Shown one piece after another: positions 1-64,000 of a stretch of 64,000 bases of DNA; the first letter of the stretch is position 1; each line of letters starts with the position of its first letter. Both the position numbers and the translations under genes were made by a program. The notes under the pieces are model-generated. The model was given only the letters and a program-made list of their open reading frames with translations. It had not been told where the DNA came from and did not search any database. This stretch comes from Aliihoeflea sp. 2WW (lineage in GTDB: Bacteria > Pseudomonadota > Alphaproteobacteria > Rhizobiales > Rhizobiaceae), in NCBI RefSeq assembly GCF_000497755.1, contig NZ_AYOD01000013.1, positions 1 to 64,000 on the forward strand, given 5' to 3'.

Positions 1-1
1 C

Positions 2-24
2 TCCCTCCCCCTTGTGGGGAGGGA
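2..24. repeat. Short C/G-rich hairpin downstream of deoA
   Basis: Nine-base arms (TCCCTCCCC at 2-10, GGGGAGGGA at 16-24) flank a five-base loop. The hairpin lies 38 bases beyond the thymidine phosphorylase stop codon. It resembles the C/G-rich ends of the rhizobial intergenic repeats seen elsewhere in this window. It may also act as a transcript end for the nucleoside operon, but no clear T-run follows on the minus strand. Confidence 0.45.
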
Positions 25-61
25 TAAAGGGTGGGGGTAGCCTCGCGCTGACGGGACTATA

Positions 62-1381
62 TCAGGGTCTCGTCGCGACCCGTTGCAGGACCGTATCCCG
101 CATGGTGGAGCGTTCAGCCGATATCCGGATCGACCGGCGCAGGATCTCCGCCGCCTGTTCCGCCTCGAATTCGCTGCGGGCGTGGACGAGACCGAGCATC
201 GCGCCCTTTTCCACTCGCTCGCCCGGCATGACGATCCGCGTAATGCCGACGGTCGGGTCGACCTTGTCTTCCGCGCGTCGGCGCCCGCCGCCCAGTTCCA
301 CGACGGCAAGTCCGATATCGCGCGTGGCGATGTCCGCGACAAAGCCCGCCTCCCCGGCCAGCACCGGGCGTTCGACGGCAGCTTTCGGCAAATAGCCGTC
401 CATCTTCTCGACGAAATCGGCCGGCCCGCCGAGCTCCGCCACCATCCGGCCAAAACGTTCCGCCGCCGCACCCGATGCCAGCGCGTCCTGCGCCCGCGCC
501 GTCGCTTCCTGCGGTGTCGATGCGATGCCGGACGACATCAACATTTCCGCTGCAAGCGCCAGCGTGACATCCTCAAGACGCCGGTCGCGGTGAGCGCCGG
601 TGAGGAATTCGACGGCGTTGCGCACCTCCACCGCATTGCCGGCGGCAGAGGCCAGCGGGGCATTCATGTCGGTGATGAGCGCCGTGGTCGGCAGGCCGGC
701 GCCGTTCGCCACCTCGACGAGGCTGGTCGCGAGTTCCGACGCCCTGTCCAGCGAGGCCATGAAGGCGCCGTTGCCGCATTTGACGTCGAGCACCAGCGAT
801 TTCAGTCCGGCCGCAAGCTTCTTCGACAGGATCGACGCGGTGATGAGCGGGACGGATTCGACCGTCGCGGTGATGTCGCGGATCGCATAGAAGCGCTTGT
901 CGGCGGGCGCGAGGTCCGCTGTCTGGCCGATGATCGCGCAGCCGGCCGCCTTGACGGTTCGGCGAAACAGCGCCTCATCGGGCTGCGAACGGTAGCCGGG
1001 GATCGCATCCATCTTGTCGAGCGTGCCGCCGGTGTGGCCGAGCCCGCGTCCGGAAATCATCGGGACATAGGCGCCGCAGGCCGCGACGATGGGTGCGAGC
1101 ATCAGCGAGACATTGTCGCCGACGCCGCCGGTCGAATGCTTGTCGGTGACCGGGCCGGGCAGGTCCGACCAGTCGAGCACATGGCCGGAATCGCGCATGG
1201 CGAGCGTCAGCGAAACGGCCTCGTCGCGGCTCATGCCGTTGAGATAGGTCGCCATCGCGAAGGCGGCGACCTGGCCTTCGGTAAAGGTGTTTTTCGAGAG
1301 ACCGTCGACGAAGGCGGAGATTTCGGCCGCGGAGAGCGCGATGCCGTCGCGCTTCTTGCGGATGATTTCCTGGGGGAGCAT
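62..1381 (-). CDS. deoA: Thymidine phosphorylase
   Basis: This cytosolic enzyme converts thymidine and phosphate to thymine and 2-deoxyribose-1-phosphate in pyrimidine salvage. The 439-residue length is normal for DeoA. The N-terminus ([13 protein letters not shown]) and the glycine-rich [10 protein letters not shown] phosphate-binding segment near residue 80 are characteristic of the nucleoside phosphorylase II family. A second diagnostic stretch is [15 protein letters not shown]. It is the last gene of the nucleoside operon read leftward and is separated from punA by 192 bp holding a palindromic repeat. The pairing with cytidine deaminase and purine nucleoside phosphorylase agrees with the assignment. 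Confidence 0.96.
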
Positions 1382-1409
1382 GGTTAGTTCGGCAAGGTGA
1401 CCGCCATGT

Positions 1410-1558
1410 CACCCCCCTCTGCCCTGCCGGGCATCTCCCCCTCAAGGGGGGAGATCAGTCTCGTCATCGATGCGCTGAACTTTTGGGCGCAGGCGCTAGG
1501 GCGACGTGCTTGATCTCCCCCCTTGAGGGGGAGATGTCCGGCAGGACAGAGGGGGGTG
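1410..1558. repeat. Composite palindromic intergenic repeat (copy 1)
   Basis: Two 48-bp arms (1410-1457 and 1511-1558) are nearly exact reverse complements. Each begins or ends with CACCCCCCTCTG and contains an inner hairpin around CCCCCTCAAGGGGGG. The 53-bp centre (1458-1510) is unrelated to the centre of the second copy at 8645-8803. This type of element is common between genes in rhizobial genomes. In a transcript it would fold into a very stable hairpin between punA and deoA. Confidence 0.85.
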
Positions 1559-1573
1559 TCTCGCACCGCCATC

Positions 1574-2380
1574 TCAGTCATCCAACACCTCATCCGCAAA
1601 CATCGCCTTGAAGATCGCCGCCAGACGCTTGCCGCCCAAGGGCGCCATGTCTTTCGTTTCCTGATGCGACAATTCCCCGCCCGTCATGCCGGCAGCGAGG
1701 TTCGTCACCACCGAGCAGGCCGCCACACGCAGGCCCAGGAACCGCGCAAGAATGACTTCCGGCACGGTCGACATGCCGACCGCGTCCGCGCCGAAGACGC
1801 GCGCCATGCGGATTTCGGCCGGTGTCTCGAAGGACGGGCCGGAGAACCACATGTAGACGCCCTTGTGGAGTTCGGTGCCTGTCGTCTTCGCCGCGCGCTC
1901 GATCGCCGCGCGCAGGCCCGGATCGTATGCTTCGGTCATGCCGACGAAGCGGCGGTCGGTCCGTTCGCCGAAGAGCGGGTTGGTGCCGGAGAAATTGATG
2001 TGGTCGGTGATCATCATCACCGAGCCGGGCGCCATTTCAGGGCGCAGCGAGCCTGCCGCATTGGTCAGGAGCAACTTGTCGATGCCGATGGCGGCCAGCG
2101 TTTCGAGAACGGGGCGCATGGCGGCGGCGTCGCCGTGCTCGTAATAGTGCGCGCGGCCGGCGAGCATCAGCACCGGACGGCCGGAAAGGTCGCCGGCGAC
2201 GATCTGGCCGGCATGGCCGGTGACGCCGCTCTGCGGAAAGCCCGGTAATTCGCCATAAGGGATGCGCACGGCATTCTCGACCTCGTCGACGAGGCCGCCG
2301 AGGCCGGAGCCGAGCACGAGCGCGATCTGCGGCGCGCGGCCGGCGAGGCGTTCTTTCAGGCGGGCAGCGGCTTCTGTCAT
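1574..2380 (-). CDS. punA: Purine nucleoside phosphorylase (trimeric family)
   Basis: It catalyses phosphorolysis of inosine, guanosine or their deoxy forms to the free base and (deoxy)ribose-1-phosphate. The 268 residues carry the trimeric PNP signatures: GSGLG at 24-28, GRAHYYE at 75-81, TNAAG near 106-110, and the base-contacting GPSFETPAE (about 181-189), VGMSTVPE and TNLAAG (Asn227). These favour 6-oxopurines, which is a family inference. The ATG at 2380 overlaps the cdd stop codon by four bases (ATGA), so the two are probably translationally coupled. A longer in-frame reading upstream is only the frame of neighbouring genes. Confidence 0.94.
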   Translation of the reverse strand: MTEAAARLKERLAGRAPQIALVLGSGLGGLVDEVENAVRIPYGELPGFPQSGVTGHAGQIVAGDLSGRPVLMLAGRAHYYEHGDAAAMRPVLETLAAIGIDKLLLTNAAGSLRPEMAPGSVMMITDHINFSGTNPLFGERTDRRFVGMTEAYDPGLRAAIERAAKTTGTELHKGVYMWFSGPSFETPAEIRMARVFGADAVGMSTVPEVILARFLGLRVAACSVVTNLAAGMTGGELSHQETKDMAPLGGKRLAAIFKAMFADEVLDD

Positions 2381-2769
2381 TTCAGCGTGTCTCCGCGAAA
2401 GCCGAAGGGCAGGATTTCGGCCATGGTGACCGTCTCGACGATGCCGTTCTGGTCGCACAAATGCAGCTTGGTCTGCGGATCGGCGAACTCGGCGAGCCGC
2501 TGGCGGCAGCCGCCGCAGGGCGTGATGCGATCCATCTTCTCGGCGACCACGGCGATCTCGGCCAGCTTGCCGCCGCCGGCCATGACATAATGGCCGAGGG
2601 CGGTCGTCTCGGCGCACCAGCCTTCCGGATAGGACGCGACCTCGATGTTCGCGCCGGTGAAGACGCGGCCATCGGTCGTCAAAAGCGCCGCGCCGACCGG
2701 GAATTTCGAATAGGGCGCATAGGCATGCGCCATCGCCGCGCGGGCGGCGGCGAAGAGGTCCTTCGACAT
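2377..2769 (-). CDS. cdd: Cytidine deaminase
   Basis: It deaminates cytidine and deoxycytidine to uridine and deoxyuridine in pyrimidine salvage. The 130-residue length fits the small homotetrameric zinc-dependent class. Visible active-site parts are Asn41-Ile-Glu43, Cys52-Ala-Glu54 (zinc ligand and catalytic glutamate) and the Pro-Cys85-Gly-Gly-Cys88 zinc pair. The start overlaps the stop of the upstream permease gene by one base and the stop overlaps punA by four, placing it firmly inside the nucleoside transporter operon. Confidence 0.95.
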   Translation of the reverse strand: MSKDLFAAARAAMAHAYAPYSKFPVGAALLTTDGRVFTGANIEVASYPEGWCAETTALGHYVMAGGGKLAEIAVVAEKMDRITPCGGCRQRLAEFADPQTKLHLCDQNGIVETVTMAEILPFGFRGDTLK

Positions 2770-3743
2770 CACCGCTCCTTCACATATGGCACGCCGCCGG
2801 CGCGTGGTGGGATGGCCTTGCCGATGAAGCCGGCGAGGAGGATGACGGTGAGCACGTAGGGCAGCGCCTGCATGAACTGCGTCGGCACCGGCCCGATGAT
2901 CGGCAGGGGCGAGCCCTGAAGGCGGATCGAGACGGCGTCGAGGAAGCCGAAGAGAAGGCAGGCGAACATGGCCGGCACCGGCTTCCATTTGGCGAAGATG
3001 AGCGCGGCGAGCGCGATGTATCCACGGCCGGCCGTCATGTCCTTCACGAACCCCGCGCCAAGGCCCATCGAAAGATAGGCACCGGCAAAGCCGCACAGGA
3101 TGCCGGTGCAGATGACCGCGCGATAGCGCAGCCACGTTACCGAGATGCCGGCGGTGTCCACGGCGGCCGGGTTTTCGCCGACTGCGCGCAGGCGCAGGCC
3201 GAAGCGCGTGCGGAACAGGACCCACCAGGTGAAGGCGACGGTCGCGAAGGCGAGATAGACGAGCATCGAATGGCCGGAGATCAGCTCGTAGTAAATGTAG
3301 CCGACGACCGGGACTTCGCGCAGCTCCTGCGCGAAGGGCAGGTGGACGCCGGTGAAGCGCGTTTCGGCGGAGAGCGACGGCGTGCGCCCGCCTTGCGCGA
3401 ACCAGGCCTGGCCGAGAATGACGGTGGTGCCCGCGGCGATGAAGTTGATGGCGACGCCCGAGACGATCTGATTGCCGCGATTGGTGATCGAGGCGAAGCC
3501 GTGGACGAGCGCCAGCGCGACCGAGACCATGACGGCGAAGCAAAGGCCGATCCACGCCGAGCCATAGACGGCGGCTGCCGCTGCACCGGCGAAGGCGGCG
3601 GCCAGCATCTTGCCCTCAAGGCCGATGTCGAACACGCCGGCGCGCTCGGAATAAAGACCGGCGAGGCAGGCGAACATCAGCGGAATCGACAGGCGGATGG
3701 TAGAGTCCAGAATCTGGATCAGGACGACGAAGGCTTGATCCAT
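2769..3743 (-). CDS. BMP-type nucleoside ABC transporter permease, second subunit
   Basis: This 324-residue integral membrane protein belongs to the branched-chain-like permease family (BPD_transp_2; NupQ/YufQ-like). It is hydrophobic throughout, with about eight membrane segments. The motifs SERAGVFDIGLEGKMLAAAF near residues 32-51 and the later LRAVGENPAAVDTAG coupling region are typical. It lies directly after the larger permease with a one-base gap and before cdd, so the heterodimeric pore is encoded together. Substrate assignment (nucleosides) rests on the salvage enzymes in the same operon. Confidence 0.9.
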   Translation of the reverse strand: MDQAFVVLIQILDSTIRLSIPLMFACLAGLYSERAGVFDIGLEGKMLAAAFAGAAAAAVYGSAWIGLCFAVMVSVALALVHGFASITNRGNQIVSGVAINFIAAGTTVILGQAWFAQGGRTPSLSAETRFTGVHLPFAQELREVPVVGYIYYELISGHSMLVYLAFATVAFTWWVLFRTRFGLRLRAVGENPAAVDTAGISVTWLRYRAVICTGILCGFAGAYLSMGLGAGFVKDMTAGRGYIALAALIFAKWKPVPAMFACLLFGFLDAVSIRLQGSPLPIIGPVPTQFMQALPYVLTVILLAGFIGKAIPPRAGGVPYVKER

Positions 3744-3744
3744 C

Positions 3745-4884
3745 TCAGGCTCCCTTCTGGCCGGCGGCTTCGCCCGCGCCGGAGCGCGGCGAGATCGAGG
3801 CGAACAGCGCCTGCAGGGATGGCCGGAACATATGCTCCAGCGCGCCGGCGAAGAGGATCACCAGGCCCTGGATGATGATGATCATGTCGCGGCTGATCGA
3901 GGGCATCATGAAGGCGATTTCCGCGCCGCCCTGATAGAGCACGCCGAAGAGGATCGCCGCCGGGATGATACCGGCCGGATGCGAGCGGCCCATCAGCGCC
4001 ACTGCGATGCCGACGAAGCCGGCGCCGGTGACGAAATCGAGTTGCAGCCGGTTGGCGTCGCCCATCACGGGGTTCAGCGCCATCATGCCGGCCAGCGCGC
4101 CGGAAATCAGCATGGTGACGAGCACGATCCGCGTCTCGCCGATGCCCGCATAACGCGCCGCCTTCGGGCTAAAGCCTTGCGTGCGGATCTCGTAGCCGAG
4201 CTTCGTGCGCCAGATTAGGAGCCAGACGAGGAAAGCGGCGAGCAACGCCAAAAGGAAGGAGATGTTGAGCGGCGAGGACCGCACCGAGGCGCCGAACCAG
4301 TCGAAGACGAAGTTCAGCTTCGGCAGTTGCCCGCCATCGAGGAAGGTGCGGGTCTGCGGCGACATCGAGCCGGCCGGTTTCAGGACGGTCGTCAGGAGAT
4401 AGACCATCAGGCTGGCGGCGATGAAGTTGAACATGATCGTCGTGATGACGATGTGCGAGCCGCGCTTGGCCTGAAGATAGGCGGGGATGAACGCCCAGAG
4501 CGCACCCATCAGCGCCGCGCCGAGGATCGCCAGCGGGAAGTTGATCCACCAGGGCAGGATGCCGTCGAGCGACAGGCAGACGAGCGCGACGCCCAGCCCG
4601 CCGACATAGGCCTGCCCCTCGCCACCGATGTTGAACAGGCCGCCATGGAAGGCGACCGCGACGGCGAGGCCGGTGAAGATGAAGCTGGTCGCATAATAGA
4701 GCGTGTAGGCAATGTTCTGCCCGCGCCCGAACGCACCCTCGATCAGGTAGGTAAAGGCCTCGACCGGGCTTTCGCCGACCAGAAGCACCACGAGCCCGGC
4801 CACCGCGAAGGCCACGACGACATTGATCAGCGGGATCAGCCCGTAATCGGCCCAGGCGGGCAACTTCGCATAAGGTACGCTCAT
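3745..4884 (-). CDS. BMP-type nucleoside ABC transporter permease, first subunit
   Basis: A 379-residue permease of the NupP/YufP type in the same family as its neighbour. It has an N-terminal membrane segment (residues 15-38), the motif FNIGGEGQAYVGGLG near residue 90 and the coupling region YEIRTQGFSPKAARYAGI in the second half. The ATG at 4884 overlaps the stop codon of the GIY-YIG gene by four bases. The 14 bp ending at that overlap also occur at the end of the ATPase gene. The simplest reading is that ATPase and permease were once directly coupled. Confidence 0.9.
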   Translation of the reverse strand: MSVPYAKLPAWADYGLIPLINVVVAFAVAGLVVLLVGESPVEAFTYLIEGAFGRGQNIAYTLYYATSFIFTGLAVAVAFHGGLFNIGGEGQAYVGGLGVALVCLSLDGILPWWINFPLAILGAALMGALWAFIPAYLQAKRGSHIVITTIMFNFIAASLMVYLLTTVLKPAGSMSPQTRTFLDGGQLPKLNFVFDWFGASVRSSPLNISFLLALLAAFLVWLLIWRTKLGYEIRTQGFSPKAARYAGIGETRIVLVTMLISGALAGMMALNPVMGDANRLQLDFVTGAGFVGIAVALMGRSHPAGIIPAAILFGVLYQGGAEIAFMMPSISRDMIIIIQGLVILFAGALEHMFRPSLQALFASISPRSGAGEAAGQKGA

Positions 4885-4894
4885 TCGGCGGCCT
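4881..4894. repeat. 14-bp direct repeat, left copy, flanking GIY-YIG gene
   Basis: The sequence TCATTCGGCGGCCT (plus strand) is identical to 5795-5808. On the minus strand it encodes the last residues (Ala-Ala-Glu-stop) of the GIY-YIG protein and the first base of the permease start. It looks like a duplicated insertion junction. Confidence 0.85.
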
Positions 4895-5798
4895 GTCGAT
4901 CTTCTTGATGGGATTTCAGCGTTCGATTCATTTCTGCCACCATCCAGCTTGTGCGCCCATTGGCATTTCGACCATAGATGACAGCAGCAGCAGCACTCGG
5001 ACTGGCGAACAAAACGTCTTCCTCAAAAACGAGAAACGTATTGTCACTATTGGGAACGAGCTTTCTTTCATGTCTCAACCGCTCACGAAGCGACGCGTAT
5101 TGATTCATGGCAAACTCAGGGCTCAACTCGGCAAGCGATCCCTTCCGGACGATTATTTCACCGTCGCGCTCGACGGCTGTCGCATGTAAACCCTTTCGAC
5201 TTGGCCTCAGCACAAGCGGCACTATTTCAGTTTTTGTCTCGTTCTCTCGCACAACCTCTTTACTGCTGATGCTTGGCGGGACAAACTTATCACGAAGAAT
5301 GTCAAATCCTAAAACTGGCAATACTAATCGAATCTGCTCGACGAAGTACTCCATATCGGCGACATCAGACTCAGAAAGTATACCTACTGCTGGGTCAATT
5401 ACGTTTTGAACGTAAGCCCGACCCGAATTCCGCGCGAGATTTGACAAACGATTTTCCAAGAAGCGCGCATGTGCCTTTGTGAGGTTCAGATCCTTGCTTG
5501 TGATAATGCAGAATTTTTCAAATTCTCGATCTTCATTCTTGGAATGCTGAAGAATTCGCCGACCCACGTTGTCGCTTTCGCCAACATAGACCGGTCGTGG
5601 ATCTCCAATCTGCACAATGTCGCCAAAGAGCAGATAGACTCCTGTCTTTTGTGCCTCGGCGCGCTGCATCACTTCGGCAAGGCGTGATCGGGGGGCAAGG
5701 AGCAAATGGCCCGTCCAATTAACGACCTCAGCCGTCATCACGCCATTGGGAACGCCGTCCACCAAGAACAGTCTAACCGAACGGCCAGGCGCAATCAT
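4881..5798 (-). CDS. GIY-YIG nuclease-fold protein with DUF4357 tail
   Basis: This 305-residue protein has a GIY-YIG nuclease fold at about residues 50-130. The GVY...VYVGES core is present, the arginine in VGRRILQH is the expected catalytic Arg, and the glutamate in LENRL is the expected metal-binding Glu. The C-terminal part (about 200-290) matches DUF4357, including the ending FASPSAAAAVIYGRNANGRTSW. The gene is visibly A+T-richer than its surroundings (22 G/C in the 60 bases at 5281-5340). It interrupts the nucleoside ABC operon with ATGA overlaps on both sides and a 14-bp direct repeat. A recent insertion is likely. Its cellular role is unknown; related proteins are suspected in DNA processing or defence. 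Confidence 0.85.
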   Translation of the reverse strand: MIAPGRSVRLFLVDGVPNGVMTAEVVNWTGHLLLAPRSRLAEVMQRAEAQKTGVYLLFGDIVQIGDPRPVYVGESDNVGRRILQHSKNEDREFEKFCIITSKDLNLTKAHARFLENRLSNLARNSGRAYVQNVIDPAVGILSESDVADMEYFVEQIRLVLPVLGFDILRDKFVPPSISSKEVVRENETKTEIVPLVLRPSRKGLHATAVERDGEIIVRKGSLAELSPEFAMNQYASLRERLRHERKLVPNSDNTFLVFEEDVLFASPSAAAAVIYGRNANGRTSWMVAEMNRTLKSHQEDRQAAE

Positions 5799-5808
5799 TC
5801 GGCGGCCT
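5795..5808. repeat. 14-bp direct repeat, right copy, flanking GIY-YIG gene
   Basis: This copy is identical to 4881-4894. On the minus strand it encodes the last residues (Ala-Ala-Glu-stop) of the ABC ATPase and overlaps the start codon of the GIY-YIG gene. Confidence 0.85.
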
Positions 5809-7327
5809 CCTTGCCGTCGATGCCGGCCATCAGGAGGCCGAGTTCGCCTTCGGTCGCTTCGCCGGAGCGCTCGCCGACCACGCGGCCGTCGAACATCACC
5901 AGTATGCGGTCGGAGAGCGAGCGGATTTCGTCGAGTTCGACCGAGACGAGCAGGACCGCCCTGCCCTGGTCGCGCATGTCGATCAGGCGCCTGTGGATGA
6001 ATTCGATCGCGCCGACGTCGACGCCGCGCGTCGGCTGGCCGATGATGAGGACGCCGGGGTCCTTTTCCATCTCGCGCGCGAGCACGATCTTCTGCTGGTT
6101 GCCGCCGGAGAAATTCGCCGTCTTCAACCGCTCGTTGCCGGGACGGATGTCGTATTGCCCGATCTTTTTCTTCGCATCGGCGCGGATCGCCTCGATGTTG
6201 AGGAACGGGCCGTTCAGATATTCGGGCCGGTCGTGATAGCCGAGGATCGAGTTTTCATATTCCTCGAACGGCAGGACGAGGCCGACATAGTGCCGGTCCT
6301 CCGGCACATGGGCGAGGCCGCGGTCGCGCAATTCGCCCGGATCGGCCGCGCCGGTGACGTCGATGGGCTTGCCGTCGAGCATGACGGTGCCGGAGACGGC
6401 CGGGCGGATGCCGGAAATCGTCTCCAGAAGCTGCGACTGGCCATTGCCGGCAACGCCCGCGATGCCGACAATTTCGCCGCCGCGCACGTCGAAGGAGACG
6501 TCATCGACGACTTTGACGCCGCGCGAGTCCACGACCGTGAGATTGCGCACCGAGAGCTTCACGTCGCTCGGCCGCGCATCGCCCTTTTCGACGCGCAGGA
6601 GCACGCGGCGGCCGACCATCAGCTCGGCCAGTTCCTCAACCGTCGTCTCGGCGGTCTTGCGCGTCGCGACGATCTGGCCCTGGCGCATGACCGAGACATT
6701 GTCGGTGATCGCCTTGATCTCACGCAGCTTGTGCGTGATCAGCACCACTGTCTTACCCTCGGCGCGGAGCTGGGCGAGGATGCGGAAAAGGTGGTCTGCC
6801 TCCGCCGGCGTCAAAACGCCGGTCGGCTCGTCGAGGATCAGAATATCGGCGCCGCGGTAGAGCGCCTTCAGGATTTCGACACGCTGCTGCAGGCCGACGG
6901 GCAGGTCCTCGATGATCGCATCGGGATCGACGTCGAGGCCGTATTCCTTCTCCAGCCGCTTCAGTTCCGAGCGGGCCTTGGAGATGGACGAGTTGAGCAG
7001 CGCCTCGCCTTCGGCGCCGAGGATGATGTTTTCCAGCACGGTAAAATTCTGAACCAGCATGAAATGCTGGTGCACCATGCCGATGCCAAGCGCGATCGCG
7101 TGGTTGGAGCTAGTGATCGCCACCGGCTTGCCGCCAACTCGGATTTCGCCGGAATCGGCCTGATAGAAGCCGTAGAGGATCGACATCAGCGTCGATTTCC
7201 CGGCTCCGTTCTCGCCGACGATACCGTGAATGGTGCCGGCCTTGATGTTGAGGTCGATATCCTTGTTGGCATGAACCGGGCCGAAGCTCTTGTTGATGCC
7301 GACAAGTTCGATCGCAGCTTCGGACAT
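5795..7327 (-). CDS. BMP-type nucleoside ABC transporter ATPase (double domain)
   Basis: This 510-residue cytoplasmic ATPase has two fused nucleotide-binding domains, as in NupO/YufO and sugar ABC ATPases. The first half has Walker A GENGAGKST (residues 38-46), the signature LPVGLQQRVE and Walker B ILILDEPTGVLTP. The second half has a degenerate Walker A (GVAGNGQSQ), the signature FSGGNQQK and a glutamine-containing IIGQPTRGVD Walker B, the usual asymmetry of this class. The ATG at 7327 is preferred over an in-frame TTG ten codons upstream because the protein then begins at the conserved N-terminus. It is the first gene of the leftward operon. Confidence 0.92.
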   Translation of the reverse strand: MSEAAIELVGINKSFGPVHANKDIDLNIKAGTIHGIVGENGAGKSTLMSILYGFYQADSGEIRVGGKPVAITSSNHAIALGIGMVHQHFMLVQNFTVLENIILGAEGEALLNSSISKARSELKRLEKEYGLDVDPDAIIEDLPVGLQQRVEILKALYRGADILILDEPTGVLTPAEADHLFRILAQLRAEGKTVVLITHKLREIKAITDNVSVMRQGQIVATRKTAETTVEELAELMVGRRVLLRVEKGDARPSDVKLSVRNLTVVDSRGVKVVDDVSFDVRGGEIVGIAGVAGNGQSQLLETISGIRPAVSGTVMLDGKPIDVTGAADPGELRDRGLAHVPEDRHYVGLVLPFEEYENSILGYHDRPEYLNGPFLNIEAIRADAKKKIGQYDIRPGNERLKTANFSGGNQQKIVLAREMEKDPGVLIIGQPTRGVDVGAIEFIHRRLIDMRDQGRAVLLVSVELDEIRSLSDRILVMFDGRVVGERSGEATEGELGLLMAGIDGKEAAE

Positions 7328-7453
7328 GCAGGATTTCCGTCTGGACGCCTTGGTCAAACTTCGGAATTAGCATGAGCGCATCCGGCCTGCAAATGCGGGC
7401 AGTTGACGCTTTGTCACTCGACAAGCGCCGGACCGCTTGGCACTTTCGCGCCC

Positions 7454-8623
7454 ATGACAGCAACATCCCTCTCCCCCTTCACCTTCAACACCACTGCATC
7501 GATCGTCTTCGAGCCCGGCAGCGCCGCGCGGCTCGGCGAGATCGCCGGCAAGCGGCTCGGCGGCCGCGTGCTGTTCGTCACCGATCCCGGTCTCCTCAAG
7601 ATCGGTCTCGCTGACGCTGCTATCGCGTCGCTGAAGGCCACCGGCGTGGAGGTCACCATCTTCGGCGAGGTCGAGGCCGATCCGTCGCGCGCGACCTTGA
7701 TGAAGGCCGTCGAGGCCGGACGCGGCGCGAGCGGGGTGGTCGGCTTCGGCGGCGGCTCGTCGCTCGACGTCGCCAAGCTCGCCGCACTGCTGATCGGCTC
7801 AGGCGAAGACCTCAATGAGGCCTGGGGCGTCGCGCAGGCCAAGGGGCCGCGCCTGCCGCTCGTTCTGATCCCGACAACTGCGGGGACGGGATCGGAGGTG
7901 ACGCCGGTCTCCATTATCACGGTCGGCGAAGAGGAAAAGCGCGGCGTTTCCAGCGCGATCATCCTGCCCGACGTCGCGATCCTCGATGCGGACCTGACGC
8001 TCGGCCTGCCGCCGGCGATCACGGCTGCGACCGGCATCGACGCCATGGTCCATGCGATCGAGGCCTATGCCTCGAAGAGCGCCAACAACAATCCGCTGTC
8101 GAAGATGCTTGCGCGCGAGGCCCTGCGCCTCCTCGGCGCCAATATCGAAAAGGTGATCGCCAACGGGCAGGACCGCGACGCGCGCGGCGCGATGCTGCTC
8201 GGCTCGATGCTCGCCGGCCAGGCCTTCGCCAATTCGCCCGTCGCTGCCGTCCACGCGCTCGCCTATCCGATCGGCGGTACGTTCCACATTCCGCACGGCC
8301 TGTCGAACGCGCTCGTGCTGCCGCATGTCCTGCACTTCAATGCGCCGGATGCGGCGCATCTTTATGCCGAGATCGCGGGCGACTGCTTTCCTGCGCTCGA
8401 CCGTGAAGAAGGCATTCAAGGACGCTGCGCGGCCTTCATCGAGGAACTGGCGGCGCTGTCGAAGCGCGTCGGGCTGCAGACGCGCTTGCGCGATGTGGGG
8501 ATCGGCGAGGACGCACTGGCAAAGATGGCGTCGGATGCGATGAAGCAGCAGCGCCTCTTGGTCAACAATCCGCGCCCGGTGTCGGAAACTGATGCTCTGG
8601 CGATCTATCGGGCGGCGTGGTGA
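7454..8623 (+). CDS. Iron-containing alcohol dehydrogenase
   Basis: A 389-residue cytosolic NAD(P)-dependent dehydrogenase of the group III (Fe-ADH) family. The dinucleotide-binding GFGGGSSLDVAK is near residue 112, followed by the family signature [13 protein letters not shown]. Metal-site histidines occur in DAMVHAIEAY, AVHALAYP and HIPHGLSNA. The ATG at 7454 is chosen over upstream in-frame non-ATG starts because it gives the normal family N-terminus. It is transcribed away from the nucleoside operon. The substrate is not predictable; the family includes lactaldehyde reductases, butanol dehydrogenases and maleylacetate reductases. Confidence 0.88.
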   Translation: MTATSLSPFTFNTTASIVFEPGSAARLGEIAGKRLGGRVLFVTDPGLLKIGLADAAIASLKATGVEVTIFGEVEADPSRATLMKAVEAGRGASGVVGFGGGSSLDVAKLAALLIGSGEDLNEAWGVAQAKGPRLPLVLIPTTAGTGSEVTPVSIITVGEEEKRGVSSAIILPDVAILDADLTLGLPPAITAATGIDAMVHAIEAYASKSANNNPLSKMLAREALRLLGANIEKVIANGQDRDARGAMLLGSMLAGQAFANSPVAAVHALAYPIGGTFHIPHGLSNALVLPHVLHFNAPDAAHLYAEIAGDCFPALDREEGIQGRCAAFIEELAALSKRVGLQTRLRDVGIGEDALAKMASDAMKQQRLLVNNPRPVSETDALAIYRAAW

Positions 8624-8644
8624 GTTCTATGTTTGGACGTCGCT

Positions 8645-8803
8645 CACCCCCCTCTGTCCTGCCGGACATCTCCCCCTCAAAGGGGGAGATCACCCTGTCA
8701 CAGCCACTCCACCCAGTTCGTTGGGCTGCCGGAGAGGCGGAGCGGCCAAAGCGATTGATCTCCCCCCTTGAGGGGGAGATGTCCGGCAGGACAGAGGGGG
8801 GTG
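8645..8803. repeat. Composite palindromic intergenic repeat (copy 2)
   Basis: The arms at 8645-8692 and 8756-8803 match those of the element at 1410-1558 and are reverse complements of each other with one mismatch. The 63-bp centre differs. The right arm ends in a G-run about nine bases before the TTG start of the next gene, so the repeat appears to provide its ribosome binding site. Confidence 0.85.
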
Positions 8804-8810
8804 CCTTCCT

Positions 8811-9236
8811 TTGACCCGCTCCACCCGCGCCGACTATCGCACCTTCCGCACCATCACCACGCGCTGGATGGACAATGACGCCTATGGCCACATGAACAAT
8901 GTGGTGCACTACTCCCTCTTCGACACGGCCGTGAACGGGTGGCTGATCGAGAACGGCGTGCTCGACATATACAGGGGCTCGCAGATCGGCCTCGTGGTCG
9001 AGACGGGCTGTCGGTACTTCGCCGAAATGGCCTTTCCGGACACGATCCATGCCGGCATCCGCGTCGCCAAGCTCGGCAATTCCTCGGTGCGCTACGAGAT
9101 CGGGCTGTTCCGCAACGATGAGGACGAGGCCGCGGCGGAAGGCTTCTTCGTCCATGTCTATGTCGATGCGGGAACGCGCCGCCCTGCACCGCTCGATCCG
9201 GCCTTGCGCACCCTTCTCGAAAGCATCGCATCATGA
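8811..9236 (+). CDS. Acyl-CoA thioesterase, hot-dog fold (YbgC/4HBT type)
   Basis: A 141-residue single-domain hot-dog protein. The 4-hydroxybenzoyl-CoA thioesterase-like motif TRWMDNDAYGHMNNVVHY is near residues 18-35, with the catalytic aspartate and the helix-capping HMNN. Such enzymes hydrolyse short-chain or aromatic acyl-CoAs in the cytosol. The start must lie upstream of the motif. No ATG is available in frame, so the TTG at 8811 is used; the G-run at the end of the repeat just before it can act as Shine-Dalgarno. The stop overlaps the start of slyX by four bases. Confidence 0.85.
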   Translation: MTRSTRADYRTFRTITTRWMDNDAYGHMNNVVHYSLFDTAVNGWLIENGVLDIYRGSQIGLVVETGCRYFAEMAFPDTIHAGIRVAKLGNSSVRYEIGLFRNDEDEAAAEGFFVHVYVDAGTRRPAPLDPALRTLLESIAS

Positions 9237-9436
9237 GCCAAGACCGCATCGTCCAGCTCGAAACGCTCGCCGCCGAACAGGAGCGGACGATCGAGGATTT
9301 GTCGGCGGAGGTCGCGCGCCAGTGGCAGGTGATCGAACGGATGCAGAAGAAGCTCGACGCGTTGACGCACCGGTTCCTGGCGCTCGAGGAGCAGTCGGCG
9401 CCGGACGTGCCGATCACCAAGCCGCCGCACTATTAG
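9233..9436 (+). CDS. slyX: SlyX family protein
   Basis: A 67-residue soluble protein dominated by a coiled coil (about residues 5-52), with the family-typical start RIVQLETLAAEQERTIEDLS and the conserved end KPPHY. The molecular role of SlyX is unknown. The gene begins inside the thioesterase stop codon (ATGA), so both are expressed together, and a strong hairpin terminator follows at 9508-9531. Confidence 0.9.
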   Translation: MSQDRIVQLETLAAEQERTIEDLSAEVARQWQVIERMQKKLDALTHRFLALEEQSAPDVPITKPPHY

Positions 9437-9442
9437 CGGAGC

Positions 9443-9491
9443 GCCCCCTCCGTCCCTTCGGGCCAGCTGCCCCGCAGGCCGTGGAGGGGGC
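9443..9491. repeat. Short C/G-rich inverted repeat
   Basis: The arms GCCCCCTCC (9443-9451) and GGAGGGGGC (9483-9491) enclose a 31-bp interior. It has the look of a shortened relative of the rhizobial palindromic repeats in this window and sits immediately after slyX. Confidence 0.6.
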
Positions 9492-9507
9492 GGCACTTTT
9501 AGACGAA

Positions 9508-9531
9508 AAAGGCCGGGCGAACCCGGCCTTT
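9508..9531. terminator. Bidirectional intrinsic terminator
   Basis: The stem GGCCGGG (9511-9517) pairs with CCCGGCC (9522-9528), extended by A/T pairs into an A-run on the left and TTTCT on the right. It ends the thioesterase-slyX unit and can also serve the leftward-reading DUF4394 gene. Confidence 0.8.
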
Positions 9532-9579
9532 CTCTTCTGCTCGGTCCGCCGAACAGAATGATCCCATCGCTTCCGACGA

Positions 9580-10371
9580 TTACATCGCGGGCAGGATCGC
9601 GATGTCGCGGATGTCGCCTTCGGCGCCGGTGATCTCGGCAACCATCTCGGTCGCGCCGGTTTCAAGGTCGACCGTGTAGAGGCCGTTGCCGGCGACGAGC
9701 CAGGCGGTGTTCTCGCCTTCGGCGGTCGCCTGGATGTCGAGCGCGAAGGTTTCCGCGCCCTCGATGCCGAGCGCGCCGAGGGTCGCCAGCGTGCCGTCAT
9801 TCGGTGCCGTCTGGCGCAGTAGGGCGCCAAGACCTGCGTCGATGTCGTACATCGCGGTCGCCTCGGGCGTGCCGACCGAGTTGGTGTAGGCGGTGGCGAC
9901 GACGTTCGGCGTCGCGTCGGCGTTCTCGTCGCCGGCCTCGAAGTTGAGCGAACCGTCGACGGTCGTCTCACCGGTGTCCGGGTGGACGCGCAGATTGGTG
10001 CCGTCGGTGCCCATCACGCGGATGCGGTCGGCGACCGGGTTGAAGTCGACCATGCCGGCGATGCCGTCAGGCAGCATTTCGGACAGGGTTTCGCCGGCTG
10101 TCGCGGCACCGGTTTCGAGGTCGATGGTGACGATCGTGCCGTCGCCGGCGACGCCGTAGAGCATGTTGTCGGCCGGCCGCACATCGATGCCGATGAGGCT
10201 GTCGACGCCCTCGACCTCGACCGTGTTCGACACTTCGGGCGCATCGGTGTCGAACCAGACGAGCGTCTTGTCGCCGACGAGACCGACGGCAGGCGCGGCA
10301 ATCGCGGCGGATGCGAGGCCGAAGGTGGCGACGCTGGCGGCAAGGGCGATGCGGGTGAGATGAATGGACAT
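9580..10371 (-). CDS. DUF4394 domain secreted protein
   Basis: This 263-residue protein has a Sec signal peptide (about residues 1-25, ending AAIAA) followed by one DUF4394 domain. The sequence is rich in short beta-type repeats such as MLYGVAGDGTIVTIDLETGAAT and VDFNPVADRIRVMG, consistent with a beta-propeller-like fold. It is acidic and probably periplasmic. The ATG at 10371 follows a good AGGAG ribosome site. The gene is divergent from the ECF sigma/anti-sigma pair and is its most likely target. The biochemical function of DUF4394 is not known. Confidence 0.85.
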   Translation of the reverse strand: MSIHLTRIALAASVATFGLASAAIAAPAVGLVGDKTLVWFDTDAPEVSNTVEVEGVDSLIGIDVRPADNMLYGVAGDGTIVTIDLETGAATAGETLSEMLPDGIAGMVDFNPVADRIRVMGTDGTNLRVHPDTGETTVDGSLNFEAGDENADATPNVVATAYTNSVGTPEATAMYDIDAGLGALLRQTAPNDGTLATLGALGIEGAETFALDIQATAEGENTAWLVAGNGLYTVDLETGATEMVAEITGAEGDIRDIAILPAM

Positions 10372-10595
10372 TGACGGTTCTCCTGTTGGCGTTCCAAAAA
10401 ACGTTTCTCGGAGAGGCGCGCGACACACCGGCGATACGCACCGGGACGCACAGGTCCTCCGAGGTCCTTACCCGCCGGCGGGCGCTCTGGATGCAGCGCC
10501 TCGAATTTTTTTCTCGCATCCGCATCGGAACGCACGTCCCGGCGTGTAAAGTGCGCGAAAAGGCGACTCGGGGAGCTCTCGCATTGGATGCACGT

Positions 10596-11129
10596 ATGGA
10601 AGATTGCGACACGTTGATGCGCCGGGTTGCGGGTGGGGATCGATCGGCGCTGGCCGCCATCTTCGATCTCGAAGCCGGCCGCCTGATCGCCATCGCCAAG
10701 CGCATCGTGCGTCGTCGCGAACTTGCCGAGGAAGTCGTGCAGGAGGCCTTCGTTACCATCTGGCGCAAGGCCGCGCTCTTCGACCATGAACGCGGCGCTG
10801 CGCGCGCCTGGATGACGACCATCGTACGCCACCGGGCGCTCAACATCATTCGCGACGGCGGCCGGCTCGACTTCCACGACGCCGACCAGCTCGCCACGCT
10901 TGGCGACCGCGCGGCGGAGGCGGATACCGCCTATGCCGACCTGTCGGAGGCCGAAGACCTCAAGCGCTGCCTTGCGCAACTCGAGCCCGAGCGCCGGCGA
11001 TCCATCGTCATGGCCTATGTGGTCGGCTTCTCGCATGGCGAGATCGCGGCCCATCTCGGCGCGCCGGTCGGCACCGTCAAAGCGTGGATCAGGCGCGGCG
11101 TCGCTTCGCTCAAGGAGTGCCTTTCATGA
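10596..11129 (+). CDS. ECF-family RNA polymerase sigma factor
   Basis: A 177-residue group IV sigma factor. Region 2 is recognisable at LAEEVVQEAFVTIWRKAALF (about residues 40-60) and region 4 has a helix-turn-helix at FSHGEIAAHLGAPVGTVKAWIRRG near the C-terminus. It resembles the SigK-type sigmas paired with RskA-type anti-sigmas. The ATG at 10596 is chosen; an in-frame TTG at 10584 with a GGGAG sequence nearby is a possible alternative. The stop codon overlaps the anti-sigma start by four bases, which suggests coupled synthesis of the two partners. Confidence 0.92.
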   Translation: MEDCDTLMRRVAGGDRSALAAIFDLEAGRLIAIAKRIVRRRELAEEVVQEAFVTIWRKAALFDHERGAARAWMTTIVRHRALNIIRDGGRLDFHDADQLATLGDRAAEADTAYADLSEAEDLKRCLAQLEPERRRSIVMAYVVGFSHGEIAAHLGAPVGTVKAWIRRGVASLKECLS

Positions 11130-11893
11130 GCCGCGAGGAGCGAAACATGCGCGCCGGCGACTATGTGCTCGGCCTGATGGACGAGACCGAGCGCGCGCGC
11201 GCCGAGCGCGACCTGACGATCGACGCCGAGTTCCGCGATGCCGTCTGGTCCTTCGCCTCGCGCCTCGAAGCGCTCGACGGGCAGGCGCAGGAGCCCGTCG
11301 CCGAAGGGTTGTGGTCGCGCATCGCGGCCGAAGTCGCCGGTGTCACGCAGCAGACCCGCCTCGAACTCGTCCGGTCCGACATGGCGGCTGCAGGCGTCCC
11401 GCTGACGCCGCCCGACCGCCACGGCGCGCTCGGCCTCAAGCGCCCGATGTCCGGTTTCTTCCGCGGCGCGCGTGGCACCGCGCTTGCCGCGACCATGCTC
11501 GCCGCTTGCGCGCTTGGTTATGTAATCGGCCAGGCCTCGGTCACGGCCCGGGACCCCGAAGTCGTCGTCGTGCTCCTCAACGAGCAGGACGTGCCCGGCG
11601 CGCTGGTGGAAGCCTATGCCGACGACCGCGTCCGCATCCTGCCGCTGACGGATTTCGAAGTGCCCGCCGGCAAGGTGCTGGAAGTGTGGACCTTGTTCGA
11701 CGCCGATGTCGGGCCGGTCTCGCTCGGGACGATGGCGTCGTCGCGCGAGGCGGTGCTGTCCGGCCCCGACCTGCCCGCGCCGCGGCCCGACCAGCTCTAC
11801 GAGATCACGCTCGAGGATGCGCCGCGATCCTCGGCCGGCCGGCCGCTCGGGCCGATCCTGGTCAAGGGGCTCGCCGTTTCCCCGCCGCGATGA
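11126..11893 (+). CDS. Membrane anti-sigma factor, RskA family
   Basis: A 255-residue protein whose first 85 residues form the sigma-binding part, including DYVLGLMDETERARAERDL typical of anti-sigma-K factors. One membrane helix (about 116-136) follows, and then an extracytoplasmic RskA domain with LLNEQDVPGALVEAY and VPAGKVLEVWTLF. It should hold the upstream ECF sigma at the membrane until a signal triggers release, probably by proteolysis (family knowledge). The last 32 bases overlap the end of the convergent MFS gene. Confidence 0.88.
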   Translation: MSREERNMRAGDYVLGLMDETERARAERDLTIDAEFRDAVWSFASRLEALDGQAQEPVAEGLWSRIAAEVAGVTQQTRLELVRSDMAAAGVPLTPPDRHGALGLKRPMSGFFRGARGTALAATMLAACALGYVIGQASVTARDPEVVVVLLNEQDVPGALVEAYADDRVRILPLTDFEVPAGKVLEVWTLFDADVGPVSLGTMASSREAVLSGPDLPAPRPDQLYEITLEDAPRSSAGRPLGPILVKGLAVSPPR

Positions 11894-13043
11894 GCGGCAG
11901 CAGGATCGCCGCGCCGGCAAGGCCAGCGAACACCAGAAACCAGCCATAACCCGTCCAACCGGCGCGCTCGATGATGAAGGCGGCAAGCGGCGGGCTTGCC
12001 AGCGTCGCAAGTCCGCCCGCCTGGCTGACGAGGCCGATGGCGGCGGGAACCGCCTGCGGCCGCGCGACCAGAAACGGGATCGCCGCGAATAGCACCGAGG
12101 CGACGACGCCGCTCGCCACCGCCATCGTCACCGCCCCCCAGCTTGCCGCGAACGCGCCTCCCGACACGAAGGCGAAGTAGGCGGCGGCGGCGGTCACGAT
12201 GAAGGCGGCAATCCCCAGAACCATCATGAAGCGTGCCGTGCGCCCGGCGACGAGGACGCTGGCGAGCGCATTGCCGATGGGCGTTGAGAGAGCCACCAGC
12301 GCCGGCGCGAAAAGAAGCGCGCCGGGAACCGATGCGAAGGTCGGCATGAAGGTGAAGAGCGCCACCGACTGAAGCACGAAGGCGCCGAAGGCGAGCGCGA
12401 CGAGCACGATGCTGACGCTGAAGACGCCCGACGCGCCCGCAGGCGCAGGCGCGGCATCCGCCGGCACGCCCGTCAGCCAGCGCAGGACGACGTTCGAGGC
12501 GAGCGCCAGCGCGGCGAAGAGCAGGATGACGACAAGCAGATAGGTTTGCGCGCCGAAGGCCGGAGCGATCAGGCCCGCCAGCACGTCGGACGAGGCATAA
12601 CCGAGCGGCACGAAGCCGCTCCAGATCGCCAGTACAGGGCCGCGCCAGGTCGGCGGCGAAATCGCCGTCAGGAGCGAGGGCAGGCCGACGCACAGAACGA
12701 CATAGCCGAGCCCCTCGATCATGCGCGCGGCGAAGATCAGGCCCGGCGACGTGGTCGCCGCGAGGATCAATCCGCCCGGAACGATGATCGCGGAGGCGAC
12801 GACGAAGGCGCGCTGCGGCCCCATGCGGGCGATGGCGAAGCCGGCCGGCAGTGCCGCGAGCGCGACGAAGATGCCGATCAGCGCCGTCACCCAGCCGGCC
12901 TCGACGAGCGTCATGCCGATCGTCTCGACATACCAGCCGATCAGCGGCGCGGTCTTGGCAAGCTGAGCGCCGGTGAAGACACCCGTCGCCAGGAGCAGGA
13001 CGATGGCAGCAATGCGCAGGGGTCTGTCGGGAAGGCTTTGCAA
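11862..13043 (-). CDS. Major facilitator superfamily transporter
   Basis: A 393-residue inner-membrane protein with about twelve membrane segments in two halves separated by a loop near residues 200-215. It resembles CynX/NimT and other small-molecule MFS porters, with AGFAIARMGPQRAFV as the loop 2-3 motif. The only start giving a full first helix is a TTG at 13043. The 3' end overlaps the anti-sigma gene by 32 bp on the opposite strand. The substrate and the direction of transport are not predictable. Confidence 0.82.
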   Translation of the reverse strand: MQSLPDRPLRIAAIVLLLATGVFTGAQLAKTAPLIGWYVETIGMTLVEAGWVTALIGIFVALAALPAGFAIARMGPQRAFVVASAIIVPGGLILAATTSPGLIFAARMIEGLGYVVLCVGLPSLLTAISPPTWRGPVLAIWSGFVPLGYASSDVLAGLIAPAFGAQTYLLVVILLFAALALASNVVLRWLTGVPADAAPAPAGASGVFSVSIVLVALAFGAFVLQSVALFTFMPTFASVPGALLFAPALVALSTPIGNALASVLVAGRTARFMMVLGIAAFIVTAAAAYFAFVSGGAFAASWGAVTMAVASGVVASVLFAAIPFLVARPQAVPAAIGLVSQAGGLATLASPPLAAFIIERAGWTGYGWFLVFAGLAGAAILLPLIAAGKRRAP

Positions 13044-13154
13044 GGACCGGGCTCCGGCGGGTGGTTTCGCGGCTTTCCTATCGGGGCAAACAGCGCTTGT
13101 CGCTTTCCAAGGGGGCTATTCGCATGGGCCAACCTGACACCCCCGCAAACGAAA

Positions 13155-13179
13155 ACCGCCGGGCGATGCGCCCGGCGGT
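13155..13179 (-). terminator. Intrinsic terminator of the BMP protein gene
   Basis: A 10-bp GC-rich stem (ACCGCCGGGC at 13155-13164 with GCCCGGCGGT at 13170-13179) is followed by TTTTC on the minus strand. It lies 24 bases past the stop codon of the leftward gene at 13203-14198. Confidence 0.8.
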
Positions 13180-13202
13180 CTTCAACGATCAGCCGCGCCC
13201 GA

Positions 13203-14198
13203 TCAGTAGGGGCAGGCGTTGTCGGTCATGAAGTCGTGGACTTCGACCGCGCCGGAAATGATGTCTGCCTTGGCCTTTTCGACCGCCGCTTCCATCTCGT
13301 CCGTAATCAGTTCCTCGTTGTTCTCGTCGACGGCGTAGCCGACGCCATCCTCGGCGAGGCCGAGATTCTGGATGCCGTAGTCGAACGAACCGTTCTTGGC
13401 GTCCATGAAGGCGTTGTAGACGGCGACGTCGACGCGCTTGATCATCGAGGTCAGGACCGAGCCGGGATGCATGCCGTTCTGGTTGGAATCGACGCCGATG
13501 CCGAGAATGTCGGCATCCGCCGCAGCCTGCAGAACGCCAACGCCCGTGCCGCCGGCCGCGTGGTAGACGACGTCCGCACCCTGGTCGACCTGGTTGCGGG
13601 TGATCTCGCCGCCACGGGTCGGATCGTTCCAGGCGGCCGGGGTGTCGCCGGTGTAGTTGCGGATGACGTTGGCGTCCGGATTGGCCGCCTTGACGCCGCC
13701 GACATAGCCGCATTCGAACTTGCCGATCAGCGGAACCTGCATGCCGCCGACGAAGCCGACCGTGCCGGATTCGGACGCCATGCCGGCGAGGATGCCGACG
13801 AGGTAGGAGCCTTCCTGCTCCTTGAAGACGATCGAGCGGACGTTCGGCTTGTCGACGACCATGTCGATGATGGCGAAGTCGGTCTCGGGATATTCCTCGG
13901 CGACCACTTCGAGCGCGGCGGCCCAGTTGAAGCCGGCCATCACGATCGGGTTGCGGCCGTCCTCGGCGAAGCGGCGCAGCGCCTGCTCGCGCTGGGCCTC
14001 GTTCGAGATCTCGAACTCGACATATTCGGTTCCGGTCTCTTCCTTGAACTGCTCGGCACCGCCGAACGAGGCTTCATTGAAGGACTTGTCGAACTTGCCG
14101 CCGAGATCGAAAAGAAGGCCGGGGCTGATTTCGTCCTGGGCAAAGGCCGGAACGGTCAATGCTGTTGCGGCCAGAAGGCCAAGAACCATACGCTTCAT
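13203..14198 (-). CDS. BMP family ABC transporter substrate-binding protein
   Basis: A 331-residue periplasmic protein with a Sec signal peptide (residues 1-20, cut near AFA-QDE; no lipobox). It belongs to the Bmp/Med family of nucleoside-type binding proteins. Diagnostic parts are DLGGKFDKSFNEASFGGAE near the N-terminus, VGGMQVPLIGKFECGY, and the hinge/ligand region VDSNQNGMHPGSVLTSM. It probably delivers nucleosides to the permeases and ATPase encoded at 2.8-7.3 kb, although six other genes lie between. It is transcribed alone and has its own terminator. Confidence 0.9.
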   Translation of the reverse strand: MKRMVLGLLAATALTVPAFAQDEISPGLLFDLGGKFDKSFNEASFGGAEQFKEETGTEYVEFEISNEAQREQALRRFAEDGRNPIVMAGFNWAAALEVVAEEYPETDFAIIDMVVDKPNVRSIVFKEQEGSYLVGILAGMASESGTVGFVGGMQVPLIGKFECGYVGGVKAANPDANVIRNYTGDTPAAWNDPTRGGEITRNQVDQGADVVYHAAGGTGVGVLQAAADADILGIGVDSNQNGMHPGSVLTSMIKRVDVAVYNAFMDAKNGSFDYGIQNLGLAEDGVGYAVDENNEELITDEMEAAVEKAKADIISGAVEVHDFMTDNACPY

Positions 14199-14395
14199 CG
14201 TGATCCACACCCTGTCGGTTGTTTTTGCCTGGTGCCGGCGCGACGGGTGACCCCGCACGCCGGATCGGCGGGGTATCCCCCGCTCGGGCATCACTCTTGC
14301 ATGCAGGCGGACAAAATTCACGCGGAATTTTTGACCTTTTGGATAACAGGATGAATGCTTCCGTTGCCCTGAGGCGAAAAGCGGGGCCGTCCGGC

Positions 14396-15070
14396 TCAAC
14401 CTGCCGCGGCGGCCGCGCCTGCCGGAACCTGGCAGGCCACGCCGGTCCCCTTCAGCCCGCAATAGCCATAGGGGTTCTTGGCCAGATATTGCTGGTGGTC
14501 TTCCTCGGCATAATAGAAGACCGGCGCCGCCATGATCTCCGTCGTCACGCGGCCGAGCCCCTTCGCCTTGAGGGCACGCTCGTATTCCGCCTTCGAAGCC
14601 TCGGCCGCCTGCAACTGGGCATCGGTCGTGGTGTAGATCGTCGAACGGTAGGTGGTGCCGACATCGTTGCCCTGACGCATGCCCTGCGTCGGGTCGTGGC
14701 TTTCCCAGAAGATGCGCAGCAGCTCGCCGAGCGATACCTGCTTCGGATCGTAGATCACCTTGACGACCTCGGCATGCCCGGTCAGCCCGGTGCAGGTTTC
14801 CTGGTAGGTGGGGTTGGGCGTGATGCCGCCGGCATAGCCGACCGCCGTCAGCCAGACGCCCGGCGTCTGCCAGAACAGACGCTCGGCGCCCCAGAAGCAG
14901 CCCATGCCGAAATAGACCGTCTCGAATCCGTCCGGCGCCTCGGACTTCTGCGCGATGCCGGACACATAATGGCTGGCCGCGGTCGGAATCGCGTTCGCGC
15001 GGCCGGGCAGCGCCTCGGACGGGCTCGGCAGTTTCAGCTTCTTGTTGAGGACGTCGCCCAGAAAGAACAT
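14396..15070 (-). CDS. msrA: Peptide methionine sulfoxide reductase MsrA
   Basis: It reduces methionine-S-sulfoxide in proteins. The 224-residue length matches the longer MsrA class with an N-terminal extension. The catalytic GMGCFWGAE motif places the nucleophilic cysteine at residue 58. The later GYAGG, GHAEVV and [18 protein letters not shown] regions hold the substrate pocket and a resolving cysteine. The end is alanine-rich. The gene stands alone on the minus strand. The ATG at 15070 has an upstream GGAGTG ribosome site. Confidence 0.95.
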
Positions 15071-15098
15071 CGTTTCACTCCTTCGAGCGGTCTTCCGC

Positions 15099-15419
15099 TC
15101 ATGCGTGCAGGGCACCGCGCGGATCGCGACGGCGCCGATAGCCCAAGGCGTAGAATATGAGGGCGAGGCCGGCGAAAACCAAGATGGCGGGGCCCGACAG
15201 TATCGCGACTGTGATCGACGTCCAGGCGTCGGCAAACGCTCCTGCCGGCGCGATGCCCGCCAACAATGCCTCCAGGTCGATCCCCGCGGACCGCGCCGCA
15301 TCGACGAGCGGCGTCGCAAGCGGCGCCGTCGCCGCGATCGAGCGGGCGGCGTCGATGACGGCGACGATGACGCCGAGCGCCAGAAAGAACGAAGAGACGA
15401 GACGAAGCAGGAAACCCAT
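15099..15419 (-). CDS. Small membrane protein of unknown function
   Basis: A 106-residue protein with two predicted membrane helices (about residues 4-24 and 68-92) and a basic C-terminal tail (YRRRRDPRG). The start [19 protein letters not shown] is a plausible first helix. It lies 28 bp upstream of msrA on the same strand, so the two may be cotranscribed. No family is recognised; similar two-helix proteins are frequent in Hyphomicrobiales. Confidence 0.65.
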
Positions 15420-15643
15420 GCGCCACCCTTATCATGCATGACGTGGCCGGCGAAGCGACCCTCATCTGCAGCTAGGCCAAGCCGTCGTCCGACGCAATGC
15501 GACAGGCCACAATTCCCGTCACCGGCGCACTGTGCCGACGAAATGTCCGTTCCATCCTCTTTCCCGGCGCGAAGGACTTCACAAGCCCGCTGCAATCGAC
15601 TAGATCAGCGCCGTGCCGCGCGAGATGCTCGCCGCGACACGCC

Positions 15644-15733
15644 GGAGAGGTGGCCGAGTGGTCGAAGGCGCACGCCTGGAAAGTGTGTAGGCGGGAAACC
15701 GTCTCGAGGGTTCGAATCCCTCTCTCTCCGCCA
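15644..15733 (+). tRNA. tRNA-Ser (anticodon GGA)
   Basis: The 90-base gene has an acceptor stem GGAGAGG pairing with TCTCTCC, a GTGGCCGAGTGGTCGAAGG D-region, an anticodon stem CACGC/GTGTG with loop CTGGAAA, a long class II variable arm, a GTTCGAATC T-loop and an encoded CCA. It reads serine codons UCC and UCU. Confidence 0.96.
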
Positions 15734-16047
15734 TAATCAATTCGCATTCTGTTTTCGGTCGATCAATTCCGCCGCGAGTGTGGCGGACATAGACCCCGCA
15801 TCGGCGTCGCGCCGAGCTGCACCACCGCCGAGACATAGCCCTGCGCGCTGGCCGAGATCTCAAGCCGCGCGCGATGCGCGCATAGCGCTCCCAGCCGTGG
15901 AAGCCCATCGGACAGACTAGGAGCCACATCCTGAACGGAGCCGCGTTCCGCGTGCGCAGGAGGAATCTGATCTGCGCGGCGCATGCGCCTTGAATGGCAA
16001 TCGCGGTCCAACCAAATAGGTAAGGTATCCGCAGGAGGTGTGACCCG
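15734..16047. other. Gene-poor stretch after the tRNA
   Basis: No convincing gene is seen in these 314 bp. Short open frames on both strands have no recognisable domain, and the minus-strand frames that run into the tRNA are its antisense. The last 20 bases hold a strong AGGAGG ribosome site for the Gre-like gene. No copy of the tRNA 3' end that would mark an attachment site was noticed. Confidence 0.6.
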
Positions 16048-16530
16048 ATGAGCGTCGCGTTCGTCAAAGAAGAAAGCGCAGAGGCAGCATCCGAGACCGT
16101 CCTGCCCGCACGCCCGATATCGGATCGGCCCAATTTCGTCACCGAGGCTGGTTTCAAGATCCTTGAAACCGAATTGGAGCGAGCGCGAAAGGACCTCGAT
16201 GCTGCGTCCTCGCTTGAAGATGTCAACGAAAGGCGCCGGCAGTCGGCGGTGCCATTTCGCGACGTGCGCTACTACGCCGAGCGCCTACGAACGGCGGTGA
16301 TGCGTCCGAAACCCTCTTCGAACGACGTCATCGCATTCGGCCATACAGTGACGTTCGAACGTGACGATGGAAGGGTTCAGACATTCCGTATCGTGGGTGA
16401 GGACGAGGCGAACCCGTCGCAGGGAACGATATCGGACGGATCACCCGTCGCCGTGGCGCTGCTCGGCAAGAGCGTTGGCGATGTCGCACGTCTGGGACCG
16501 CACGAGATCGAAATTCTCTCTGTATCTTAG
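16048..16530 (+). CDS. GreA/GreB-like transcription factor
   Basis: A 160-residue cytosolic protein. The C-terminal half (about 92-158) fits the FKBP-like Gre domain that binds RNA polymerase, with DVIAFGHTVTFERDDGR and SPVAVALLGKSVGDVA. The N-terminal region (about 30-85) is a helical hairpin, but the usual acidic tip sequence (DxSENxEY in GreA) is not seen. FRDVRYYAERL stands in its place. It may bind polymerase without stimulating cleavage, as other Gre paralogues do. A very strong AGGAGG site precedes the ATG. Confidence 0.75.
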   Translation: MSVAFVKEESAEAASETVLPARPISDRPNFVTEAGFKILETELERARKDLDAASSLEDVNERRRQSAVPFRDVRYYAERLRTAVMRPKPSSNDVIAFGHTVTFERDDGRVQTFRIVGEDEANPSQGTISDGSPVAVALLGKSVGDVARLGPHEIEILSVS

Positions 16531-16617
16531 CGAATCCGCTCAGACGCTTGGCGCCGGAGGCCGTTTCTCGGCGTCCCGCTGCGCAGGGTGACGCCGGACG
16601 CAGCAGGGATTTTCGAC

Positions 16618-17022
16618 TCAAACTCCGGTCGGGAAATGCACCAGTTCGATACGGACGTCACCGGGGACGGTCAGGAATGCCATGACGGTGCCGTCCGGTG
16701 CGGTGGTGGGGCCGTCGACGAGGACCGCCCCTAGTTCGACAAGCCGATCGGCAGCCGCTGGGACGTCCTCCGTCGTCATTGCGAAATGTTCCAGACCCAG
16801 CGATTGATGCGTGCGACCCTCTGGGAGGTCCTGACCCGGGACCGGGCTGGTAATGACGATGAATGGCGGCTGATTGGCGCCGAGCGCGCAGCGGTTGATC
16901 CGGTCTCCGCTCGCCCTTTCGGCATCGATCACGATCTCGAAGCCGAACGCCGTGCCGAACCAGTCCGCCACGCCCTTCGGGTCATGCGTCTTGATGTGAA
17001 CGTGATGAAATCCGTAAGTCAT
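16618..17022 (-). CDS. VOC superfamily (glyoxalase/dioxygenase-like) protein
   Basis: A 134-residue protein with two paired beta-alpha-beta modules. The first begins FHHVHIKTHDPKGVADWF (metal-ligand histidine in the first strand) and the second contains LGLEHFAMTTEDV, with the end DVRIELVHFP supplying a conserved glutamate. Metal-dependent isomerases, lyases and ring-cleaving dioxygenases share this fold, so the reaction is uncertain. It is the last gene of the minus-strand operon running from 24311. A methylmalonyl- or lactoylglutathione-type role cannot be distinguished from sequence. Confidence 0.8.
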   Translation of the reverse strand: MTYGFHHVHIKTHDPKGVADWFGTAFGFEIVIDAERASGDRINRCALGANQPPFIVITSPVPGQDLPEGRTHQSLGLEHFAMTTEDVPAAADRLVELGAVLVDGPTTAPDGTVMAFLTVPGDVRIELVHFPTGV

Positions 17023-17073
17023 GATCGAGCCTTTGAAGGTTGAGATCGCAAGCGGGTGACACCTCCCGTGGGG

Positions 17074-18198
17074 TCACATCACGCTTTCGAGGATGGCTGC
17101 ATAATCCGCACCGGAAAGAGCGCGCGGGTTCGTCTGGTGGCTGTGGTCGGCTAGAGCGCGCTCGCATGTCCAGTCGAACACCTCGCGCGTGACGCCGAGT
17201 TCGGACAATGTCCGCGGCGTGCCGAGCCTCGCGTTGAGTGCGTCGAGCGCGTCTGCCAAAGGCGTGGCGGCGGGAAGCCCGATGGCAGCTTCAAGCCGGG
17301 CGATCTTGCCGGCTGCCTCCTCGGCATTCCAGCGCAGGACCGGCGGCATGAGGATCGCGTTGAGCGTGCCGTGATGAAGCTTGAGCGCCTTGAGGCCACC
17401 AAGCGCGTGGCTGAGGGCGTGGACCGCACCGAGGCCCTTCTGGAAGGTCAGCCCACCCTGAAGCGCGCCCATCATGACCTCCGTGCGAGCTTCGAGATTG
17501 GCGCCATCGGCGAACGCCGTGGGAAGCGCGTTCCAAAGCCGCGCGAAGCCATCGATCGCGATCGCCTCGGCGGGCGGGTTGAAGCGTGGCGACAGATAGG
17601 TCTCGATGCAGTGCGACAGCGCGTCCAGTCCCGTTGCCGCGGTCAGGCTCGGAGGCAGCCCAAGCGTCAGTTCCGGGTCGCAGATCGCCCGCTTGGGAAT
17701 GAGATGCGGGCTGATGAAGCCGAGCTTGCGCTCGTCCTCCAGCGTGATGAGCGCCGCCCGGCCCACTTCGGAGCCGGTTCCCGCCGTGGTGGGGATGGCG
17801 ATCAGCGGCGCGACGGCAGGGGTGATACGAGGGATGCCACCCAGAATCGCGGCGTAATGCTCGAGTTCGCCGTCATGGGTCGCCAGCAGCGCCACGCCCT
17901 TGGCCAGATCGATGGGCGAGCCGCCGCCAAACGCGATGACGCCGTCGCACTCGGCTTCGCGATAGAGCTGGAGCGCTTCCTTGACCGCGCTTTCGGTGGG
18001 GTTGGTCGGCACGTCGAGAAACAGCGCCGGGTCTGCCGGCAGAAGTGCCGTCAACTTGTCGATCAATCCCGACGCCGCGATGCCTCTGTCGCTGACGATG
18101 AGGGGCCTGGCCATGTTCACGTCGCGCATGGCGTCTGGAAGGGAAGCGAGCGCGCCTGCGCCAAAATGGATCGTCGTCAGATAGGTGATGATGTTCAT
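17074..18198 (-). CDS. Iron-containing alcohol dehydrogenase
   Basis: A 374-residue group III alcohol dehydrogenase. GFGGG-type cofactor loop appears as [16 protein letters not shown], followed by [13 protein letters not shown]. The metal-site residues are in [23 protein letters not shown] and LHHGTLNAI. It is more similar in layout to 1,3-propanediol or 4-hydroxybutyrate dehydrogenases than to the paralogue at 7454-8623. The ATG at 18198 is preferred over a TTG six codons upstream. It follows the two SDR genes in the same operon, suggesting successive oxidation or reduction of hydroxy intermediates. Confidence 0.86.
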
Positions 18199-18229
18199 GG
18201 TATTCGCGGTGTCCAAAGGTCAGAAAATG

Positions 18230-18994
18230 TCAGGTGACGAGGTAGCCGCCATCGATCGGCAGGATCACGCCTGTGACGAACGACGCGGCGGGCGATGCCA
18301 GAAACAGTGCGCCGCCGACGACGTCGCCTGGCTCTCCCCAGCGCTTCATCGCCGTGCGCCCGATGATCGCATCGCTGCGTGCAGGGTCGTCGCGCAGGTT
18401 TTTCGTCAGGGCCGTCGCGATCCATCCGGGTGCGACCGCGTTCACGCGAATGCCGTCCGCGGCGTAGGCAATGGCGAGCGACTTCGTCATCTGCGCGATG
18501 CCTCCCTTGCTTGCCGAATAGCCGGGCACGAGGCCTCCTCCTTGAAAGGACAGCATCGAGGCGAGATTGATGATCGCGCCACAGCCCGACCTTGCCAAAA
18601 GAGGCCGTGCGGCTGCGCAGACGCGCATCGAGCCTGTCAGGTTGATATCCACGACCGAAGCAAAGACATCGGGGTCGAGTTCATCGCCGCGCCGGATGAC
18701 GCCTGCGCAATTGACAGCGACATCGAGCGCATCGAAGCGGGAGACGAGACGCTCGACAGCGGTGCGGTCGCGCACGTCGAGCGGGGCGAAGGCGATGCCA
18801 GATCCCACATGGGCATTCCGGGCGCTTTCGACTTCGCTCTCCGTGGCGCCGGTCGCGGTCACAAACGCGCCCGCTTGGGCGAAACCGGCAGCGATCGCGG
18901 CGCCGATCCCGGAGGTTCCGCCGGTCACGAGCACTGTCTTGCCGGTGAAGAACGGCCGTGCCCAATCGGCGTTCAAGGGTTCGGCGTCATGCAT
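18230..18994 (-). CDS. Short-chain dehydrogenase/reductase
   Basis: A 254-residue classical SDR. The NAD(P)-binding TGGTSGIGAAIA starts near residue 24. NCAGVIRRGDE, the serine in NLASMLSF and the catalytic YSASKGG are all present. The end VILPIDGGYLVT is typical. The gene lies 32 bp downstream of another SDR and 31 bp upstream of the Fe-ADH gene. The substrate is unknown; sorbitol, gluconate or hydroxyacyl-type substrates are possible within this family. Confidence 0.85.
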   Translation of the reverse strand: MHDAEPLNADWARPFFTGKTVLVTGGTSGIGAAIAAGFAQAGAFVTATGATESEVESARNAHVGSGIAFAPLDVRDRTAVERLVSRFDALDVAVNCAGVIRRGDELDPDVFASVVDINLTGSMRVCAAARPLLARSGCGAIINLASMLSFQGGGLVPGYSASKGGIAQMTKSLAIAYAADGIRVNAVAPGWIATALTKNLRDDPARSDAIIGRTAMKRWGEPGDVVGGALFLASPAASFVTGVILPIDGGYLVT

Positions 18995-19026
18995 CGCGGG
19001 CCTGTCTTTCACGCTGGAGATCACCT

Positions 19027-19806
19027 TCAGAACGTCGCGTTGATGGCGCCGCCATCCAGTAGGATGTTCTGGCCGACGATGTAGCCCGCATGGGCGCTGC
19101 ACAGGAACGCGCAGGTTGCGCCGAATTCCTCGATGGTCCCGAAGCGCCCGGCCGGGTTGGCCGCATACGCCTCCTGTCGCGCCTCATCGACCGATATCCC
19201 CTTGGTCTTAGCCGTTGAGTTCATGAGGGATTCGATACGTGCGGTCTCATGTTGTCCGGGCAGCAGATTGTTGATGGTGACGCCGTGGCGGGCGACCTGC
19301 CGCGACGTGCCGGCAACGAAGCCCGTCAGACCGCTGCGCGCAGCGCCCGACAGGCCGAGCGCTGCAATGGGCGCCTTGACCGAGCCGGAGGTGATGTTGA
19401 CGATCCGCCCCCACTTTCGCTCGATCATTCCGGGAAGCACCGCGGTGATGAGATGGATCGGCGTCAGCATGTTGGCGCGGATCGCGTCCTGCCATTCCTT
19501 CTCGCCCCACTCGCTCCAGACGCCGGGGGGTGGGCCGCCGGCATTGTTGACGAGAATGTCCGGGTCGGGTGCCGCCTCAAGAAGCTTGGCGCGTCCTTCC
19601 GGCGTGGTGACGTCCGCCGCGACAGGGACGACCGATACGCCGTATCGCCCGGATATCTGCCCGGCGGCTTCCTCCAGCGGCCCTTGCGAGCGAGCGTTCA
19701 GCACGATCGCAACGCCGGCTTCCGCGAGCTTTTCCGCCGAGCCTCGGCCCAGTCCCTTCGATCCGCCGCAAACGATTGCGGTCCTGCCCTTGATGCCGAG
19801 ATCCAT
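19027..19806 (-). CDS. SDR-family protein lacking the usual Tyr-Lys pair
   Basis: A 259-residue SDR fold protein with the cofactor motif CGGSKGLGRGSAEKL near residue 13 and NNAGGPPPG. Where classical members have YxxxK it reads LGLSGAARSGLTG, so the catalytic tyrosine and lysine are not obvious. Similar divergent members are known among FabG-like proteins. The end IVGQNILLDGGAINATF is normal. The protein is probably still a nucleotide-binding enzyme, but its chemistry may differ. It follows the ABC binding protein gene by 78 bp in the same operon. Confidence 0.8.
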   Translation of the reverse strand: MDLGIKGRTAIVCGGSKGLGRGSAEKLAEAGVAIVLNARSQGPLEEAAGQISGRYGVSVVPVAADVTTPEGRAKLLEAAPDPDILVNNAGGPPPGVWSEWGEKEWQDAIRANMLTPIHLITAVLPGMIERKWGRIVNITSGSVKAPIAALGLSGAARSGLTGFVAGTSRQVARHGVTINNLLPGQHETARIESLMNSTAKTKGISVDEARQEAYAANPAGRFGTIEEFGATCAFLCSAHAGYIVGQNILLDGGAINATF

Positions 19807-19884
19807 TTTCCGTCTCTTCCTGATTCGCCAAGCGTGGGGTGGGCGGTGTCCCGCCGCCCGAAGACGGCGGGACGGGTTTACCGG

Positions 19885-20949
19885 TCACGGCTGAAAGGCA
19901 TAGCCTTCGCCGATCCGGGCATCCTCGGGGATTTCCGGAAGGTCAGAGAACAATTCGGGCTGCTCGGCCATCACCTTGACGATGTGCGTCGCGTCGATGT
20001 GCTCGTTGACGTCGAAAGTCTCCTCGATGAAGCCCAGCCGGTTCAAACGCTCGACCGCCGCGTGCAAGGCAGCATAGTTGTTTGCCGACAAACGCCGGTC
20101 CGCCTGCTGCACATTGTATTCCATCGCCTCTTCGGCGACCGCCGGGTCAAGACCTGGAATCCAGCGTGTCGCAACCTGCGCCGCATCTGCCGGATTGGCC
20201 CGCATCCACTGGTCGGCTTCGGAGACGGCGGCGAGGAATTTCTCGATCGTTTCGCCATTCTCCGCGATCCAGTCGCGCATGCCGACATTGAAGCCAACAT
20301 AGGAGATGTGGTTGCCGCCCCGGATCACCTGATAGGCGCCGGGCACGTCCTTCTGCGCGACGATCGGCCAGGGGTCCCAGCCGACGAAGGCGTCGATGCC
20401 GCCGGCCAGAAGGGCGACGGTCATGTCCGGCGGCGGCGTATTGACGAGTTCGACGTCGTCGACCGTCAGGCCCGCCGCCTCGATGAGCGCCAGGATGTAG
20501 AGGTGGTTGATCGTGCCGAAGGATGCCGCGATCCGCTTGCCCTTCAACGTCGACAGGTCGTCGCCCGAAATTTCGGACCCTTCGCGCGCCACAAGCGCCA
20601 TCGTCGTGTCGGAGCCGAGCTGCGCGGCATTGCCGCTGTAATTGCCCAGCGCGACGAGATCCATTCCCCGGATCACGGCTCCGATCATCGGCACGCCTAC
20701 CTGTACGAGGTCCACCTCGCCCGCCTGCAGCGCATTGAGCGCGTCGACGCCGGTCGCGTATGGGTTGGCGATGTTTACGTCGAGGCCATGCTTTTCGAAG
20801 AAGCCTTGCTCGAGCGCAATCGCAAGTCCGAGCTGATCGATGCCGGACACCATGCCGGCGCTGAGTTCAACGAGGTCGTCGTCCTGGGCGTTTGCCGCCA
20901 AAGGCAAGGCAAGCGCCAGGCCGACGGCTAATGCCAGTCGCCTTATCAT
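19885..20949 (-). CDS. NitT/TauT-type ABC transporter substrate-binding protein
   Basis: A 354-residue periplasmic protein with a signal peptide (residues 1-21, cut after ANA). It belongs to the NMT1/SsuA-like class: GIDQLGLAIALEQGFFEKHGLDV near residue 36, then DLVQVGVPMIGAVI, and later LLAGGIDAFVGWDPWP, the second-lobe signature. Ligands in this class include sulfonates, nitrate, pyrimidine precursors and aromatic acids. It is placed downstream of the ATPase and permeases of the same operon. The neighbouring dehydrogenases suggest an organic compound as ligand, not an inorganic ion. Confidence 0.88.
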   Translation of the reverse strand: MIRRLALAVGLALALPLAANAQDDDLVELSAGMVSGIDQLGLAIALEQGFFEKHGLDVNIANPYATGVDALNALQAGEVDLVQVGVPMIGAVIRGMDLVALGNYSGNAAQLGSDTTMALVAREGSEISGDDLSTLKGKRIAASFGTINHLYILALIEAAGLTVDDVELVNTPPPDMTVALLAGGIDAFVGWDPWPIVAQKDVPGAYQVIRGGNHISYVGFNVGMRDWIAENGETIEKFLAAVSEADQWMRANPADAAQVATRWIPGLDPAVAEEAMEYNVQQADRRLSANNYAALHAAVERLNRLGFIEETFDVNEHIDATHIVKVMAEQPELFSDLPEIPEDARIGEGYAFQP

Positions 20950-20962
20950 CAGTTTCTCCTCC

Positions 20963-21286
20963 TCATGTGAGCGGCTCCACCCGCTCGACCCAAAAGGGCC
21001 TCGCGAGCTTCCTCAAGTCCGCCCGGTTGACTCCGCGCACCTGCACGGAATTTCCGCTGGCGCCGGATACCCGGCCCAGACTTTGAAATTTCTGAATGTG
21101 GAACCGTTCCGGCGCAAAGGGCAGCGTGACGAGAACGTCGACACGTCGCCCTTCCTGCGGAATGCCGTCGGCCAGCTTTCCCGCAGCCGCCACCGACAGC
21201 CACACCTGCCAGGCGACGATGGCCGCGACGACGCCCATCACGACCTTGCCACGTGTCGAGCCCAATGCGTCGCGCCACATGCTCAT
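20963..21286 (-). CDS. Small single-helix membrane protein coupled to an ABC transporter
   Basis: A 107-residue protein with one membrane helix (about residues 14-36) and a soluble part of about 70 residues that is probably extracytoplasmic, containing DVLVTLPFAPERFHIQKFQSLGRV... up to the end. Its start overlaps the ATPase stop by four bases (ATGA) and it lies 13 bp before the binding-protein gene. That placement inside an importer operon suggests an accessory subunit. No known family is recognised. The codon pattern matches its neighbours. Confidence 0.7.
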   Translation of the reverse strand: MSMWRDALGSTRGKVVMGVVAAIVAWQVWLSVAAAGKLADGIPQEGRRVDVLVTLPFAPERFHIQKFQSLGRVSGASGNSVQVRGVNRADLRKLARPFWVERVEPLT

Positions 21287-22041
21287 GCGCGCCGCACCAG
21301 TTGCAGAACGTGGTTCGACAGCGTCTTGAACGCTTCGTCTTCGACAAGGTCATCCCAGACCCGCGGCCTTTTCAGCGGGATGTCCACTTCCTCGAGGACG
21401 TGCCCCTTGGACAGAACCACGACCTTGTTGGCCAGGAACACCGCTTCCGAGACGTCATGGGTGATGAAGATGACCGTCGGGCGCCGCTCTTCCCAGATCT
21501 TGGTCAGCTCTTCCTGGAGGGTCATCCGTGTCTGGGCGTCGACGCTTGCGAACGGCTCGTCCATCAACAGCACGTCTGGATTGTTCGCCAGTGCCCGCAC
21601 GACGCCGACGCGCTGCTGCATGCCGCCGGACAGTTCGTTCGGGTAGCGGTCGGCGGCATGGGAAAGCCCGGCCAGCGCCAGATACTCCTCCGCGATTTTT
21701 GCCCGCTCTTCCTTGCTCGCCCCTCGCATCTTAGGTCCGAACGTCACGTTCTCCGCGACGGTCTTCCACGGGAAAAGGGCAAAGGACTGGAACACAACGC
21801 CTCGATCCGGACCCGGCCCCCTCACCTCGCGGCCGCCAACCATGATGCGACCACCGGAGGTGGGCACGAAGCCGGCGATCATGTTGAGGATGGTCGATTT
21901 TCCGCACCCCGACGGACCGACCACCGCGACGAAATCCCCTTCGTCGACCTTCAGCGACACGTCCTTGATGGCCGTGTGCTGGGTGCCGCGATACGGGTCG
22001 AAATAGGTCTTGGAAAGGTTTTCCAGAGCAAGGCTTTTCAT
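21283..22041 (-). CDS. NitT/TauT-type ABC transporter ATPase
   Basis: A 252-residue cytoplasmic ATPase. Walker A is GPSGCGKST (near residue 43), the signature is LSGGMQQRVGVVRAL, Walker B is VLLMDEPFASVD, and the switch histidine is in IFITHDVSEAV. This matches the SsuB/TauB class. The ATG at 22041 overlaps the permease stop codon (ATGA). An in-frame TTG six codons upstream is not needed. It should energise the two permeases encoded directly upstream. Confidence 0.9.
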   Translation of the reverse strand: MKSLALENLSKTYFDPYRGTQHTAIKDVSLKVDEGDFVAVVGPSGCGKSTILNMIAGFVPTSGGRIMVGGREVRGPGPDRGVVFQSFALFPWKTVAENVTFGPKMRGASKEERAKIAEEYLALAGLSHAADRYPNELSGGMQQRVGVVRALANNPDVLLMDEPFASVDAQTRMTLQEELTKIWEERRPTVIFITHDVSEAVFLANKVVVLSKGHVLEEVDIPLKRPRVWDDLVEDEAFKTLSNHVLQLVRRA

Positions 22042-22844
22042 GACGTCACGAGCCCCCAACGCTGTCCCGTCGCGCGCTCGATCGGCGCGAGGAACCAGCT
22101 ATCGACGATGTACCAAAGGATGCCGAGCACGATCATCCCGACCACGATCTCCTCGACCGAGCCGGCGCGACGGGCATCGAACATGAGGAAGCCGATGCCG
22201 CTCGTGCCGACGATGATCTCGGCCGCGATCAGCGCGCGCCAGCCATAGCCAAGACCGTTGCGCAGACCGGTGATGATGTTCGGCAGTGCGCCGGGAAGCG
22301 TCACCTCGAGCAAGATGCGAGGCTTCGAGGCGCCGAGGCTTTGCGCTGCGCGACGCAGTTCCGGCTTGACCGAACGAATGCCCAGAACGGTGTTGAGAAC
22401 GACCGGGAACAGCACGGTGTAGACGATGACGAACGTCATGGTCGTCAGGCCGAAACCGAACCAGACCAGGAGGATCGGCAGCCATGCGATGTCGCCGATG
22501 GCCTGAAAGAAGAGCAGGATCGGCCACGCGAAATCGTGCGCCCTGCGGCTCAGCCCGATCAGAACGCCGAGCGGTATCGCGATACACATGCCCACGGCCG
22601 CACCGACGGCAAGTCGCGACAGGCTGTCGGCGAGATAGTCGGTCAGGATGCCCTTGTAGAGCAAGGTCCACGCACGCTCGACCACCTCCACCGGCCCCGG
22701 CAGAAACACGGGCGGGAAGATTTCGAGCCAGGCGATGAAGCCCCACGCCGCGATCAGCGGAACGAATGGCACGAAGGCGGCCATTGCCGGCCAGCGCGCG
22801 GTCCAGCGGGCGTAATAGCCCCATATCGTGTAGATCGCGGTCAT
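22038..22844 (-). CDS. NitT/TauT-type ABC permease, second subunit
   Basis: A 268-residue inner-membrane permease with about six helices and the BPD_transp_1 coupling segment (AAQSLGASKPRILLEVTLPGALPNI around residues 165-190). It starts inside the stop codon of the first permease gene (ATGA). The two permeases are similar but clearly different in sequence, so the pore is probably a heterodimer. The TauT/NitT class more often uses one permease gene. Confidence 0.88.
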   Translation of the reverse strand: MTAIYTIWGYYARWTARWPAMAAFVPFVPLIAAWGFIAWLEIFPPVFLPGPVEVVERAWTLLYKGILTDYLADSLSRLAVGAAVGMCIAIPLGVLIGLSRRAHDFAWPILLFFQAIGDIAWLPILLVWFGFGLTTMTFVIVYTVLFPVVLNTVLGIRSVKPELRRAAQSLGASKPRILLEVTLPGALPNIITGLRNGLGYGWRALIAAEIIVGTSGIGFLMFDARRAGSVEEIVVGMIVLGILWYIVDSWFLAPIERATGQRWGLVTS

Positions 22845-23656
22845 GTCCGCTGCACCAATCCCCAGCGTTCGATGGTCGCGCGTTCCAGAGGCGCGAGCAG
22901 AAGCCGGTCGAGAAGAAGCCAGATGAGACCGATGACGATCATCGCGAAGACGATGATTTCGGTGCGGTAGAAGTCGCGGGCCAAAAACAGCATGTAGCCA
23001 AGGCCGACATTGGTCGCGATCATCTCCGCGGCGATGAGGCCGCGCCACGCGAAGCCGATCCCCGTGCGGATACCGATCACGATATTGGGCAGCGCGCCCG
23101 GCAACAGCACTTCCTTCAGCATCTGCCAGCGGCTTGTGCCGAGAGACGCCGCGGCGTGGCGCAGCGGCATCGGGATCGTCGATACGCCGAGCAGCGTGTT
23201 GTAGGCGACGACGAAGAAGACGGCATTGAAGATCACGAAGGTTATCGCGCCGAAGCCGTAGCCGAACCAGAGCGTCGCGATGGGAATCCAGGCGATGCCG
23301 GCAAGGACCGAAAAGAAGCGGAACAGAGGCGTCAGGAAATCCGATACGGGCTTGCTGACGCCCATCGCGATGCCGAGCGGCACAGCCGTCAGGATCGCGA
23401 GGACCGTCCCGACCGTCACCCGCCAGAGCGATGCGCCGACATGGGCGAACAGCGAGCCGTCCACGATCGTGCCCCAGCCCGCGCGTGCAACGGTCGGCAC
23501 ATCGGGGAAAATGCGCGGATTGACGCTGAACACCGTGACGACCACCTGCCACACAACGACCAGAAAAATGAGCGGCGCGACGAACTTGAACGCCTGCCAT
23601 GTGCGCTGGTAGGGAACCGGCGAAAAAGGGGCGGTTTCGTCAGCGACCGTCATCAT
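22841..23656 (-). CDS. NitT/TauT-type ABC permease, first subunit
   Basis: A 271-residue permease with about six helices and the coupling segment AAASLGTSRWQMLKEVLLPGALPNI near residues 165-190. Of two adjacent ATG codons the upstream one at 23656 is used. It is separated from the cupin gene by 118 bp and overlaps the next permease by four bases. Together with the ATPase, the binding protein and the 107-residue membrane protein it forms a complete importer. Confidence 0.88.
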   Translation of the reverse strand: MMTVADETAPFSPVPYQRTWQAFKFVAPLIFLVVVWQVVVTVFSVNPRIFPDVPTVARAGWGTIVDGSLFAHVGASLWRVTVGTVLAILTAVPLGIAMGVSKPVSDFLTPLFRFFSVLAGIAWIPIATLWFGYGFGAITFVIFNAVFFVVAYNTLLGVSTIPMPLRHAAASLGTSRWQMLKEVLLPGALPNIVIGIRTGIGFAWRGLIAAEMIATNVGLGYMLFLARDFYRTEIIVFAMIVIGLIWLLLDRLLLAPLERATIERWGLVQRT

Positions 23657-23774
23657 GCGTCCGCTTGTCAGTGCCAGATCGCGGCATTGTGCCGAACAAG
23701 CTCATGTTTCCTCCCAGAAAGCTCGAACATGGCCGGCGGCCTCGCGCATCTCCTCCCGCGCCGGCCGCCTCCAA

Positions 23775-24311
23775 TCAACGTATGAACTGGTCGATGAACT
23801 CGGCCCCAAGGCCGTTCTTCGCGTAGTGCGCGCGGCATTTGTCGATGCGGGTGAAGACGTCGTCGAAGCCGGTCGTGTTGCCGTCCGGGTCGACATAGAT
23901 CATCGCGCCGTTCACCTGGAACATCGTGATCATTTCCTCGACATGCTCGTCGACGACCAGCGTATGGGTTTCGCCGGGCGCCTCGTAGACATAGCCGCCC
24001 TCGGTCGCCACCCAGTCGTGCTCGAGGTATCGCCATTGCCCCTTGATGACGTAGCCATGCACCGGCAAGGGATGGCGGTGCCGTGACAGAACGCCAGATT
24101 TGCGAACCTTCAGAAGGTTCATCCAGTAGCCGCGCGATGCGCACATCAACAGCGGCCGGAACCAGACATTTTCCTCGACCGGCACCCAGACGCGCTCATC
24201 CTTCGGAACGGCATCCGGAATGACCAGTTCCGGCGGAGATTCCGCTGGCTGCGCCTTGCGATAAGGCGTCCATTTGTCCGCGACCTGCGCGCTGGCACTG
24301 TCGGCTGCCAT
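23775..24311 (-). CDS. Cupin protein, 2,4'-dihydroxyacetophenone dioxygenase-like
   Basis: A 178-residue cupin. The metal-binding signature SRHRHPLPVHGYVIKGQWRY (two histidines, then a spaced histidine) is near residues 77-96, and the second motif contains GETHTLVV. The layout fits the small family of 2,4'-dihydroxyacetophenone dioxygenases, which cleave a carbon-carbon bond in a hydroxy-ketone side chain to give 4-hydroxybenzoate and formate. Whether the substrate is the same here is unknown. It is the first gene of a ten-gene minus-strand operon and lies beside palindromes that may be IclR sites. Confidence 0.75.
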   Translation of the reverse strand: MAADSASAQVADKWTPYRKAQPAESPPELVIPDAVPKDERVWVPVEENVWFRPLLMCASRGYWMNLLKVRKSGVLSRHRHPLPVHGYVIKGQWRYLEHDWVATEGGYVYEAPGETHTLVVDEHVEEMITMFQVNGAMIYVDPDGNTTGFDDVFTRIDKCRAHYAKNGLGAEFIDQFIR

Positions 24312-24370
24312 CGGCTCTCCTCCCGATAGGTCACCCGCAGATTGTCATCGGGTGGTTGACCTGATCGTCC

Positions 24371-24404
24371 ATATTGTGGACAATGTGCCCACATTATCGA
24401 CAAG
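24371..24404. promoter_or_regulatory. Candidate IclR operator between divergent genes
   Basis: Two short palindromes lie next to each other: ATTGTGGACAAT and ATGTGCCCACAT. They share the core CAATGTG with the perfect palindrome at 25273-25291 on the other side of the iclR gene. The position between the cupin operon and iclR suits regulation of both. Confidence 0.5.
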
Positions 24405-24447
24405 CACGATATGACGTGTCAAGAGTTGAGTGAGAGGAGTTCGTTGA

Positions 24448-25251
24448 TTGGCTGACTCGACAGGAAAACCGGCCCCCGAGGCTGGCCGCGCAGTTCAGGG
24501 AACGGCGTCGTTCTCCAAGTTCATGATCGTGCTGCAGGCCATCGCCGATGCACCAGGCGATCTCGATATCGCCAAGCTGACGAAAGCCCTGCCCTATCCC
24601 CGCGGAACGGTCTATCGCATCGTCTCGGCATTGATTTCGGAAGGCCTCGTCACGGAGAAGCAGGATTCCCGGACGTACCAGCTCGGCCACCGCCTGATCG
24701 CTCTCGCATCGAAAAGCTGGGAGACCTCCGACCTGCGCTCTGCCGCCCGGGACCACATCGAAGCGCTGCGCAACGCCACCGGCGAAACGGTTCATCTGGC
24801 CGTGCCGAGCGGAACTGGAATGGTCTATATCGACAAGCTTGAAAGCCCACGAACGGTGCGTATGACGTCGCGCATCGGCACACGCGTCGAGCTCTACTCG
24901 ACCTCGGTCGGCAAGGCTTATCTCGCGGCACTACCAGAACTTCAATGCCGCGAGATCATCGCCAATCTCAACATGCAGCCGCGAACGCGCAACACGCTGA
25001 CAGACCCCGAAGCGCTCCTGAGCGAAATCCGCAAGACGCGGGCCAATGGCTACTCCTACGACAACGAAGAGAACGAGCCCGACATTCGGTGCTTCGGTGG
25101 CGCGATCGTTGATCGCAACGGAAGCCCTGTCGGCGGCGTCAGCCTGTCGATCCCGATCTATCGGTTCGATGAGGAGCGAGCGGCGAACTGTATTGCGCGC
25201 GTGAAGGAAACGGTGGCCGCAATTTCCGCGTCGCTGGCGACCTTGGTGTGA
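24448..25251 (+). CDS. IclR-family transcriptional regulator
   Basis: A 267-residue regulator. The N-terminal winged helix-turn-helix (about residues 20-75) includes PYPRGTVYRIVSALISEGLV, and the C-terminal effector domain contains GTRVELYSTSVGKAYLAALPE and FGGAIVDRNGSPVGGVSLSIP. The start is a TTG preceded by GAGAGGAG. It lies between the divergent cupin/ABC operon and the following SDR gene. Candidate binding palindromes flank it on both sides. Confidence 0.88.
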   Translation: MADSTGKPAPEAGRAVQGTASFSKFMIVLQAIADAPGDLDIAKLTKALPYPRGTVYRIVSALISEGLVTEKQDSRTYQLGHRLIALASKSWETSDLRSAARDHIEALRNATGETVHLAVPSGTGMVYIDKLESPRTVRMTSRIGTRVELYSTSVGKAYLAALPELQCREIIANLNMQPRTRNTLTDPEALLSEIRKTRANGYSYDNEENEPDIRCFGGAIVDRNGSPVGGVSLSIPIYRFDEERAANCIARVKETVAAISASLATLV

Positions 25252-25272
25252 GCAGATCACAAAATGGCGACA

Positions 25273-25291
25273 TTGACCACAATGTGGTCAA
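25273..25291. promoter_or_regulatory. Perfect palindrome upstream of SDR gene
   Basis: TTGACCACAATGTGGTCAA has eight-base arms around a three-base centre. It lies 17 bp before the ATG of the SDR gene and just after the iclR stop. It is a likely operator for the adjacent IclR protein. Confidence 0.6.
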
Positions 25292-25307
25292 ATACGGGAT
25301 AGGGTAT

Positions 25308-26036
25308 ATGACTGATCGGGACGTAAGCTACGATTTCTCCGGCCGCGTGGCCGTCGTTACCGGTGGGCTGAACGGGATTGGTGCGGCAATCGCGAGTTCG
25401 TTCGAGCGTGCCGGCGCGACCGTGGTGTCATGGGATCTGGCCGCAGCATCCGATGACAGCCATGTTCAAGTCGATATTGCGGATCAGTCCTCCGTGGCCG
25501 ACGCAACGATGAAAACGATCGGCCGGCATGGCAAGGTCGACGTCCTCGTCAACAATGCGGGCATCGCCGGGTCGACCGGATCGGTCGAGGACTATGACCC
25601 CGCCGAATGGCAGCGCATCATAGATATCAACCTGACCGGGACCTTCCATGTCTGCCGCAGTCTCGTGCCCTTTCTGAAGGCGAATGGCTGGGGGCGGATC
25701 GTCAACATCGCGTCGCTGGCCGGCAAGGAAGGCACGCCCAACGCGGCCGCCTACAGTGCGTCCAAAGCCGGCGTGATCGCCCTCACGAAATCGCTTGGCA
25801 AGGAACTCGCCGGCACCGGCGTGCTGGTCAATGCACTTGCGCCCGCCGCGGTGCAGACGGCGCTTCTCGACCAGATGAGCCCGGAACACGTCGCGACCAT
25901 GATCGCCAAGAGCCCTATGCGCAGGACCGGAACGCCGCAGGAAGTGGCCGATCAGGTCATGTGGCTGAGCTCAAGCGCCTGCGCGTTCAGCACAGGCGCC
26001 GTGTTCGATCTGTCCGGGGGACGGGCGACATACTGA
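25308..26036 (+). CDS. Short-chain dehydrogenase/reductase
   Basis: A 242-residue classical SDR: cofactor motif TGGLNGIGAAIA near residue 17, NNAGIAGSTG, serine in NIASLAGKEG and catalytic YSASKAG. The ATG at 25308 is preceded by GGGATAGGG and gives the normal length. A longer in-frame reading would begin inside the iclR end and cover the palindrome, so it is rejected. It is the only gene of its orientation between iclR and the convergent MBL gene. Confidence 0.86.
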   Translation: MTDRDVSYDFSGRVAVVTGGLNGIGAAIASSFERAGATVVSWDLAAASDDSHVQVDIADQSSVADATMKTIGRHGKVDVLVNNAGIAGSTGSVEDYDPAEWQRIIDINLTGTFHVCRSLVPFLKANGWGRIVNIASLAGKEGTPNAAAYSASKAGVIALTKSLGKELAGTGVLVNALAPAAVQTALLDQMSPEHVATMIAKSPMRRTGTPQEVADQVMWLSSSACAFSTGAVFDLSGGRATY

Positions 26037-26070
26037 CGATCCAATGGGCGACTGAGAACTCCTGCGAGGT

Positions 26071-27087
26071 TCAGTAGGCGTCGTGCTTCAGCCCGCATGC
26101 CTTGCAATAGGCCTCGTGTGCAGGCCCGCGGCCAAGATGGTGGCGAAAGCTCTTCATCTCGGCGAAGTACGGGATCGGGGCGCGCACCGGCCGTTCAGGC
26201 TCGCTGCCGAAATCATCGAACAGCGTCTGGAGCGTGACGACGACACGCTCGGCGTCGTTGCGGTCGCGGTAGGGTCCGAGGTCGATCTTGTAGGCTGCGG
26301 CGAGATAATCGAGCCCGTCTTCCCAAAGCGGCCGCGCTCTGTCGGAAACATATTGGAGATAATCGCGCATCTCGCGCACGTCGTCCTTGGTCGAGATCGG
26401 TCCGTGCCCGGCGACGACGGTTTCGACATCCATCCCCATCACCATGTCGCAAACGTCGATCCAGCGCTGGACCGGCCCGTACCAGGCGATCGGCGTGCCG
26501 CCGGTGAAGAGGATGTCGCCGGTGTAAACAACCTTGTCGTCGGGCACGTAGATGAGCGCGTCGCCGAGCGAATGCGCCGGCCCGACCTCGATCAGTTGCA
26601 CCTTCTTCGATCCGACCATGATGTCCATCGTGCCCGAAAAGGTCTCGGTCGGCGGGGTGAGTTCGATGCCGGCGAAGTCGAACGGACGGAAGCACTCGCG
26701 CATGAAGACCCCGGCGCTGCCGAACTGTTCGGCATTGGTGACGATCTTCTGCACCACGGCCGGGTCGAAGCGCGCGAAGTCGTCGACCGTTCCCTGCGTG
26801 CCGATGATGCGCGCGCCCTCGACGAGTTGGTTGCCGAACGTATGGTCACCGTCGGCATGGGTATTGACGAGGATACCGATCTCCTTTGCAGCCGGGATCG
26901 ACGCGCGGTAGACGGCGAGCATTTCGGCGGTCAGGTTCAGGTCAAACAGCGTGTCGACCATCAGCGTCGCGTCGCCGTCGACGACCAGACCGGCATTCGA
27001 CCAGCCCCAGCTTCCGTCCGGCTGGAGATAGGCGTAGCAGCCATTGCCGAGGTCGTGCATGCCTTTGGTGAATTGCCATTTGGCCAT
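26071..27087 (-). CDS. MBL-fold metallo-hydrolase
   Basis: A 338-residue metallo-beta-lactamase-fold protein. The metal motif THADGDHTFGN is at about residues 76-86 (His77, Asp79, Asp81, His82). The later parts are GPAHSLGDALIY (histidine), VYTGDILFTGG (bridging aspartate) and VAGHGPIS (histidine). The C-terminus carries YCKACGLKHDAY, a CxxC pair that might bind an extra metal. The substrate is unknown. It follows a DctPQM TRAP transporter by 19 bp, so it may act on the imported compound. Confidence 0.85.
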   Translation of the reverse strand: MAKWQFTKGMHDLGNGCYAYLQPDGSWGWSNAGLVVDGDATLMVDTLFDLNLTAEMLAVYRASIPAAKEIGILVNTHADGDHTFGNQLVEGARIIGTQGTVDDFARFDPAVVQKIVTNAEQFGSAGVFMRECFRPFDFAGIELTPPTETFSGTMDIMVGSKKVQLIEVGPAHSLGDALIYVPDDKVVYTGDILFTGGTPIAWYGPVQRWIDVCDMVMGMDVETVVAGHGPISTKDDVREMRDYLQYVSDRARPLWEDGLDYLAAAYKIDLGPYRDRNDAERVVVTLQTLFDDFGSEPERPVRAPIPYFAEMKSFRHHLGRGPAHEAYCKACGLKHDAY

Positions 27088-27106
27088 CGCAGCCACTCCT
27101 TTGCTG

Positions 27107-28423
27107 TCAGACGAGAGCCGTGGCGAGCCACGGGAAGAGGAAGACCAGAACGAGCACCAGCAGCATCATGACCGCGAAGGGCGCCGAGCCGGCGAAGATG
27201 TCGTTGAGTGTGACCTTGCTGTCCGGCCCCAGCGTCGCCTTGACCACGAAGACTGCGATGCCGAAGGGCGGGGTCAACAGCCCGATCTCGACCGCGATGA
27301 CCATCAGGACGCCGAGCCAGATCAAATCGACCTGAAGTCCGATGAGGATCGGGATGGCGATCGGCAGCGTCAGGAGCATGATCGAAGCGGAATCGAGGAT
27401 GGTGCCGAGCAGGATGACGACCAGCATCAGCGCGATGACGATGCCGGTGACGCCCATGCCGGAATCGACCACCCACGAGCCGAGCCAGCCGGGCATCCCC
27501 GACATGGCCAGCATGCGTGAATAAAGACTGGCGCCAATGATCAGGAAACAGATCGACGAGGTCGTGTGCCCGGTCTGAACGAGCACCTGCCAGAAGCTCG
27601 CCCAGGAAAGCCGCCGCTTGGCGAGCGAGATGAGGAGCGCACCGAGCGCACCGGCTGCGCCCGCCTCCGTCGGCGTGAAGAAGCCGCCATAAATGCCGCC
27701 CAGCACGAGCGCGACCAGGATGACGATCGGCGCGATCTTGTTCAGCATCTCGCCGACGCCCATCTCGCGCACCGGCTCGCTCTCGACCGGCTTGCCGCCA
27801 CCGATGAAGGACGGCCACCAGCGGCCCATGGCGAAGATGCCGGCGCAGTAGACGAGCGAGAGGAGAATGCCGGGAATGATACCGGCGATGAAGAGCGACC
27901 CGACCGACTGCTCGGTGAGGACCCCGTAGAGGATGAAGAGCAGGCTCGGCGGCAGGAGCATGCCGAGCACGGACGATCCCGCGACGACGCCGACAGAAAA
28001 GCGCGGCGTATAGCCGTGGCGCATCATCTCCGGCACGGCGACCTTGGTGAAGACCGCCGCCGAGGCGATGGAGATGCCGGTGATCGCCGCGAACACGGCG
28101 TTGGCCGCGACCGTTGCGATGCCGAGCCCGCCCAGCACCTTGCGGAAGACCTGCGCGGCGACCTCGAACGTGTCGCGCCCGATGCCGGCGACGGCGACGA
28201 GCAGGCCCATCAGGACGAAAAGCGGAACGACGCCGAAGATGTAGTCGCTGATCGAATCCTTGAAGGCCAGGACCAGCATGTTCGACGCGATCTCGAAATT
28301 GCCGCGGATCAGCCAGACGCCGCCAAAGGACAGGAGGATCAGCGCGATCGCGACATGGACGCCCGAATAGATGAGCACCAGCATGATTGCGATGGACAGG
28401 AGTGCGATCTCGATGCCGCTCAT
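27107..28423 (-). CDS. dctM: TRAP transporter large permease (DctM)
   Basis: A 438-residue inner-membrane protein with about twelve helices and DctM hallmarks: PLFVLMGLLVAVAGIGRDTFE near residue 57, and ATPTEAG-type sequence (FFTPTEAGAAGALGALL) in the middle. It starts inside the stop codon of the small permease gene. It forms the sodium-dependent importer with DctQ and DctP encoded upstream. Confidence 0.92.
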   Translation of the reverse strand: MSGIEIALLSIAIMLVLIYSGVHVAIALILLSFGGVWLIRGNFEIASNMLVLAFKDSISDYIFGVVPLFVLMGLLVAVAGIGRDTFEVAAQVFRKVLGGLGIATVAANAVFAAITGISIASAAVFTKVAVPEMMRHGYTPRFSVGVVAGSSVLGMLLPPSLLFILYGVLTEQSVGSLFIAGIIPGILLSLVYCAGIFAMGRWWPSFIGGGKPVESEPVREMGVGEMLNKIAPIVILVALVLGGIYGGFFTPTEAGAAGALGALLISLAKRRLSWASFWQVLVQTGHTTSSICFLIIGASLYSRMLAMSGMPGWLGSWVVDSGMGVTGIVIALMLVVILLGTILDSASIMLLTLPIAIPILIGLQVDLIWLGVLMVIAVEIGLLTPPFGIAVFVVKATLGPDSKVTLNDIFAGSAPFAVMMLLVLVLVFLFPWLATALV

Positions 28424-28980
28424 CGCGCGATACCCCTTGCCGAGCGGACATCGCTCCAGGCGATGAGCAGGAACTGGACGGCCGTGGCGACGATGCCGAG
28501 GAAGACGAGGATGAAGAGCGGCCATTGGGGCACGGTGAAGAAGCCCGGATTGCCCATGAAGTTGCGTTCGGGATGCTGGAAGGCGGCGACGACGCTCGGC
28601 CAGAATTTCCAGGCGATCATGAGGAGCAGCAACCCGCCGACGAGATGGAAGATCGCCAGAAGCGCCGAGCGAAGCCGGGGCGCGCGGCGCTCGAGCACGT
28701 TGAGCAGCACGTCCGAGCGTGTCATCGAGCCGGAACGCAGCGTGTGCGCAAGCTGCAGGAAGACGATGCCGACGATCGAGAAGGCGACGAGTTCCGGCAC
28801 GCCTGCGATCGGGCGGTTGAGGAAGCTGCGACCGAAAATGTCCGCATTGATGAGGAGCATCAGCCCGATGATCCAGAGCGTGCCGACCGCATTCATCGCG
28901 CCGATGATGCGCGCGAATGGACCGCTCGGCACTGTCGGCGGCGGCGCGTCCTCGCGCGGGATTGCGGCTTCGTCGGCCAT
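28420..28980 (-). CDS. dctQ: TRAP transporter small permease (DctQ)
   Basis: A 186-residue membrane protein with four helices, including NADIFGRSFLNRPIAGVPEL, the usual DctQ signature between helices 1 and 2. The ATG at 28980 gives the standard length; another ATG eight codons upstream is possible. Its stop overlaps the dctM start by four bases. Confidence 0.88.
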   Translation of the reverse strand: MADEAAIPREDAPPPTVPSGPFARIIGAMNAVGTLWIIGLMLLINADIFGRSFLNRPIAGVPELVAFSIVGIVFLQLAHTLRSGSMTRSDVLLNVLERRAPRLRSALLAIFHLVGGLLLLMIAWKFWPSVVAAFQHPERNFMGNPGFFTVPQWPLFILVFLGIVATAVQFLLIAWSDVRSARGIAR

Positions 28981-29081
28981 GGCGGAACGCTCCGGGTCAG
29001 GCATTGATGATGGTGCCGGGCCTTCGCCGCGCCCCATGGCGGCGAAGGCCCTTCGGCGGTCCGGACAAAGCCGGGGGAGGA

Positions 29082-30155
29082 TCACTCCGCCAGGTAGTCG
29101 CGCTCGAAGGTGAAGCCGGTCGCCTTCAGATTGTCGCGATAGGCTCCAAGCACGGCGCGGCCGGGTTCTCCGCGTGCCTCTGCGGCATCGGCCCAGGCTG
29201 CCGTCGGATTCGGCAGCGCCTCGATCCACGCGGAGCGCTCGGCCGGATCGAATTCGACGATCTTGCCGCCACTGTCGGTCAGCGTCTTCTTCGCGGCCTC
29301 GTAGCGCGCTTCCTGCTCGTCGAAATAGGCCTTGGTGTAGGCGGCGGCGCCTGCGCGGAAGGCCGCCCTGGTCTCGTCGGAGAAGGTTTCCCACTGCATC
29401 TGCGAGACGCCGAGGCCGCCGATATACATCGCGCCGAACTGGGTCTGGTTCCAGTTCGGGGCGACCTCGTAGAGCTTCGCCGGGACATTGGCCGTCATCC
29501 AGCCAATATTGCCGTCGTAAACCCCGGTCTTGATGTCGTTGTAGAACGTCACATAGCTGCCCTGAACGCCGACGGCACCGGTTCCGGCGAGCCACGCCAG
29601 GTTGGGCCCGGCGCCGCCGAGCTTGACGCCGTTCATGTCGGCGATCGTCTTCAGTTCCTTGGTCGAGGCGATGTTGTAGTCATCGATGGCAATGCCGCCG
29701 CCGATATAGACGACGCCGGTCGCCTCTTCGAGCGCAGCCAGCGCGCCTTCGGTCTCCGTCAGCGCCTTCTCGACCGCTTCCGTCACCCCGCGCGCATCGG
29801 CCGGGCCGAACGGCATCGCGTAGGTCAGGTTGAGAAGGCCCATCGTCGCCGGATTGAAGACCCCGCTCATCTGGCCCACGTCGATGATGCCTTGCTGGAA
29901 GGCTTCCGTCTCGGAGCCGAGCTTTACGATGGTGCCGCCATAGCCCTCGGTCCAGTTGATCTTGACGTCGCCGGTCTTGGCAAGTTCCGCATCGACGGTG
30001 GGAATGAACGTCTCCTTGACGTGCTTGACCCACAGGAACACCTCCGGATGTCCCGTCGCCACGGTTAGATTGAGCGTTTCCTGCGAAAGCGCCGGCGCGA
30101 TTGCGCAGCCGAGCGCAAGGGCGGCCACGCCGCCCCTCAAAGCGTTGCGATACAT
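29082..30155 (-). CDS. dctP: TRAP transporter substrate-binding protein (DctP type)
   Basis: A 357-residue periplasmic protein with a signal peptide (about 1-24, cut after ALS). It has the DctP-type pattern: TGHPEVFLWVKHVKETFIP, then a long central helix region and KLGGAGPNLAWLAGTGAVGVQGSYVTFYNDIKTGVYDG near the ligand-binding arginine position of the family. The ATG at 30155 follows a strong GGGAGGA site. It is the first gene of the leftward dctP-dctQ-dctM-MBL unit and is divergent from the TetR gene. Confidence 0.88.
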   Translation of the reverse strand: MYRNALRGGVAALALGCAIAPALSQETLNLTVATGHPEVFLWVKHVKETFIPTVDAELAKTGDVKINWTEGYGGTIVKLGSETEAFQQGIIDVGQMSGVFNPATMGLLNLTYAMPFGPADARGVTEAVEKALTETEGALAALEEATGVVYIGGGIAIDDYNIASTKELKTIADMNGVKLGGAGPNLAWLAGTGAVGVQGSYVTFYNDIKTGVYDGNIGWMTANVPAKLYEVAPNWNQTQFGAMYIGGLGVSQMQWETFSDETRAAFRAGAAAYTKAYFDEQEARYEAAKKTLTDSGGKIVEFDPAERSAWIEALPNPTAAWADAAEARGEPGRAVLGAYRDNLKATGFTFERDYLAE

Positions 30156-30226
30156 GCACTTTCCTCCCTTGGCCGGCACGGGGCCTCACTCCTAATCCCC
30201 ACGACCGATGATGAAACGCTAGCGAT

Positions 30227-30267
30227 ATTTGAACACGTTGACAAGAGTTTTGATATGTCGTTCAAAT
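30227..30267. promoter_or_regulatory. Candidate TetR operator in divergent promoter
   Basis: The arms ATTTGAAC (30227-30234) and GTTCAAAT (30260-30267) are perfect inverted repeats 25 bp apart between dctP and the TetR gene. The right arm lies within the first codons of the TetR gene as annotated. Binding there could control both directions. Confidence 0.5.
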
Positions 30268-31016
30268 CGGATATCCAAGGGCCTCGAAAACGCGGTATGG
30301 CGGCGGGAATGAGCAGAACGAGAAAGATCGCGCAGGGTGAGAAGGTCGTCGTCGTCGAGGCGACGCAGCGCAATTCCGCGCTGACGCGCTCGCGCATCCT
30401 GACCGCGGCCGAGGCCGAGTTTGCCGACCACGGCTTCGACGGTGCGACGGTGCGCCAGATCGCGCTGCGCGCGGAGGTGCCGGTGGCGCTCGTCAACTAT
30501 CATTTCGGCAGCAAGGAAGGGCTTTACCGCGCCATCTTCGAGATGCGCGCGCCGATGATCGTCGACCAGCGCATCGCCGGTCTTCGGCTTGCCGAGATGG
30601 AGCCGGATGCCGAGCGCAAGGTCGAGATGATCGTCAAGGCGGTGCTGGTGCCGAACCTGCACATGCGCAGCACGGAAAAGAATTCCAGCTATGCGCGCAT
30701 TCTCGCGCGCGAGGTCTCCGACCCCAAGTCGCACAACCGCAAGGTCATCGCCGAGTTCTTCGACCCGATCGCCTACAAGGTTATGGAGGCCCTGCAGGCC
30801 GCGCTGCCCGACCGCTCCGTCGAGGAGATCAACTGGGGCTATCAGGCGATGCTTGGCGTGATGGTCTACACGATGGCCGATACCGGCCGCATCAGCCGGC
30901 TCTCCGGCGGGCGCTGCGACCCGGAGGACGAGATGGCGACCGCGACCCATCTGGTCGCGCTGATGAAGGCCGCGCTGCTCTATGGCCGCGTGCCGGCAAC
31001 GCCGAAACAGGAATGA
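30255..31016 (+). CDS. TetR-family transcriptional regulator
   Basis: A 253-residue regulator. The helix-turn-helix (about residues 44-85) contains ILTAAEAEFADHGFDGATVRQIALRAEVPVALVNYHFGSKEGLYRAIFE, the classical TetR pattern. The C-terminal part resembles a CerR/PsrA-type effector domain. The first ATG (30255) overlaps a candidate operator; ATGs at 30297 or 30309 would still keep the whole DNA-binding domain. It heads a rightward unit with an FAH-type hydrolase and, further on, an acyl-CoA synthetase. Confidence 0.87.
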   Translation: MSFKSDIQGPRKRGMAAGMSRTRKIAQGEKVVVVEATQRNSALTRSRILTAAEAEFADHGFDGATVRQIALRAEVPVALVNYHFGSKEGLYRAIFEMRAPMIVDQRIAGLRLAEMEPDAERKVEMIVKAVLVPNLHMRSTEKNSSYARILAREVSDPKSHNRKVIAEFFDPIAYKVMEALQAALPDRSVEEINWGYQAMLGVMVYTMADTGRISRLSGGRCDPEDEMATATHLVALMKAALLYGRVPATPKQE

Positions 31017-31059
31017 CCGGCCGGAGGAGCCGGGCGGATCGATTCAAGGGAGGACACCG

Positions 31060-32046
31060 ATGAAGCTCGTAACCTATGAACGGAATGGACAGCAGCGCGC
31101 CGGTGCACTGGTCGATGGCGACCGCAGCATCGTCGACCTTGCCGACGCCCACGAACAGGCATTCGGCGAAAACCATGCCGCCTTCGCCTCCGTGCAGGCG
31201 ATGATCGAAGGCGGCGACGCCGCGCTCGACCGCGCCTACGAGACGCTGAAGAAGGGCGCGAACGGCGCGTTCCTGAAGGACGGCATCCGCCTTCTCGCGC
31301 CCGTCCCGGTGCCGATCCAGATGCGGGACTGCCTCTGTTTCGAAACCCACCTGAAGCAGTCCTTCAACGCCGTGCGCCGTATCCGCGCCAACGCCACGCC
31401 GGACCCGGAGGCGGCGATGAAGGAGTTTGAGGAAAAGGGCGTCTTCGCGGTCCCGAAGACGTTCTACGAGCAGCCGATCTACTACAAGGCGAACCGCTTC
31501 TCCGTCATCGGCACCGACCAGGACGTCCTGTGGCCGCGCTATTCCACGCTGATGGATTTCGAATTGGAATTCGGCTTCTACGCCCGCAAGAAAGGCGTCG
31601 ACATCGCCCGCGACGAGGCGCGCGACTACATCTACGGCTACACCATCTTCAACGATTTTTCGGCGCGCGACGCGCAGACGCAGGAGATGGGCGGCCAGCT
31701 CGGCCCGGCCAAGGGCAAGGATTTCGACACTGGCAACGCCATGGGGCCCTGCCTCGTCACCGCCGACGAGATGAAGGACCCCTACAATCTCACCATGGTC
31801 TGCCGCGTGAACGGCGAGGAATGGGGCCGTGGCAATACCGGCACGATGCACTGGAAATTCGAGGACCTCCTCGCGCACATCTCGCAGTCCGAGACCATCC
31901 ATCCCGGCGAGTTCTTTGGATCGGGTACGGTGGGCAATGGCTGCGGGCTCGAACACATGAAGTTCCTGAAGCATGGCGACGTCGTGGAACTCGAGGTCGA
32001 GGGCATCGGCATCCTGCGCAACCGGGTGCTGACCAGGGATCAGTAA
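31060..32046 (+). CDS. Fumarylacetoacetate hydrolase-family protein
   Basis: A 328-residue FAH-fold enzyme. The metal-binding acidic residues appear in STLMDFELEFGFYARKKG and in GYTIFNDFSARDAQTQE. The later GPCLVTADEM and GSGTVGNGCGLEH are typical of the family. Such enzymes hydrolyse or decarboxylate diketo acids or hydrate dienoates at the end of aromatic pathways. A strong GGGAGGA site precedes the ATG at 31060. It may be cotranscribed with the TetR gene 43 bp upstream. Confidence 0.88.
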   Translation: MKLVTYERNGQQRAGALVDGDRSIVDLADAHEQAFGENHAAFASVQAMIEGGDAALDRAYETLKKGANGAFLKDGIRLLAPVPVPIQMRDCLCFETHLKQSFNAVRRIRANATPDPEAAMKEFEEKGVFAVPKTFYEQPIYYKANRFSVIGTDQDVLWPRYSTLMDFELEFGFYARKKGVDIARDEARDYIYGYTIFNDFSARDAQTQEMGGQLGPAKGKDFDTGNAMGPCLVTADEMKDPYNLTMVCRVNGEEWGRGNTGTMHWKFEDLLAHISQSETIHPGEFFGSGTVGNGCGLEHMKFLKHGDVVELEVEGIGILRNRVLTRDQ

Positions 32047-32060
32047 ACGGGCTCTTCGCA

Positions 32061-32153
32061 GGTCGACCCCCATCGGCGTTGCGGCCGCGCTTTCCTCTCC
32101 CCCGTCGATCGGGGGAGAGGTGCCGAGCGAAGCGAGGCGGAGTGGGGGTCGAC
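32061..32153. repeat. Palindromic intergenic repeat, second type
   Basis: The outer arms GGTCGACCCCC (32061-32071) and GGGGGTCGAC (32144-32153) enclose an inner hairpin CCTCTCCCCC/GGGGGAGAGG (32094-32120). It differs in sequence from the elements at 1.4 and 8.6 kb but has the same design. It lies between the FAH-type gene and the acyl-CoA synthetase. Confidence 0.75.
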
Positions 32154-32222
32154 GGCGCCACGCGCATCGCCCACAAACGTGATCCAGCGTAAGGTCGAGG
32201 CAAACCAACCAGGTCCGCTCAC

Positions 32223-33734
32223 ATGAACGTCTATTCCATGCTCACCGACGCGATCCGCCGGCGCGGCGATGAGGCCGCGATCCGCTGGGGCGAGCGGTCG
32301 CTGATCTATCGCCAACTCGACGGCATCTGCGCGGCGCTCGGCGACTGGTTCGCGCAGAAGGGCTGCGTGCCCGGCGACCGCGTGCTGCTTTTCCTGCGCA
32401 ACGGGTTCGAGTTTCCGGCGCTGCTACTGGCGCCAATGCGCGCAGGGCTGGTGGTGGTACCGACCAATGCCAAGCTGCACCCGCGTGAAGTGGCGTGGAT
32501 CGCCAGCGATGCCGCGCCGCGCCTCATCTTCACCCATGCCGAGCACGTCGAGGACCTGAAGTCGGCGCTCCCCGCCGGTCTTGCCTGCGAGATCGTCGCG
32601 ATCGAGGATTTCGCTTTTCCGACGCCGCTCGAAGCGCGCGTCGCCTGCGCCGATGTCGACCCGGACGATCCGGCGTGGATCTTCTACACCTCCGGCACGA
32701 CCGGTAAACCGAAGGGCGCGACGCTCAGCCATCGCAACTTGATCGCCGCGACGGTGAACTGCCTCGCAGACGTTTTCGCCTTCGAAGCGGCCGACCGCGT
32801 GCTGCATGTCGCGCCCCTTTCGCACGGCAGCGGTCTCTACATGATCCCCGCGCTCGCGCGAGGCGCCGAGAACATCATCTACGACCGGACCGGCTTTCGC
32901 CCGGACGAGGTGCTCGACACCGTCGCGCGGCTTTCGGTTTCCGTCATCCCCTTCGTCGCCCCGACGATGATCGTCCGGTTCCTCGAAACCGCGGCGCGCG
33001 CCGATATCGGCTGCCTGCGGGGCATCGTCTATGGCGGTGCGTCGATCCATCTGGAGCACATTCGCGAAGCCGTCGCGCGGTTCGGGCCGATCTTCCATCA
33101 GCTCTACGGGCAGGGCGAGGCGCCGATGACGATTTCCTACCTGCCCGGCGCCGACCATTTGGGCGCCGACGACGAGACACTGGTCTCGGCGGGCTACGTG
33201 CGGTCAGGCGTCGAGGTCCGCCTCGCGGGCGAGGACGGTCAGGATGTACCGCCCGGCGAAGACGGCGAAATCTGCGTACGCGGCGATGTCGTCATGAAGG
33301 GATACTGGCGCAATCCGGAGGCAACGGCGAAAGCGCTGAAAGGCGGCTGGCTGCACACAGGCGACATCGGTCGCTTCGACACCGCAGGACGCCTGCGCGT
33401 CCTCGACCGACGCCACGACACGATTATTTCGGGCGGCACCAATATCTATCCCAAGGAGATCGAGGATGTCATCGCGGGGCATCCCGGCGTGCGCGAGGTG
33501 ATCGTCTTCGGCCTGCCGGATGCCGAATGGGGCGAGAGCGTCGCCGTCGCCATCGTCGCCGAGGATGCGGCGCTCGACGAGGCGACAGTGCTGGACCACT
33601 GCAAGGCCAACCTCGCTTCGTTCAAGAAGCCAAGGCACGTCTTCTTCGTCGCCGACCTGCCGAAGAATGCGTACGGAAAGGTTTTGCGGCGCGAACTGCG
33701 CGACGCGTTCATCGCCCTCGCCAACGGGCAGTGA
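32223..33734 (+). CDS. Acyl-CoA synthetase (AMP-forming)
   Basis: A 503-residue ANL-superfamily ligase that should activate a carboxylic acid as its CoA thioester using ATP. The P-loop FYTSGTTGKPKGATLSH is near residue 157, the A5-type motif appears as YGQGEAPMTISY, and GWLHTGDIGRFD and the hinge region LDRRHDTIISGGTNIYPKEIED follow. The catalytic lysine is in NAYGKVLRRELR near the C-terminus. The family cannot be narrowed safely; aryl and medium-chain acids are both possible. Convergent with the monooxygenase gene. Confidence 0.9.
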   Translation: MNVYSMLTDAIRRRGDEAAIRWGERSLIYRQLDGICAALGDWFAQKGCVPGDRVLLFLRNGFEFPALLLAPMRAGLVVVPTNAKLHPREVAWIASDAAPRLIFTHAEHVEDLKSALPAGLACEIVAIEDFAFPTPLEARVACADVDPDDPAWIFYTSGTTGKPKGATLSHRNLIAATVNCLADVFAFEAADRVLHVAPLSHGSGLYMIPALARGAENIIYDRTGFRPDEVLDTVARLSVSVIPFVAPTMIVRFLETAARADIGCLRGIVYGGASIHLEHIREAVARFGPIFHQLYGQGEAPMTISYLPGADHLGADDETLVSAGYVRSGVEVRLAGEDGQDVPPGEDGEICVRGDVVMKGYWRNPEATAKALKGGWLHTGDIGRFDTAGRLRVLDRRHDTIISGGTNIYPKEIEDVIAGHPGVREVIVFGLPDAEWGESVAVAIVAEDAALDEATVLDHCKANLASFKKPRHVFFVADLPKNAYGKVLRRELRDAFIALANGQ

Positions 33735-33803
33735 CGCTTCGGCCGGCCGTCCGATCCTGACGGCTCGCGTCGAAATAAGCGGTCGAGGCTGGGCAAAAGC
33801 TCT

Positions 33804-35390
33804 TCAGCGTGCAGTCGCGCGGCCAACCAAACCCGGATCGAGTTCGTCGCCGGCGAAGGCGACGAACTGGTCGGGGCGCACGAGCACAAAGCGGGCGCCA
33901 TAGTCGGCCGTCTCGCCGGTTGCGTCGTCTTCCACGATCGTCAGCGGCACGCCTGCCTCGTCCGCCGCAATGCGGAAACGCTCGACGCCGTCATTGCCGC
34001 CGAGCGCCAGAAGCGTGAAGCCCGTACCCAGCCGTTCATAGACGTTTTCGCCGGTCGAAAGCCGCCGCGGCGCCAGATGGTGCCCTGCCCGCGCCGTGAA
34101 GCTGTGGCCGCCGATGGCGTTCGTCGCGCCGCCCGCACCCGCCACGATCGGCGAGCCGCGATAGTTCGGCTCGAAGGCGTTGACCTCGTCGCGCGCGCCC
34201 GACCCCCGCGCGGTCCATTCGCGCTCGAAGGCCTCACGGTCCGTTTCCGGGTCGTGCGTTTCCAGGAATGCCCGGTCGCTTTCGATCGCCTTTTCGATGA
34301 AATCCTTCGCCGTCGAAGCGAAGACCGGCCGGCGCTCGGCGTCGTAGGTGTCGAGCAGCCCCTCGCCGCCCCAGCCCTGCAACGTCGCGGCGAGCTTCCA
34401 GCCGAGGTTTCGCGCATCCTCGAAGCCGGTATTGATGCCGTAGCCGCCATAGGGCGGGTGGCTATGCGCGGCGTCGCCGGCGATGAACACATTGCCTTTG
34501 CGATAGCTGTCGGCGATCGCGACGCGCAGATCCCAAAAGCCGATATGCTCGAACTCGACGTCGAACTCCGCCCCCACCGCCCGGTGCAGATAGGCGGTGA
34601 AGTCGAAATTGTCCTTCGTCGTGTCGGCCGGCACCGGCGCGTGGAAGAACCATGTGTTGCCGAGATCGACGCGGCCGAAGAACTGCCAGTAGCCTTTAAG
34701 GTCCGGGTGCAGGACGTTGTAGAACGATTTGCCCGGAAAGCGCTTCAGGAGTTCGTGCAGCCCCGTCGAGCGGAAGACGAGCAGCACCATCAGCCTGTCA
34801 TGGTCGGAGCGCGTCTGCGTGATGCCGGCCATGTCGCGCACGGCAGACTTGCTGCCGTCGCAACCGACCAGATAGCGCGCGCGGATCTTGACCGCCTCGC
34901 CGCCCTCGCGCGGCATGGCGGTCACCGTCACGCCGTCCGCATCTTCTTGGATCGCCTCGCCCGAATAGCCGTAGAGCGTCTCGATGGCGTCGATTTCCGC
35001 TGCCCGCGCGCGCAGCACGTCCTCGGTGGCGTATTGGGGAAGCCGCTCATTGTCGGTGAAGTAATAGGGCCGCACGAGTTCGCGCTGCAGCCAGTCATAA
35101 TGGTAGTCGCCCAGAAGCGTGCCATAGGCCGTCAACCCGCCGATACCGTATTCCTTCGGCACAGTGCGGGCGGCGCGCAGTTCCTTTTCCGCGCCCCAGA
35201 AATGGAAATGCTCCATCGTGCGCTGGGTCAGGTTCTGGCCCTTGGGCACCCGCTGCGGCGTCGGGTAGCGCTCGACGACGAGCGTGCGGATGCCGCGCTG
35301 GCCAAGCTCGATCGCCAGCCCCGTGCCGACGGGTCCGCCGCCGAAGATCACCACATCCGCCTGCCGTTCCATTTCGCCCGTCATCGTCAT
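33804..35390 (-). CDS. FAD-dependent monooxygenase, PheA/TfdB family
   Basis: A 528-residue flavoprotein hydroxylase. The Rossmann motif IFGGGPVGTGLAIELGQRG is near the N-terminus, the DG motif is in YLVGCDGSKSAVRD, and FAD-binding GDAAHSHPPYGGYGINTGFEDA is in the middle. The C-terminal thioredoxin-like domain is short. Such enzymes hydroxylate phenolic or other aromatic rings with NAD(P)H and oxygen. The start is one of two adjacent ATG codons (35390 or 35384). It is the last gene of the leftward ACMSD-ALDH-monooxygenase operon. Confidence 0.88.
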   Translation of the reverse strand: MTMTGEMERQADVVIFGGGPVGTGLAIELGQRGIRTLVVERYPTPQRVPKGQNLTQRTMEHFHFWGAEKELRAARTVPKEYGIGGLTAYGTLLGDYHYDWLQRELVRPYYFTDNERLPQYATEDVLRARAAEIDAIETLYGYSGEAIQEDADGVTVTAMPREGGEAVKIRARYLVGCDGSKSAVRDMAGITQTRSDHDRLMVLLVFRSTGLHELLKRFPGKSFYNVLHPDLKGYWQFFGRVDLGNTWFFHAPVPADTTKDNFDFTAYLHRAVGAEFDVEFEHIGFWDLRVAIADSYRKGNVFIAGDAAHSHPPYGGYGINTGFEDARNLGWKLAATLQGWGGEGLLDTYDAERRPVFASTAKDFIEKAIESDRAFLETHDPETDREAFEREWTARGSGARDEVNAFEPNYRGSPIVAGAGGATNAIGGHSFTARAGHHLAPRRLSTGENVYERLGTGFTLLALGGNDGVERFRIAADEAGVPLTIVEDDATGETADYGARFVLVRPDQFVAFAGDELDPGLVGRATAR

Positions 35391-35421
35391 CCGTTCATTG
35401 ATTGCGTTGGGTCCGGCGCGA

Positions 35422-36861
35422 TCAGATCGCGCCGGCTTCCAGGTAGACATGCTTGGTTTCGAGGAAGTCGTTCAGTCCCTCGACGCCGTGGAGCCGGCCG
35501 AGGCCCGACTGGCGATAGCCACCCGTCTCGCCTTCGGCGAAGAGCCGTCCATGGCAGTTCAGCCAGACCGTGCCGGCGCGAACGGCGCGCGACATGCGCA
35601 TCGCCCGGTTCAGGTCACGCGTGAAGACGCTCGCCGCCAGGCCGTATTCGGTCGCGTTCGCCTTCTTCACCGCCTCGGCTTCCGTCTCGAAGGTCTCGAT
35701 CGAGACGATCGGGCCGAACAGTTCTTCCTGCACCAGCGGCGAGGCCAGATCGTCGATCTTGAAGAGCGTCGGGGTCAGGAACGCGCCCTGCGCCAGCGGC
35801 CCATTCGGCACGCCGCCCTTCAGCACCATCTCGCCCTCGTCGTCGGCCTGTTCGATCAGCCGAGAGACGCGGTCGCGATTGCCCATGTCGATCAGGGAGC
35901 CCATCTGGCTTTGCGCATCGGCGCCGGGGCCGACCTTTACGGCCGAAAACGCCGCCTTGATCCGGTTGGTAAAGTCCTTCTCGATCGATTTCTCGACGAG
36001 GAACCTGGCAGCCGCGACGCAGATCTGCCCGGCCATCACCAGCGAGCCGCCGGTCAGTTCGCGCACCGCCTGGTCGAGATCGGCATCGGCGAACACGGTC
36101 GCCGGCGCCTTGCCGCCGAGTTCGAGCGACAGGCGCTTCAGCGTCGGCGCCGCGCCCGCCATGATCCGCTTGCCGGTGGCGCTCGATCCGGTGAAGGAGA
36201 TGACGTCGATGTCGTTCGAGGCGACCAGCGCCTCGCCCACTTCCGAACCCTGCTCGTTGACCGAATTGACGACGCCCTTCGGCAGCGACGGGCAGTCGGC
36301 AAGGCAGCGCATGATCCGTGCATGGATCAGCGGCGTCTGCGGTGCGGGCTTGATGACGGTCGTGCAGCCGGCGGCGAGCGCCGGTGCCAGCGAGCGGGCG
36401 AGCAGCGTCACCGGCGCGTTCCACGGCACGATGATCGCGGCGACGCCCGCCGCCTCGCGGTTCATCATGGAGAAATTGCCGGGCATGGTTTCGAGCGTGC
36501 GGCCGAGGACGGTGCGCGCGAGGCCCGCATAGTAGCGGATCTCCGAGATCGCACCCATCGTTTCGCCCAGCGCTTCGCGCCTCAGCTTGCCGTTCTCGGC
36601 AACGACGAGATCCGCGATCTCGTCCTTTGCCGCCTCCAGCCGATCGGCGAATTCGAACAGCACCGCCGCGCGCAAGCGCGGCGACGAGGCCCAGCCGGTC
36701 GTCTCGAAGGTGTGGCGGGCAAGCGCCGCCGCCTGGTCGGCGAGCGCCTTGGTGCCCGGCTCGTAAGAGCCAAGCACGCTGCCATCGGCGGGGTTCAGGC
36801 TGTCACGTGCACCAGCGCCTTTCACCCATTCGCCGCCGATATAGTTGAGCGCGGTCGTCAT
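35422..36861 (-). CDS. Aldehyde dehydrogenase
   Basis: A 479-residue NAD(P)-dependent aldehyde dehydrogenase. Catalytic residues are visible: Asn148 (PWNAP), Lys171, Glu247 (LELGGK) and nucleophile Cys281 in GQICVAA. It oxidises an aldehyde to a carboxylate. Its ATG overlaps the end of the amidohydrolase gene by four bases, and the monooxygenase gene follows 31 bp downstream. ACMSD-type decarboxylase plus aldehyde dehydrogenase is a pairing known from 2-aminomuconate semialdehyde pathways, which is suggestive but not proof. Confidence 0.92.
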   Translation of the reverse strand: MTTALNYIGGEWVKGAGARDSLNPADGSVLGSYEPGTKALADQAAALARHTFETTGWASSPRLRAAVLFEFADRLEAAKDEIADLVVAENGKLRREALGETMGAISEIRYYAGLARTVLGRTLETMPGNFSMMNREAAGVAAIIVPWNAPVTLLARSLAPALAAGCTTVIKPAPQTPLIHARIMRCLADCPSLPKGVVNSVNEQGSEVGEALVASNDIDVISFTGSSATGKRIMAGAAPTLKRLSLELGGKAPATVFADADLDQAVRELTGGSLVMAGQICVAAARFLVEKSIEKDFTNRIKAAFSAVKVGPGADAQSQMGSLIDMGNRDRVSRLIEQADDEGEMVLKGGVPNGPLAQGAFLTPTLFKIDDLASPLVQEELFGPIVSIETFETEAEAVKKANATEYGLAASVFTRDLNRAMRMSRAVRAGTVWLNCHGRLFAEGETGGYRQSGLGRLHGVEGLNDFLETKHVYLEAGAI

Positions 36862-37877
36862 GCCGCGACCAGCCCGAGGAACTTGCGCGCATTGCCTTCA
36901 TAGAGCTTGGCGCGCAATTCGTCGGAGATGTCGAGTTGGTCGAGGATGCGGATCGTCTCGCGGATATACATCGGTCCGCCTTCGGGATCGAAGGGCGCAT
37001 CCGAGGCGAACATGACGCGGTCCTCGCCGAAGAAGTCGATCGCGTGTTCGATCGCCTTCGACGACCCGAACGAGGCGGTGTCGGCGTAGAACTCCTTGAA
37101 ATAGTCGAGATGCGGACGCTTCAGAGCCTTGCGGACGGCGGCCAGGTCACGATCCGTCGTGCGCTTGCCCATCTGGTCCCAGCCGGGGCCGACGCGGCCC
37201 TCGAAGAACGGGATCATGCCGCCTGCATGGTGGGTCAGCACCTTCAGCCCCTCGAACTTGTCGAAGAAGCGCGAGAACACCATGCGGGCCATCGCGGCCG
37301 AGGTCTCGTAGGGCCAGCCGAACGTCCACCAAATCTCGTATTCGGACCGGCTCTCATTCTTGTAGTCGGCGAAATTCTCGCCGCGCGCCGGGTGCAGCCA
37401 GACCGGCTTGCCGGCCTTCGCCATATATTCGAAGAACGGCTCGTATTCCGGCAGGTCGACGGGGTTGCCCGCGATGTTGGTGAAAATCTGCATGCCCGCG
37501 GCGCCCAGATCCTCGACCGCGCGACGGCATTCCTCGACCAGCGCATCAGGATTGTTCATCGGCGCGGTGCCGACGAAAGCCGGAAAGCGCTCGGGATACT
37601 TTTGGCAGAGCTCGGCCATCGAATCCGAGCCGATCTTCGACAGTTCCAGCGCCTTTTCGGGCCCGGCCAGCTTTTCCAGCGGCGGCGAGGCGAGCGAGAG
37701 CACCTGCTGATAGTCCTCGCCGAATTTGTCCATGACCTCGAAGCGGCGGTCGAGATCCGTCATCATCGGCACCGCGCCGGAGCGCATGGTGATGTCGGTC
37801 ATCTCGCCGATATGCGCGATCAGCGCATCGAAAAACGGCTTCGGCCAGATGTGGTTGAAAATGTCGATCTTCTTCAT
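36858..37877 (-). CDS. ACMSD-like amidohydrolase-family decarboxylase
   Basis: A 339-residue TIM-barrel protein of amidohydrolase family 2, related to aminocarboxymuconate-semialdehyde decarboxylase and resorcylate decarboxylases. The expected metal ligands later in the chain are present (histidine in VWLHPARGE, histidines in VLTHHAGGM, aspartate in FASDAPFD). The N-terminal DxHxH motif reads DIFNHIWP, so the first histidine is replaced by phenylalanine. It may decarboxylate or hydrolyse a ring-derived acid. It is the first gene of the leftward operon, next to a palindrome. Confidence 0.82.
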   Translation of the reverse strand: MKKIDIFNHIWPKPFFDALIAHIGEMTDITMRSGAVPMMTDLDRRFEVMDKFGEDYQQVLSLASPPLEKLAGPEKALELSKIGSDSMAELCQKYPERFPAFVGTAPMNNPDALVEECRRAVEDLGAAGMQIFTNIAGNPVDLPEYEPFFEYMAKAGKPVWLHPARGENFADYKNESRSEYEIWWTFGWPYETSAAMARMVFSRFFDKFEGLKVLTHHAGGMIPFFEGRVGPGWDQMGKRTTDRDLAAVRKALKRPHLDYFKEFYADTASFGSSKAIEHAIDFFGEDRVMFASDAPFDPEGGPMYIRETIRILDQLDISDELRAKLYEGNARKFLGLVAA

Positions 37878-37930
37878 GGGACCTCCCTCGGCAATAGCCG
37901 GAGGATGCCTTCGCGACGCCCATCAAGTCA

Positions 37931-37958
37931 ACAAATAATCTCACTCAATGAGATTTGT
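37931..37958. promoter_or_regulatory. Candidate IclR operator upstream of ACMSD-like gene
   Basis: Nested inverted repeats: AATCTCA/TGAGATT with a five-base centre, inside ACAAAT/ATTTGT. It overlaps the stop codon of the iclR gene at 37945 and lies about 55 bp before the ACMSD-like start. The half-site resembles that at 41755-41781. Confidence 0.55.
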
Positions 37959-38733
37959 TCTCGTCGCTTTCAGCCCGGCCTCGCAGCAGCGACTCCGACA
38001 CGATCCGCGCCGTCGCCTTCACGTCGGCGGCGATGCGCTCGATGGCCGCGCCATCGACGAGGTTGCCGGCGATGGTGACGCAGACGCTCGCGACGGGACT
38101 GCGTCCGGCATCGAACACCGGCGCGGCGATGCCGACGACACCCGGCGTCACCTCCCCATAGGCGACGCTGACGCCCGCCTTTCGCACCTTCTTCAGTTGC
38201 TCCATCACGTCCTCGACGCTGTTGCCGAGCCCGACGGCGCGCAAATCGTCCATGGTGCGCTCGACCAGCGGCACGAGGTGCCGGCGCGGCAGGAAGGCCA
38301 TGATCGAGCGGGCGATCGCCCCGCGCCCGAGCGGCATCGGCCGCCCGCGCGGATAGGAGGAAAGCGGGTTCCTGGTCGACGTATCGGAATCGACGCAGAG
38401 CAGCCGGTTGCCGTACCAGCGCACCAGAAGCGCCGTGCAACTGTATTTCGATGTGAGATTCCTGAGATGCGCCGAGCCGTTGATGATCAGCCGGTCGGAC
38501 TTGCGCATCAGATAGTCCATCTCGACCACTTTCGGGCCGAGCGTGAAGCCCGTATTCGGCATGGAGGTGAGAAGCCCCGCCTCCTTCAGCGTCTTCAGAT
38601 ATCGATAGAGGGTCGGCCGGCTGTAGCCCAGTTCCTCCATCAGTTCCTCGGGCGTCCATTCCAGACGGTCCTCGCTGAAGACTTCGAGGACGGCGAGAAC
38701 CTTTTCGAGACTGTTGCCTGCCGCTTTCGTCAA
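37945..38733 (-). CDS. IclR-family transcriptional regulator
   Basis: A 262-residue regulator. The winged helix contains WTPEELMEELGYSRPTLYRYLKTLKEAGLL (about residues 27-56). The effector domain has RPMPLGRGAIARSIMAFLP and GVVGIAAPVFDAGRSPVASV. No ATG is suitable; the TTG at 38733 overlaps the TGA of the fused TRAP permease gene as TTGA, so the regulator seems to be translated from the transporter message. It likely responds to the imported substrate and acts on the two similar palindromes at 37931 and 41755. Confidence 0.85.
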   Translation of the reverse strand: MTKAAGNSLEKVLAVLEVFSEDRLEWTPEELMEELGYSRPTLYRYLKTLKEAGLLTSMPNTGFTLGPKVVEMDYLMRKSDRLIINGSAHLRNLTSKYSCTALLVRWYGNRLLCVDSDTSTRNPLSSYPRGRPMPLGRGAIARSIMAFLPRRHLVPLVERTMDDLRAVGLGNSVEDVMEQLKKVRKAGVSVAYGEVTPGVVGIAAPVFDAGRSPVASVCVTIAGNLVDGAAIERIAADVKATARIVSESLLRGRAESDENKSH

Positions 38734-40670
38734 GACACCGCCTGTGGAGTAAGCGCGCGAGCGCGGCGCCAGTCGACGACCATGACGAGCACGCCGCCGA
38801 TGACACCGACGATATCGGTGTATTCGGCGCCGGGGAACGTGCCGGCAGGGATCAGCGCCAAGAGGCCGAACACGGCAAAGGCTGCCCGCATCGCGCCGGA
38901 GAGCTTGGTCATGAAGAAGCCCGACAGCGCCGCCGATATCAGCCAGACGCCGAGCGTCGCCGTCACGACCGCGATCGCGATGTCCACCGGTTCGCCGACC
39001 AGGATCAGCGTCGGCGAATAGACGAACAGGAACGGGATGATGAACGCCGCCCAGCCGAACTTCATCGACGCGAAGCCCGTCGCCATCGCAGATGCGCGGG
39101 CGATACCGGCGGCGGCGAAGGCGGCGATGGCGATCGGGGGCGTGATCATCGACATCATGCCGAGATAGAGGATGAACAGATGCGCCGCAATCGGGTTGAT
39201 GCCGACTTCGATCAGCGCCGGCGCAACGAGCGCGGCGAGCAGCACATAGACGCCCAGCGTCGGCAGGCCCATGCCGAGCACGATGCAGATCACCGCCGAC
39301 AGGAGAAGCAGCACGAACTTGTTGCCGCCGCCGAGCTGGACCAGCGCATAGGTCAGGTTGAACGACAGGCCGGTGACGTTGAGGATGCCGATGACGATGC
39401 CGGCGGCGGCCGAAATCAGGATGATCTCGACGACGTTCTTGCCGGTCAGCGGGATCGTTTCCCAAAGGACGCGCAGGCTCGGCCGTTTCGACTGGTAGCC
39501 GAAGACGAGCGAGGTGGCGATGACGACGAGGCAGGAGACGAGCGCCGCGCGCTCCGGCTGCCAGTTGAGCGCGAACAGGCCATAGATCAGAACCGCGAAG
39601 CCGAGGATGAAGTGCCAGCCGCCGCGCACGATCTTGCGGTCCGGGATGTCGGACTTGGCGACGCGCGAGATGCCGAGCTTCGCGGCATCGAGATCGGCCT
39701 GGATAAACAGCGCGGCATAGTAGAGCAGCGACGGCACGATCGCCGCGATGACCACTTCGGCATAGGACATCTGCAGGAATTCGGCCATCAGGAAGGCGGC
39801 CGCGCCCATGACGGGCGGCATCATCTGCCCGCCGGTCGAGGCGACGGCTTCGATGGCGCCGGCCTTGTGCGCCGGATAGCCGTCGCGCTTGATCATGGGA
39901 ATGGTGACGATGCCGGTCGCGACGACATTGGCGACCGCCGAACCGGAGATCGAGCCGAACAGCGCCGAGGCGACGACCGCGATTTTCATCGAGCCACCGC
40001 GAAAGCGGCCCATGCCGAGAAGCGCGGCGTCGGTGAAGAATTTGGAGCCGCCAGTGGCGGCGAGCAAATTGCCGAACAGGATGAAGGTGACGACGACCGT
40101 CGCCGCGATCGACAGCGGCAGGCCGAGAATGCCGTTCGAATCGAGCGCCATGTAACCGGCAAGCCGCTCCCAGGATTGCGGCCGGCCGGCAAGGCGGCCG
40201 GGGAAGAGATCGCCGAAGAGCCCGTAGAACAGGAAGACGGCGATGATGATCACCAGCGCCCAGCCGGCAGCGCGACGCACGGCCTCCAGCAGAAGCAGAA
40301 TGATGATGATGCCGGGAATGTAGGCCTGCGGCGGACCGGCGAAGATCAGGTTGACGATCGCCGAATAGTTCCAGGTGACATAGGCGAGCGCGGCAAAGGA
40401 GAGGACGGCCGCGATGCAGTCGTACCAGGGCACGACCACGCGCTCGCTGTCACGCTTTGCCGGCAGCATCAGGAAGGCGATCGGCAGGGCGAGCGCTAGG
40501 ATCGCCGACATGAATTGCTGCGGATAGAACGCGATCCCCATCGCGCGCGGCAGGGCCAGCGCCCAGGCGATGGCAAGCGCCGTCAGCGCAACGGCGAGCA
40601 AGCCCGACAAGGGCCGCCAGACGGATTCGGGCAGGCTGGCTCGCGAGCCGTTCTCGATGTCAGAATTCAT
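38730..40670 (-). CDS. TRAP transporter fused permease (TAXI type)
   Basis: A 646-residue inner-membrane protein in which the small (4TM) and large (12TM) TRAP permease parts are joined. Typical segments are GGSMKIAVVASALFGSISGSAVANVV and EAVASTGGQMMPPVMGAAAFLMAE. It works with the TAXI-type binding protein encoded 82 bp upstream. The ATG at 40670 is preferred over a GTG three codons earlier. The stop overlaps the iclR start. Confidence 0.92.
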   Translation of the reverse strand: MNSDIENGSRASLPESVWRPLSGLLAVALTALAIAWALALPRAMGIAFYPQQFMSAILALALPIAFLMLPAKRDSERVVVPWYDCIAAVLSFAALAYVTWNYSAIVNLIFAGPPQAYIPGIIIILLLLEAVRRAAGWALVIIIAVFLFYGLFGDLFPGRLAGRPQSWERLAGYMALDSNGILGLPLSIAATVVVTFILFGNLLAATGGSKFFTDAALLGMGRFRGGSMKIAVVASALFGSISGSAVANVVATGIVTIPMIKRDGYPAHKAGAIEAVASTGGQMMPPVMGAAAFLMAEFLQMSYAEVVIAAIVPSLLYYAALFIQADLDAAKLGISRVAKSDIPDRKIVRGGWHFILGFAVLIYGLFALNWQPERAALVSCLVVIATSLVFGYQSKRPSLRVLWETIPLTGKNVVEIILISAAAGIVIGILNVTGLSFNLTYALVQLGGGNKFVLLLLSAVICIVLGMGLPTLGVYVLLAALVAPALIEVGINPIAAHLFILYLGMMSMITPPIAIAAFAAAGIARASAMATGFASMKFGWAAFIIPFLFVYSPTLILVGEPVDIAIAVVTATLGVWLISAALSGFFMTKLSGAMRAAFAVFGLLALIPAGTFPGAEYTDIVGVIGGVLVMVVDWRRARALTPQAVS

Positions 40671-40752
40671 CACGCACACTCAAATCGGTGGATCGGGCGC
40701 TCGTCGCCGAGGCAGGCTGGGCCGGGCGCGCGTGGCGCCCGGCCGGTCGGGA

Positions 40753-41709
40753 CTATTCCTGCCAGATTCCGGCTTCCTTGTAGAATCGGATCGCGCCGGG
40801 ATGGAACTCCGACACGCCGATGTCGCTCGCCATGTCGGCAGGATCGAAGGCGTTGAAGGGCGGGAAGGTTTGCGCCATCGCCTCCTTGCTGTCGTAGATC
40901 GCCTTGGTCATCTGGTAGACCGTTTCCTCGTCGACGCCGGCATGGGTGAAGATCACCTGCGGATAGGCGAAGTAGGTCGAGGTCTCCTCGACGCCCGGCG
41001 CGTTCGGGCCCGGCTCCATCGTGGCGAAGAAGCCGACCGGCCAGTGCTCGCGGATGGTCGCGAGGTTTTCCTCGGTCTCCTCGATCGGCAGCGCGCGCAG
41101 ACCGCCGACGGCCGCATCCGCCTCGCGCACCTTGCCGGCGCCATGGGCGAAGATGAAGCCGACCGCGTCGCCGGCGATGAAGGCGTCCGCGCCTCCGACC
41201 ACGCTCGGCACCTGTACCGGCTGCATGTCGGCGCGCGTCATGCCCGCCGTCGCATACATCGCGTCGAGCTGCGGCAGGATGGTGTTCTGCGCCGTGTAGC
41301 CATCGACCATCGGCTGGCCGCGCAGATCCTCGATCGAGCGAATGTCGCTATCGGCGCGCACGAAGATCGCCTCGACCAGCGGCATGACATGGCCGACGAT
41401 GCGCAGGTCCGGATTGACGGAACCGGTGAACCACTCCTTGCCCTCGAGCGCGTAGTTCACTTCCTGAAGGTTGGCGGCGCCGAATTCGATGCCGCCCGAA
41501 GCGACGAACGGAATGTACTGGTTCGGGCTCGTCGCCGGCTGGATCGTCGCGTTGATGCCGGCCTGGTTGGCGGCATTGGCGACGGCCGTGCCGATATTGT
41601 GGAAGATCGAGCCTGGGTTCGACGTCGCGATGCCGACGGCCTGCGCCGAGGCCTGACCGCCGGTGACGAGAGCGGCCGCAATGACGGCCGAGGCGAGAAC
41701 GTATTTCAT
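40753..41709 (-). CDS. TAXI-family TRAP substrate-binding protein
   Basis: A 318-residue periplasmic protein with a signal peptide (residues 1-23, cut after SAQA or just before). The TAXI pattern is GIATSNPGSIFHNIGTAVANAANQAG near the N-terminus, followed by EFGAANLQEVNYAL. TAXI proteins bind glutamate-like, dicarboxylate or unknown acids. A GGAGGAAACCG site precedes the ATG. It starts a leftward unit with the fused permease and iclR and is divergent from a ThDP enzyme. Confidence 0.9.
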   Translation of the reverse strand: MKYVLASAVIAAALVTGGQASAQAVGIATSNPGSIFHNIGTAVANAANQAGINATIQPATSPNQYIPFVASGGIEFGAANLQEVNYALEGKEWFTGSVNPDLRIVGHVMPLVEAIFVRADSDIRSIEDLRGQPMVDGYTAQNTILPQLDAMYATAGMTRADMQPVQVPSVVGGADAFIAGDAVGFIFAHGAGKVREADAAVGGLRALPIEETEENLATIREHWPVGFFATMEPGPNAPGVEETSTYFAYPQVIFTHAGVDEETVYQMTKAIYDSKEAMAQTFPPFNAFDPADMASDIGVSEFHPGAIRFYKEAGIWQE

Positions 41710-41754
41710 CGGTTTCCTCCGGTTTCTACCTCCGTACCGCCACCTCAAGACGAT

Positions 41755-41781
41755 ACAAAATCCCATAAAGAGAGATTTTGT
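41755..41781. promoter_or_regulatory. Candidate IclR operator in divergent TAXI/ThDP promoter
   Basis: The arms ACAAAATC (41755-41762) and GATTTTGT (41774-41781) are perfect inverted repeats around an 11-bp centre. The right half (GAGATTTTGT) resembles that of the site at 37931-37958 (GAGATTTGTT). Confidence 0.55.
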
Positions 41782-41926
41782 GCGATTATGCACTTGCGTT
41801 TGTGCCGATGACAAGGCCATTTTTACCCTTGGGGCAAGACAGGCTGCGGCAATGACGGGACCGGTGCGTTTCGTCGTTGCCGCTCCGTCCCCTGCGAGTT
41901 TGCGAAGCGACGAAAGGGTGGAGACG

Positions 41927-43639
41927 ATGGACGGTCAGGAACGCGGCGTTGTAGCGCAAACGGGGGCCGAAAGCCTTCTTCTCGGATTGAAGGCGAGCGG
42001 CATCGACTATCTGTTCGCCAATGCCGGCACCGATTTTCCGCCGATCATCGAGGCTTTCGCGACCCTCGATCCGCAGTCCGTTCCCGTCCCCGTCACCGTG
42101 CCGCACGAGACCGCGAGCGTCGGCATGGCGCACGGTTATTACCTCGTCACCGGCCGCATGCAGGCGACGATGGTCCATGTCAATGTCGGCCTCGCCAATT
42201 CGGTCATGGGCGTCATCAACGCCGCGAGCGACAACATCCCCGTCATGGTCCTGTCCGGTCGCACGCCGATCACCGAGCGCGGCCGCAAGGGCGCGCGCAT
42301 GACGCCGATCCAGTACGGGCAGGAGATGTACGACCAGTCCTCGCTCGTCGCCGACAGCGTCAAGTTCCACTACGAGATGCGCTATCCCGAGCAGGGGGAA
42401 ATCCTCGCCCAGCGCGCCGCCGTGCTGGCGCGGTCTGAACCCTGCGGGCCGGTCTATGTCAGCCTGCCGCGCGAACCTTTGACCGAGCGCGTTCCAGAAA
42501 CCGTCGGCCGTGCGACCTCCGCGCAGGCCGTCTCAACCCGCGCCTTCCCCGACCCGGACGCGATCGCACAAGCCGCCGACTGGCTCGCGGCGGCGAAGCA
42601 CCCGGTCGTGCTGTGCCAGCGCGGCGACACGGAAGGCCGCGTCGGTGCGGCCCTTGCCCGCCTCGCCGCCGATTTCGCGGTCGGCGTGTGCGAACCCTTC
42701 GCGATCCGCAACGTCATGGCGAGCGCCGACCCGATGTTCCTCGGCAACGACCCGAAGGCGGCGCTCGAAGGCGCCGATTTCGTCCTCGTCGTCGACAGCG
42801 GCGTGCCCTGGATCGAGGCCGTCCACCGTCCCGATACGCGCGTGAAGATCGTCCAGATGGGCGCCGATCCGCAGTTCGAGCGCATGCCGATCCGCGGCTA
42901 CCAGGCCGATCTTGCCATCACATCCGACCCCGCCGCCGGGCTCGAAGCGCTGCATGCGGCACTCGCCAGTCGACAGCTCGAAATCGGCGCCCGCCGCGAC
43001 GCGATCGCGGCCCGCTCGTCGGACCGCCGCCGCGCCATGGCCGATGCCATCGAAGCCGGAAAGGCGTCGCCGATGGGCGCCGAATGGCTGTCGAAATGCG
43101 TCTCCGACATTCTCGGCGACGACGGCGTCGTCTTTTCCGAACTCGGGATCGTGCCCGGCGCCATCGACGCCAAAGGCCCGAACCGCGTCTTCTGCAATCC
43201 GCATTCGGGCGGCCTCGGCTGGGCGCTTCCCGCCGCGCTCGGCGCGCAGCTCGCCGACCGCGACCGCCTCGTCGTCGCCTGCGTCGGCGACGGCTCCTAC
43301 ATGTTCGCCAACCCCACGGCCTGCCACCAGATCGCCGAGGCGCTCGACCTGCCGCTTTTGACCATCGTCAAGAACAACGGCATGTGGAACGCGGTGCGCC
43401 GCTCGGTCGTCAACGCCTATCCGCAGGGCGCGGCCGCCAAGGCCAACCGGATGCCGCTGACGTCGCTCGAACCCGCGCCCGACTACACCATGCTCGCCGC
43501 CGCCAACCGCGCCCATGTCGAGCGTGTCGACCACGGCGCAGACCTCCCCGCCGCGCTCCAGCGCGCCTTGAAAGTCATCCGCGAGGAAAAGCGGCAGGCG
43601 ATGATCGAAGTGCGCGTCGCGATCTCGGATCGCTATTAG
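41927..43639 (+). CDS. Thiamine diphosphate-dependent enzyme (acetolactate synthase-like)
   Basis: A 570-residue ThDP enzyme with the three-domain order of the decarboxylase/acetolactate synthase family. The catalytic glutamate is Glu61 in VPHETASVGMAHGYY. The metal/ThDP motif GDGSYMFANP...KNN lies near residues 447-480. It lacks the strongly conserved stretches of true acetolactate synthases and more resembles 2-oxo-acid decarboxylases or carboligases of unknown substrate. The ATG at 41927 follows AAGGGTGGAG. It is divergent from the TAXI transporter and probably acts on its substrate. Confidence 0.85.
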   Translation: MDGQERGVVAQTGAESLLLGLKASGIDYLFANAGTDFPPIIEAFATLDPQSVPVPVTVPHETASVGMAHGYYLVTGRMQATMVHVNVGLANSVMGVINAASDNIPVMVLSGRTPITERGRKGARMTPIQYGQEMYDQSSLVADSVKFHYEMRYPEQGEILAQRAAVLARSEPCGPVYVSLPREPLTERVPETVGRATSAQAVSTRAFPDPDAIAQAADWLAAAKHPVVLCQRGDTEGRVGAALARLAADFAVGVCEPFAIRNVMASADPMFLGNDPKAALEGADFVLVVDSGVPWIEAVHRPDTRVKIVQMGADPQFERMPIRGYQADLAITSDPAAGLEALHAALASRQLEIGARRDAIAARSSDRRRAMADAIEAGKASPMGAEWLSKCVSDILGDDGVVFSELGIVPGAIDAKGPNRVFCNPHSGGLGWALPAALGAQLADRDRLVVACVGDGSYMFANPTACHQIAEALDLPLLTIVKNNGMWNAVRRSVVNAYPQGAAAKANRMPLTSLEPAPDYTMLAAANRAHVERVDHGADLPAALQRALKVIREEKRQAMIEVRVAISDRY

Positions 43640-43657
43640 CGCGATCCGCACCACCCT

Positions 43658-44995
43658 CTATTTTGCCAGATAGGCCGGCAGCCACAGGCTGATCTGCGGG
43701 AAGATGATGAGCATCAGCAGCGCCGTCAGTTGCAGCAGCACGAACGGGACGATGCCGCGATAGATGGTGCCGATCGAGACGTCGGGCGCGACGCCGCGCA
43801 GGTAGAACAGGGCGTAGCCGAAGGGCGGCGTCAGGAACGAGGTCTGCATGTTGACCGCAAGCGCGATGGCAAACCATGCCAGCACCTGGCTTTGCGGCAT
43901 CCCGAAATCGAGGCTTGCCACGACCGGCGCGACGAGCGGCACCACGACGAGCGCGATCTCCACCCAGTCGAGGAAGAAGCCCAGGATGAACACCAGCGCC
44001 ATGATGACGAACAGCACGAAATAGGGCCCGGTGCCGAGGGCGTCGAAGGCGTGGATCACCATCTCGTCGCCGCCGAGCCGACGGAAGATGACCGAAAAGA
44101 TCGTCGCGCCGATCATCACGAAGATGATCATGGCGGTGGTCTTGGTGGTGTCGCGCAAAGAGGTTCGCAATGTCGCGAAATCGAGCCGGCGCGAGATCAG
44201 CGCCAGCAGGAGCGCGCCGGCCGCGCCGATCGCGGCGGCTTCGGTTGGTGTCGCGATGCCGGCGATGATGGTGCCCAGCACCGCGGCGATCAGCAGGACG
44301 GGCGCCAGGAGGTCGCGTGCGAGCTGGATTGCGGCCGCGCCGCGGCTTGCCGCCCGTTCGGGCTCGCCCGCCGGCATCCGGTGCGGCTGGAAGAAGGCGA
44401 TCGCGATCAGATAGACGAAATAGAGCCCTGCGAGCATCAGCCCCGGCCCGATCGCGCCCATGAACAGGTCGCCGACCGAAATGCGCAACTGGTCGCCGAG
44501 CACGATCAGCATGATCGAGGGCGGGATGAGGATGCCGAGCGTGCCGGAAGCGGCGATGAGGCCTGTCGAGATCTTCGGATCGTAGCGCGCCTGCTGCATC
44601 GCCGGCAGCGCCATCATGCCCATCAGCACCACCGACGCGCCGATGATGCCGGTCGACGCGGCCATCACCACGCCGATGATGGCGACGGCGAAGGCATAGC
44701 CGCCCGGCAACCGCCCGAACAGGGCGGCGAGCGACTTCAAGAGCCGCTCGGCGACGCCCGAGCGCTCCAGCATCAGCCCCATGAAGACGAAGAGCGGGAT
44801 CGCGATCAGGAGCCAGTTCGTCAGGATGCCCGAATAGATGCGCGAGACGCCGGTCGACAGGAACAACATCGGCACGCCGGCCAAAACGGCGAAGAGGATG
44901 CCGATGCCCGACAGGACGAAGGCGACCGGATAGCCCGAGAAGATACCGAGCACGAGCCCGGCCAGCATGGCCATCGGCCAGAGATATTCGCTCAT
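43658..44995 (-). CDS. dctM: TRAP transporter large permease (DctM)
   Basis: A 445-residue membrane protein with about twelve helices. IPLFVFMGLMLERSGVAERL, the GIIGASVVLMGMMALPAM region and ATPTEAAAIGAAGALLLAL are DctM hallmarks. An extended NMQTSFLTPPFGYALFYL segment near the C-terminus is typical of the group importing 2-oxo or branched organic acids. The start overlaps the dctQ stop by four bases. It is convergent with the ThDP gene (18 bp gap). Confidence 0.92.
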   Translation of the reverse strand: MSEYLWPMAMLAGLVLGIFSGYPVAFVLSGIGILFAVLAGVPMLFLSTGVSRIYSGILTNWLLIAIPLFVFMGLMLERSGVAERLLKSLAALFGRLPGGYAFAVAIIGVVMAASTGIIGASVVLMGMMALPAMQQARYDPKISTGLIAASGTLGILIPPSIMLIVLGDQLRISVGDLFMGAIGPGLMLAGLYFVYLIAIAFFQPHRMPAGEPERAASRGAAAIQLARDLLAPVLLIAAVLGTIIAGIATPTEAAAIGAAGALLLALISRRLDFATLRTSLRDTTKTTAMIIFVMIGATIFSVIFRRLGGDEMVIHAFDALGTGPYFVLFVIMALVFILGFFLDWVEIALVVVPLVAPVVASLDFGMPQSQVLAWFAIALAVNMQTSFLTPPFGYALFYLRGVAPDVSIGTIYRGIVPFVLLQLTALLMLIIFPQISLWLPAYLAK

Positions 44996-45561
44996 CGGAT
45001 TTCCGTTTCGCCGGCCGCGGGGGCCGCAATGATTTCACGCAAAGTCTGGATCGCACGCGCAAGGGCGGCGATGCCCAGAAGGGCGAAGCCGATCGGGATG
45101 ATGGACTTGATCAGCCATCGATCCATCAGCCCGCCATAGGTGGAGCCCTCGCCCGAATTGAACGACGTCAGCGCGAAGCTCCAGCCATACCAGAAGATGA
45201 TCGCGCAGAAGGGCAGGAGGAACACCAGGTCGCCGAACAGGCGCAGGCCGAGCTGCACCTTCTTCGGCAGGCCGGCGGAGAACACGTCGACGCACACATG
45301 CTGGTTGTCGCGAAAGGCATAGACGCCGCCGAACACTGACAGAATGGCGAAGATGTACCATTGCAGGTCGGTCAGCGTGTTGACCGTGATGCCGCGCCCG
45401 AGGACCGGGATCGCCTCGCCCCATTGCCAGAACGCGTTCCAGCCGATCCTGGCGGCAAGCACGGTCAGGCACACGGAGACGATCAGCGGCAGAACCAGCC
45501 AGCCCACCAGCTTTCCCGGCAGGACGAGCGCGTCGAAGAGCGCGTTGATCAGCCTGGTCAT
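44992..45561 (-). CDS. dctQ: TRAP transporter small permease (DctQ)
   Basis: A 189-residue protein with four membrane helices. LQWYIFAILSVFGGVYAFRDNQHVCVDVFSAGL is the DctQ-like segment in which charged and polar residues flank helix 2. The ATG at 45561 follows a strong GGAGGGG site. It overlaps dctM and lies 101 bp after the binding-protein gene. Confidence 0.88.
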   Translation of the reverse strand: MTRLINALFDALVLPGKLVGWLVLPLIVSVCLTVLAARIGWNAFWQWGEAIPVLGRGITVNTLTDLQWYIFAILSVFGGVYAFRDNQHVCVDVFSAGLPKKVQLGLRLFGDLVFLLPFCAIIFWYGWSFALTSFNSGEGSTYGGLMDRWLIKSIIPIGFALLGIAALARAIQTLREIIAAPAAGETEIR

Positions 45562-45662
45562 GTCCCCTCCTCGCATCGCCGCCAACCGGCGGGCCCATCC
45601 ATCGAGCGCTTTTCGTGCGTTTGCAAGCGGCGGCCCGGCTTCGTGCCGGGCCGCGCGCATGA

Positions 45663-46694
45663 TCAGCGCGGCAGCGCCTGAAGCTCGGCCCAGCGGGCGG
45701 TGCGTTCGATGTAGGCGGTCAGCGATTCGTAGGCTTCCTTGAAGATCGGGTCCTTCGCCGCTTCCTCCTGCATCACCTCGTTGGCGGCGTCGCGCATCGC
45801 GGCCAGCACCTCGTCGGGGAAGCGCTTGATCTCGACGCCAGCCGCCTCGATCTCCTCGACCGCCTCGATCTGGGCGTTGAGCTGGTCGGCCATGTTTTCG
45901 GTGATGTTCGCCTTGCAGGCCTCCACCATGATCGTCTGCTGTTCCGGCGTGAAGCCGTTCCAGACGTCCATGTTGATGATGATCGAGTCCCAGCTCGAAG
46001 GCTGGTGCCAGCCGGGGAAGTAGTAGCTCTTGACGATGTTCTGGAAGCCGAAGCCCTTGTCGAGCTGCGGTGCGGAGAATTCGGCCGCATCGATACGTCC
46101 GGTCTCGAGCGAGACGTAGATCTCGCCGGCCGGCACGAGCTGCGTGTTGGCGCCGAGCTTGGCGAGCGCCTGCCCGCCGAGGCCGGCGATGCGCATGTTG
46201 AGCCCGCGCAGATCCTCGGCCGTGTTGATGTCCTTGGAGAACCAGCCGCCGGCTTCCGGCACGACGAGATGGCACGGAATGACCTTCACGCCATGCGCGT
46301 CATAGGCCTTCTGGATGATCTCCACGCCGCCGCCCTCGAACATCCAGCCGAGCGCGATTTCCGGCGTCGGGCCGAACGGCATCGAGCCGACCAGATTGGC
46401 GACCGGGATGGACTCGGCCCAATAGCCGATCCAGTCGAAGCCCATCGGAATGGCGCCGCTCGACACCGCGCCGAACACCTCGAAGGGCGGCACGAAATCG
46501 CCGGCGCCGTGGACCTTGATGTCGATCTCGCCGGCCGTCATCAGGCGGACCTTTTCGGCCCAGTTGACCGGGCTCGGCCCGATGGACGGGACGTTCAGCC
46601 CGAATACGCTTTGCAGATCGAAGCTCTCAGCCATCGCGTGGCTGGAGAACACGACGGATGCAGCCAGCGCGGCTGCGGCGATGCAACGTTTCAT
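45663..46694 (-). CDS. dctP: TRAP transporter substrate-binding protein (DctP type)
   Basis: A 343-residue periplasmic protein with a signal peptide (residues 1-22, cut after AMA). Features are the central LRGLNMRIAGLGGQALAKLGA, carrying the arginine that usually binds a carboxylate, and PAGEIYVSLETGRIDAAEFSAPQ. It resembles the subgroup for monocarboxylate/2-oxoacid-type ligands (for example TakP-like), including the WHQPSSWDSIIIN region. It is the first gene of the leftward TRAP operon, divergent from an SDR gene. Confidence 0.88.
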   Translation of the reverse strand: MKRCIAAAALAASVVFSSHAMAESFDLQSVFGLNVPSIGPSPVNWAEKVRLMTAGEIDIKVHGAGDFVPPFEVFGAVSSGAIPMGFDWIGYWAESIPVANLVGSMPFGPTPEIALGWMFEGGGVEIIQKAYDAHGVKVIPCHLVVPEAGGWFSKDINTAEDLRGLNMRIAGLGGQALAKLGANTQLVPAGEIYVSLETGRIDAAEFSAPQLDKGFGFQNIVKSYYFPGWHQPSSWDSIIINMDVWNGFTPEQQTIMVEACKANITENMADQLNAQIEAVEEIEAAGVEIKRFPDEVLAAMRDAANEVMQEEAAKDPIFKEAYESLTAYIERTARWAELQALPR

Positions 46695-46816
46695 CAAGAC
46701 CTCCCTTGGACCGCGCCAGCGCGGACATCGAAGCCGGGAATGGGCCGACGATCGACCCAGCCTCCTCCCGGCGCCCGATCGCAATCTTGCAAATTCTCAT
46801 GCTTGGCTCAACCAAA

Positions 46817-46856
46817 AAATTCGCTATAGTCAAACGAATTTGTAATTGACGAATTT
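46817..46856. promoter_or_regulatory. Three CGAATTT half-sites in a divergent promoter
   Basis: AAATTCG (46817-46823) and CGAATTT (46835-46841) form an inverted repeat, and CGAATTT recurs at 46850-46856 in direct orientation with 15-bp spacing. The cluster lies between dctP and the SDR gene. The last half-site is directly before the ribosome site. The IclR protein at 49356 is the most likely ligand. Confidence 0.5.
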
Positions 46857-46866
46857 CGGAGGAAGC

Positions 46867-47619
46867 GTGCGAGGCATCGAGGGAGAGGTCGCCGTCGTCA
46901 CAGGCGCGGCGCAGGGAAACGGGCTGGCGATTGCGCAAGGTCTCGCCAAGGCCGGCGCCCGCGTCGCGATCTGCGACGTCAACAGCGCATCGGCGCAGGC
47001 AGCGGCGGCCAGCATCAACGGGGCCGGCGGCACCGCCTTCGCGGCCGAGATCGACGTCGTCGACCGTGACCAGGTCAAGCGCTTCGCGCTCGACATCGAG
47101 GCACATCTCGGCCGGGCCGCGATCCTCGTCAACAATGCCGGCATCATCCGCCGTACGCCGATCGACGATGCCGGCTTCGACGATGACTGGGACGCGATCT
47201 TCAAGGTCAATGTCGACGGCATCCGCAACATGGTGCGTGCGTTCCTGCCGCAATTGCGCGCGACGCAGGGGCGGATCGTCAATCTGGGCTCGATCATGTC
47301 GGTCGCGGCCGGACCCGGCCTCGGCGCCTATGCTGCCAGCAAGGGTGCCGTGCTGCAGTTCACCCGCGCGCTCGCGCATGACCTCGCCCCGCAGGGCGTG
47401 CGCGTCAACGCGATCGCTCCCGGCGTCATCGCGACGCCGATGACCAAGGTCACGCGCGAGACGCCCGAGGCGATCGGCCGCTTCATGGCGCACACGCCAC
47501 TCGGCCGCGTCGGCGAGCCGGAGGAACTGGTCGGCCCGGTCCTCTTCCTCGCCTCGCATCTTTCCACCTACGTCACCGGCACTCTCCTGCCGGTCGATGG
47601 CGGCTATCTGGCCGCCTGA
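46867..47619 (+). CDS. Short-chain dehydrogenase/reductase
   Basis: A 250-residue classical SDR: TGAAQGNGLAIAQGLAKAG (cofactor loop), NNAGIIRRTP, serine in NLGSIMSVAAG, YAASKGA (catalytic Tyr and Lys) and the end LLPVDGGYLAA. The GTG at 46867 is chosen because a strong GGAGGA lies five bases before it; an upstream TTG at 46846 would place this site inside the gene. It is followed 26 bp later by a flavoprotein dehydrogenase gene. Confidence 0.87.
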   Translation: MRGIEGEVAVVTGAAQGNGLAIAQGLAKAGARVAICDVNSASAQAAAASINGAGGTAFAAEIDVVDRDQVKRFALDIEAHLGRAAILVNNAGIIRRTPIDDAGFDDDWDAIFKVNVDGIRNMVRAFLPQLRATQGRIVNLGSIMSVAAGPGLGAYAASKGAVLQFTRALAHDLAPQGVRVNAIAPGVIATPMTKVTRETPEAIGRFMAHTPLGRVGEPEELVGPVLFLASHLSTYVTGTLLPVDGGYLAA

Positions 47620-47645
47620 ACGGCACCGACAAGGACTGACAGACC

Positions 47646-49352
47646 ATGCAGATGAAACAGCATTCCTGCGACGTGCTCGTGGTGGGCTCGGGCGCCGGCG
47701 GACTTGCGACGGCGGTGTCGGCCGCCCATCGCCGGCTCGACGTCCTCGTCGTCGAGAAGGAGCCGGTCTTCGGCGGCACCACGGCGCGCTCGGGTGGCTG
47801 GATGTGGATACCGTGCAACGCCCCCGCAAGGCGCGCAGGCGTGTCCGATTCCATCGACCAGGCGCGCGAATACATGCGTCACGAGACCGGCGCGCATTAT
47901 GACGAACGCCGCGTCGAGGCGTTTCTCGACGCCGGACCGAAGGCCGTCGACTTCTACGAACAGAACACCGCGCTGCAGTTCGATCTCGGGCCGACCTTCG
48001 CCGACTACCACCCCGATGCGCCGGGCGGCGTCGATGGCGGACGGTCGATCGTCGCACGCCCGTTCGACGGACGCGAACTCGGACACGAGATCAAGCGCCT
48101 GCGCCCGCCGCTCGCCGAGATCACCTTTCTCGGCATGATGATCGGTTCGGGCAAGGAACTGCTGCATTTCTTCAACGTCACCCGCTCGCCCGTCTCGGCC
48201 TTCTATGTCGGCAAGCTGTTCCTGAAGTTCCTGCGCGACATGGCCTTTCACGGCCGGCCGATGCGGCTGATGAACGGCAATGCGCTGGTCGCGCGGCTGG
48301 CCCGTTCGTGCTTCGACCGCAACGTTCCGATCTGGACGCGCGCGCCGGTTCGCGAACTGAAGAAGGACGAAACGGGCCGCATCACCGGGGCGATCGTCGA
48401 GACGGTGCAGGGACCCGTCGAGATCGTCGCGCGCAAGGGCGTCGTCCTTGCCGCAGGCGGCTTTCCGCAGGACCCGGTGCGCCGCAAGGCGATGTTCCCC
48501 CACGCGCCGTCCGGCTACGAGCACGCCTCGCCCGCCCCTCCCGGCAACACCGGCGACGGGTTGCGCCTCGGCGAAGCCGTCGGCGCCACGGTCGCGGACG
48601 ATCTGCCCAATGCGGCCGCCTGGGTTCCGATCTCGCGGCCCGTCCGCGCCGACGGCACGCTCGGCACGTTCCCGCATTTCGTCGACCGTTCCAAGCCCGG
48701 CGTCATCGCCGTGACGCGCTCGGGACGCCGCTTCGTCAACGAGGCGAATTCCTACCACGATTTCTGCCAGGCTATGGCCGCGCGCTGCCGTGAGGAAGAG
48801 ACCGAAACCTGCGCCTTCTTCATCGCCGACCATCGGGTCCTGCGCAAATACGGGCTCGGCTACGTCAAGCCGGCCCCGGTTCCGTTCCGCAGGCACGTCA
48901 AGTCGGGCTATCTGTTCGAGGGCAAGACTCTGGAGGAGCTGGCCAGCAGGATCGGCGTCGATCCGCAAGGCCTGCGGCATACGGTCGAAACCTTCAACGA
49001 TCATGCAAGGCGCGGCGACGATCCGCAATTCGGAAAGGGCTCGACTTCCTACAACCGCTCGCTCGGCGATCCCGAGCACAAGCCCAACCCCTGCGTCGCT
49101 CCGATCGAAAACGGGCCGTTCTACGCGGTCAAGCTGGTGATCGGCGATCTCGGCACCTTCGCCGGGCTGCGCTGCAACGAGAATGCGCAGGTCCTGAATG
49201 GCGACGGGCGCCCGATCCCGGGCCTCTATTCCGTCGGCAACGATGCGGCGAGCATCATGGGCGGCAACTATCCGGGCGGCGGCATCACGCTTGGGCCCGC
49301 CGTCACCTTCGGCTACATCGCCGCGCGGCACCTGGCCGGCGGCAACGACTGA
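47646..49352 (+). CDS. FAD-dependent dehydrogenase, 3-oxosteroid dehydrogenase/fumarate reductase family
   Basis: A 568-residue flavoprotein. The FAD motif VVGSGAGGLATAVSAAHRRLDVLVVEKE begins near residue 12, followed by GGTTARSGGWMWIP. The C-terminal end GNYPGGGITLGPAVTFGYIAARHL closes the FAD site. Members of this group oxidise cyclic ketones or alicyclic acids at a carbon-carbon bond, or reduce enoates. The steroid assignment is not supported by other genes here. It follows the SDR gene and ends three bases before the convergent iclR. Confidence 0.86.
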   Translation: MQMKQHSCDVLVVGSGAGGLATAVSAAHRRLDVLVVEKEPVFGGTTARSGGWMWIPCNAPARRAGVSDSIDQAREYMRHETGAHYDERRVEAFLDAGPKAVDFYEQNTALQFDLGPTFADYHPDAPGGVDGGRSIVARPFDGRELGHEIKRLRPPLAEITFLGMMIGSGKELLHFFNVTRSPVSAFYVGKLFLKFLRDMAFHGRPMRLMNGNALVARLARSCFDRNVPIWTRAPVRELKKDETGRITGAIVETVQGPVEIVARKGVVLAAGGFPQDPVRRKAMFPHAPSGYEHASPAPPGNTGDGLRLGEAVGATVADDLPNAAAWVPISRPVRADGTLGTFPHFVDRSKPGVIAVTRSGRRFVNEANSYHDFCQAMAARCREEETETCAFFIADHRVLRKYGLGYVKPAPVPFRRHVKSGYLFEGKTLEELASRIGVDPQGLRHTVETFNDHARRGDDPQFGKGSTSYNRSLGDPEHKPNPCVAPIENGPFYAVKLVIGDLGTFAGLRCNENAQVLNGDGRPIPGLYSVGNDAASIMGGNYPGGGITLGPAVTFGYIAARHLAGGND

Positions 49353-49355
49353 CGA

Positions 49356-50156
49356 TCAGCCGGCGTCCAGGCGATAGCCCAGTTCGCTCGACAGGCGGCT
49401 GGTGAAGTCGAGGAGGCCCGTCACGGCCGGGCCATCGGCGGCGAGGTCGATCATGGCGGTCGGCCCGATCGCGGTCAGGGCGAGTTGCATCTGGCCGGTA
49501 TGGTCGAAGACGGGGGCCGCGACCGCGCTGACGCCCGGGATCGGTAGATCGCGCGTGACCTCGAAGCCGCGCGCCCGGACCGCAGCGACCTCGTCCCAGT
49601 ATTGCGCCTCGTCGAATTCGAACGGACCACGCTCGAGCAGCGTACGGTCCGAGCGTTCGAGGCGGATCATCGGCTGTGTCACCGCCGGCGGCAGGTAGGC
49701 GGCGAACACCCGGCCCGTCGCCGTCGCGGTCATCAGGAAGATGTTGCCGACCTGAACGTTCGCGTGGATGCGCGCCGAGGATTCCTGGACGTAGACGATG
49801 GTCGGCCCATGCAGGCCCCAGACCGTGATGGCGATCATCAGTTGCAGACGGTCGGCGAGATCGGCGACCCGGCGCACCGTTTCGCGATAGGCGTTCTGGT
49901 TGCGCAGCCGCGTCAACCCCAGATGCAGAGCGAACGAGCCGAGCTGGTAATGCCCCGCCTCCGTCTGCTCGACCATGCCCATCTTGCGGAAGGAGACGAG
50001 ATAGGGATGGAGCTGGGCGGCCGCCATTCCCGTCCGTTCGGCAAGATCGCGCAGCTTCACCGGCCCTTGCGCACTGGCGAGCGCATCAAGGATCACCCCG
50101 CCCGTGTCGATCGACTGGACGCCGCGCGATCCGCTCTTCTTTTCCGTCACTGACAT
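49356..50156 (-). CDS. IclR-family transcriptional regulator
   Basis: A 266-residue regulator with a winged helix (about residues 17-70; KLRDLAERTGMAAAQLHPYLVSFRKMGMV) and an IclR effector domain (TATGRVFAAYLPP, VPGVSAVAAPVFDHTGQMQLAL). The gene is convergent with the flavoprotein gene. It may control the nearby divergent TRAP/SDR promoter, where CGAATTT half-sites occur. Confidence 0.86.
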   Translation of the reverse strand: MSVTEKKSGSRGVQSIDTGGVILDALASAQGPVKLRDLAERTGMAAAQLHPYLVSFRKMGMVEQTEAGHYQLGSFALHLGLTRLRNQNAYRETVRRVADLADRLQLMIAITVWGLHGPTIVYVQESSARIHANVQVGNIFLMTATATGRVFAAYLPPAVTQPMIRLERSDRTLLERGPFEFDEAQYWDEVAAVRARGFEVTRDLPIPGVSAVAAPVFDHTGQMQLALTAIGPTAMIDLAADGPAVTGLLDFTSRLSSELGYRLDAG

Positions 50157-50220
50157 GGATGTTCCGAACCCTTTGATCCGAGGTAGCGCAGGGCGGCGCC
50201 AATCTCAACCGGATGCGAGG

Positions 50221-50703
50221 TCAGGGCCGGCCGAACCCGCCGATCGGCAGCTCGGTCGTGTCCTTGACCGCTTCGAGGACGAAGCTCGATCGCGTGTCCT
50301 GCACGCCCGGCAGGCGCAGGAGCACGGTCTGCGTCAGGTGCGAATAGGCGTCGAGATCGCGTGCCACGACGCGCAGGAGAAAGTCGTACTGCCCGGCGAT
50401 GACGAAGCAGCCGGTGATCGCCGGCTCGCGCGCCACCGCCGCCTTGAAGCGCTCGACGATCGCTTCGCCTGCCACCTGCGGCACCTTCACCTCGACATAG
50501 GCCGTCAGCCCGACGCCAAGCTTGCGCTCGTCGAGAAGCGCGACGTAGCGCCGGATCAGCCCCGCTGCCTCCAACTGCTTCACCCGCCGCAGGCAGGGGC
50601 TCGCCGACATGCCGACCTTTTCCGCCAGCGCGACGTTTGAGAGGCTGCCGTCGCGCTGGAGCTCGGCCAGTATCCGACGGTCGGACGCGGACAATTCGGT
50701 CAT
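50221..50703 (-). CDS. Lrp/AsnC-family transcriptional regulator
   Basis: A 160-residue regulator: an N-terminal AsnC-type helix-turn-helix (DRRILAELQRDGSLSNVALAEKVGMSASPCLRRVKQLEAAGLI) and a C-terminal RAM ligand domain (VEVKVPQ...GCFVIAGQYDFLLRVVARDLDAY). RAM domains usually sense amino acids. It is divergent from the aromatic amino acid lyase gene, the probable target. Confidence 0.92.
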   Translation of the reverse strand: MTELSASDRRILAELQRDGSLSNVALAEKVGMSASPCLRRVKQLEAAGLIRRYVALLDERKLGVGLTAYVEVKVPQVAGEAIVERFKAAVAREPAITGCFVIAGQYDFLLRVVARDLDAYSHLTQTVLLRLPGVQDTRSSFVLEAVKDTTELPIGGFGRP

Positions 50704-50727
50704 TTTCAGGCTCACATTATCAATATC

Positions 50728-50780
50728 TGGCAATTTCCTGACCCGCGTCTTGCCATATGCGCCGCAACGAAACAGGAAAT
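50728..50780. promoter_or_regulatory. Candidate Lrp-type operators between lrp and lyase genes
   Basis: Two inverted repeats overlap here. TGGCAA (50728-50733) pairs with TTGCCA (50750-50755), and ATTTCCTG (50733-50740) pairs with CAGGAAAT (50773-50780). The outer arms are 40 bp apart, about four helical turns, as expected for an octameric Lrp-type protein. Confidence 0.5.
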
Positions 50781-50825
50781 GCGCTCTCGCCTGTCCTATC
50801 CTGCTGCAAACAGGAGGAGCCGGCA

Positions 50826-52463
50826 ATGACGATCATCATCAATGGACAGGACCTGACCCTTACGGACATCCGCGCCGTCGCGCTCGGCGCCAAGGTCGCA
50901 CTGACCGACGATCCGGCGACCCTCGCCCGCATCGAGAAATCGCGTCAGGTCATCGCCGGCGGTGTCGAGCGGGGCGAGCAGATCTACGGCGTGACGACGC
51001 TCTTCGGCGGCATGGCCGACCAGTATGTCGGCCCGGACCTTCTCGCCGACGTCCAGCGCATCGCCGTCTGGCAGCACAAGAGCACGACCGGCCCGCGCCT
51101 TCCTGCCGAGGACGTTCGCGCCGCGATGCTGCTGCGCGCCAATTCCTTCGTAAAGGGCGCGTCGGGCGTGCGCCGCGAGATCATCGAGCGCTATCTCGCC
51201 TTCCTCAATGCCGGGGCGCACCCGCATGTCCACCAGCGCGGCTCCATCGGCGCGTCGGGCGATCTCGTGCCGCTGTCCTATATCGGCGGGGCGGTGATCG
51301 GCCTCGACCCCGCCTTTCTCGTCGACATCGGCGGCGAGACGCTCGATGCGCATTCGGCGCTTTCCCGCATCGGCCTCGAGCCGCTCACCCTCCAGCCGAA
51401 GGAGGGACTGGCGCTCAACAACGGCACCGGCGCCTGCACCGGCGTCGCCGCCAACGCCACGGCGCGCGCGCTCGACCTCGCCTCGCTCGCGCTCGGCATC
51501 CACGCGCTCTACGCACAGGCGATGCTGTCGACCGACCAGAGCTTCGATCCGTTCATCCACGCGATGAAGCCGCATCCCGGCCAGGTCTGGGTGGCGCGGC
51601 AGATGGGCCGTCTCGTCGCCGGCTCGAAGGTCATCCGCTCGGAAGCGGCGGGCGGGCGCAGCCACCGCATGGGCAAGCTGATCCAGGACCGCTATTCGCT
51701 GCGCTGCCTGCCGCAATATCTCGGCCCCGTCGTCGATGGCATCGCGACCGCCGCGCGCCAGATCGAGACCGAGGCGAACTGCGCCAACGACAATCCGCTG
51801 ATCGACCCCGACACCGGCGAGATCTTCCACACCGGCAATTTCCTCGCCCAATATACCGGCGTCGCCATGGACGGCCTGCGCTACCATGTCGGCCTCATCG
51901 CCAAGCATATCGACGCGCAGATCGCACTCCTGATGACGCCGGAATTTTCCTACGGCCTCAACCCCTCGCTGGTCGGCAACATGGAGGCCGGCATCAATGT
52001 CGGGCTGAAATCGCTGCAGATCGGCGGCAATTCGATGATGCCGCTGATGAGCTTTTACGGCCAGTCGATCGTCGACCGCTTCCCGACCCATGCCGAGCAG
52101 TTCAACCAGAACGTCAACAGCCAGGCGATGAACTCGGCCAACCTCGCCCGCGAGACCATGGACGTGCTTGAGCATTACCTCGCCGCGGCGCTGATGATCG
52201 GCGTGCAGGCCGTGGAGCTTCGCGCCAAGCTCGTCGCCGACAGCTACGACGCGGGCACGATCCTGTCCGAGGCGACCAAACCGCTCTACGAAGCCGCGCG
52301 GCGGGCGGCGGGCGGCGTGCCCGATCCGGCTCGCCCGCTTCACTGGGACGATCTCGACGGCTTCATCCAGCCCAAGGTCGAGGGCATTCTGGCCAACATC
52401 GCCGCCGGCGGCGCGACCATGCGCGCGGTGGGCGACGTCCGCGCCGGCTGGGCCGATCTCTGA
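50826..52463 (+). CDS. MIO-dependent aromatic amino acid ammonia-lyase (HAL/PAL/TAL family)
   Basis: A 545-residue lyase that eliminates ammonia from an aromatic amino acid. The self-forming MIO triad Ala143-Ser144-Gly145 lies in GSIGASGDLVPLSYI, with catalytic Tyr54. The C-terminal catalytic loop reads AEQFNQNVNS (423-432), the PAL/TAL type, whereas histidine lyases have QEDHVS here. The specificity pair is Gln83-His84, unlike Phe-Leu (PAL), His-Leu (TAL) or Ser-His (HAL). The substrate is therefore open. The ATG follows AGGAGGAG. It is divergent from an Lrp-type gene. Confidence 0.87.
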   Translation: MTIIINGQDLTLTDIRAVALGAKVALTDDPATLARIEKSRQVIAGGVERGEQIYGVTTLFGGMADQYVGPDLLADVQRIAVWQHKSTTGPRLPAEDVRAAMLLRANSFVKGASGVRREIIERYLAFLNAGAHPHVHQRGSIGASGDLVPLSYIGGAVIGLDPAFLVDIGGETLDAHSALSRIGLEPLTLQPKEGLALNNGTGACTGVAANATARALDLASLALGIHALYAQAMLSTDQSFDPFIHAMKPHPGQVWVARQMGRLVAGSKVIRSEAAGGRSHRMGKLIQDRYSLRCLPQYLGPVVDGIATAARQIETEANCANDNPLIDPDTGEIFHTGNFLAQYTGVAMDGLRYHVGLIAKHIDAQIALLMTPEFSYGLNPSLVGNMEAGINVGLKSLQIGGNSMMPLMSFYGQSIVDRFPTHAEQFNQNVNSQAMNSANLARETMDVLEHYLAAALMIGVQAVELRAKLVADSYDAGTILSEATKPLYEAARRAAGGVPDPARPLHWDDLDGFIQPKVEGILANIAAGGATMRAVGDVRAGWADL

Positions 52464-52525
52464 GGGCCCATGTCACCGTGCGGACACGAATGCAGAATGA
52501 CTGCGCAAGCCTGCTCATTCAAAGT

Positions 52526-52540
52526 TGACACCAACGGTCA
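52526..52540. promoter_or_regulatory. Iron-responsive operator (IRO)-like box
   Basis: TGA-N9-TCA within the palindrome GTTGACACCAACGGTCAAC. It fits the IRO consensus bound by RirA in rhizobia. It lies about 95 bp upstream of the siderophore receptor start. Confidence 0.6.
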
Positions 52541-52635
52541 ACAATTATAGCTGGACGTGATTGATCGTCCTACCCAGCCACCCGGCAAGGCACGCGGCGA
52601 ATTTTTTGCTCGAGTGTATTTTTCCGGGGGACGGG

Positions 52636-54693
52636 ATGAAGGCGCGTTTGATCGCGGCCGCGAGTGCGGCATTGGTATTGGGGTCGAGCGCGCAGGCGCA
52701 GGACACGACGGTTCTCGAAACGCTCGTCGTCGAAGGCGGCGATGCCCAGCAAAGCGGCGGCCCGAAGGGCGACACGATCGCGCAGGAATCGTCCTCGGCG
52801 ACGAAAACGGACACCCCGATCATCGAGACGCCGCGCTCGGTCAACGTCATCACCGAACAGCGCATTGCCGACCAGGGCATGCAGTCCGTGCAGGATGCGC
52901 TGATGTACACGCCCGGCGTCTTCGGAGCGACCTTCGGCTACGACACGCGCGGCGACTGGTCCTATGTCCGCGGCGTCTCGCCGGTCCAGTATCGCGACGG
53001 GCTGCAGGAAATCTTCGGCTTCTACAACAATGTCCGCCCGCACCCTTACGCGCTGGAGCGCGTCGACATCGTCAAGGGTCCGGCCTCCACGCTCTATGGC
53101 CAGAGCTCCATCGGCGGCATCGTCAACCTGACCAGCAAGATGCCGGAGGCCGAGACGAGCCGGGAGGCGTTCGTCGAATATGGCACGCACAACCGCAAGC
53201 AGGTCGGCGTCGACATGACCGGCGCGCTCGATGCGAACGGGGAGTTCCTCTACCGCTTCGTCGGCGCCTTCCGCGATAGCGACACGCAGGTCGACTATGT
53301 CGACGACAATTCCTACCTCTTCGCGCCGTCCTTCACCTGGGCGCCCAGCGACGACACCAGCCTGACGGTTCTCCTCAACGCGCAGCGCAACGAATCCGGA
53401 ACCTCGACACAGTTCCTGCCGTGGCAGGGCACCATCTTCCCGGCGCCGAACGGCCAGATCGACGACAGCGTGTTCCTGTCCGAGCCCGGCTTCGACCGTT
53501 ACGACACCGAGCAGACGGCCGTGACCGCGATCTTCGACCACCGCTTCAACGAGGTCTGGTCGATGAGCGCGCGTGCGCGCTACTCGGACAGCAATGCCGA
53601 TTATCGCTCGATGTATCCGGCCTTCCCGCCGACCATCAATCCGGACGGGCGCACCATCAACCGCGTCGTCTATGTGGCGGATTCGGACGTGCAGGCCTTC
53701 ACCGGCGACGTGCGCTTCAACGCCAACACCTACACCGGCGCGCTGGAGCACAAGATCGCCTTCGGCGTCGACCAGCAATATGTCAATCTCGGTACGGCAA
53801 GCTATTACGGCGCCGCGTCCCCGATCGATCTCTACGAGCCCGTCTACGGCAACATTCCCGTCATTCCGGGCCTGTCGCCCCGCACCGTCACCAACACGCG
53901 CCAGACCGGCTTTTACGTCAGCGATCAGGTGCGCCTCGACAACTGGTTCGTCTCGGGCGGCCTGCGCTACGACATCGCGCGCGACGGGGCCGGCGACACC
54001 GACAATGTCCTCTCGAAGGATGTCGGCCTGCTCTATGCCTTCGACAACGGCATCTCGCCTTATGTCAGCTATTCCGAATCCTTCCTGCCGACCGCCGGAA
54101 CCGACGTCTCTGGCACGCCCTTCCGCCCGCTCAGGGGCAAGCAGGTCGAGGCCGGCATCAAGTATCAGCCGGTGGGCACGCCTTCGATCTTCACCGCTTC
54201 CGTCTTCCATATCGAAGAGAACGGCCGCCTCGTCGGAGATCCCACCAATCCGGGCTTCCAGGCGCAGCTCGGCGACGTGACGATCAGGGGTTTCGAGCTC
54301 GAGGCGCAGACGCTGATCAATTCCGAGTTCGAGCTTCTCGCCGGCTATTCCTATCTCGACACGCAAACCTCGGCCGGCTTCCGCCTCGCCAGCGTCCCGA
54401 CCCATCAGGCGAGCGCCTGGGGCACCTGGCGCCCGGGCGGCGAGTGGGAAGGCTTCAAGGCCGGCGCGGGTGTGCGCTATGTCGGCACCAGCTATGACGG
54501 CGCCGACACGATCGAAACGCCCGACTACGTCCTGGCCGATGCCATGATCGGCTTCGAGGCCGAGACTTGGGACGTTGCGCTCAACGCGCGCAACCTGTTC
54601 GACAAGAAGCACGTCACCACCTGCCTCGCGCGCGGCGACTGCTTCTACGGCGAGCGCCGCACCGTCGCCCTCAAGCTCACCTCGAAGTTCTAG
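52636..54693 (+). CDS. TonB-dependent siderophore receptor
   Basis: A 685-residue outer-membrane receptor. A signal peptide (about residues 1-21) is followed by a TonB box-like segment (ETLVV), a plug domain (about 50-155; TPRSVNVITEQRIADQGMQSV and ERVDIVKGPASTLYGQSSIGGIVNL) and a 22-strand-type barrel ending in the usual aromatic residue (TVALKLTSKF). The family is that of hydroxamate receptors such as FhuA and FoxA. The ATG follows GGGGGACGGG. It is cotranscribed with FhuF-, FhuC-, FhuD- and FhuB-type genes. Confidence 0.93.
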   Translation: MKARLIAAASAALVLGSSAQAQDTTVLETLVVEGGDAQQSGGPKGDTIAQESSSATKTDTPIIETPRSVNVITEQRIADQGMQSVQDALMYTPGVFGATFGYDTRGDWSYVRGVSPVQYRDGLQEIFGFYNNVRPHPYALERVDIVKGPASTLYGQSSIGGIVNLTSKMPEAETSREAFVEYGTHNRKQVGVDMTGALDANGEFLYRFVGAFRDSDTQVDYVDDNSYLFAPSFTWAPSDDTSLTVLLNAQRNESGTSTQFLPWQGTIFPAPNGQIDDSVFLSEPGFDRYDTEQTAVTAIFDHRFNEVWSMSARARYSDSNADYRSMYPAFPPTINPDGRTINRVVYVADSDVQAFTGDVRFNANTYTGALEHKIAFGVDQQYVNLGTASYYGAASPIDLYEPVYGNIPVIPGLSPRTVTNTRQTGFYVSDQVRLDNWFVSGGLRYDIARDGAGDTDNVLSKDVGLLYAFDNGISPYVSYSESFLPTAGTDVSGTPFRPLRGKQVEAGIKYQPVGTPSIFTASVFHIEENGRLVGDPTNPGFQAQLGDVTIRGFELEAQTLINSEFELLAGYSYLDTQTSAGFRLASVPTHQASAWGTWRPGGEWEGFKAGAGVRYVGTSYDGADTIETPDYVLADAMIGFEAETWDVALNARNLFDKKHVTTCLARGDCFYGERRTVALKLTSKF

Positions 54694-54701
54694 GGGCGGG
54701 C

Positions 54702-55457
54702 ATGGGCGTCGCGCTCGACAGGGCTGAAGCCGAGACCGCGTTCATCGACGCGGTCCGGACGGCCATGCCGGGCATCGACGCCGAGTTCTCCGAAACGCCT
54801 TCGGGCTGGCTCGGTGCGGGGGATGACGGCGATGTCGTCGCGCGCCTCCACGACGAGATCGCCTCGGCCTATGCGCCCGCCGGCCGCGCCTACCATGCGG
54901 TGCGAAGCTGGTCGATGCTGGTCTGGCAGCCCGCCATGGCCGGCATCATGGCCGTGCACGGACAGAACATCGCGCTGCCTATAGACCGCATGGGCCAGTG
55001 CGTCGCCGATGGCGGGGTCTACGGTTTTCGCTTGGCCGCGGGCGAAAGCCTGCGCACCGACCTTACCGCGATGATCGAGCTGACCGCGGTCCGCATCCGC
55101 GCCATCGCCGACCATCTCTACGCCGAACTCTGCGCCGTTTCGCCGGTCAAGGAGAAGATCGCCTACCGGCTTCTGGCCGACCGCATTCTCGGCACGCTCG
55201 TCCATCTCCACGCGCATCAGCCCCACCTCGACGTCTGCGCCCATGCCGACCGCTGGCTCGACGCCGCCGGCCTTTCGGGCATGAGCGCGCTTGCAGATGT
55301 GCGGCTGGAGAGCGGCGCGCTCCATCCCGTCCTCGACCGCAAGCAGTGCTGCCTCCACTATCTGTGCGAGCCCGGCGCGCTATGCCAATCCTGTCCCAAA
55401 CAGCCCCGCGCGCTTCGCATGGAGCGGATGCAGGCCTATTGGAGCGCCCATGCTTGA
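54702..55457 (+). CDS. fhuF: FhuF-type ferric siderophore reductase
   Basis: A 251-residue cytosolic iron-sulfur protein that should reduce ferric hydroxamate-siderophore complexes to release iron. The FhuF cluster motif CCx10CxxC is exact: Cys216, Cys217, Cys228 and Cys231. The N-terminal part corresponds to the FhuF/IucA-like fold. It starts eight bases after the receptor stop and its last eight bases overlap the ATPase gene. Confidence 0.9.
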   Translation: MGVALDRAEAETAFIDAVRTAMPGIDAEFSETPSGWLGAGDDGDVVARLHDEIASAYAPAGRAYHAVRSWSMLVWQPAMAGIMAVHGQNIALPIDRMGQCVADGGVYGFRLAAGESLRTDLTAMIELTAVRIRAIADHLYAELCAVSPVKEKIAYRLLADRILGTLVHLHAHQPHLDVCAHADRWLDAAGLSGMSALADVRLESGALHPVLDRKQCCLHYLCEPGALCQSCPKQPRALRMERMQAYWSAHA

Positions 55458-56217
55458 TCTCACCGACATCGAGATGCGCCACGGCGCGCGCACCGTCCTC
55501 GCCGTGCCCGAACTTTCCCTCTCCGGCAGCGCCTTCACCGCCATCATCGGCCATAACGGCTCGGGCAAGTCGACGCTGATGAGCCTGATGGCGCGACAGC
55601 AGAAGCCGACCTCCGGCCGGCTGATCCTCGACGGCGCCGATCTTCACGGCATATCGCAGCGCGACCTCGCCCGCCGCCTCGCCTTTCTGCCGCAGCAGCT
55701 TGCCGATGTGCCCGGCCTCGACGTGCGCGAACTCGTCGGGCTCGGCCGCTACGCCTGGCGGGGCGCGCTCGGCATCTGGAAGGACGAAGACCGCCAGGCC
55801 GTCGAGGACGCTCTGGCCGCAACCGACCTGACCTCCTACGCCTCGCGCATGGTCGACCAGCTTTCCGGCGGCGAGCGCCAGCGCGCGTGGATCGCGATGC
55901 TGATCGCGCAGCAATCGCCGCTTCTGCTTCTCGACGAGCCCACCTCCGCGCTCGACCTCGTCCACCAATACGGCGTCATGTCGCTCCTGCGCGGACTGAA
56001 CCGGTCGGCCGGGCGGGGCGTCGTCGTCGTTCTCCACGACGTCAACCTCGCAGCGCGCTTTTCCGACCGCGTCATCGCGCTCAAGGACGGCCGCATCGCC
56101 TTCGACGGCCCGCCGGCCGAACTCATGTCGGGCGGGCTGCTCAGCGAACTCTACGGCATCGACATCCGCCTCCTGCCGCATCCCGACGACGCCCATCCGA
56201 TCGCGATCGTGGCCTGA
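55450..56217 (+). CDS. fhuC: Iron-siderophore ABC transporter ATPase
   Basis: A 255-residue ATPase: Walker A GHNGSGKST (near residue 34), signature LSGGERQRAWIAM, Walker B LLLLDEPTSALDL and switch His in VLHDVNLAARF. The pattern is that of FhuC/FepC. It overlaps the fhuF end by eight bases and is followed two bases later by the binding-protein gene. Confidence 0.93.
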   Translation: MLDLTDIEMRHGARTVLAVPELSLSGSAFTAIIGHNGSGKSTLMSLMARQQKPTSGRLILDGADLHGISQRDLARRLAFLPQQLADVPGLDVRELVGLGRYAWRGALGIWKDEDRQAVEDALAATDLTSYASRMVDQLSGGERQRAWIAMLIAQQSPLLLLDEPTSALDLVHQYGVMSLLRGLNRSAGRGVVVVLHDVNLAARFSDRVIALKDGRIAFDGPPAELMSGGLLSELYGIDIRLLPHPDDAHPIAIVA

Positions 56218-56218
56218 G

Positions 56219-57130
56219 ATGCTCGCTTTTTCCCGCCGCGCCGTCCTCGTGGCTCTTCTCGTCATGGCCACGCCCACCTTCGCCCAGACCACGATCACCG
56301 ACAGCCGCGGCACCCAGACCTTCGCCGAAATCCCGCAGCGCGTCATCGCGCTCTCCTGGGCCGTCGTCGAACAGCTCGTCGAGCTCGACGTCCCGCTCCT
56401 CGCCGTCGCCGACCCCGACGGCTACGGCCTCTGGGTGGTCCAGCCGGCGCTCGAGCCCGGTGTCGAGAATGTCGGTCGCCGCGACGAGCCCAATGTCGAG
56501 CGTATCGCCGAACTGAAGCCCGATCTCATCGTGATCTCCGACGACCAGGCCGAACTCGCCCCGGTCTTGGAGCGCATCGCCCCGGTGATCCATTTCACGC
56601 TTTTCAGCCTCGACCACGACAATGCCGAGGCGACCCGCACCAGCTATCTCGAACTTGCCCGCCTCTTCGACCGCGAGGACCTCGCCCGCGAGCGCCTCGC
56701 CGGGCTGGACGCGCATCTCGGCGCCCTGCGCGGCAAGGTCGAGCGCCATTTCGGCGGCGACCTGCCGAAGGTCACCGCGATCAGCCTGATGGACCAGGCG
56801 CGCGTGCGGGTCCATGGAGGCAATTCGACGTCCGAAGCTGCGCTCCTCGCTCTCGGGCTCGACCCCGCCTTCCCGCAGCCCGCGACGACATGGGGCTTCG
56901 TGCAAAAGCGCGTCGAGCAGCTCGGCCCGGTCGAAGAGGGCATCATCTTGAACATCGAGCCCTTCCGCGCGGCCGACCAGCTCTTCCCCTCGCCGCTCTG
57001 GCAGGCGATGCCCTTCGTGCGCGAGCACCGTTTTGCCGGCGTCCGGCCGAGCTGGACCTTCGGCGGCGCCTTTTCCATCGGCTACCTCGCCGAGGCCTTC
57101 ACCGAAGCGCTGCTGACCATCGATCCATGA
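56219..57130 (+). CDS. fhuD: Iron-siderophore ABC transporter substrate-binding protein
   Basis: A 303-residue periplasmic protein with a signal peptide (1-22, cut after TFA) and the class III fold: PQRVIALSWAVVEQLVELDVPLLAVAD and VGRRDEPNVERIAELKPDLIVI in the first lobe, a long linking helix, and PATTWGFVQKRVEQLG in the second. It binds ferric hydroxamates by family similarity. Its stop overlaps the fhuB start (ATGA). Confidence 0.9.
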   Translation: MLAFSRRAVLVALLVMATPTFAQTTITDSRGTQTFAEIPQRVIALSWAVVEQLVELDVPLLAVADPDGYGLWVVQPALEPGVENVGRRDEPNVERIAELKPDLIVISDDQAELAPVLERIAPVIHFTLFSLDHDNAEATRTSYLELARLFDREDLARERLAGLDAHLGALRGKVERHFGGDLPKVTAISLMDQARVRVHGGNSTSEAALLALGLDPAFPQPATTWGFVQKRVEQLGPVEEGIILNIEPFRAADQLFPSPLWQAMPFVREHRFAGVRPSWTFGGAFSIGYLAEAFTEALLTIDP

Positions 57131-59088
57131 CGAGCCGCATCGCCCTTTGCCTCATCGCGCTCGTCGCCGCCACGCTGATCCATCTCGGCGTCTCGAGCCC
57201 GCTGCCGCTCGCGCAGAAATGGGCGCTCGCGACCAGTGTCGCTCCCGATCTCTTCGAGGAAGTTCGCTTCTACCATTCCGTCCTGCCGCGCCTTGCGATG
57301 GCACTTCTGGCCGGCGCGGCGCTCGGGCTTTCCGGCGCGATCATGCAGGAGGCGACGCAGAACCGGCTCGCCTCGCCGATGACGCTCGGCGTCTCGGCCG
57401 GCGCCCGCGTCGGGCTCTATGCCGCCACCGTCTTCGTGCCCGGCCTTGCCGCCGCCTATGGCGAATGGTTCGCGCTTGCCGGCGCCTCGGCCACCATGGC
57501 GCTGGTGCTCGCCATTGCCGGGCGGCAGGGCATCGGCGGGCTGCCGATCGTGCTCGCCGGCATGGCGCTGAACCTGCTGCTCTCGGCCGTCGCCGTCACG
57601 CTCATCATCATGAACGAGTTCTACGTCCGCCACCTCTTCGTCTGGGGCGCGGGCGATCTCACCCAGATCGACTGGCAGGGCGTCTCGTGGCTCTGGCCGC
57701 GCCTCCTGATCGCGCTGCCCTTCGCGCTGCTCCTCTCCCGCCCGCTGACGCTGCTGCGTCTGGGCGAGCAAGGGGCTTCAGCACGGGGCGTGCCGATCCT
57801 GCAGGTTCTCGGACTGGCTCTCCTCGTCGCGCTCTGGCTGACGGCAAATGTCGTCGCCATCGTCGGCGTCATCGGCTTCATCGGGCTCATCGCCCCCAAC
57901 ATCGCGCGAATGGCCAGCGCACGCTCCACGCTCGACCGGCTTCTTTCCAGCATCGCGCTCGGCGCGGCACTGATGGTCGGCACCGACGCCATCGCGCTCT
58001 ACGGCTCCAACTTCACCGCCGACATGATCCCGAGCGGCGCCACCGCCGCCCTCGTCGGCGCTCCGGCGCTGATCTGGCTCGCCGCGCGGCAGATGAAGGC
58101 GCGCGACCATCTGCGTTTCTTCCTGCCGAAGGGCCGCGAGCGCATGCCCATGCCCGCGCTCGGTCTCCTCGCGCTCCTCGCCGCCGCACTTGTCGCAAGT
58201 TCCTTCGCCGTCGCCGTGACTGGCGAGGGTTGGCGCGTCGAGTGGCCGAGCGAACTCGTCTTCGCGCTCCGCTGGCCGCGCATCGCCGCCGCCGCTGCCG
58301 CTGGCGTCGCCATGGCCATCGCCGGCGTCGTCCTCCAGCGCCTCATTCGCAACCCGCTCGCCAGCCCCGACATCATGGGCATGACGTCCGGCGCCTCGCT
58401 CGCGCTCGTCGCCAGCTCGATCCTCGTCGGCGGCTCGATCCACGATGCGAGCGCGGGCATCGCCGTTCTCGGCAGCGCGGCGGTGCTTGGCCTTCTCATC
58501 CTCTTCGGCAGGCGCACCGACTACGCACCCGGCATCATGGCGCTCGCCGGCATCTCGCTCGCCGCCCTTCTCGACGCCATCGTCCAGTTCGTGCTTGCGC
58601 GCGGCGGCGAGGAGGCCTTCGCGATCGTCGGCTGGATGTCGGGCTCGACCTATCGCGTCCAGGCCGACGAAGCACTGTTTCTGGTGCTTGGCGCAGCCGG
58701 CTTCCTCGCGATCGGCCTTCTCGCCCGCCGCCCGCTGACGCTCGTCATCGCCGGTGACACGCTGGCCGGTTCGCGCGGCCTTTCCGTCCCACTCGCCCGG
58801 CTCGGCATGCTGGTCTTTTCCGCGACGATCACCGCCGCCGTCACCTCCGTCATGGGGCCGATCGCCTTCGTCGGCCTCATCTCGCCGCATCTGGCCTCGC
58901 TTCTCGGCGCCCGTCGCGCGGCGGATCAGCTCTTCGCCGCCGCCCTCATCGGCATGTCGCTGCTCACCGTTTCCGACTGGCTCGGCCGCTCGCTGCTCTA
59001 TCCGGCGCAGCTTCCGGCCGGCACGATCGCGGCGATCATCGGCGGAAGTTACTTCGTCCTGCTTCTGGCACGCCGCCCCCGGACCTGA
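57127..59088 (+). CDS. fhuB: Iron-siderophore ABC transporter permease, fused halves
   Basis: A 653-residue FecCD-family permease made of two homologous halves of about 320 residues, like E. coli FhuB. Each half has the signature near its start (GAIMQEATQNRLASPMTLGVSAGA; GVVLQRLIRNPLASPDIMGMTSGA) and the IGFIGLIAPNIAR or IAFVGLISPHLAS motif before the last helices. About 20 helices are expected. It ends the siderophore operon. Confidence 0.93.
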   Translation: MTSRIALCLIALVAATLIHLGVSSPLPLAQKWALATSVAPDLFEEVRFYHSVLPRLAMALLAGAALGLSGAIMQEATQNRLASPMTLGVSAGARVGLYAATVFVPGLAAAYGEWFALAGASATMALVLAIAGRQGIGGLPIVLAGMALNLLLSAVAVTLIIMNEFYVRHLFVWGAGDLTQIDWQGVSWLWPRLLIALPFALLLSRPLTLLRLGEQGASARGVPILQVLGLALLVALWLTANVVAIVGVIGFIGLIAPNIARMASARSTLDRLLSSIALGAALMVGTDAIALYGSNFTADMIPSGATAALVGAPALIWLAARQMKARDHLRFFLPKGRERMPMPALGLLALLAAALVASSFAVAVTGEGWRVEWPSELVFALRWPRIAAAAAAGVAMAIAGVVLQRLIRNPLASPDIMGMTSGASLALVASSILVGGSIHDASAGIAVLGSAAVLGLLILFGRRTDYAPGIMALAGISLAALLDAIVQFVLARGGEEAFAIVGWMSGSTYRVQADEALFLVLGAAGFLAIGLLARRPLTLVIAGDTLAGSRGLSVPLARLGMLVFSATITAAVTSVMGPIAFVGLISPHLASLLGARRAADQLFAAALIGMSLLTVSDWLGRSLLYPAQLPAGTIAAIIGGSYFVLLLARRPRT

Positions 59089-59212
59089 CGGTCCGTCAGA
59101 TAAATCAACTGTGATTTCGCGCATGCAACGCACACGGCCACAGGTCGTTGGCATCCCGACGCTGCGGTTTTGAACCGCGGCTTTCGACCACATGAAAAGG
59201 GAGCCATCATCC

Positions 59213-60517
59213 ATGTCCGATATCACAACCCGCCTTCTCGCCTCGACCGTTCTGGCCGTCGGCCTGATTGCCGGCCCCGCCTTTGCGCAGGACGATGCCA
59301 ATGGCGACACCGGCACCGAACAGGTCGAGGGCGCCGCGCCGGCTGAGGGCGACGAAGCTGCCGGAACGGGTCCGGTCGAAACCGCCGCCCCGAACGCGCC
59401 GGATCAGGAGCCTGCCTTCCCCGAGCAGACCCGCGCCGACCAGCCTGCCGAAATGCCGCAGATCGACGTCCAGACGGTCGCCGAGGACCTGCCGCATCTC
59501 TGGGCGATGGAATTCCTGCCGGACGGACGCATGCTCGTCACCGCCAAGGACGGCGCGATGCACATCATCACGGCCGAAGGCGAGGTCGGACCCGAGATTT
59601 CAGGCGTGCCCGAAGTTGCGGCCGCCGGACAGGGCGGCCTGCTCGACGTCATCCTGGCGCCCGACTTCGAGGAATCCAACCGCATCTTCTTCTCCTTCGC
59701 CGAGCCGCGCGACGACGGCAACGGCACCTCCGTCGCCTCAGCCACGCTCGTCGCCGATGAAGAGAATGGCGGAGCGCTCGAGGATGTCGAAGTCATCTTC
59801 CAGCAGATGCCGAGCTATGACGGCGACAAGCATTTCGGCTCACGCCTCGAAATCGACGCCGACAACGCGCTCTTCATCGCCGTAGGCGAGCGTTCCGACG
59901 AGCCGATCCGCGACCAGGCGCAGGATCTGGAAAGCGGACTTGGAAAAGTGTTCCGCGTGACGCTGGAAGGTGAACCCTTCGAGGGCAATCCCTTCATCGA
60001 CGAGGACGGCGCGCAGCCCGAAATCTTTTCGTACGGGCACCGCAACATCCAGTCGGCCACGCTGGACGGCGAAGGGCGGCTTTGGACGGTCGAGCACGGC
60101 CCGCGCGGTGGTGACGAGCTCAACAGGCCCGAAGCCGGCCTCAACTATGGCTGGCCCACGATCACCTACGGCATCGCCTATGGCGGTCAGGAAATCGGTG
60201 AAGGCATCACCCAGATGGATGGCATGGAACAGCCCGTCTATTACTGGGACCCCTCGCCCGCTCCCTCGGGCATGGACTATTACGAGGGTGAGGAATTTCC
60301 AGAGTGGGAGGGCGCCTTCCTGATCGGCGGGCTCGTTTCCCAGGGGCTGATCGTCCTTCGGATGGATGGCGACATGGTTGCTTCGGAAGAACGCATCGCA
60401 CTCGATGCCCGCATCCGCGACGTGCGCGTCGGTCCTGACGGTGCCGTCTATGCCGTGACGGAAGACCGTGACGGCGGTTCGTCGACCATCCTGCGCCTTG
60501 CACGCGCACAGGACTGA
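59213..60517 (+). CDS. PQQ-dependent sugar dehydrogenase-like protein
   Basis: A 434-residue secreted beta-propeller of the soluble aldose dehydrogenase (YliI/Asd) family. The signal peptide is residues 1-22. An acidic, alanine/proline/glutamate-rich linker of about 55 residues precedes the propeller, which starts at AEDLPHLWAMEFLPDGRMLVT. The catalytic-histidine region is GSRLEIDADNALFIAVGERSD and the calcium-site segment is EHGPRGGDELNRPEAGLNYGWP. The ATG at 59213 follows GGGAG; an upstream ATG at 59192 is less likely. Electron acceptor and sugar are unknown. Confidence 0.87.
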   Translation: MSDITTRLLASTVLAVGLIAGPAFAQDDANGDTGTEQVEGAAPAEGDEAAGTGPVETAAPNAPDQEPAFPEQTRADQPAEMPQIDVQTVAEDLPHLWAMEFLPDGRMLVTAKDGAMHIITAEGEVGPEISGVPEVAAAGQGGLLDVILAPDFEESNRIFFSFAEPRDDGNGTSVASATLVADEENGGALEDVEVIFQQMPSYDGDKHFGSRLEIDADNALFIAVGERSDEPIRDQAQDLESGLGKVFRVTLEGEPFEGNPFIDEDGAQPEIFSYGHRNIQSATLDGEGRLWTVEHGPRGGDELNRPEAGLNYGWPTITYGIAYGGQEIGEGITQMDGMEQPVYYWDPSPAPSGMDYYEGEEFPEWEGAFLIGGLVSQGLIVLRMDGDMVASEERIALDARIRDVRVGPDGAVYAVTEDRDGGSSTILRLARAQD

Positions 60518-60539
60518 CCGTCGGACACGACGAATTGAC

Positions 60540-60564
60540 GGGCGGCGCTTTTGCGCCGCCCTTT
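60540..60564 (+). terminator. Intrinsic terminator
   Basis: The nine-base stem GGGCGGCGC/GCGCCGCCC (60540-60548, 60553-60561) with a TTTT loop is followed by TTTCTTTT. It ends the sugar dehydrogenase transcript. Confidence 0.85.
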
Positions 60565-60622
60565 CTTTTGCGGAACGGCCAAAGCGACCGGACGTTGATC
60601 TTTTTGAAAAAGGAGCCGAACC

Positions 60623-60793
60623 ATGTTTGAATCCTTCGAATGGTCCTTCGTCACCGTCCTCGCCCCCATCGTCCTGGCCGCCGCCATCGCCTATGCGCTC
60701 CTGACCCGGCGTCGGCTGACGCGGTCCGAGCGCGACGCGCAGGTTCGCGGGACGCATGAGCAGTATCGCGACGAGACCGACGACCGTCCTTAG
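60623..60793 (+). CDS. Small single-helix membrane protein
   Basis: A 56-residue protein with one hydrophobic helix (about residues 8-27) and a charged cytoplasmic tail (LTRRRRLTRSERDAQ-like, then an acidic end). A strong AAAAAGGAG ribosome site lies a few bases before the ATG, and the codon pattern is like that of the neighbours. No family is recognised. Its stop codon overlaps an ICE-like motif for the following ferredoxin/bacterioferritin genes. It is too short to be found by length cut-offs. Confidence 0.6.
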   Translation: MFESFEWSFVTVLAPIVLAAAIAYALLTRRRLTRSERDAQVRGTHEQYRDETDDRP

Positions 60794-60804
60794 AACGATT
60801 CCAA
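60790..60804. promoter_or_regulatory. Iron control element (ICE)-like motif
   Basis: TTAGAACGATTCCAA is close to the Irr-bound rhizobial ICE consensus TTTAGAAC-ATTCTAAA. It lies 200 bp before the ferredoxin start and overlaps the stop codon of the 56-residue gene. Confidence 0.5.
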
Positions 60805-61003
60805 CTTGATGTTTTCAGTCAGGTTTGGATTGACAAGCGGCGGGTGAATGCTTTTGTAAAGGGAAGCGGCTGGTTTACGGCCGCGTGGCGAAGTCCGGGC
60901 CTTGAACCCGGGTGGCGCGTTCCGGCATCCCGTCTTTCAGCCGCGGATGCTTGCGCACCTCCCGGTCCGGACAAGCCGGTCACTGGTCAGGGTCGTGTTC
61001 GCA

Positions 61004-61315
61004 ATGCTTGTCTGTAGCTGCAACATCATCACGCTCAAGGAGATCGAGGCGGCCATCGTCTCGCTTCTGGACGCCGATCCGTGGCAGCTCATCGTTCCTG
61101 CCAAGGTCTATCATTCGCTCCAGCAGCGCGGTCGCTGCTGCGGCTGCTTCCCCAACGTCGTCGAGACGATCATCCGTGTCACCGAGGAATATCATCGCCG
61201 ATCGGTAGACAGCGGCGACGAGGTCGTTACATATCTGGACCGCGTGCGCGGTCTGCGCGATCAATTCGGGAGCATGAGCCATGAAGGGCGAACCAAGGAT
61301 CATCGAGCGGCTTAA
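61004..61315 (+). CDS. bfd: Bacterioferritin-associated ferredoxin, extended
   Basis: A 103-residue [2Fe-2S] protein. The first 65 residues match Bfd, with cluster cysteines Cys4, Cys6, Cys45 and Cys48 (VCSCN and RCCGC; Cys46 is an extra). Bfd docks on bacterioferritin and passes electrons that release stored iron. The C-terminal 35-40 residues are absent from the usual 60-70-residue form. The 3' end overlaps the bacterioferritin start by 35 bases in another frame. An earlier in-frame start would add an unrelated sequence and is rejected. Confidence 0.88.
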
Positions 61316-61766
61316 CGAAGCCCTCTTTCTGGAACTCGGCGCGGTAAACCAGTACTGGCTGCACTACCGCCTCCTCGACGACTGGGGCTACGGCAAGCTC
61401 GCCAAGAAAGAGCGTGCCGAATCCATCGAGGAAATGCACCACGCCGACAGGATCATCGAGCGCATCATCTTCCTCGAGGGCCATCCGAACCTGCAGAAGG
61501 TCGGCGCCCTGCGCATCGGCCAGAACGTCAAGGAAGTGCTCGAGGCCGACCTCGCCGGCGAATACGACGCCCGCACTTCCTACAAGAAGTCGCGCGAGAT
61601 CTGCCAGGAGATGGGCGACTACGTCACCATGAAGCTGTTCGAGGAACTGCTCACGGACGAGGAAGGCCACATCGACTTCCTCGAAACCCAGCTCGAACTG
61701 CTCGAAAAGCTCGGCGACGAGAAATACGGCCAGCTCAATGCCGAGCCGGCGAACGACGCCGAATAG
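61281..61766 (+). CDS. bfr: Bacterioferritin
   Basis: A 161-residue iron-storage protein that forms 24-subunit shells. The dinuclear ferroxidase ligands are present: Glu18, Glu51, His54, Glu94, Glu127 and His130. The haem ligand Met52 is in the EEMHHAD segment. The gene overlaps the bfd end by 35 bp, so expression of both is linked. A terminator follows at 61792. Confidence 0.96.
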
Positions 61767-61791
61767 AGACGGCTTGAAACTATTCTGACAA

Positions 61792-61822
61792 GGGGCGGTC
61801 CAATCGGGTCGCCCCCGTGTCT
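61792..61822 (+). terminator. Probable terminator after bacterioferritin
   Basis: The stem GGGGCG (61792-61797) pairs with CGCCCC (61810-61815) across a 12-base loop, followed by a T-rich stretch (GTGTCTTTGTTTAT). Confidence 0.6.
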
Positions 61823-61890
61823 TTGTTTATAGTCGGTTTGGCCGGTTCAGGCTACGCCCCGCGCTCATTTGACAGTCAAGTCAAAGTGCA

Positions 61891-62034
61891 TTGGCGGGGG
61901 CTCGCACCATTTCCTATGTTCATTTCGTTCTCGATTATCTCGGGACGCTCAACCTCTTTCAGTGGTTCGGCCTTGCCGCCTCGCTCGCCGCCGTCATCTG
62001 GTCGATCTGGTGGGCCTACCAGCCCGACAACTGA
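61891..62034 (+). CDS. Possible small membrane protein or gene remnant
   Basis: This lies in the 381-bp gap after bfr. An open frame of 47 codons from a TTG reads a convincing membrane-helix end (WFGLAASLAAVIWSIWWAYQ) followed by PDN and stop, with neighbour-like codon use in its second half. No ribosome site is seen and the first ten residues look unlike coding sequence. It may be a remnant of a longer gene. Nothing else is recognised in 61823-62147. Confidence 0.3.
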   Translation: MAGARTISYVHFVLDYLGTLNLFQWFGLAASLAAVIWSIWWAYQPDN

Positions 62035-62147
62035 TCGCGCGTTTCACGCCAAGGTGAGAAAATCGGCCGGCTTCGTGCGTTGACGCTCGCCGGGGCGTCA
62101 TGCTCAATCGCTCGCAATCGAAACCTGGCCGATGATGGGAGTGCCCG

Positions 62148-63371
62148 GTGATCAAGAAGATTTTCGCAGCGGCGAGCCTCGCCGCGGCAATCGCCGCCAC
62201 GCCTGCGTCCGCCGATCCGGACCCCAAGGATTGGGACGCTGTCGTCGCGGCGGCGCGCGGGCAGAGCGTCTATTTCAACGCCTGGGGCGGCTCGCCCAAC
62301 ATCAACGCCTATATCGAATGGGCCGCCGGCGAACTCGACACGCGCTACGGCATCGACCTCGTCCATGTGAAGCTCGATGACACCGCCAACGCGGTCGCGT
62401 CGGTCGTCGCCGAAAAGGCGGCGGGCCGCGACCAAGGTGGCACGATCGATATGATCTGGATAAACGGCGAGAATTTCGCCGCCATGAAAGAACAATCGCT
62501 CCTTTTCGCGCCCGGCTGGGCGGAGGAGCTTCCCAACTGGCGTTTCGTCGATTTCGAGACCCAGTCGACGATCCGCACCGATTTCACCGTTCCGGTCGAA
62601 GGGCTGGAAAGCCCATGGGGCATGGCGAAGCTCGTCTTCTTCCACGACGAGGCCAACACGCCCACTGATACCCTGCCGCAATCGGCGGACGAGCTCCTTC
62701 AATGGGCGCGCGAGAATCCCGGCCGCTTCTCCTATCCGCAGCCGCCGGACTTCATCGGCTCGTCCTTCGTCAAGCAGGTCCTGTCGGAAAAGGTCGCGGA
62801 CCGGTCCGTGCTCCTCGACCCGGTCGACGAAGCGAGTTTCGATGACGTCACCGCCCCGGTTTTCGAGTATCTCGACGAACTGCACCCGCTGATGTGGCGG
62901 CAGGGGCGCGCCTATCCGCAGAACTATCCGGCCATGAAGCAGCTTCTCGCCGATAACGAGGTCGACATCATCTTCGCCTTCAACCCGGCCGAAGCCTCGT
63001 CGGCAATTGCCAATGGCGAATTGCCCGACACCGTCCGCTCCTTCACCTTTCCCGGCGGCACGCTCGCCAACACCCATTTCGTGTCGATCCCTTATAATTC
63101 GTCGGCAAAGGAAGCTGCGCTCGTCACCGCCGATTTCCTGATTTCGCCGGAAGCGCAGACGCGCAAGCAGGACCCTTCCGTGTGGGGCGACCCGACCGTG
63201 CTGGCGCTCGACAAGCTCGATGCCGAGGACCGCGCCCGCTTCGATGCGCTCGACCTCGGCATCGCGACACTTGCGCCGGACGAACTCGGCCCCGCCCTCG
63301 ACGAGCCGCATCCAAGCTGGATGGACCGGCTCGAGGATGAGTGGCGCCGGCGCTACGGCGTCGCCAATTGA
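62148..63371 (+). CDS. YnjB-type ABC transporter substrate-binding protein
   Basis: A 407-residue periplasmic protein starting at a GTG, with a signal peptide (residues 1-22, cut after ASA). The features YFNAWGGSPNINAYIEWAAGEL, DMIWINGENFAAMK and YPQPPDFIGSSFVKQVL are characteristic of the YnjB family. YnjBCD is suspected to be a thiamine-type importer in E. coli, without proof. Its stop overlaps the start of the permease gene as TTGA. Confidence 0.87.
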   Translation: MIKKIFAAASLAAAIAATPASADPDPKDWDAVVAAARGQSVYFNAWGGSPNINAYIEWAAGELDTRYGIDLVHVKLDDTANAVASVVAEKAAGRDQGGTIDMIWINGENFAAMKEQSLLFAPGWAEELPNWRFVDFETQSTIRTDFTVPVEGLESPWGMAKLVFFHDEANTPTDTLPQSADELLQWARENPGRFSYPQPPDFIGSSFVKQVLSEKVADRSVLLDPVDEASFDDVTAPVFEYLDELHPLMWRQGRAYPQNYPAMKQLLADNEVDIIFAFNPAEASSAIANGELPDTVRSFTFPGGTLANTHFVSIPYNSSAKEAALVTADFLISPEAQTRKQDPSVWGDPTVLALDKLDAEDRARFDALDLGIATLAPDELGPALDEPHPSWMDRLEDEWRRRYGVAN

Positions 63372-64000
63372 TCAAGCGGCGTGACGGTCTCGCGCGCCTT
63401 GCGCGGATCGGTCCGCCGCTGACGCTGGCAATCCTCGCCGGGCCGATTCTCGCAGGTCTCACCGGCACCGTCCTGCCGGCCTTCGGCTATCTGCCGGCGC
63501 TCGGCGGAACGGCTTTCGGCACGGATGCCTTCGCCGCGCTCCTCGCCATGCCCGGCATCGCCCGCTCCGCCGCGCTCAGCCTGACCACCGGCCTCGCCTC
63601 GGCCGGCCTGTCGCTTCTCATCGTCATGCTTTTCATCGCCGGTTGGGCCGGAACGCGCTCGTTCGCGCGCGTCCAGTCGATGATCTCGCCGCTCCTGTCG
63701 GTTCCGCATGCCGCAGCCGCCTTCGGATTCGCCTTCCTGATCGCGCCCTCAGGACTTCTCGCCCGCCTCGTCTCGCCCGGCCTCACCGGCTGGACGCGTC
63801 CGCCCGACCTTCTCGTCCTCAACGATCCTGCCGGACTGGCGCTGATCGCCGGCCTCGTCGTCAAGGAAGTGCCGTTTCTCCTCCTCGTCACCCTCGCCGC
63901 TTTGCCGCAGGTGCGGCTCACCGAAACGCGCGCGCTCGCCGCTGCGCTCGGCTATGGCCGCATCGCCGGCTTCCTCTATCTCGCCTGGCCGGCGATCTAC
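63368..64000 (+). CDS. YnjC-type ABC transporter permease, partial
   Basis: The first 211 codons of a permease that continues past the window end. It starts at a TTG that overlaps the binding-protein stop (TTGA). Hydrophobic helices are seen at about residues 17-40, 70-95 and 155-175. The segment ALAAALGYGRIAGFLYLAWPAIY at the end is the ABC coupling loop. The full YnjC has two such halves. Confidence 0.85.
   Translation, partial: MIKRRDGLARLARIGPPLTLAILAGPILAGLTGTVLPAFGYLPALGGTAFGTDAFAALLAMPGIARSAALSLTTGLASAGLSLLIVMLFIAGWAGTRSFARVQSMISPLLSVPHAAAAFGFAFLIAPSGLLARLVSPGLTGWTRPPDLLVLNDPAGLALIAGLVVKEVPFLLLVTLAALPQVRLTETRALAAALGYGRIAGFLYLAWPAIY

What the first reader, a model, noticed from the sequence alone, without database searches (positions are those of the whole stretch)
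4881..5808. GIY-YIG/DUF4357 gene cleanly inserted in a nucleoside ABC operon, flanked by a 14-bp direct repeat
The repeat TCATTCGGCGGCCT is present at 4881-4894 and 5795-5808. The ATPase and the GIY-YIG protein therefore end in the same residues (Ala-Ala-Glu-stop), and both ATGA overlaps with neighbouring starts are preserved. The gene is much A+T-richer than its surroundings. Removing one repeat and the insert would restore a direct ATPase-permease ATGA junction. This is a traceless single-gene insertion that exploits a stop/start overlap, as homing or defence genes might do. No transposase is present.
Basis: partly seen in the sequence, partly recalled or inferred. Interest (0 to 1): 0.75.

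Follow-up and report, generated by a model that had tools for sequence, protein, structure and literature searches.

The report
Restriction-type genes inserted in nucleoside operon
A candidate phage-defence nuclease gene has been slipped, without a transposase of its own, into the few bases where two nucleoside-transporter genes overlap, and related bacteria have put other restriction-type genes into that same spot several separate times, so an ordinary operon joint seems to serve as a docking site for defence genes.

Summary
A 14-bp repeat flanks a 914-bp insert. Three of five same-genus genomes lack the gene and carry the predicted single copy. The gene matches PADLOC's phage-defence candidate PDC-S14 (E 2e-101): a GIY-YIG nuclease domain with conserved catalytic residues plus DUF4357.

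The event is not unique. Of 28 sampled genomes of the family with a near full-length copy, 8 have it at this ATPase/permease junction, as does an Oceanicella. In a second genus of ten species, two 41%-identical PDC-S14 genes sit there, in species with ~95%-identical transporters, with 24- and 21-bp local repeats; a third has a BglII-type R-M there, seven are empty. BglII-type R-M follows the same ATPase in two further genera.

Best reading: repeated capture of restriction-type genes at a translation-coupling overlap, resembling 'insertion with long target duplication'. The duplicated overlap gives both genes a start, though only a weak ribosome site for the permease in the window. Homing is possible but not needed, since unrelated genes use the site. 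The insertion enzyme, defence activity and excision are untested.

The parts
4881..5798 (-). PDC-S14 gene: N-terminal GIY-YIG nuclease domain (about residues 18-135) + C-terminal DUF4357 (238-294), 305 aa
5795..5808 (-). upstream copy of the 14-bp repeat AGGCCGCCGAATGA: ATPase C-terminus Ala-Ala-Glu-stop with the start of the inserted gene
   Evidence: single copy in three empty relatives
4881..4894 (-). downstream copy of the 14-bp repeat: C-terminus and stop of the inserted gene with the start of the permease
4895..5794 (-). unique part of the insert (900 bp; 914 bp with one repeat), 50% G+C
   Evidence: absent in G001, G002, G003
5806..5812 (-). Shine-Dalgarno-like AAGGAGG in the last ATPase codons, 7 nt before the start of the inserted gene (before the permease start in empty relatives)
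   Evidence: read directly; of 110 ATPase ends read, 38 have AAGGAGG, 49 another GGAGG, 15 GGAAG, 8 none of these; 94 of 110 end Ala-Ala-Glu
5795..7327 (-). ABC transporter ATPase (sugar/nucleoside type, two ABC domains), upstream neighbour
3745..4884 (-). ABC transporter permease 1 (BPD_transp_2), downstream neighbour
2769..3743 (-). second ABC permease of the operon (weakly similar to permease 1); followed by ORFs that resemble cytidine deaminase, purine nucleoside phosphorylase and thymidine phosphorylase (names recalled from sequence, not searched)
   Evidence: conserved beside the junction in G001-G004

Best explanation
The gene is a single-gene restriction-type defence candidate (PDC-S14). 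It was captured recently, without a transposase of its own, at the 4-bp ATGA overlap between the ATPase and permease genes of a nucleoside-type ABC operon. The insertion duplicated the local overlap (14-24 bp in the clear cases). One copy supplies the ribosome site and start of the newcomer, the other supplies the newcomer's last codons and the overlap with the permease start, so the operon stays translationally linked. The same junction has been filled repeatedly by different restriction-type genes (at least two separate PDC-S14 lineages and a BglII-type R-M). Shown: insertion, empty sites, local repeats, recurrence, separate origin of alleles. Inferred: that short-homology or illegitimate recombination makes the insert, that selection for intact coupling fixes its exact position and frame, that the gene is expressed from the operon, and that it works as a restriction nuclease.
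For: Empty sites with one repeat copy in 3 of 5 same-genus genomes. Synonymous differences of the two alleles in that genus are saturated (pS 0.78) against 0.25-0.28 in the adjoining genes, so the alleles were acquired separately or one replaced the other. In genus g180, 10 junctions were read: 7 empty, 2 PDC-S14, 1 R-M. The two PDC-S14 genes are 41% identical, their ATPases and permeases 95% and 96%; their repeats (24 and 21 bp) start at the same base, and each extends past ATGA with the permease start that follows it (GCGCGC or GTG). Tree of 55 proteins: the junction label needs 3 changes, at least 2 forced by well-supported branches, 0 of 500 shuffles as low; one clade of 7 rows (100/98) is entirely at the junction. 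Repeats of 14 bp or more flank 4 of 9 junction genes and 0 of 45 others, one further contig-edge artefact (L046) set aside. G531 and G580 share a 79%-identical protein between ATPases 73% and permeases 68% identical. BglII + MT-A70 R-M directly after the same ATPase in 3 genera and inside the operon in a fourth. [quoted passage not shown]
Against: Five of nine junction PDC-S14 genes have no repeat of 14 bp or more, so duplication is inferred for them. L074 (G438) lies on a branch flagged as long, so its place in the tree is unsure. For the R-M the repeat is weak evidence: its methylase ends Ala-Ala-Glu in 16 of 16 copies read outside the operon. The motif GAGGCNGCNGARTGA also occurs at three other places in the genome, two of them clear coupled gene joints, so part of the similarity may be convergence on a coupling signal. 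In the window the downstream copy keeps only a weak ribosome site (CAGG), so coupling is not fully preserved there. Transfer through flanking homology could explain part of the spread. Beyond the family, none of 29 loci of the order search and none of 10 of the class search lay beside this transporter. No experiment supports defence; in one panel of 100 Pseudomonas aeruginosa strains PDC-S14 was spread in phage-susceptible strains (57% of 14; PMC10855318, passages).
Confidence: 0.66

Rival explanations
1. Homing: the GIY-YIG protein itself cuts the uninterrupted ATPase/permease junction and is copied in by break repair.
For: GIY-YIG domain with conserved catalytic residues. A clade of 7 of 7 members sits at this junction in several genera. 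Gene and flank divergence disagree in both directions (G531/G580 and G000/G004), as for a gene moving into a fixed site.
Against: Unrelated R-M genes and distant PDC-S14 genes use the same site. Most copies in the family sample lie elsewhere (20 of 28; flanks of up to 1.5 kb read). The protein scores on defence-candidate models, and DUF4357 also occurs in Type IV restriction enzymes. Break repair from a homologous donor does not by itself explain local direct repeats (inference).
Confidence: 0.14
2. Hotspot spread by flanking homology: few original insertions, later exchanged between species by homologous recombination in the conserved ATPase and permease genes.
For: The permease is found in 342 of 394 genomes of the family sample. 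Close relatives have 88-93% identical flanks. One clade is confined to the junction. The last codons are similar in G000, G004 and G496.
Against: Gene closer than flanks in G531/G580, with flanks only about 70% identical in DNA. The repeats of G438 and G718 match each one's own permease start. It does not explain how two PDC-S14 lineages and an R-M each first arrived at the same base.
Confidence: 0.3
3. Convergent coupling signal: the repeats are not duplications; unrelated genes independently evolved the same Lys-Glu-Ala-Ala-Glu-stop end because it embeds AAGGAGG before an ATGA start.
For: Four copies of the motif in the genome against 0 for the reversed control, two at other clear coupled joints. 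The MT-A70 methylase ends Ala-Ala-Glu at unrelated places.
Against: Identity over 24 and 21 bp, including free third positions and bases beyond ATGA that match the adjoining permease start. Only 1 of the 46 non-junction PDC-S14 genes (L082) ends Ala-Ala-Glu.
Confidence: 0.1
4. Ancestral operon gene lost many times by recombination between the repeats, diverging fast.
For: Direct repeats allow clean loss; the gene is patchy in its genus.
Against: Saturated synonymous divergence between same-genus alleles beside close flanks; different lineages at one site within one genus; A+T-rich composition.
Confidence: 0.04

Closest known systems
Insertion with long target duplication of R-M genes (Nobusato et al. 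2000; Furuta et al. 2010; both known here only through citing passages and reference lists)
   Same: Restriction-type genes inserted with direct repeats of the target.
   Different: Here the site is one exact translation-coupled gene overlap inside a housekeeping operon, filled repeatedly by different genes. That pattern was not met in the paper searches (listings and starts of abstracts).
PADLOC PDC-S14 phage-defence candidate
   Same: Best model match E 2.4e-101 over residues 4-301. [quoted passage not shown]
   Different: In the window it sits alone in a nucleoside-type transport operon.
GIY-YIG nucleases (UvrC, Eco29kI; I-TevI by recall)
   Same: GIY-YIG core, conserved Tyr55, Tyr71, Arg81, Glu115, Asn132; UvrC domain Z 6.0-6.4, Eco29kI Z 3.8, and a plant Grx domain Z 8.5.
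   Different: Carries a DUF4357 domain; lies between genes rather than in an intron; its direct neighbours are transporter genes, not a methylase; cleavage unknown.
Defence hotspots between conserved genes (recalled, no call)
   Same: Variable defence cargo at a fixed chromosomal address.
   Different: The address is a 4-bp stop/start overlap inside an operon; the defence-type inserts read hold one or two genes and no integrase gene was seen in them.

Membership tests
PDC-S14 (PADLOC defence candidate) | significant match to PDC-S14 models over the full length | tested here: met
   E 2.4e-101, residues 4-301 of 305 (this tool gives no PADLOC cutoff)
PDC-S14 (PADLOC defence candidate) | protects against phage | not testable with these tools
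   needs a plaque assay
GIY-YIG nuclease superfamily | catalytic Tyr, Tyr, Arg, Glu, Asn in order | tested here: met
   Y55, Y71, R81, E115, N132 invariant in 44 sequences (the catalytic assignment is recalled)
GIY-YIG nuclease superfamily | GIY-YIG fold / profile match | tested here: met
   the top seven matches are a plant Grx domain (Z 8.5; GIY-YIG by recall) and six UvrC GIY-YIG entries (Z 6.0-6.4), then Eco29kI (3.8); the next, unrelated rows are at 3.4 or less. Against: the tool warns that Z under 8 may be only a common arrangement; Foldseek alone had no hit at E<=0.001; the window protein is below Pfam's cutoff (14.5 vs 22.6 bits); 13 of 44 relatives match at E<=0.01
Homing endonuclease gene | cuts the empty target site and is copied in | not testable with these tools
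   no cleavage data
Homing endonuclease gene | one lineage confined to one target site | tested here: inconclusive
   7 of 7 in the clade, but other lineages and an R-M share the site
Insertion with long target duplication | direct repeats flank the insert, single in relatives | tested here: met
Insertion with long target duplication | no transposase in the insert | tested here: met
   the PDC-S14 gene fills the 914-bp insert; antisense ORFs not searched; no terminal inverted repeat of 11 bp or more
Insertion sequence / transposon | transposase and terminal inverted repeats | tested here: not met
BglII-type R-M (L122 insert in G638) | BglII endonuclease and MT-A70 methylase genes | tested here: met
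   E 5e-41 and 3e-28

The most novel reading that the evidence does not exclude
Translation-coupling overlaps of the form AAGGAGGCNGCNGAATGAG act as docking sites. Because ribosome site, stop and start are packed into about 20 bp, and unrelated genes (the transporter ATPase, the MT-A70 methylase family, at least one PDC-S14 gene elsewhere) carry the same end, short-homology recombination between overlaps lets one- or two-gene defence cassettes enter and leave operons cleanly, without a recombinase of their own and with coupling largely preserved.
Probability: 0.22. Interest if true: 0.82.

Novelty: new variant of a known kind. Interest (0 to 1): 0.62.

Why it matters
Single-gene defence systems are abundant, but how they settle in chromosomes without integrases is poorly understood (general knowledge, no call). 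Here one operon joint, conserved across a bacterial family, has been filled by separate restriction-type lineages, with empty relatives and local repeats that record the event. That makes the insertion mechanism and the role of translational coupling testable in close relatives, and suggests that housekeeping operons, not only defence islands, should be searched for defence genes.

Tried and rejected
Foldseek against PDB with the whole model gave no match at E<=0.001; the GIY-YIG assignment rests on VIA-align, on the invariant residues and on 13 of 44 Pfam matches. The PDB profile search gave only a weak hit to intron-associated endonuclease 1 (E 0.64). Rfam found nothing in 4600-6100 at gathering scores. 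Plasmid records (48) and phage records (2) hold relatives under 60% identity, and one scan of viral contigs gave 16 loci at 30-44%; no close donor was found there.

Idea dropped: that the R-M at the junction is a circular permutation of a methylase-endonuclease unit. Endonuclease-methylase order also occurs on a Roseomonas plasmid, so the order is no proof. Idea weakened: that the R-M's repeat is a target duplication, since that methylase family natively ends Ala-Ala-Glu. The repeat alone as evidence: rejected, because 14-mer pairs are common in this window. The contig-edge artefact L046 was set aside. A small nine-row gene tree put the Oceanicella row inside the window's clade with weak support (39/57, 41/72); I rely on the 55-row tree.

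Limits: junctions read are not a random sample. One search found the permease in 342 genomes and listed 150 matches, best first; I read 110 of these 150 (5 own genus + 25 + 80), plus targeted ones. Context was read for 20 of 27 R-M methylase hits, one of which (G638) was the query itself. Of 40 genomes with any PDC-S14-like hit, only the 28 at E<1e-23 enter the count. Synonymous saturation differs between G+C-rich flanks and the A+T-rich insert, so pS values are compared qualitatively.

Full report
What is there. On the minus strand the window holds a nucleoside-type ABC operon: ATPase (5795-7327), the candidate gene (4881-5798), permease 1 (3745-4884), permease 2 (2769-3743), then ORFs that look like nucleoside-salvage enzymes (enzyme names and 'nucleoside-type' recalled). 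The 14-bp sequence AGGCCGCCGAATGA ends both the ATPase and the candidate gene, and in each case the last four bases ATGA are stop and next start. The insert is 50% G+C between neighbours of 63-65%.

Is the repeat more than chance? Not by itself: 19 exact 14-mer pairs (13 separate repeats, this one included) lie 100-2000 bp apart in this window, 3.9 on average in 20 Markov shuffles. The decisive evidence is comparative. Of five genomes of the genus, G001, G002 and G003 have no gene here and carry the overlap once; the junction predicted by removing insert and one repeat matches them at 75, 77 and 75 of 80 positions. G004 has a gene at the same base, with an 18-bp repeat.

The gene. It matches PADLOC's PDC-S14 phage-defence candidate models (best E 2.4e-101) and Pfam DUF4357 (7e-15). 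All 44 aligned relatives match DUF4357, 13 match GIY-YIG and 12 match RAMA at E<=0.01. Tyr55, Tyr71, Arg81, Glu115 and Asn132, the expected GIY-YIG active-site order (recalled), are invariant in 44 sequences. The predicted structure (mean pLDDT 90.8) aligns over about residues 18-135 with UvrC GIY-YIG domains (Z 6.0-6.4) and a plant Grx domain (Z 8.5); whole-model Foldseek gave no significant hit, and the window protein alone is below Pfam's GIY-YIG cutoff. DUF4357 is also reported in GmrSD Type IV restriction enzymes and with GIY-YIG domains (PMC4619093, passage). PMC10855318 (passages) describes PDC systems as unvalidated candidates found by guilt-by-embedding, says PDC-S14 overlaps GAO_29, restriction-like, and found PDC-S14 spread in phage-susceptible strains (57% of 14). 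A restriction nuclease is the best guess; activity is untested.

Recurrence at one base. Of six loci from named genomes, two are at the junction, that Aureimonas and an Oceanicella. Outside: 0 of the 29 loci fetched from the order search besides the window (one has an ABC ATPase of only 24-28% identity nearby), and 0 of 10 from the class search. In the tree of 55 proteins, seven junction members form one clade (100/98) and G438 and G718 fall elsewhere (G438 on a long branch); the label needs three changes, at least two forced by well-supported branches.

Independent arrivals. In genus g180, ten junctions were read: seven empty, two with PDC-S14, one with R-M. The two PDC-S14 proteins are 41% identical while their ATPases and permeases are 95% and 96% identical. 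Their repeats are 24 and 21 bp, begin at the same A of AAGGAGG, and each continues past ATGA with the permease start that follows it, GCGCGC in one and GTG in the other. In the window's own genus the two alleles are 77% identical with saturated synonymous sites (pS 0.78) between genes at pS 0.25-0.28. Conversely G531 and G580 share a 79%-identical protein between ATPases of 73% and permeases of 68%, though synonymous sites of the gene are saturated there (pS 0.83). So the gene has a history of its own, yet lands at one place. Repeats of 14 bp or more flank 4 of 9 junction genes; of the other 46 loci none has one, apart from a contig-edge artefact.

A different system at the same place. In G638 the insert is a BglII-type endonuclease (E 5e-41) plus an MT-A70 methylase (3e-28). 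A search with that methylase (27 of 388 genomes at E<=1e-50, G638 among them) and reading 20 of the 27 contexts found it directly after the same ATPase also in G681 and G480, and in G475 between an isochorismatase-like gene and the permease (no ATPase seen there). Metabolic genes use the joint too: of 110 junctions read, 87 have no insert, 5 PDC-S14, 1 R-M, 15 glyoxalase and/or isochorismatase genes, 2 other. The 15 inserts among the 80 later loci show no repeat longer than 8 bp; the two glyoxalase inserts L123 and L124 were not measured. These 110 are not a random sample.

How it probably works. The empty joint in this genus is AAGGAGG-7 nt-ATGAG: a strong ribosome site inside the last ATPase codons and a stop/start overlap (seen directly). 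Of 110 ATPase ends read, 87 carry GGAGG there (38 as AAGGAGG) and 94 end Ala-Ala-Glu. After insertion the first copy starts the newcomer in frame; the second copy ends it and starts the permease. Any insert that keeps both frames and both starts leaves the operon working, so selection could fix exactly such products (inference). In the window the second copy keeps only part of the ribosome site, in G438 and G718 all of it. The molecular route is not shown. [quoted passage not shown] Unrelated genes share this coupling end: the motif GAGGCNGCNGARTGA occurs four times in the genome (reversed control 0), two others at clear coupled joints, and the MT-A70 methylases end Ala-Ala-Glu in 16 of 16 other contexts read. 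This cuts both ways: it weakens the R-M repeat as proof of duplication, and it offers a short shared sequence at which recombination could occur.

Rivals and verdict. Homing by the GIY-YIG protein remains possible for the seven-member clade but does not explain the R-M or the other PDC-S14 genes. Spread through flanking homology is likely for part of the pattern. Pure convergence and ancestral retention fit poorly. I call it a new variant of a known kind: insertion of restriction-type genes with target duplication and no transposase of their own, aimed here at a translation-coupled overlap in a housekeeping operon. Searches of the open library (listings and starts of abstracts; passages of six papers) showed no description of this junction; most subscription papers are not held.

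Noticed in passing
L123, L124, L139, L158, L161, L166, L168-L170, L183, L185, L190, L192, L196, L208: Glyoxalase-like and/or isochorismatase-like genes sit between the same ATPase and permease in 15 of 110 junctions read, without long repeats in the 13 loci where this was measured; they may be true operon members or older inserts.
   Followed up: partly
L261, L263 (own genome G000): The end Glu-Ala-Ala-Glu-stop with an ATGA overlap recurs at two other coupled joints (downstream ORFs resembling a branched-chain amino acid ABC ATPase and a phosphonate-operon gene, by eye), as if it were a stock translation-coupling signal.
   Followed up: partly
L253 (G475): No ATPase is seen at its usual place in this 10-kb stretch; the order is glyoxalase-like - isochorismatase-like - BglII-type R-M - permease, a rearranged operon with an R-M inside.
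   Followed up: partly
L082 (G644): A PDC-S14 gene outside the transporter whose upstream reading frame and own end are both Glu-Ala-Ala-Glu-stop with ATGA; nearest relative in the tree of the G718 junction gene (91/80).
   Followed up: partly
L057 / L257 (Aureimonas psammosilenae) and L252 (G681): An extra ORF (glyoxalase-like in L057; similar start by eye in G681) lies between the inserted defence gene(s) and the permease, so the defence genes entered directly after the ATPase whatever gene follows.
   Followed up: partly
L189 and L205: Two junctions hold a longer ORF of unknown family (about 285 aa, signal-peptide-like start by eye) between ATPase and permease.
   Followed up: no
L259 (Roseivivax plasmid pTHAF40_e): The related MT-A70 methylase and BglII/BstYI endonuclease are convergent there rather than in one operon, another arrangement of the same pair.
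   Followed up: no
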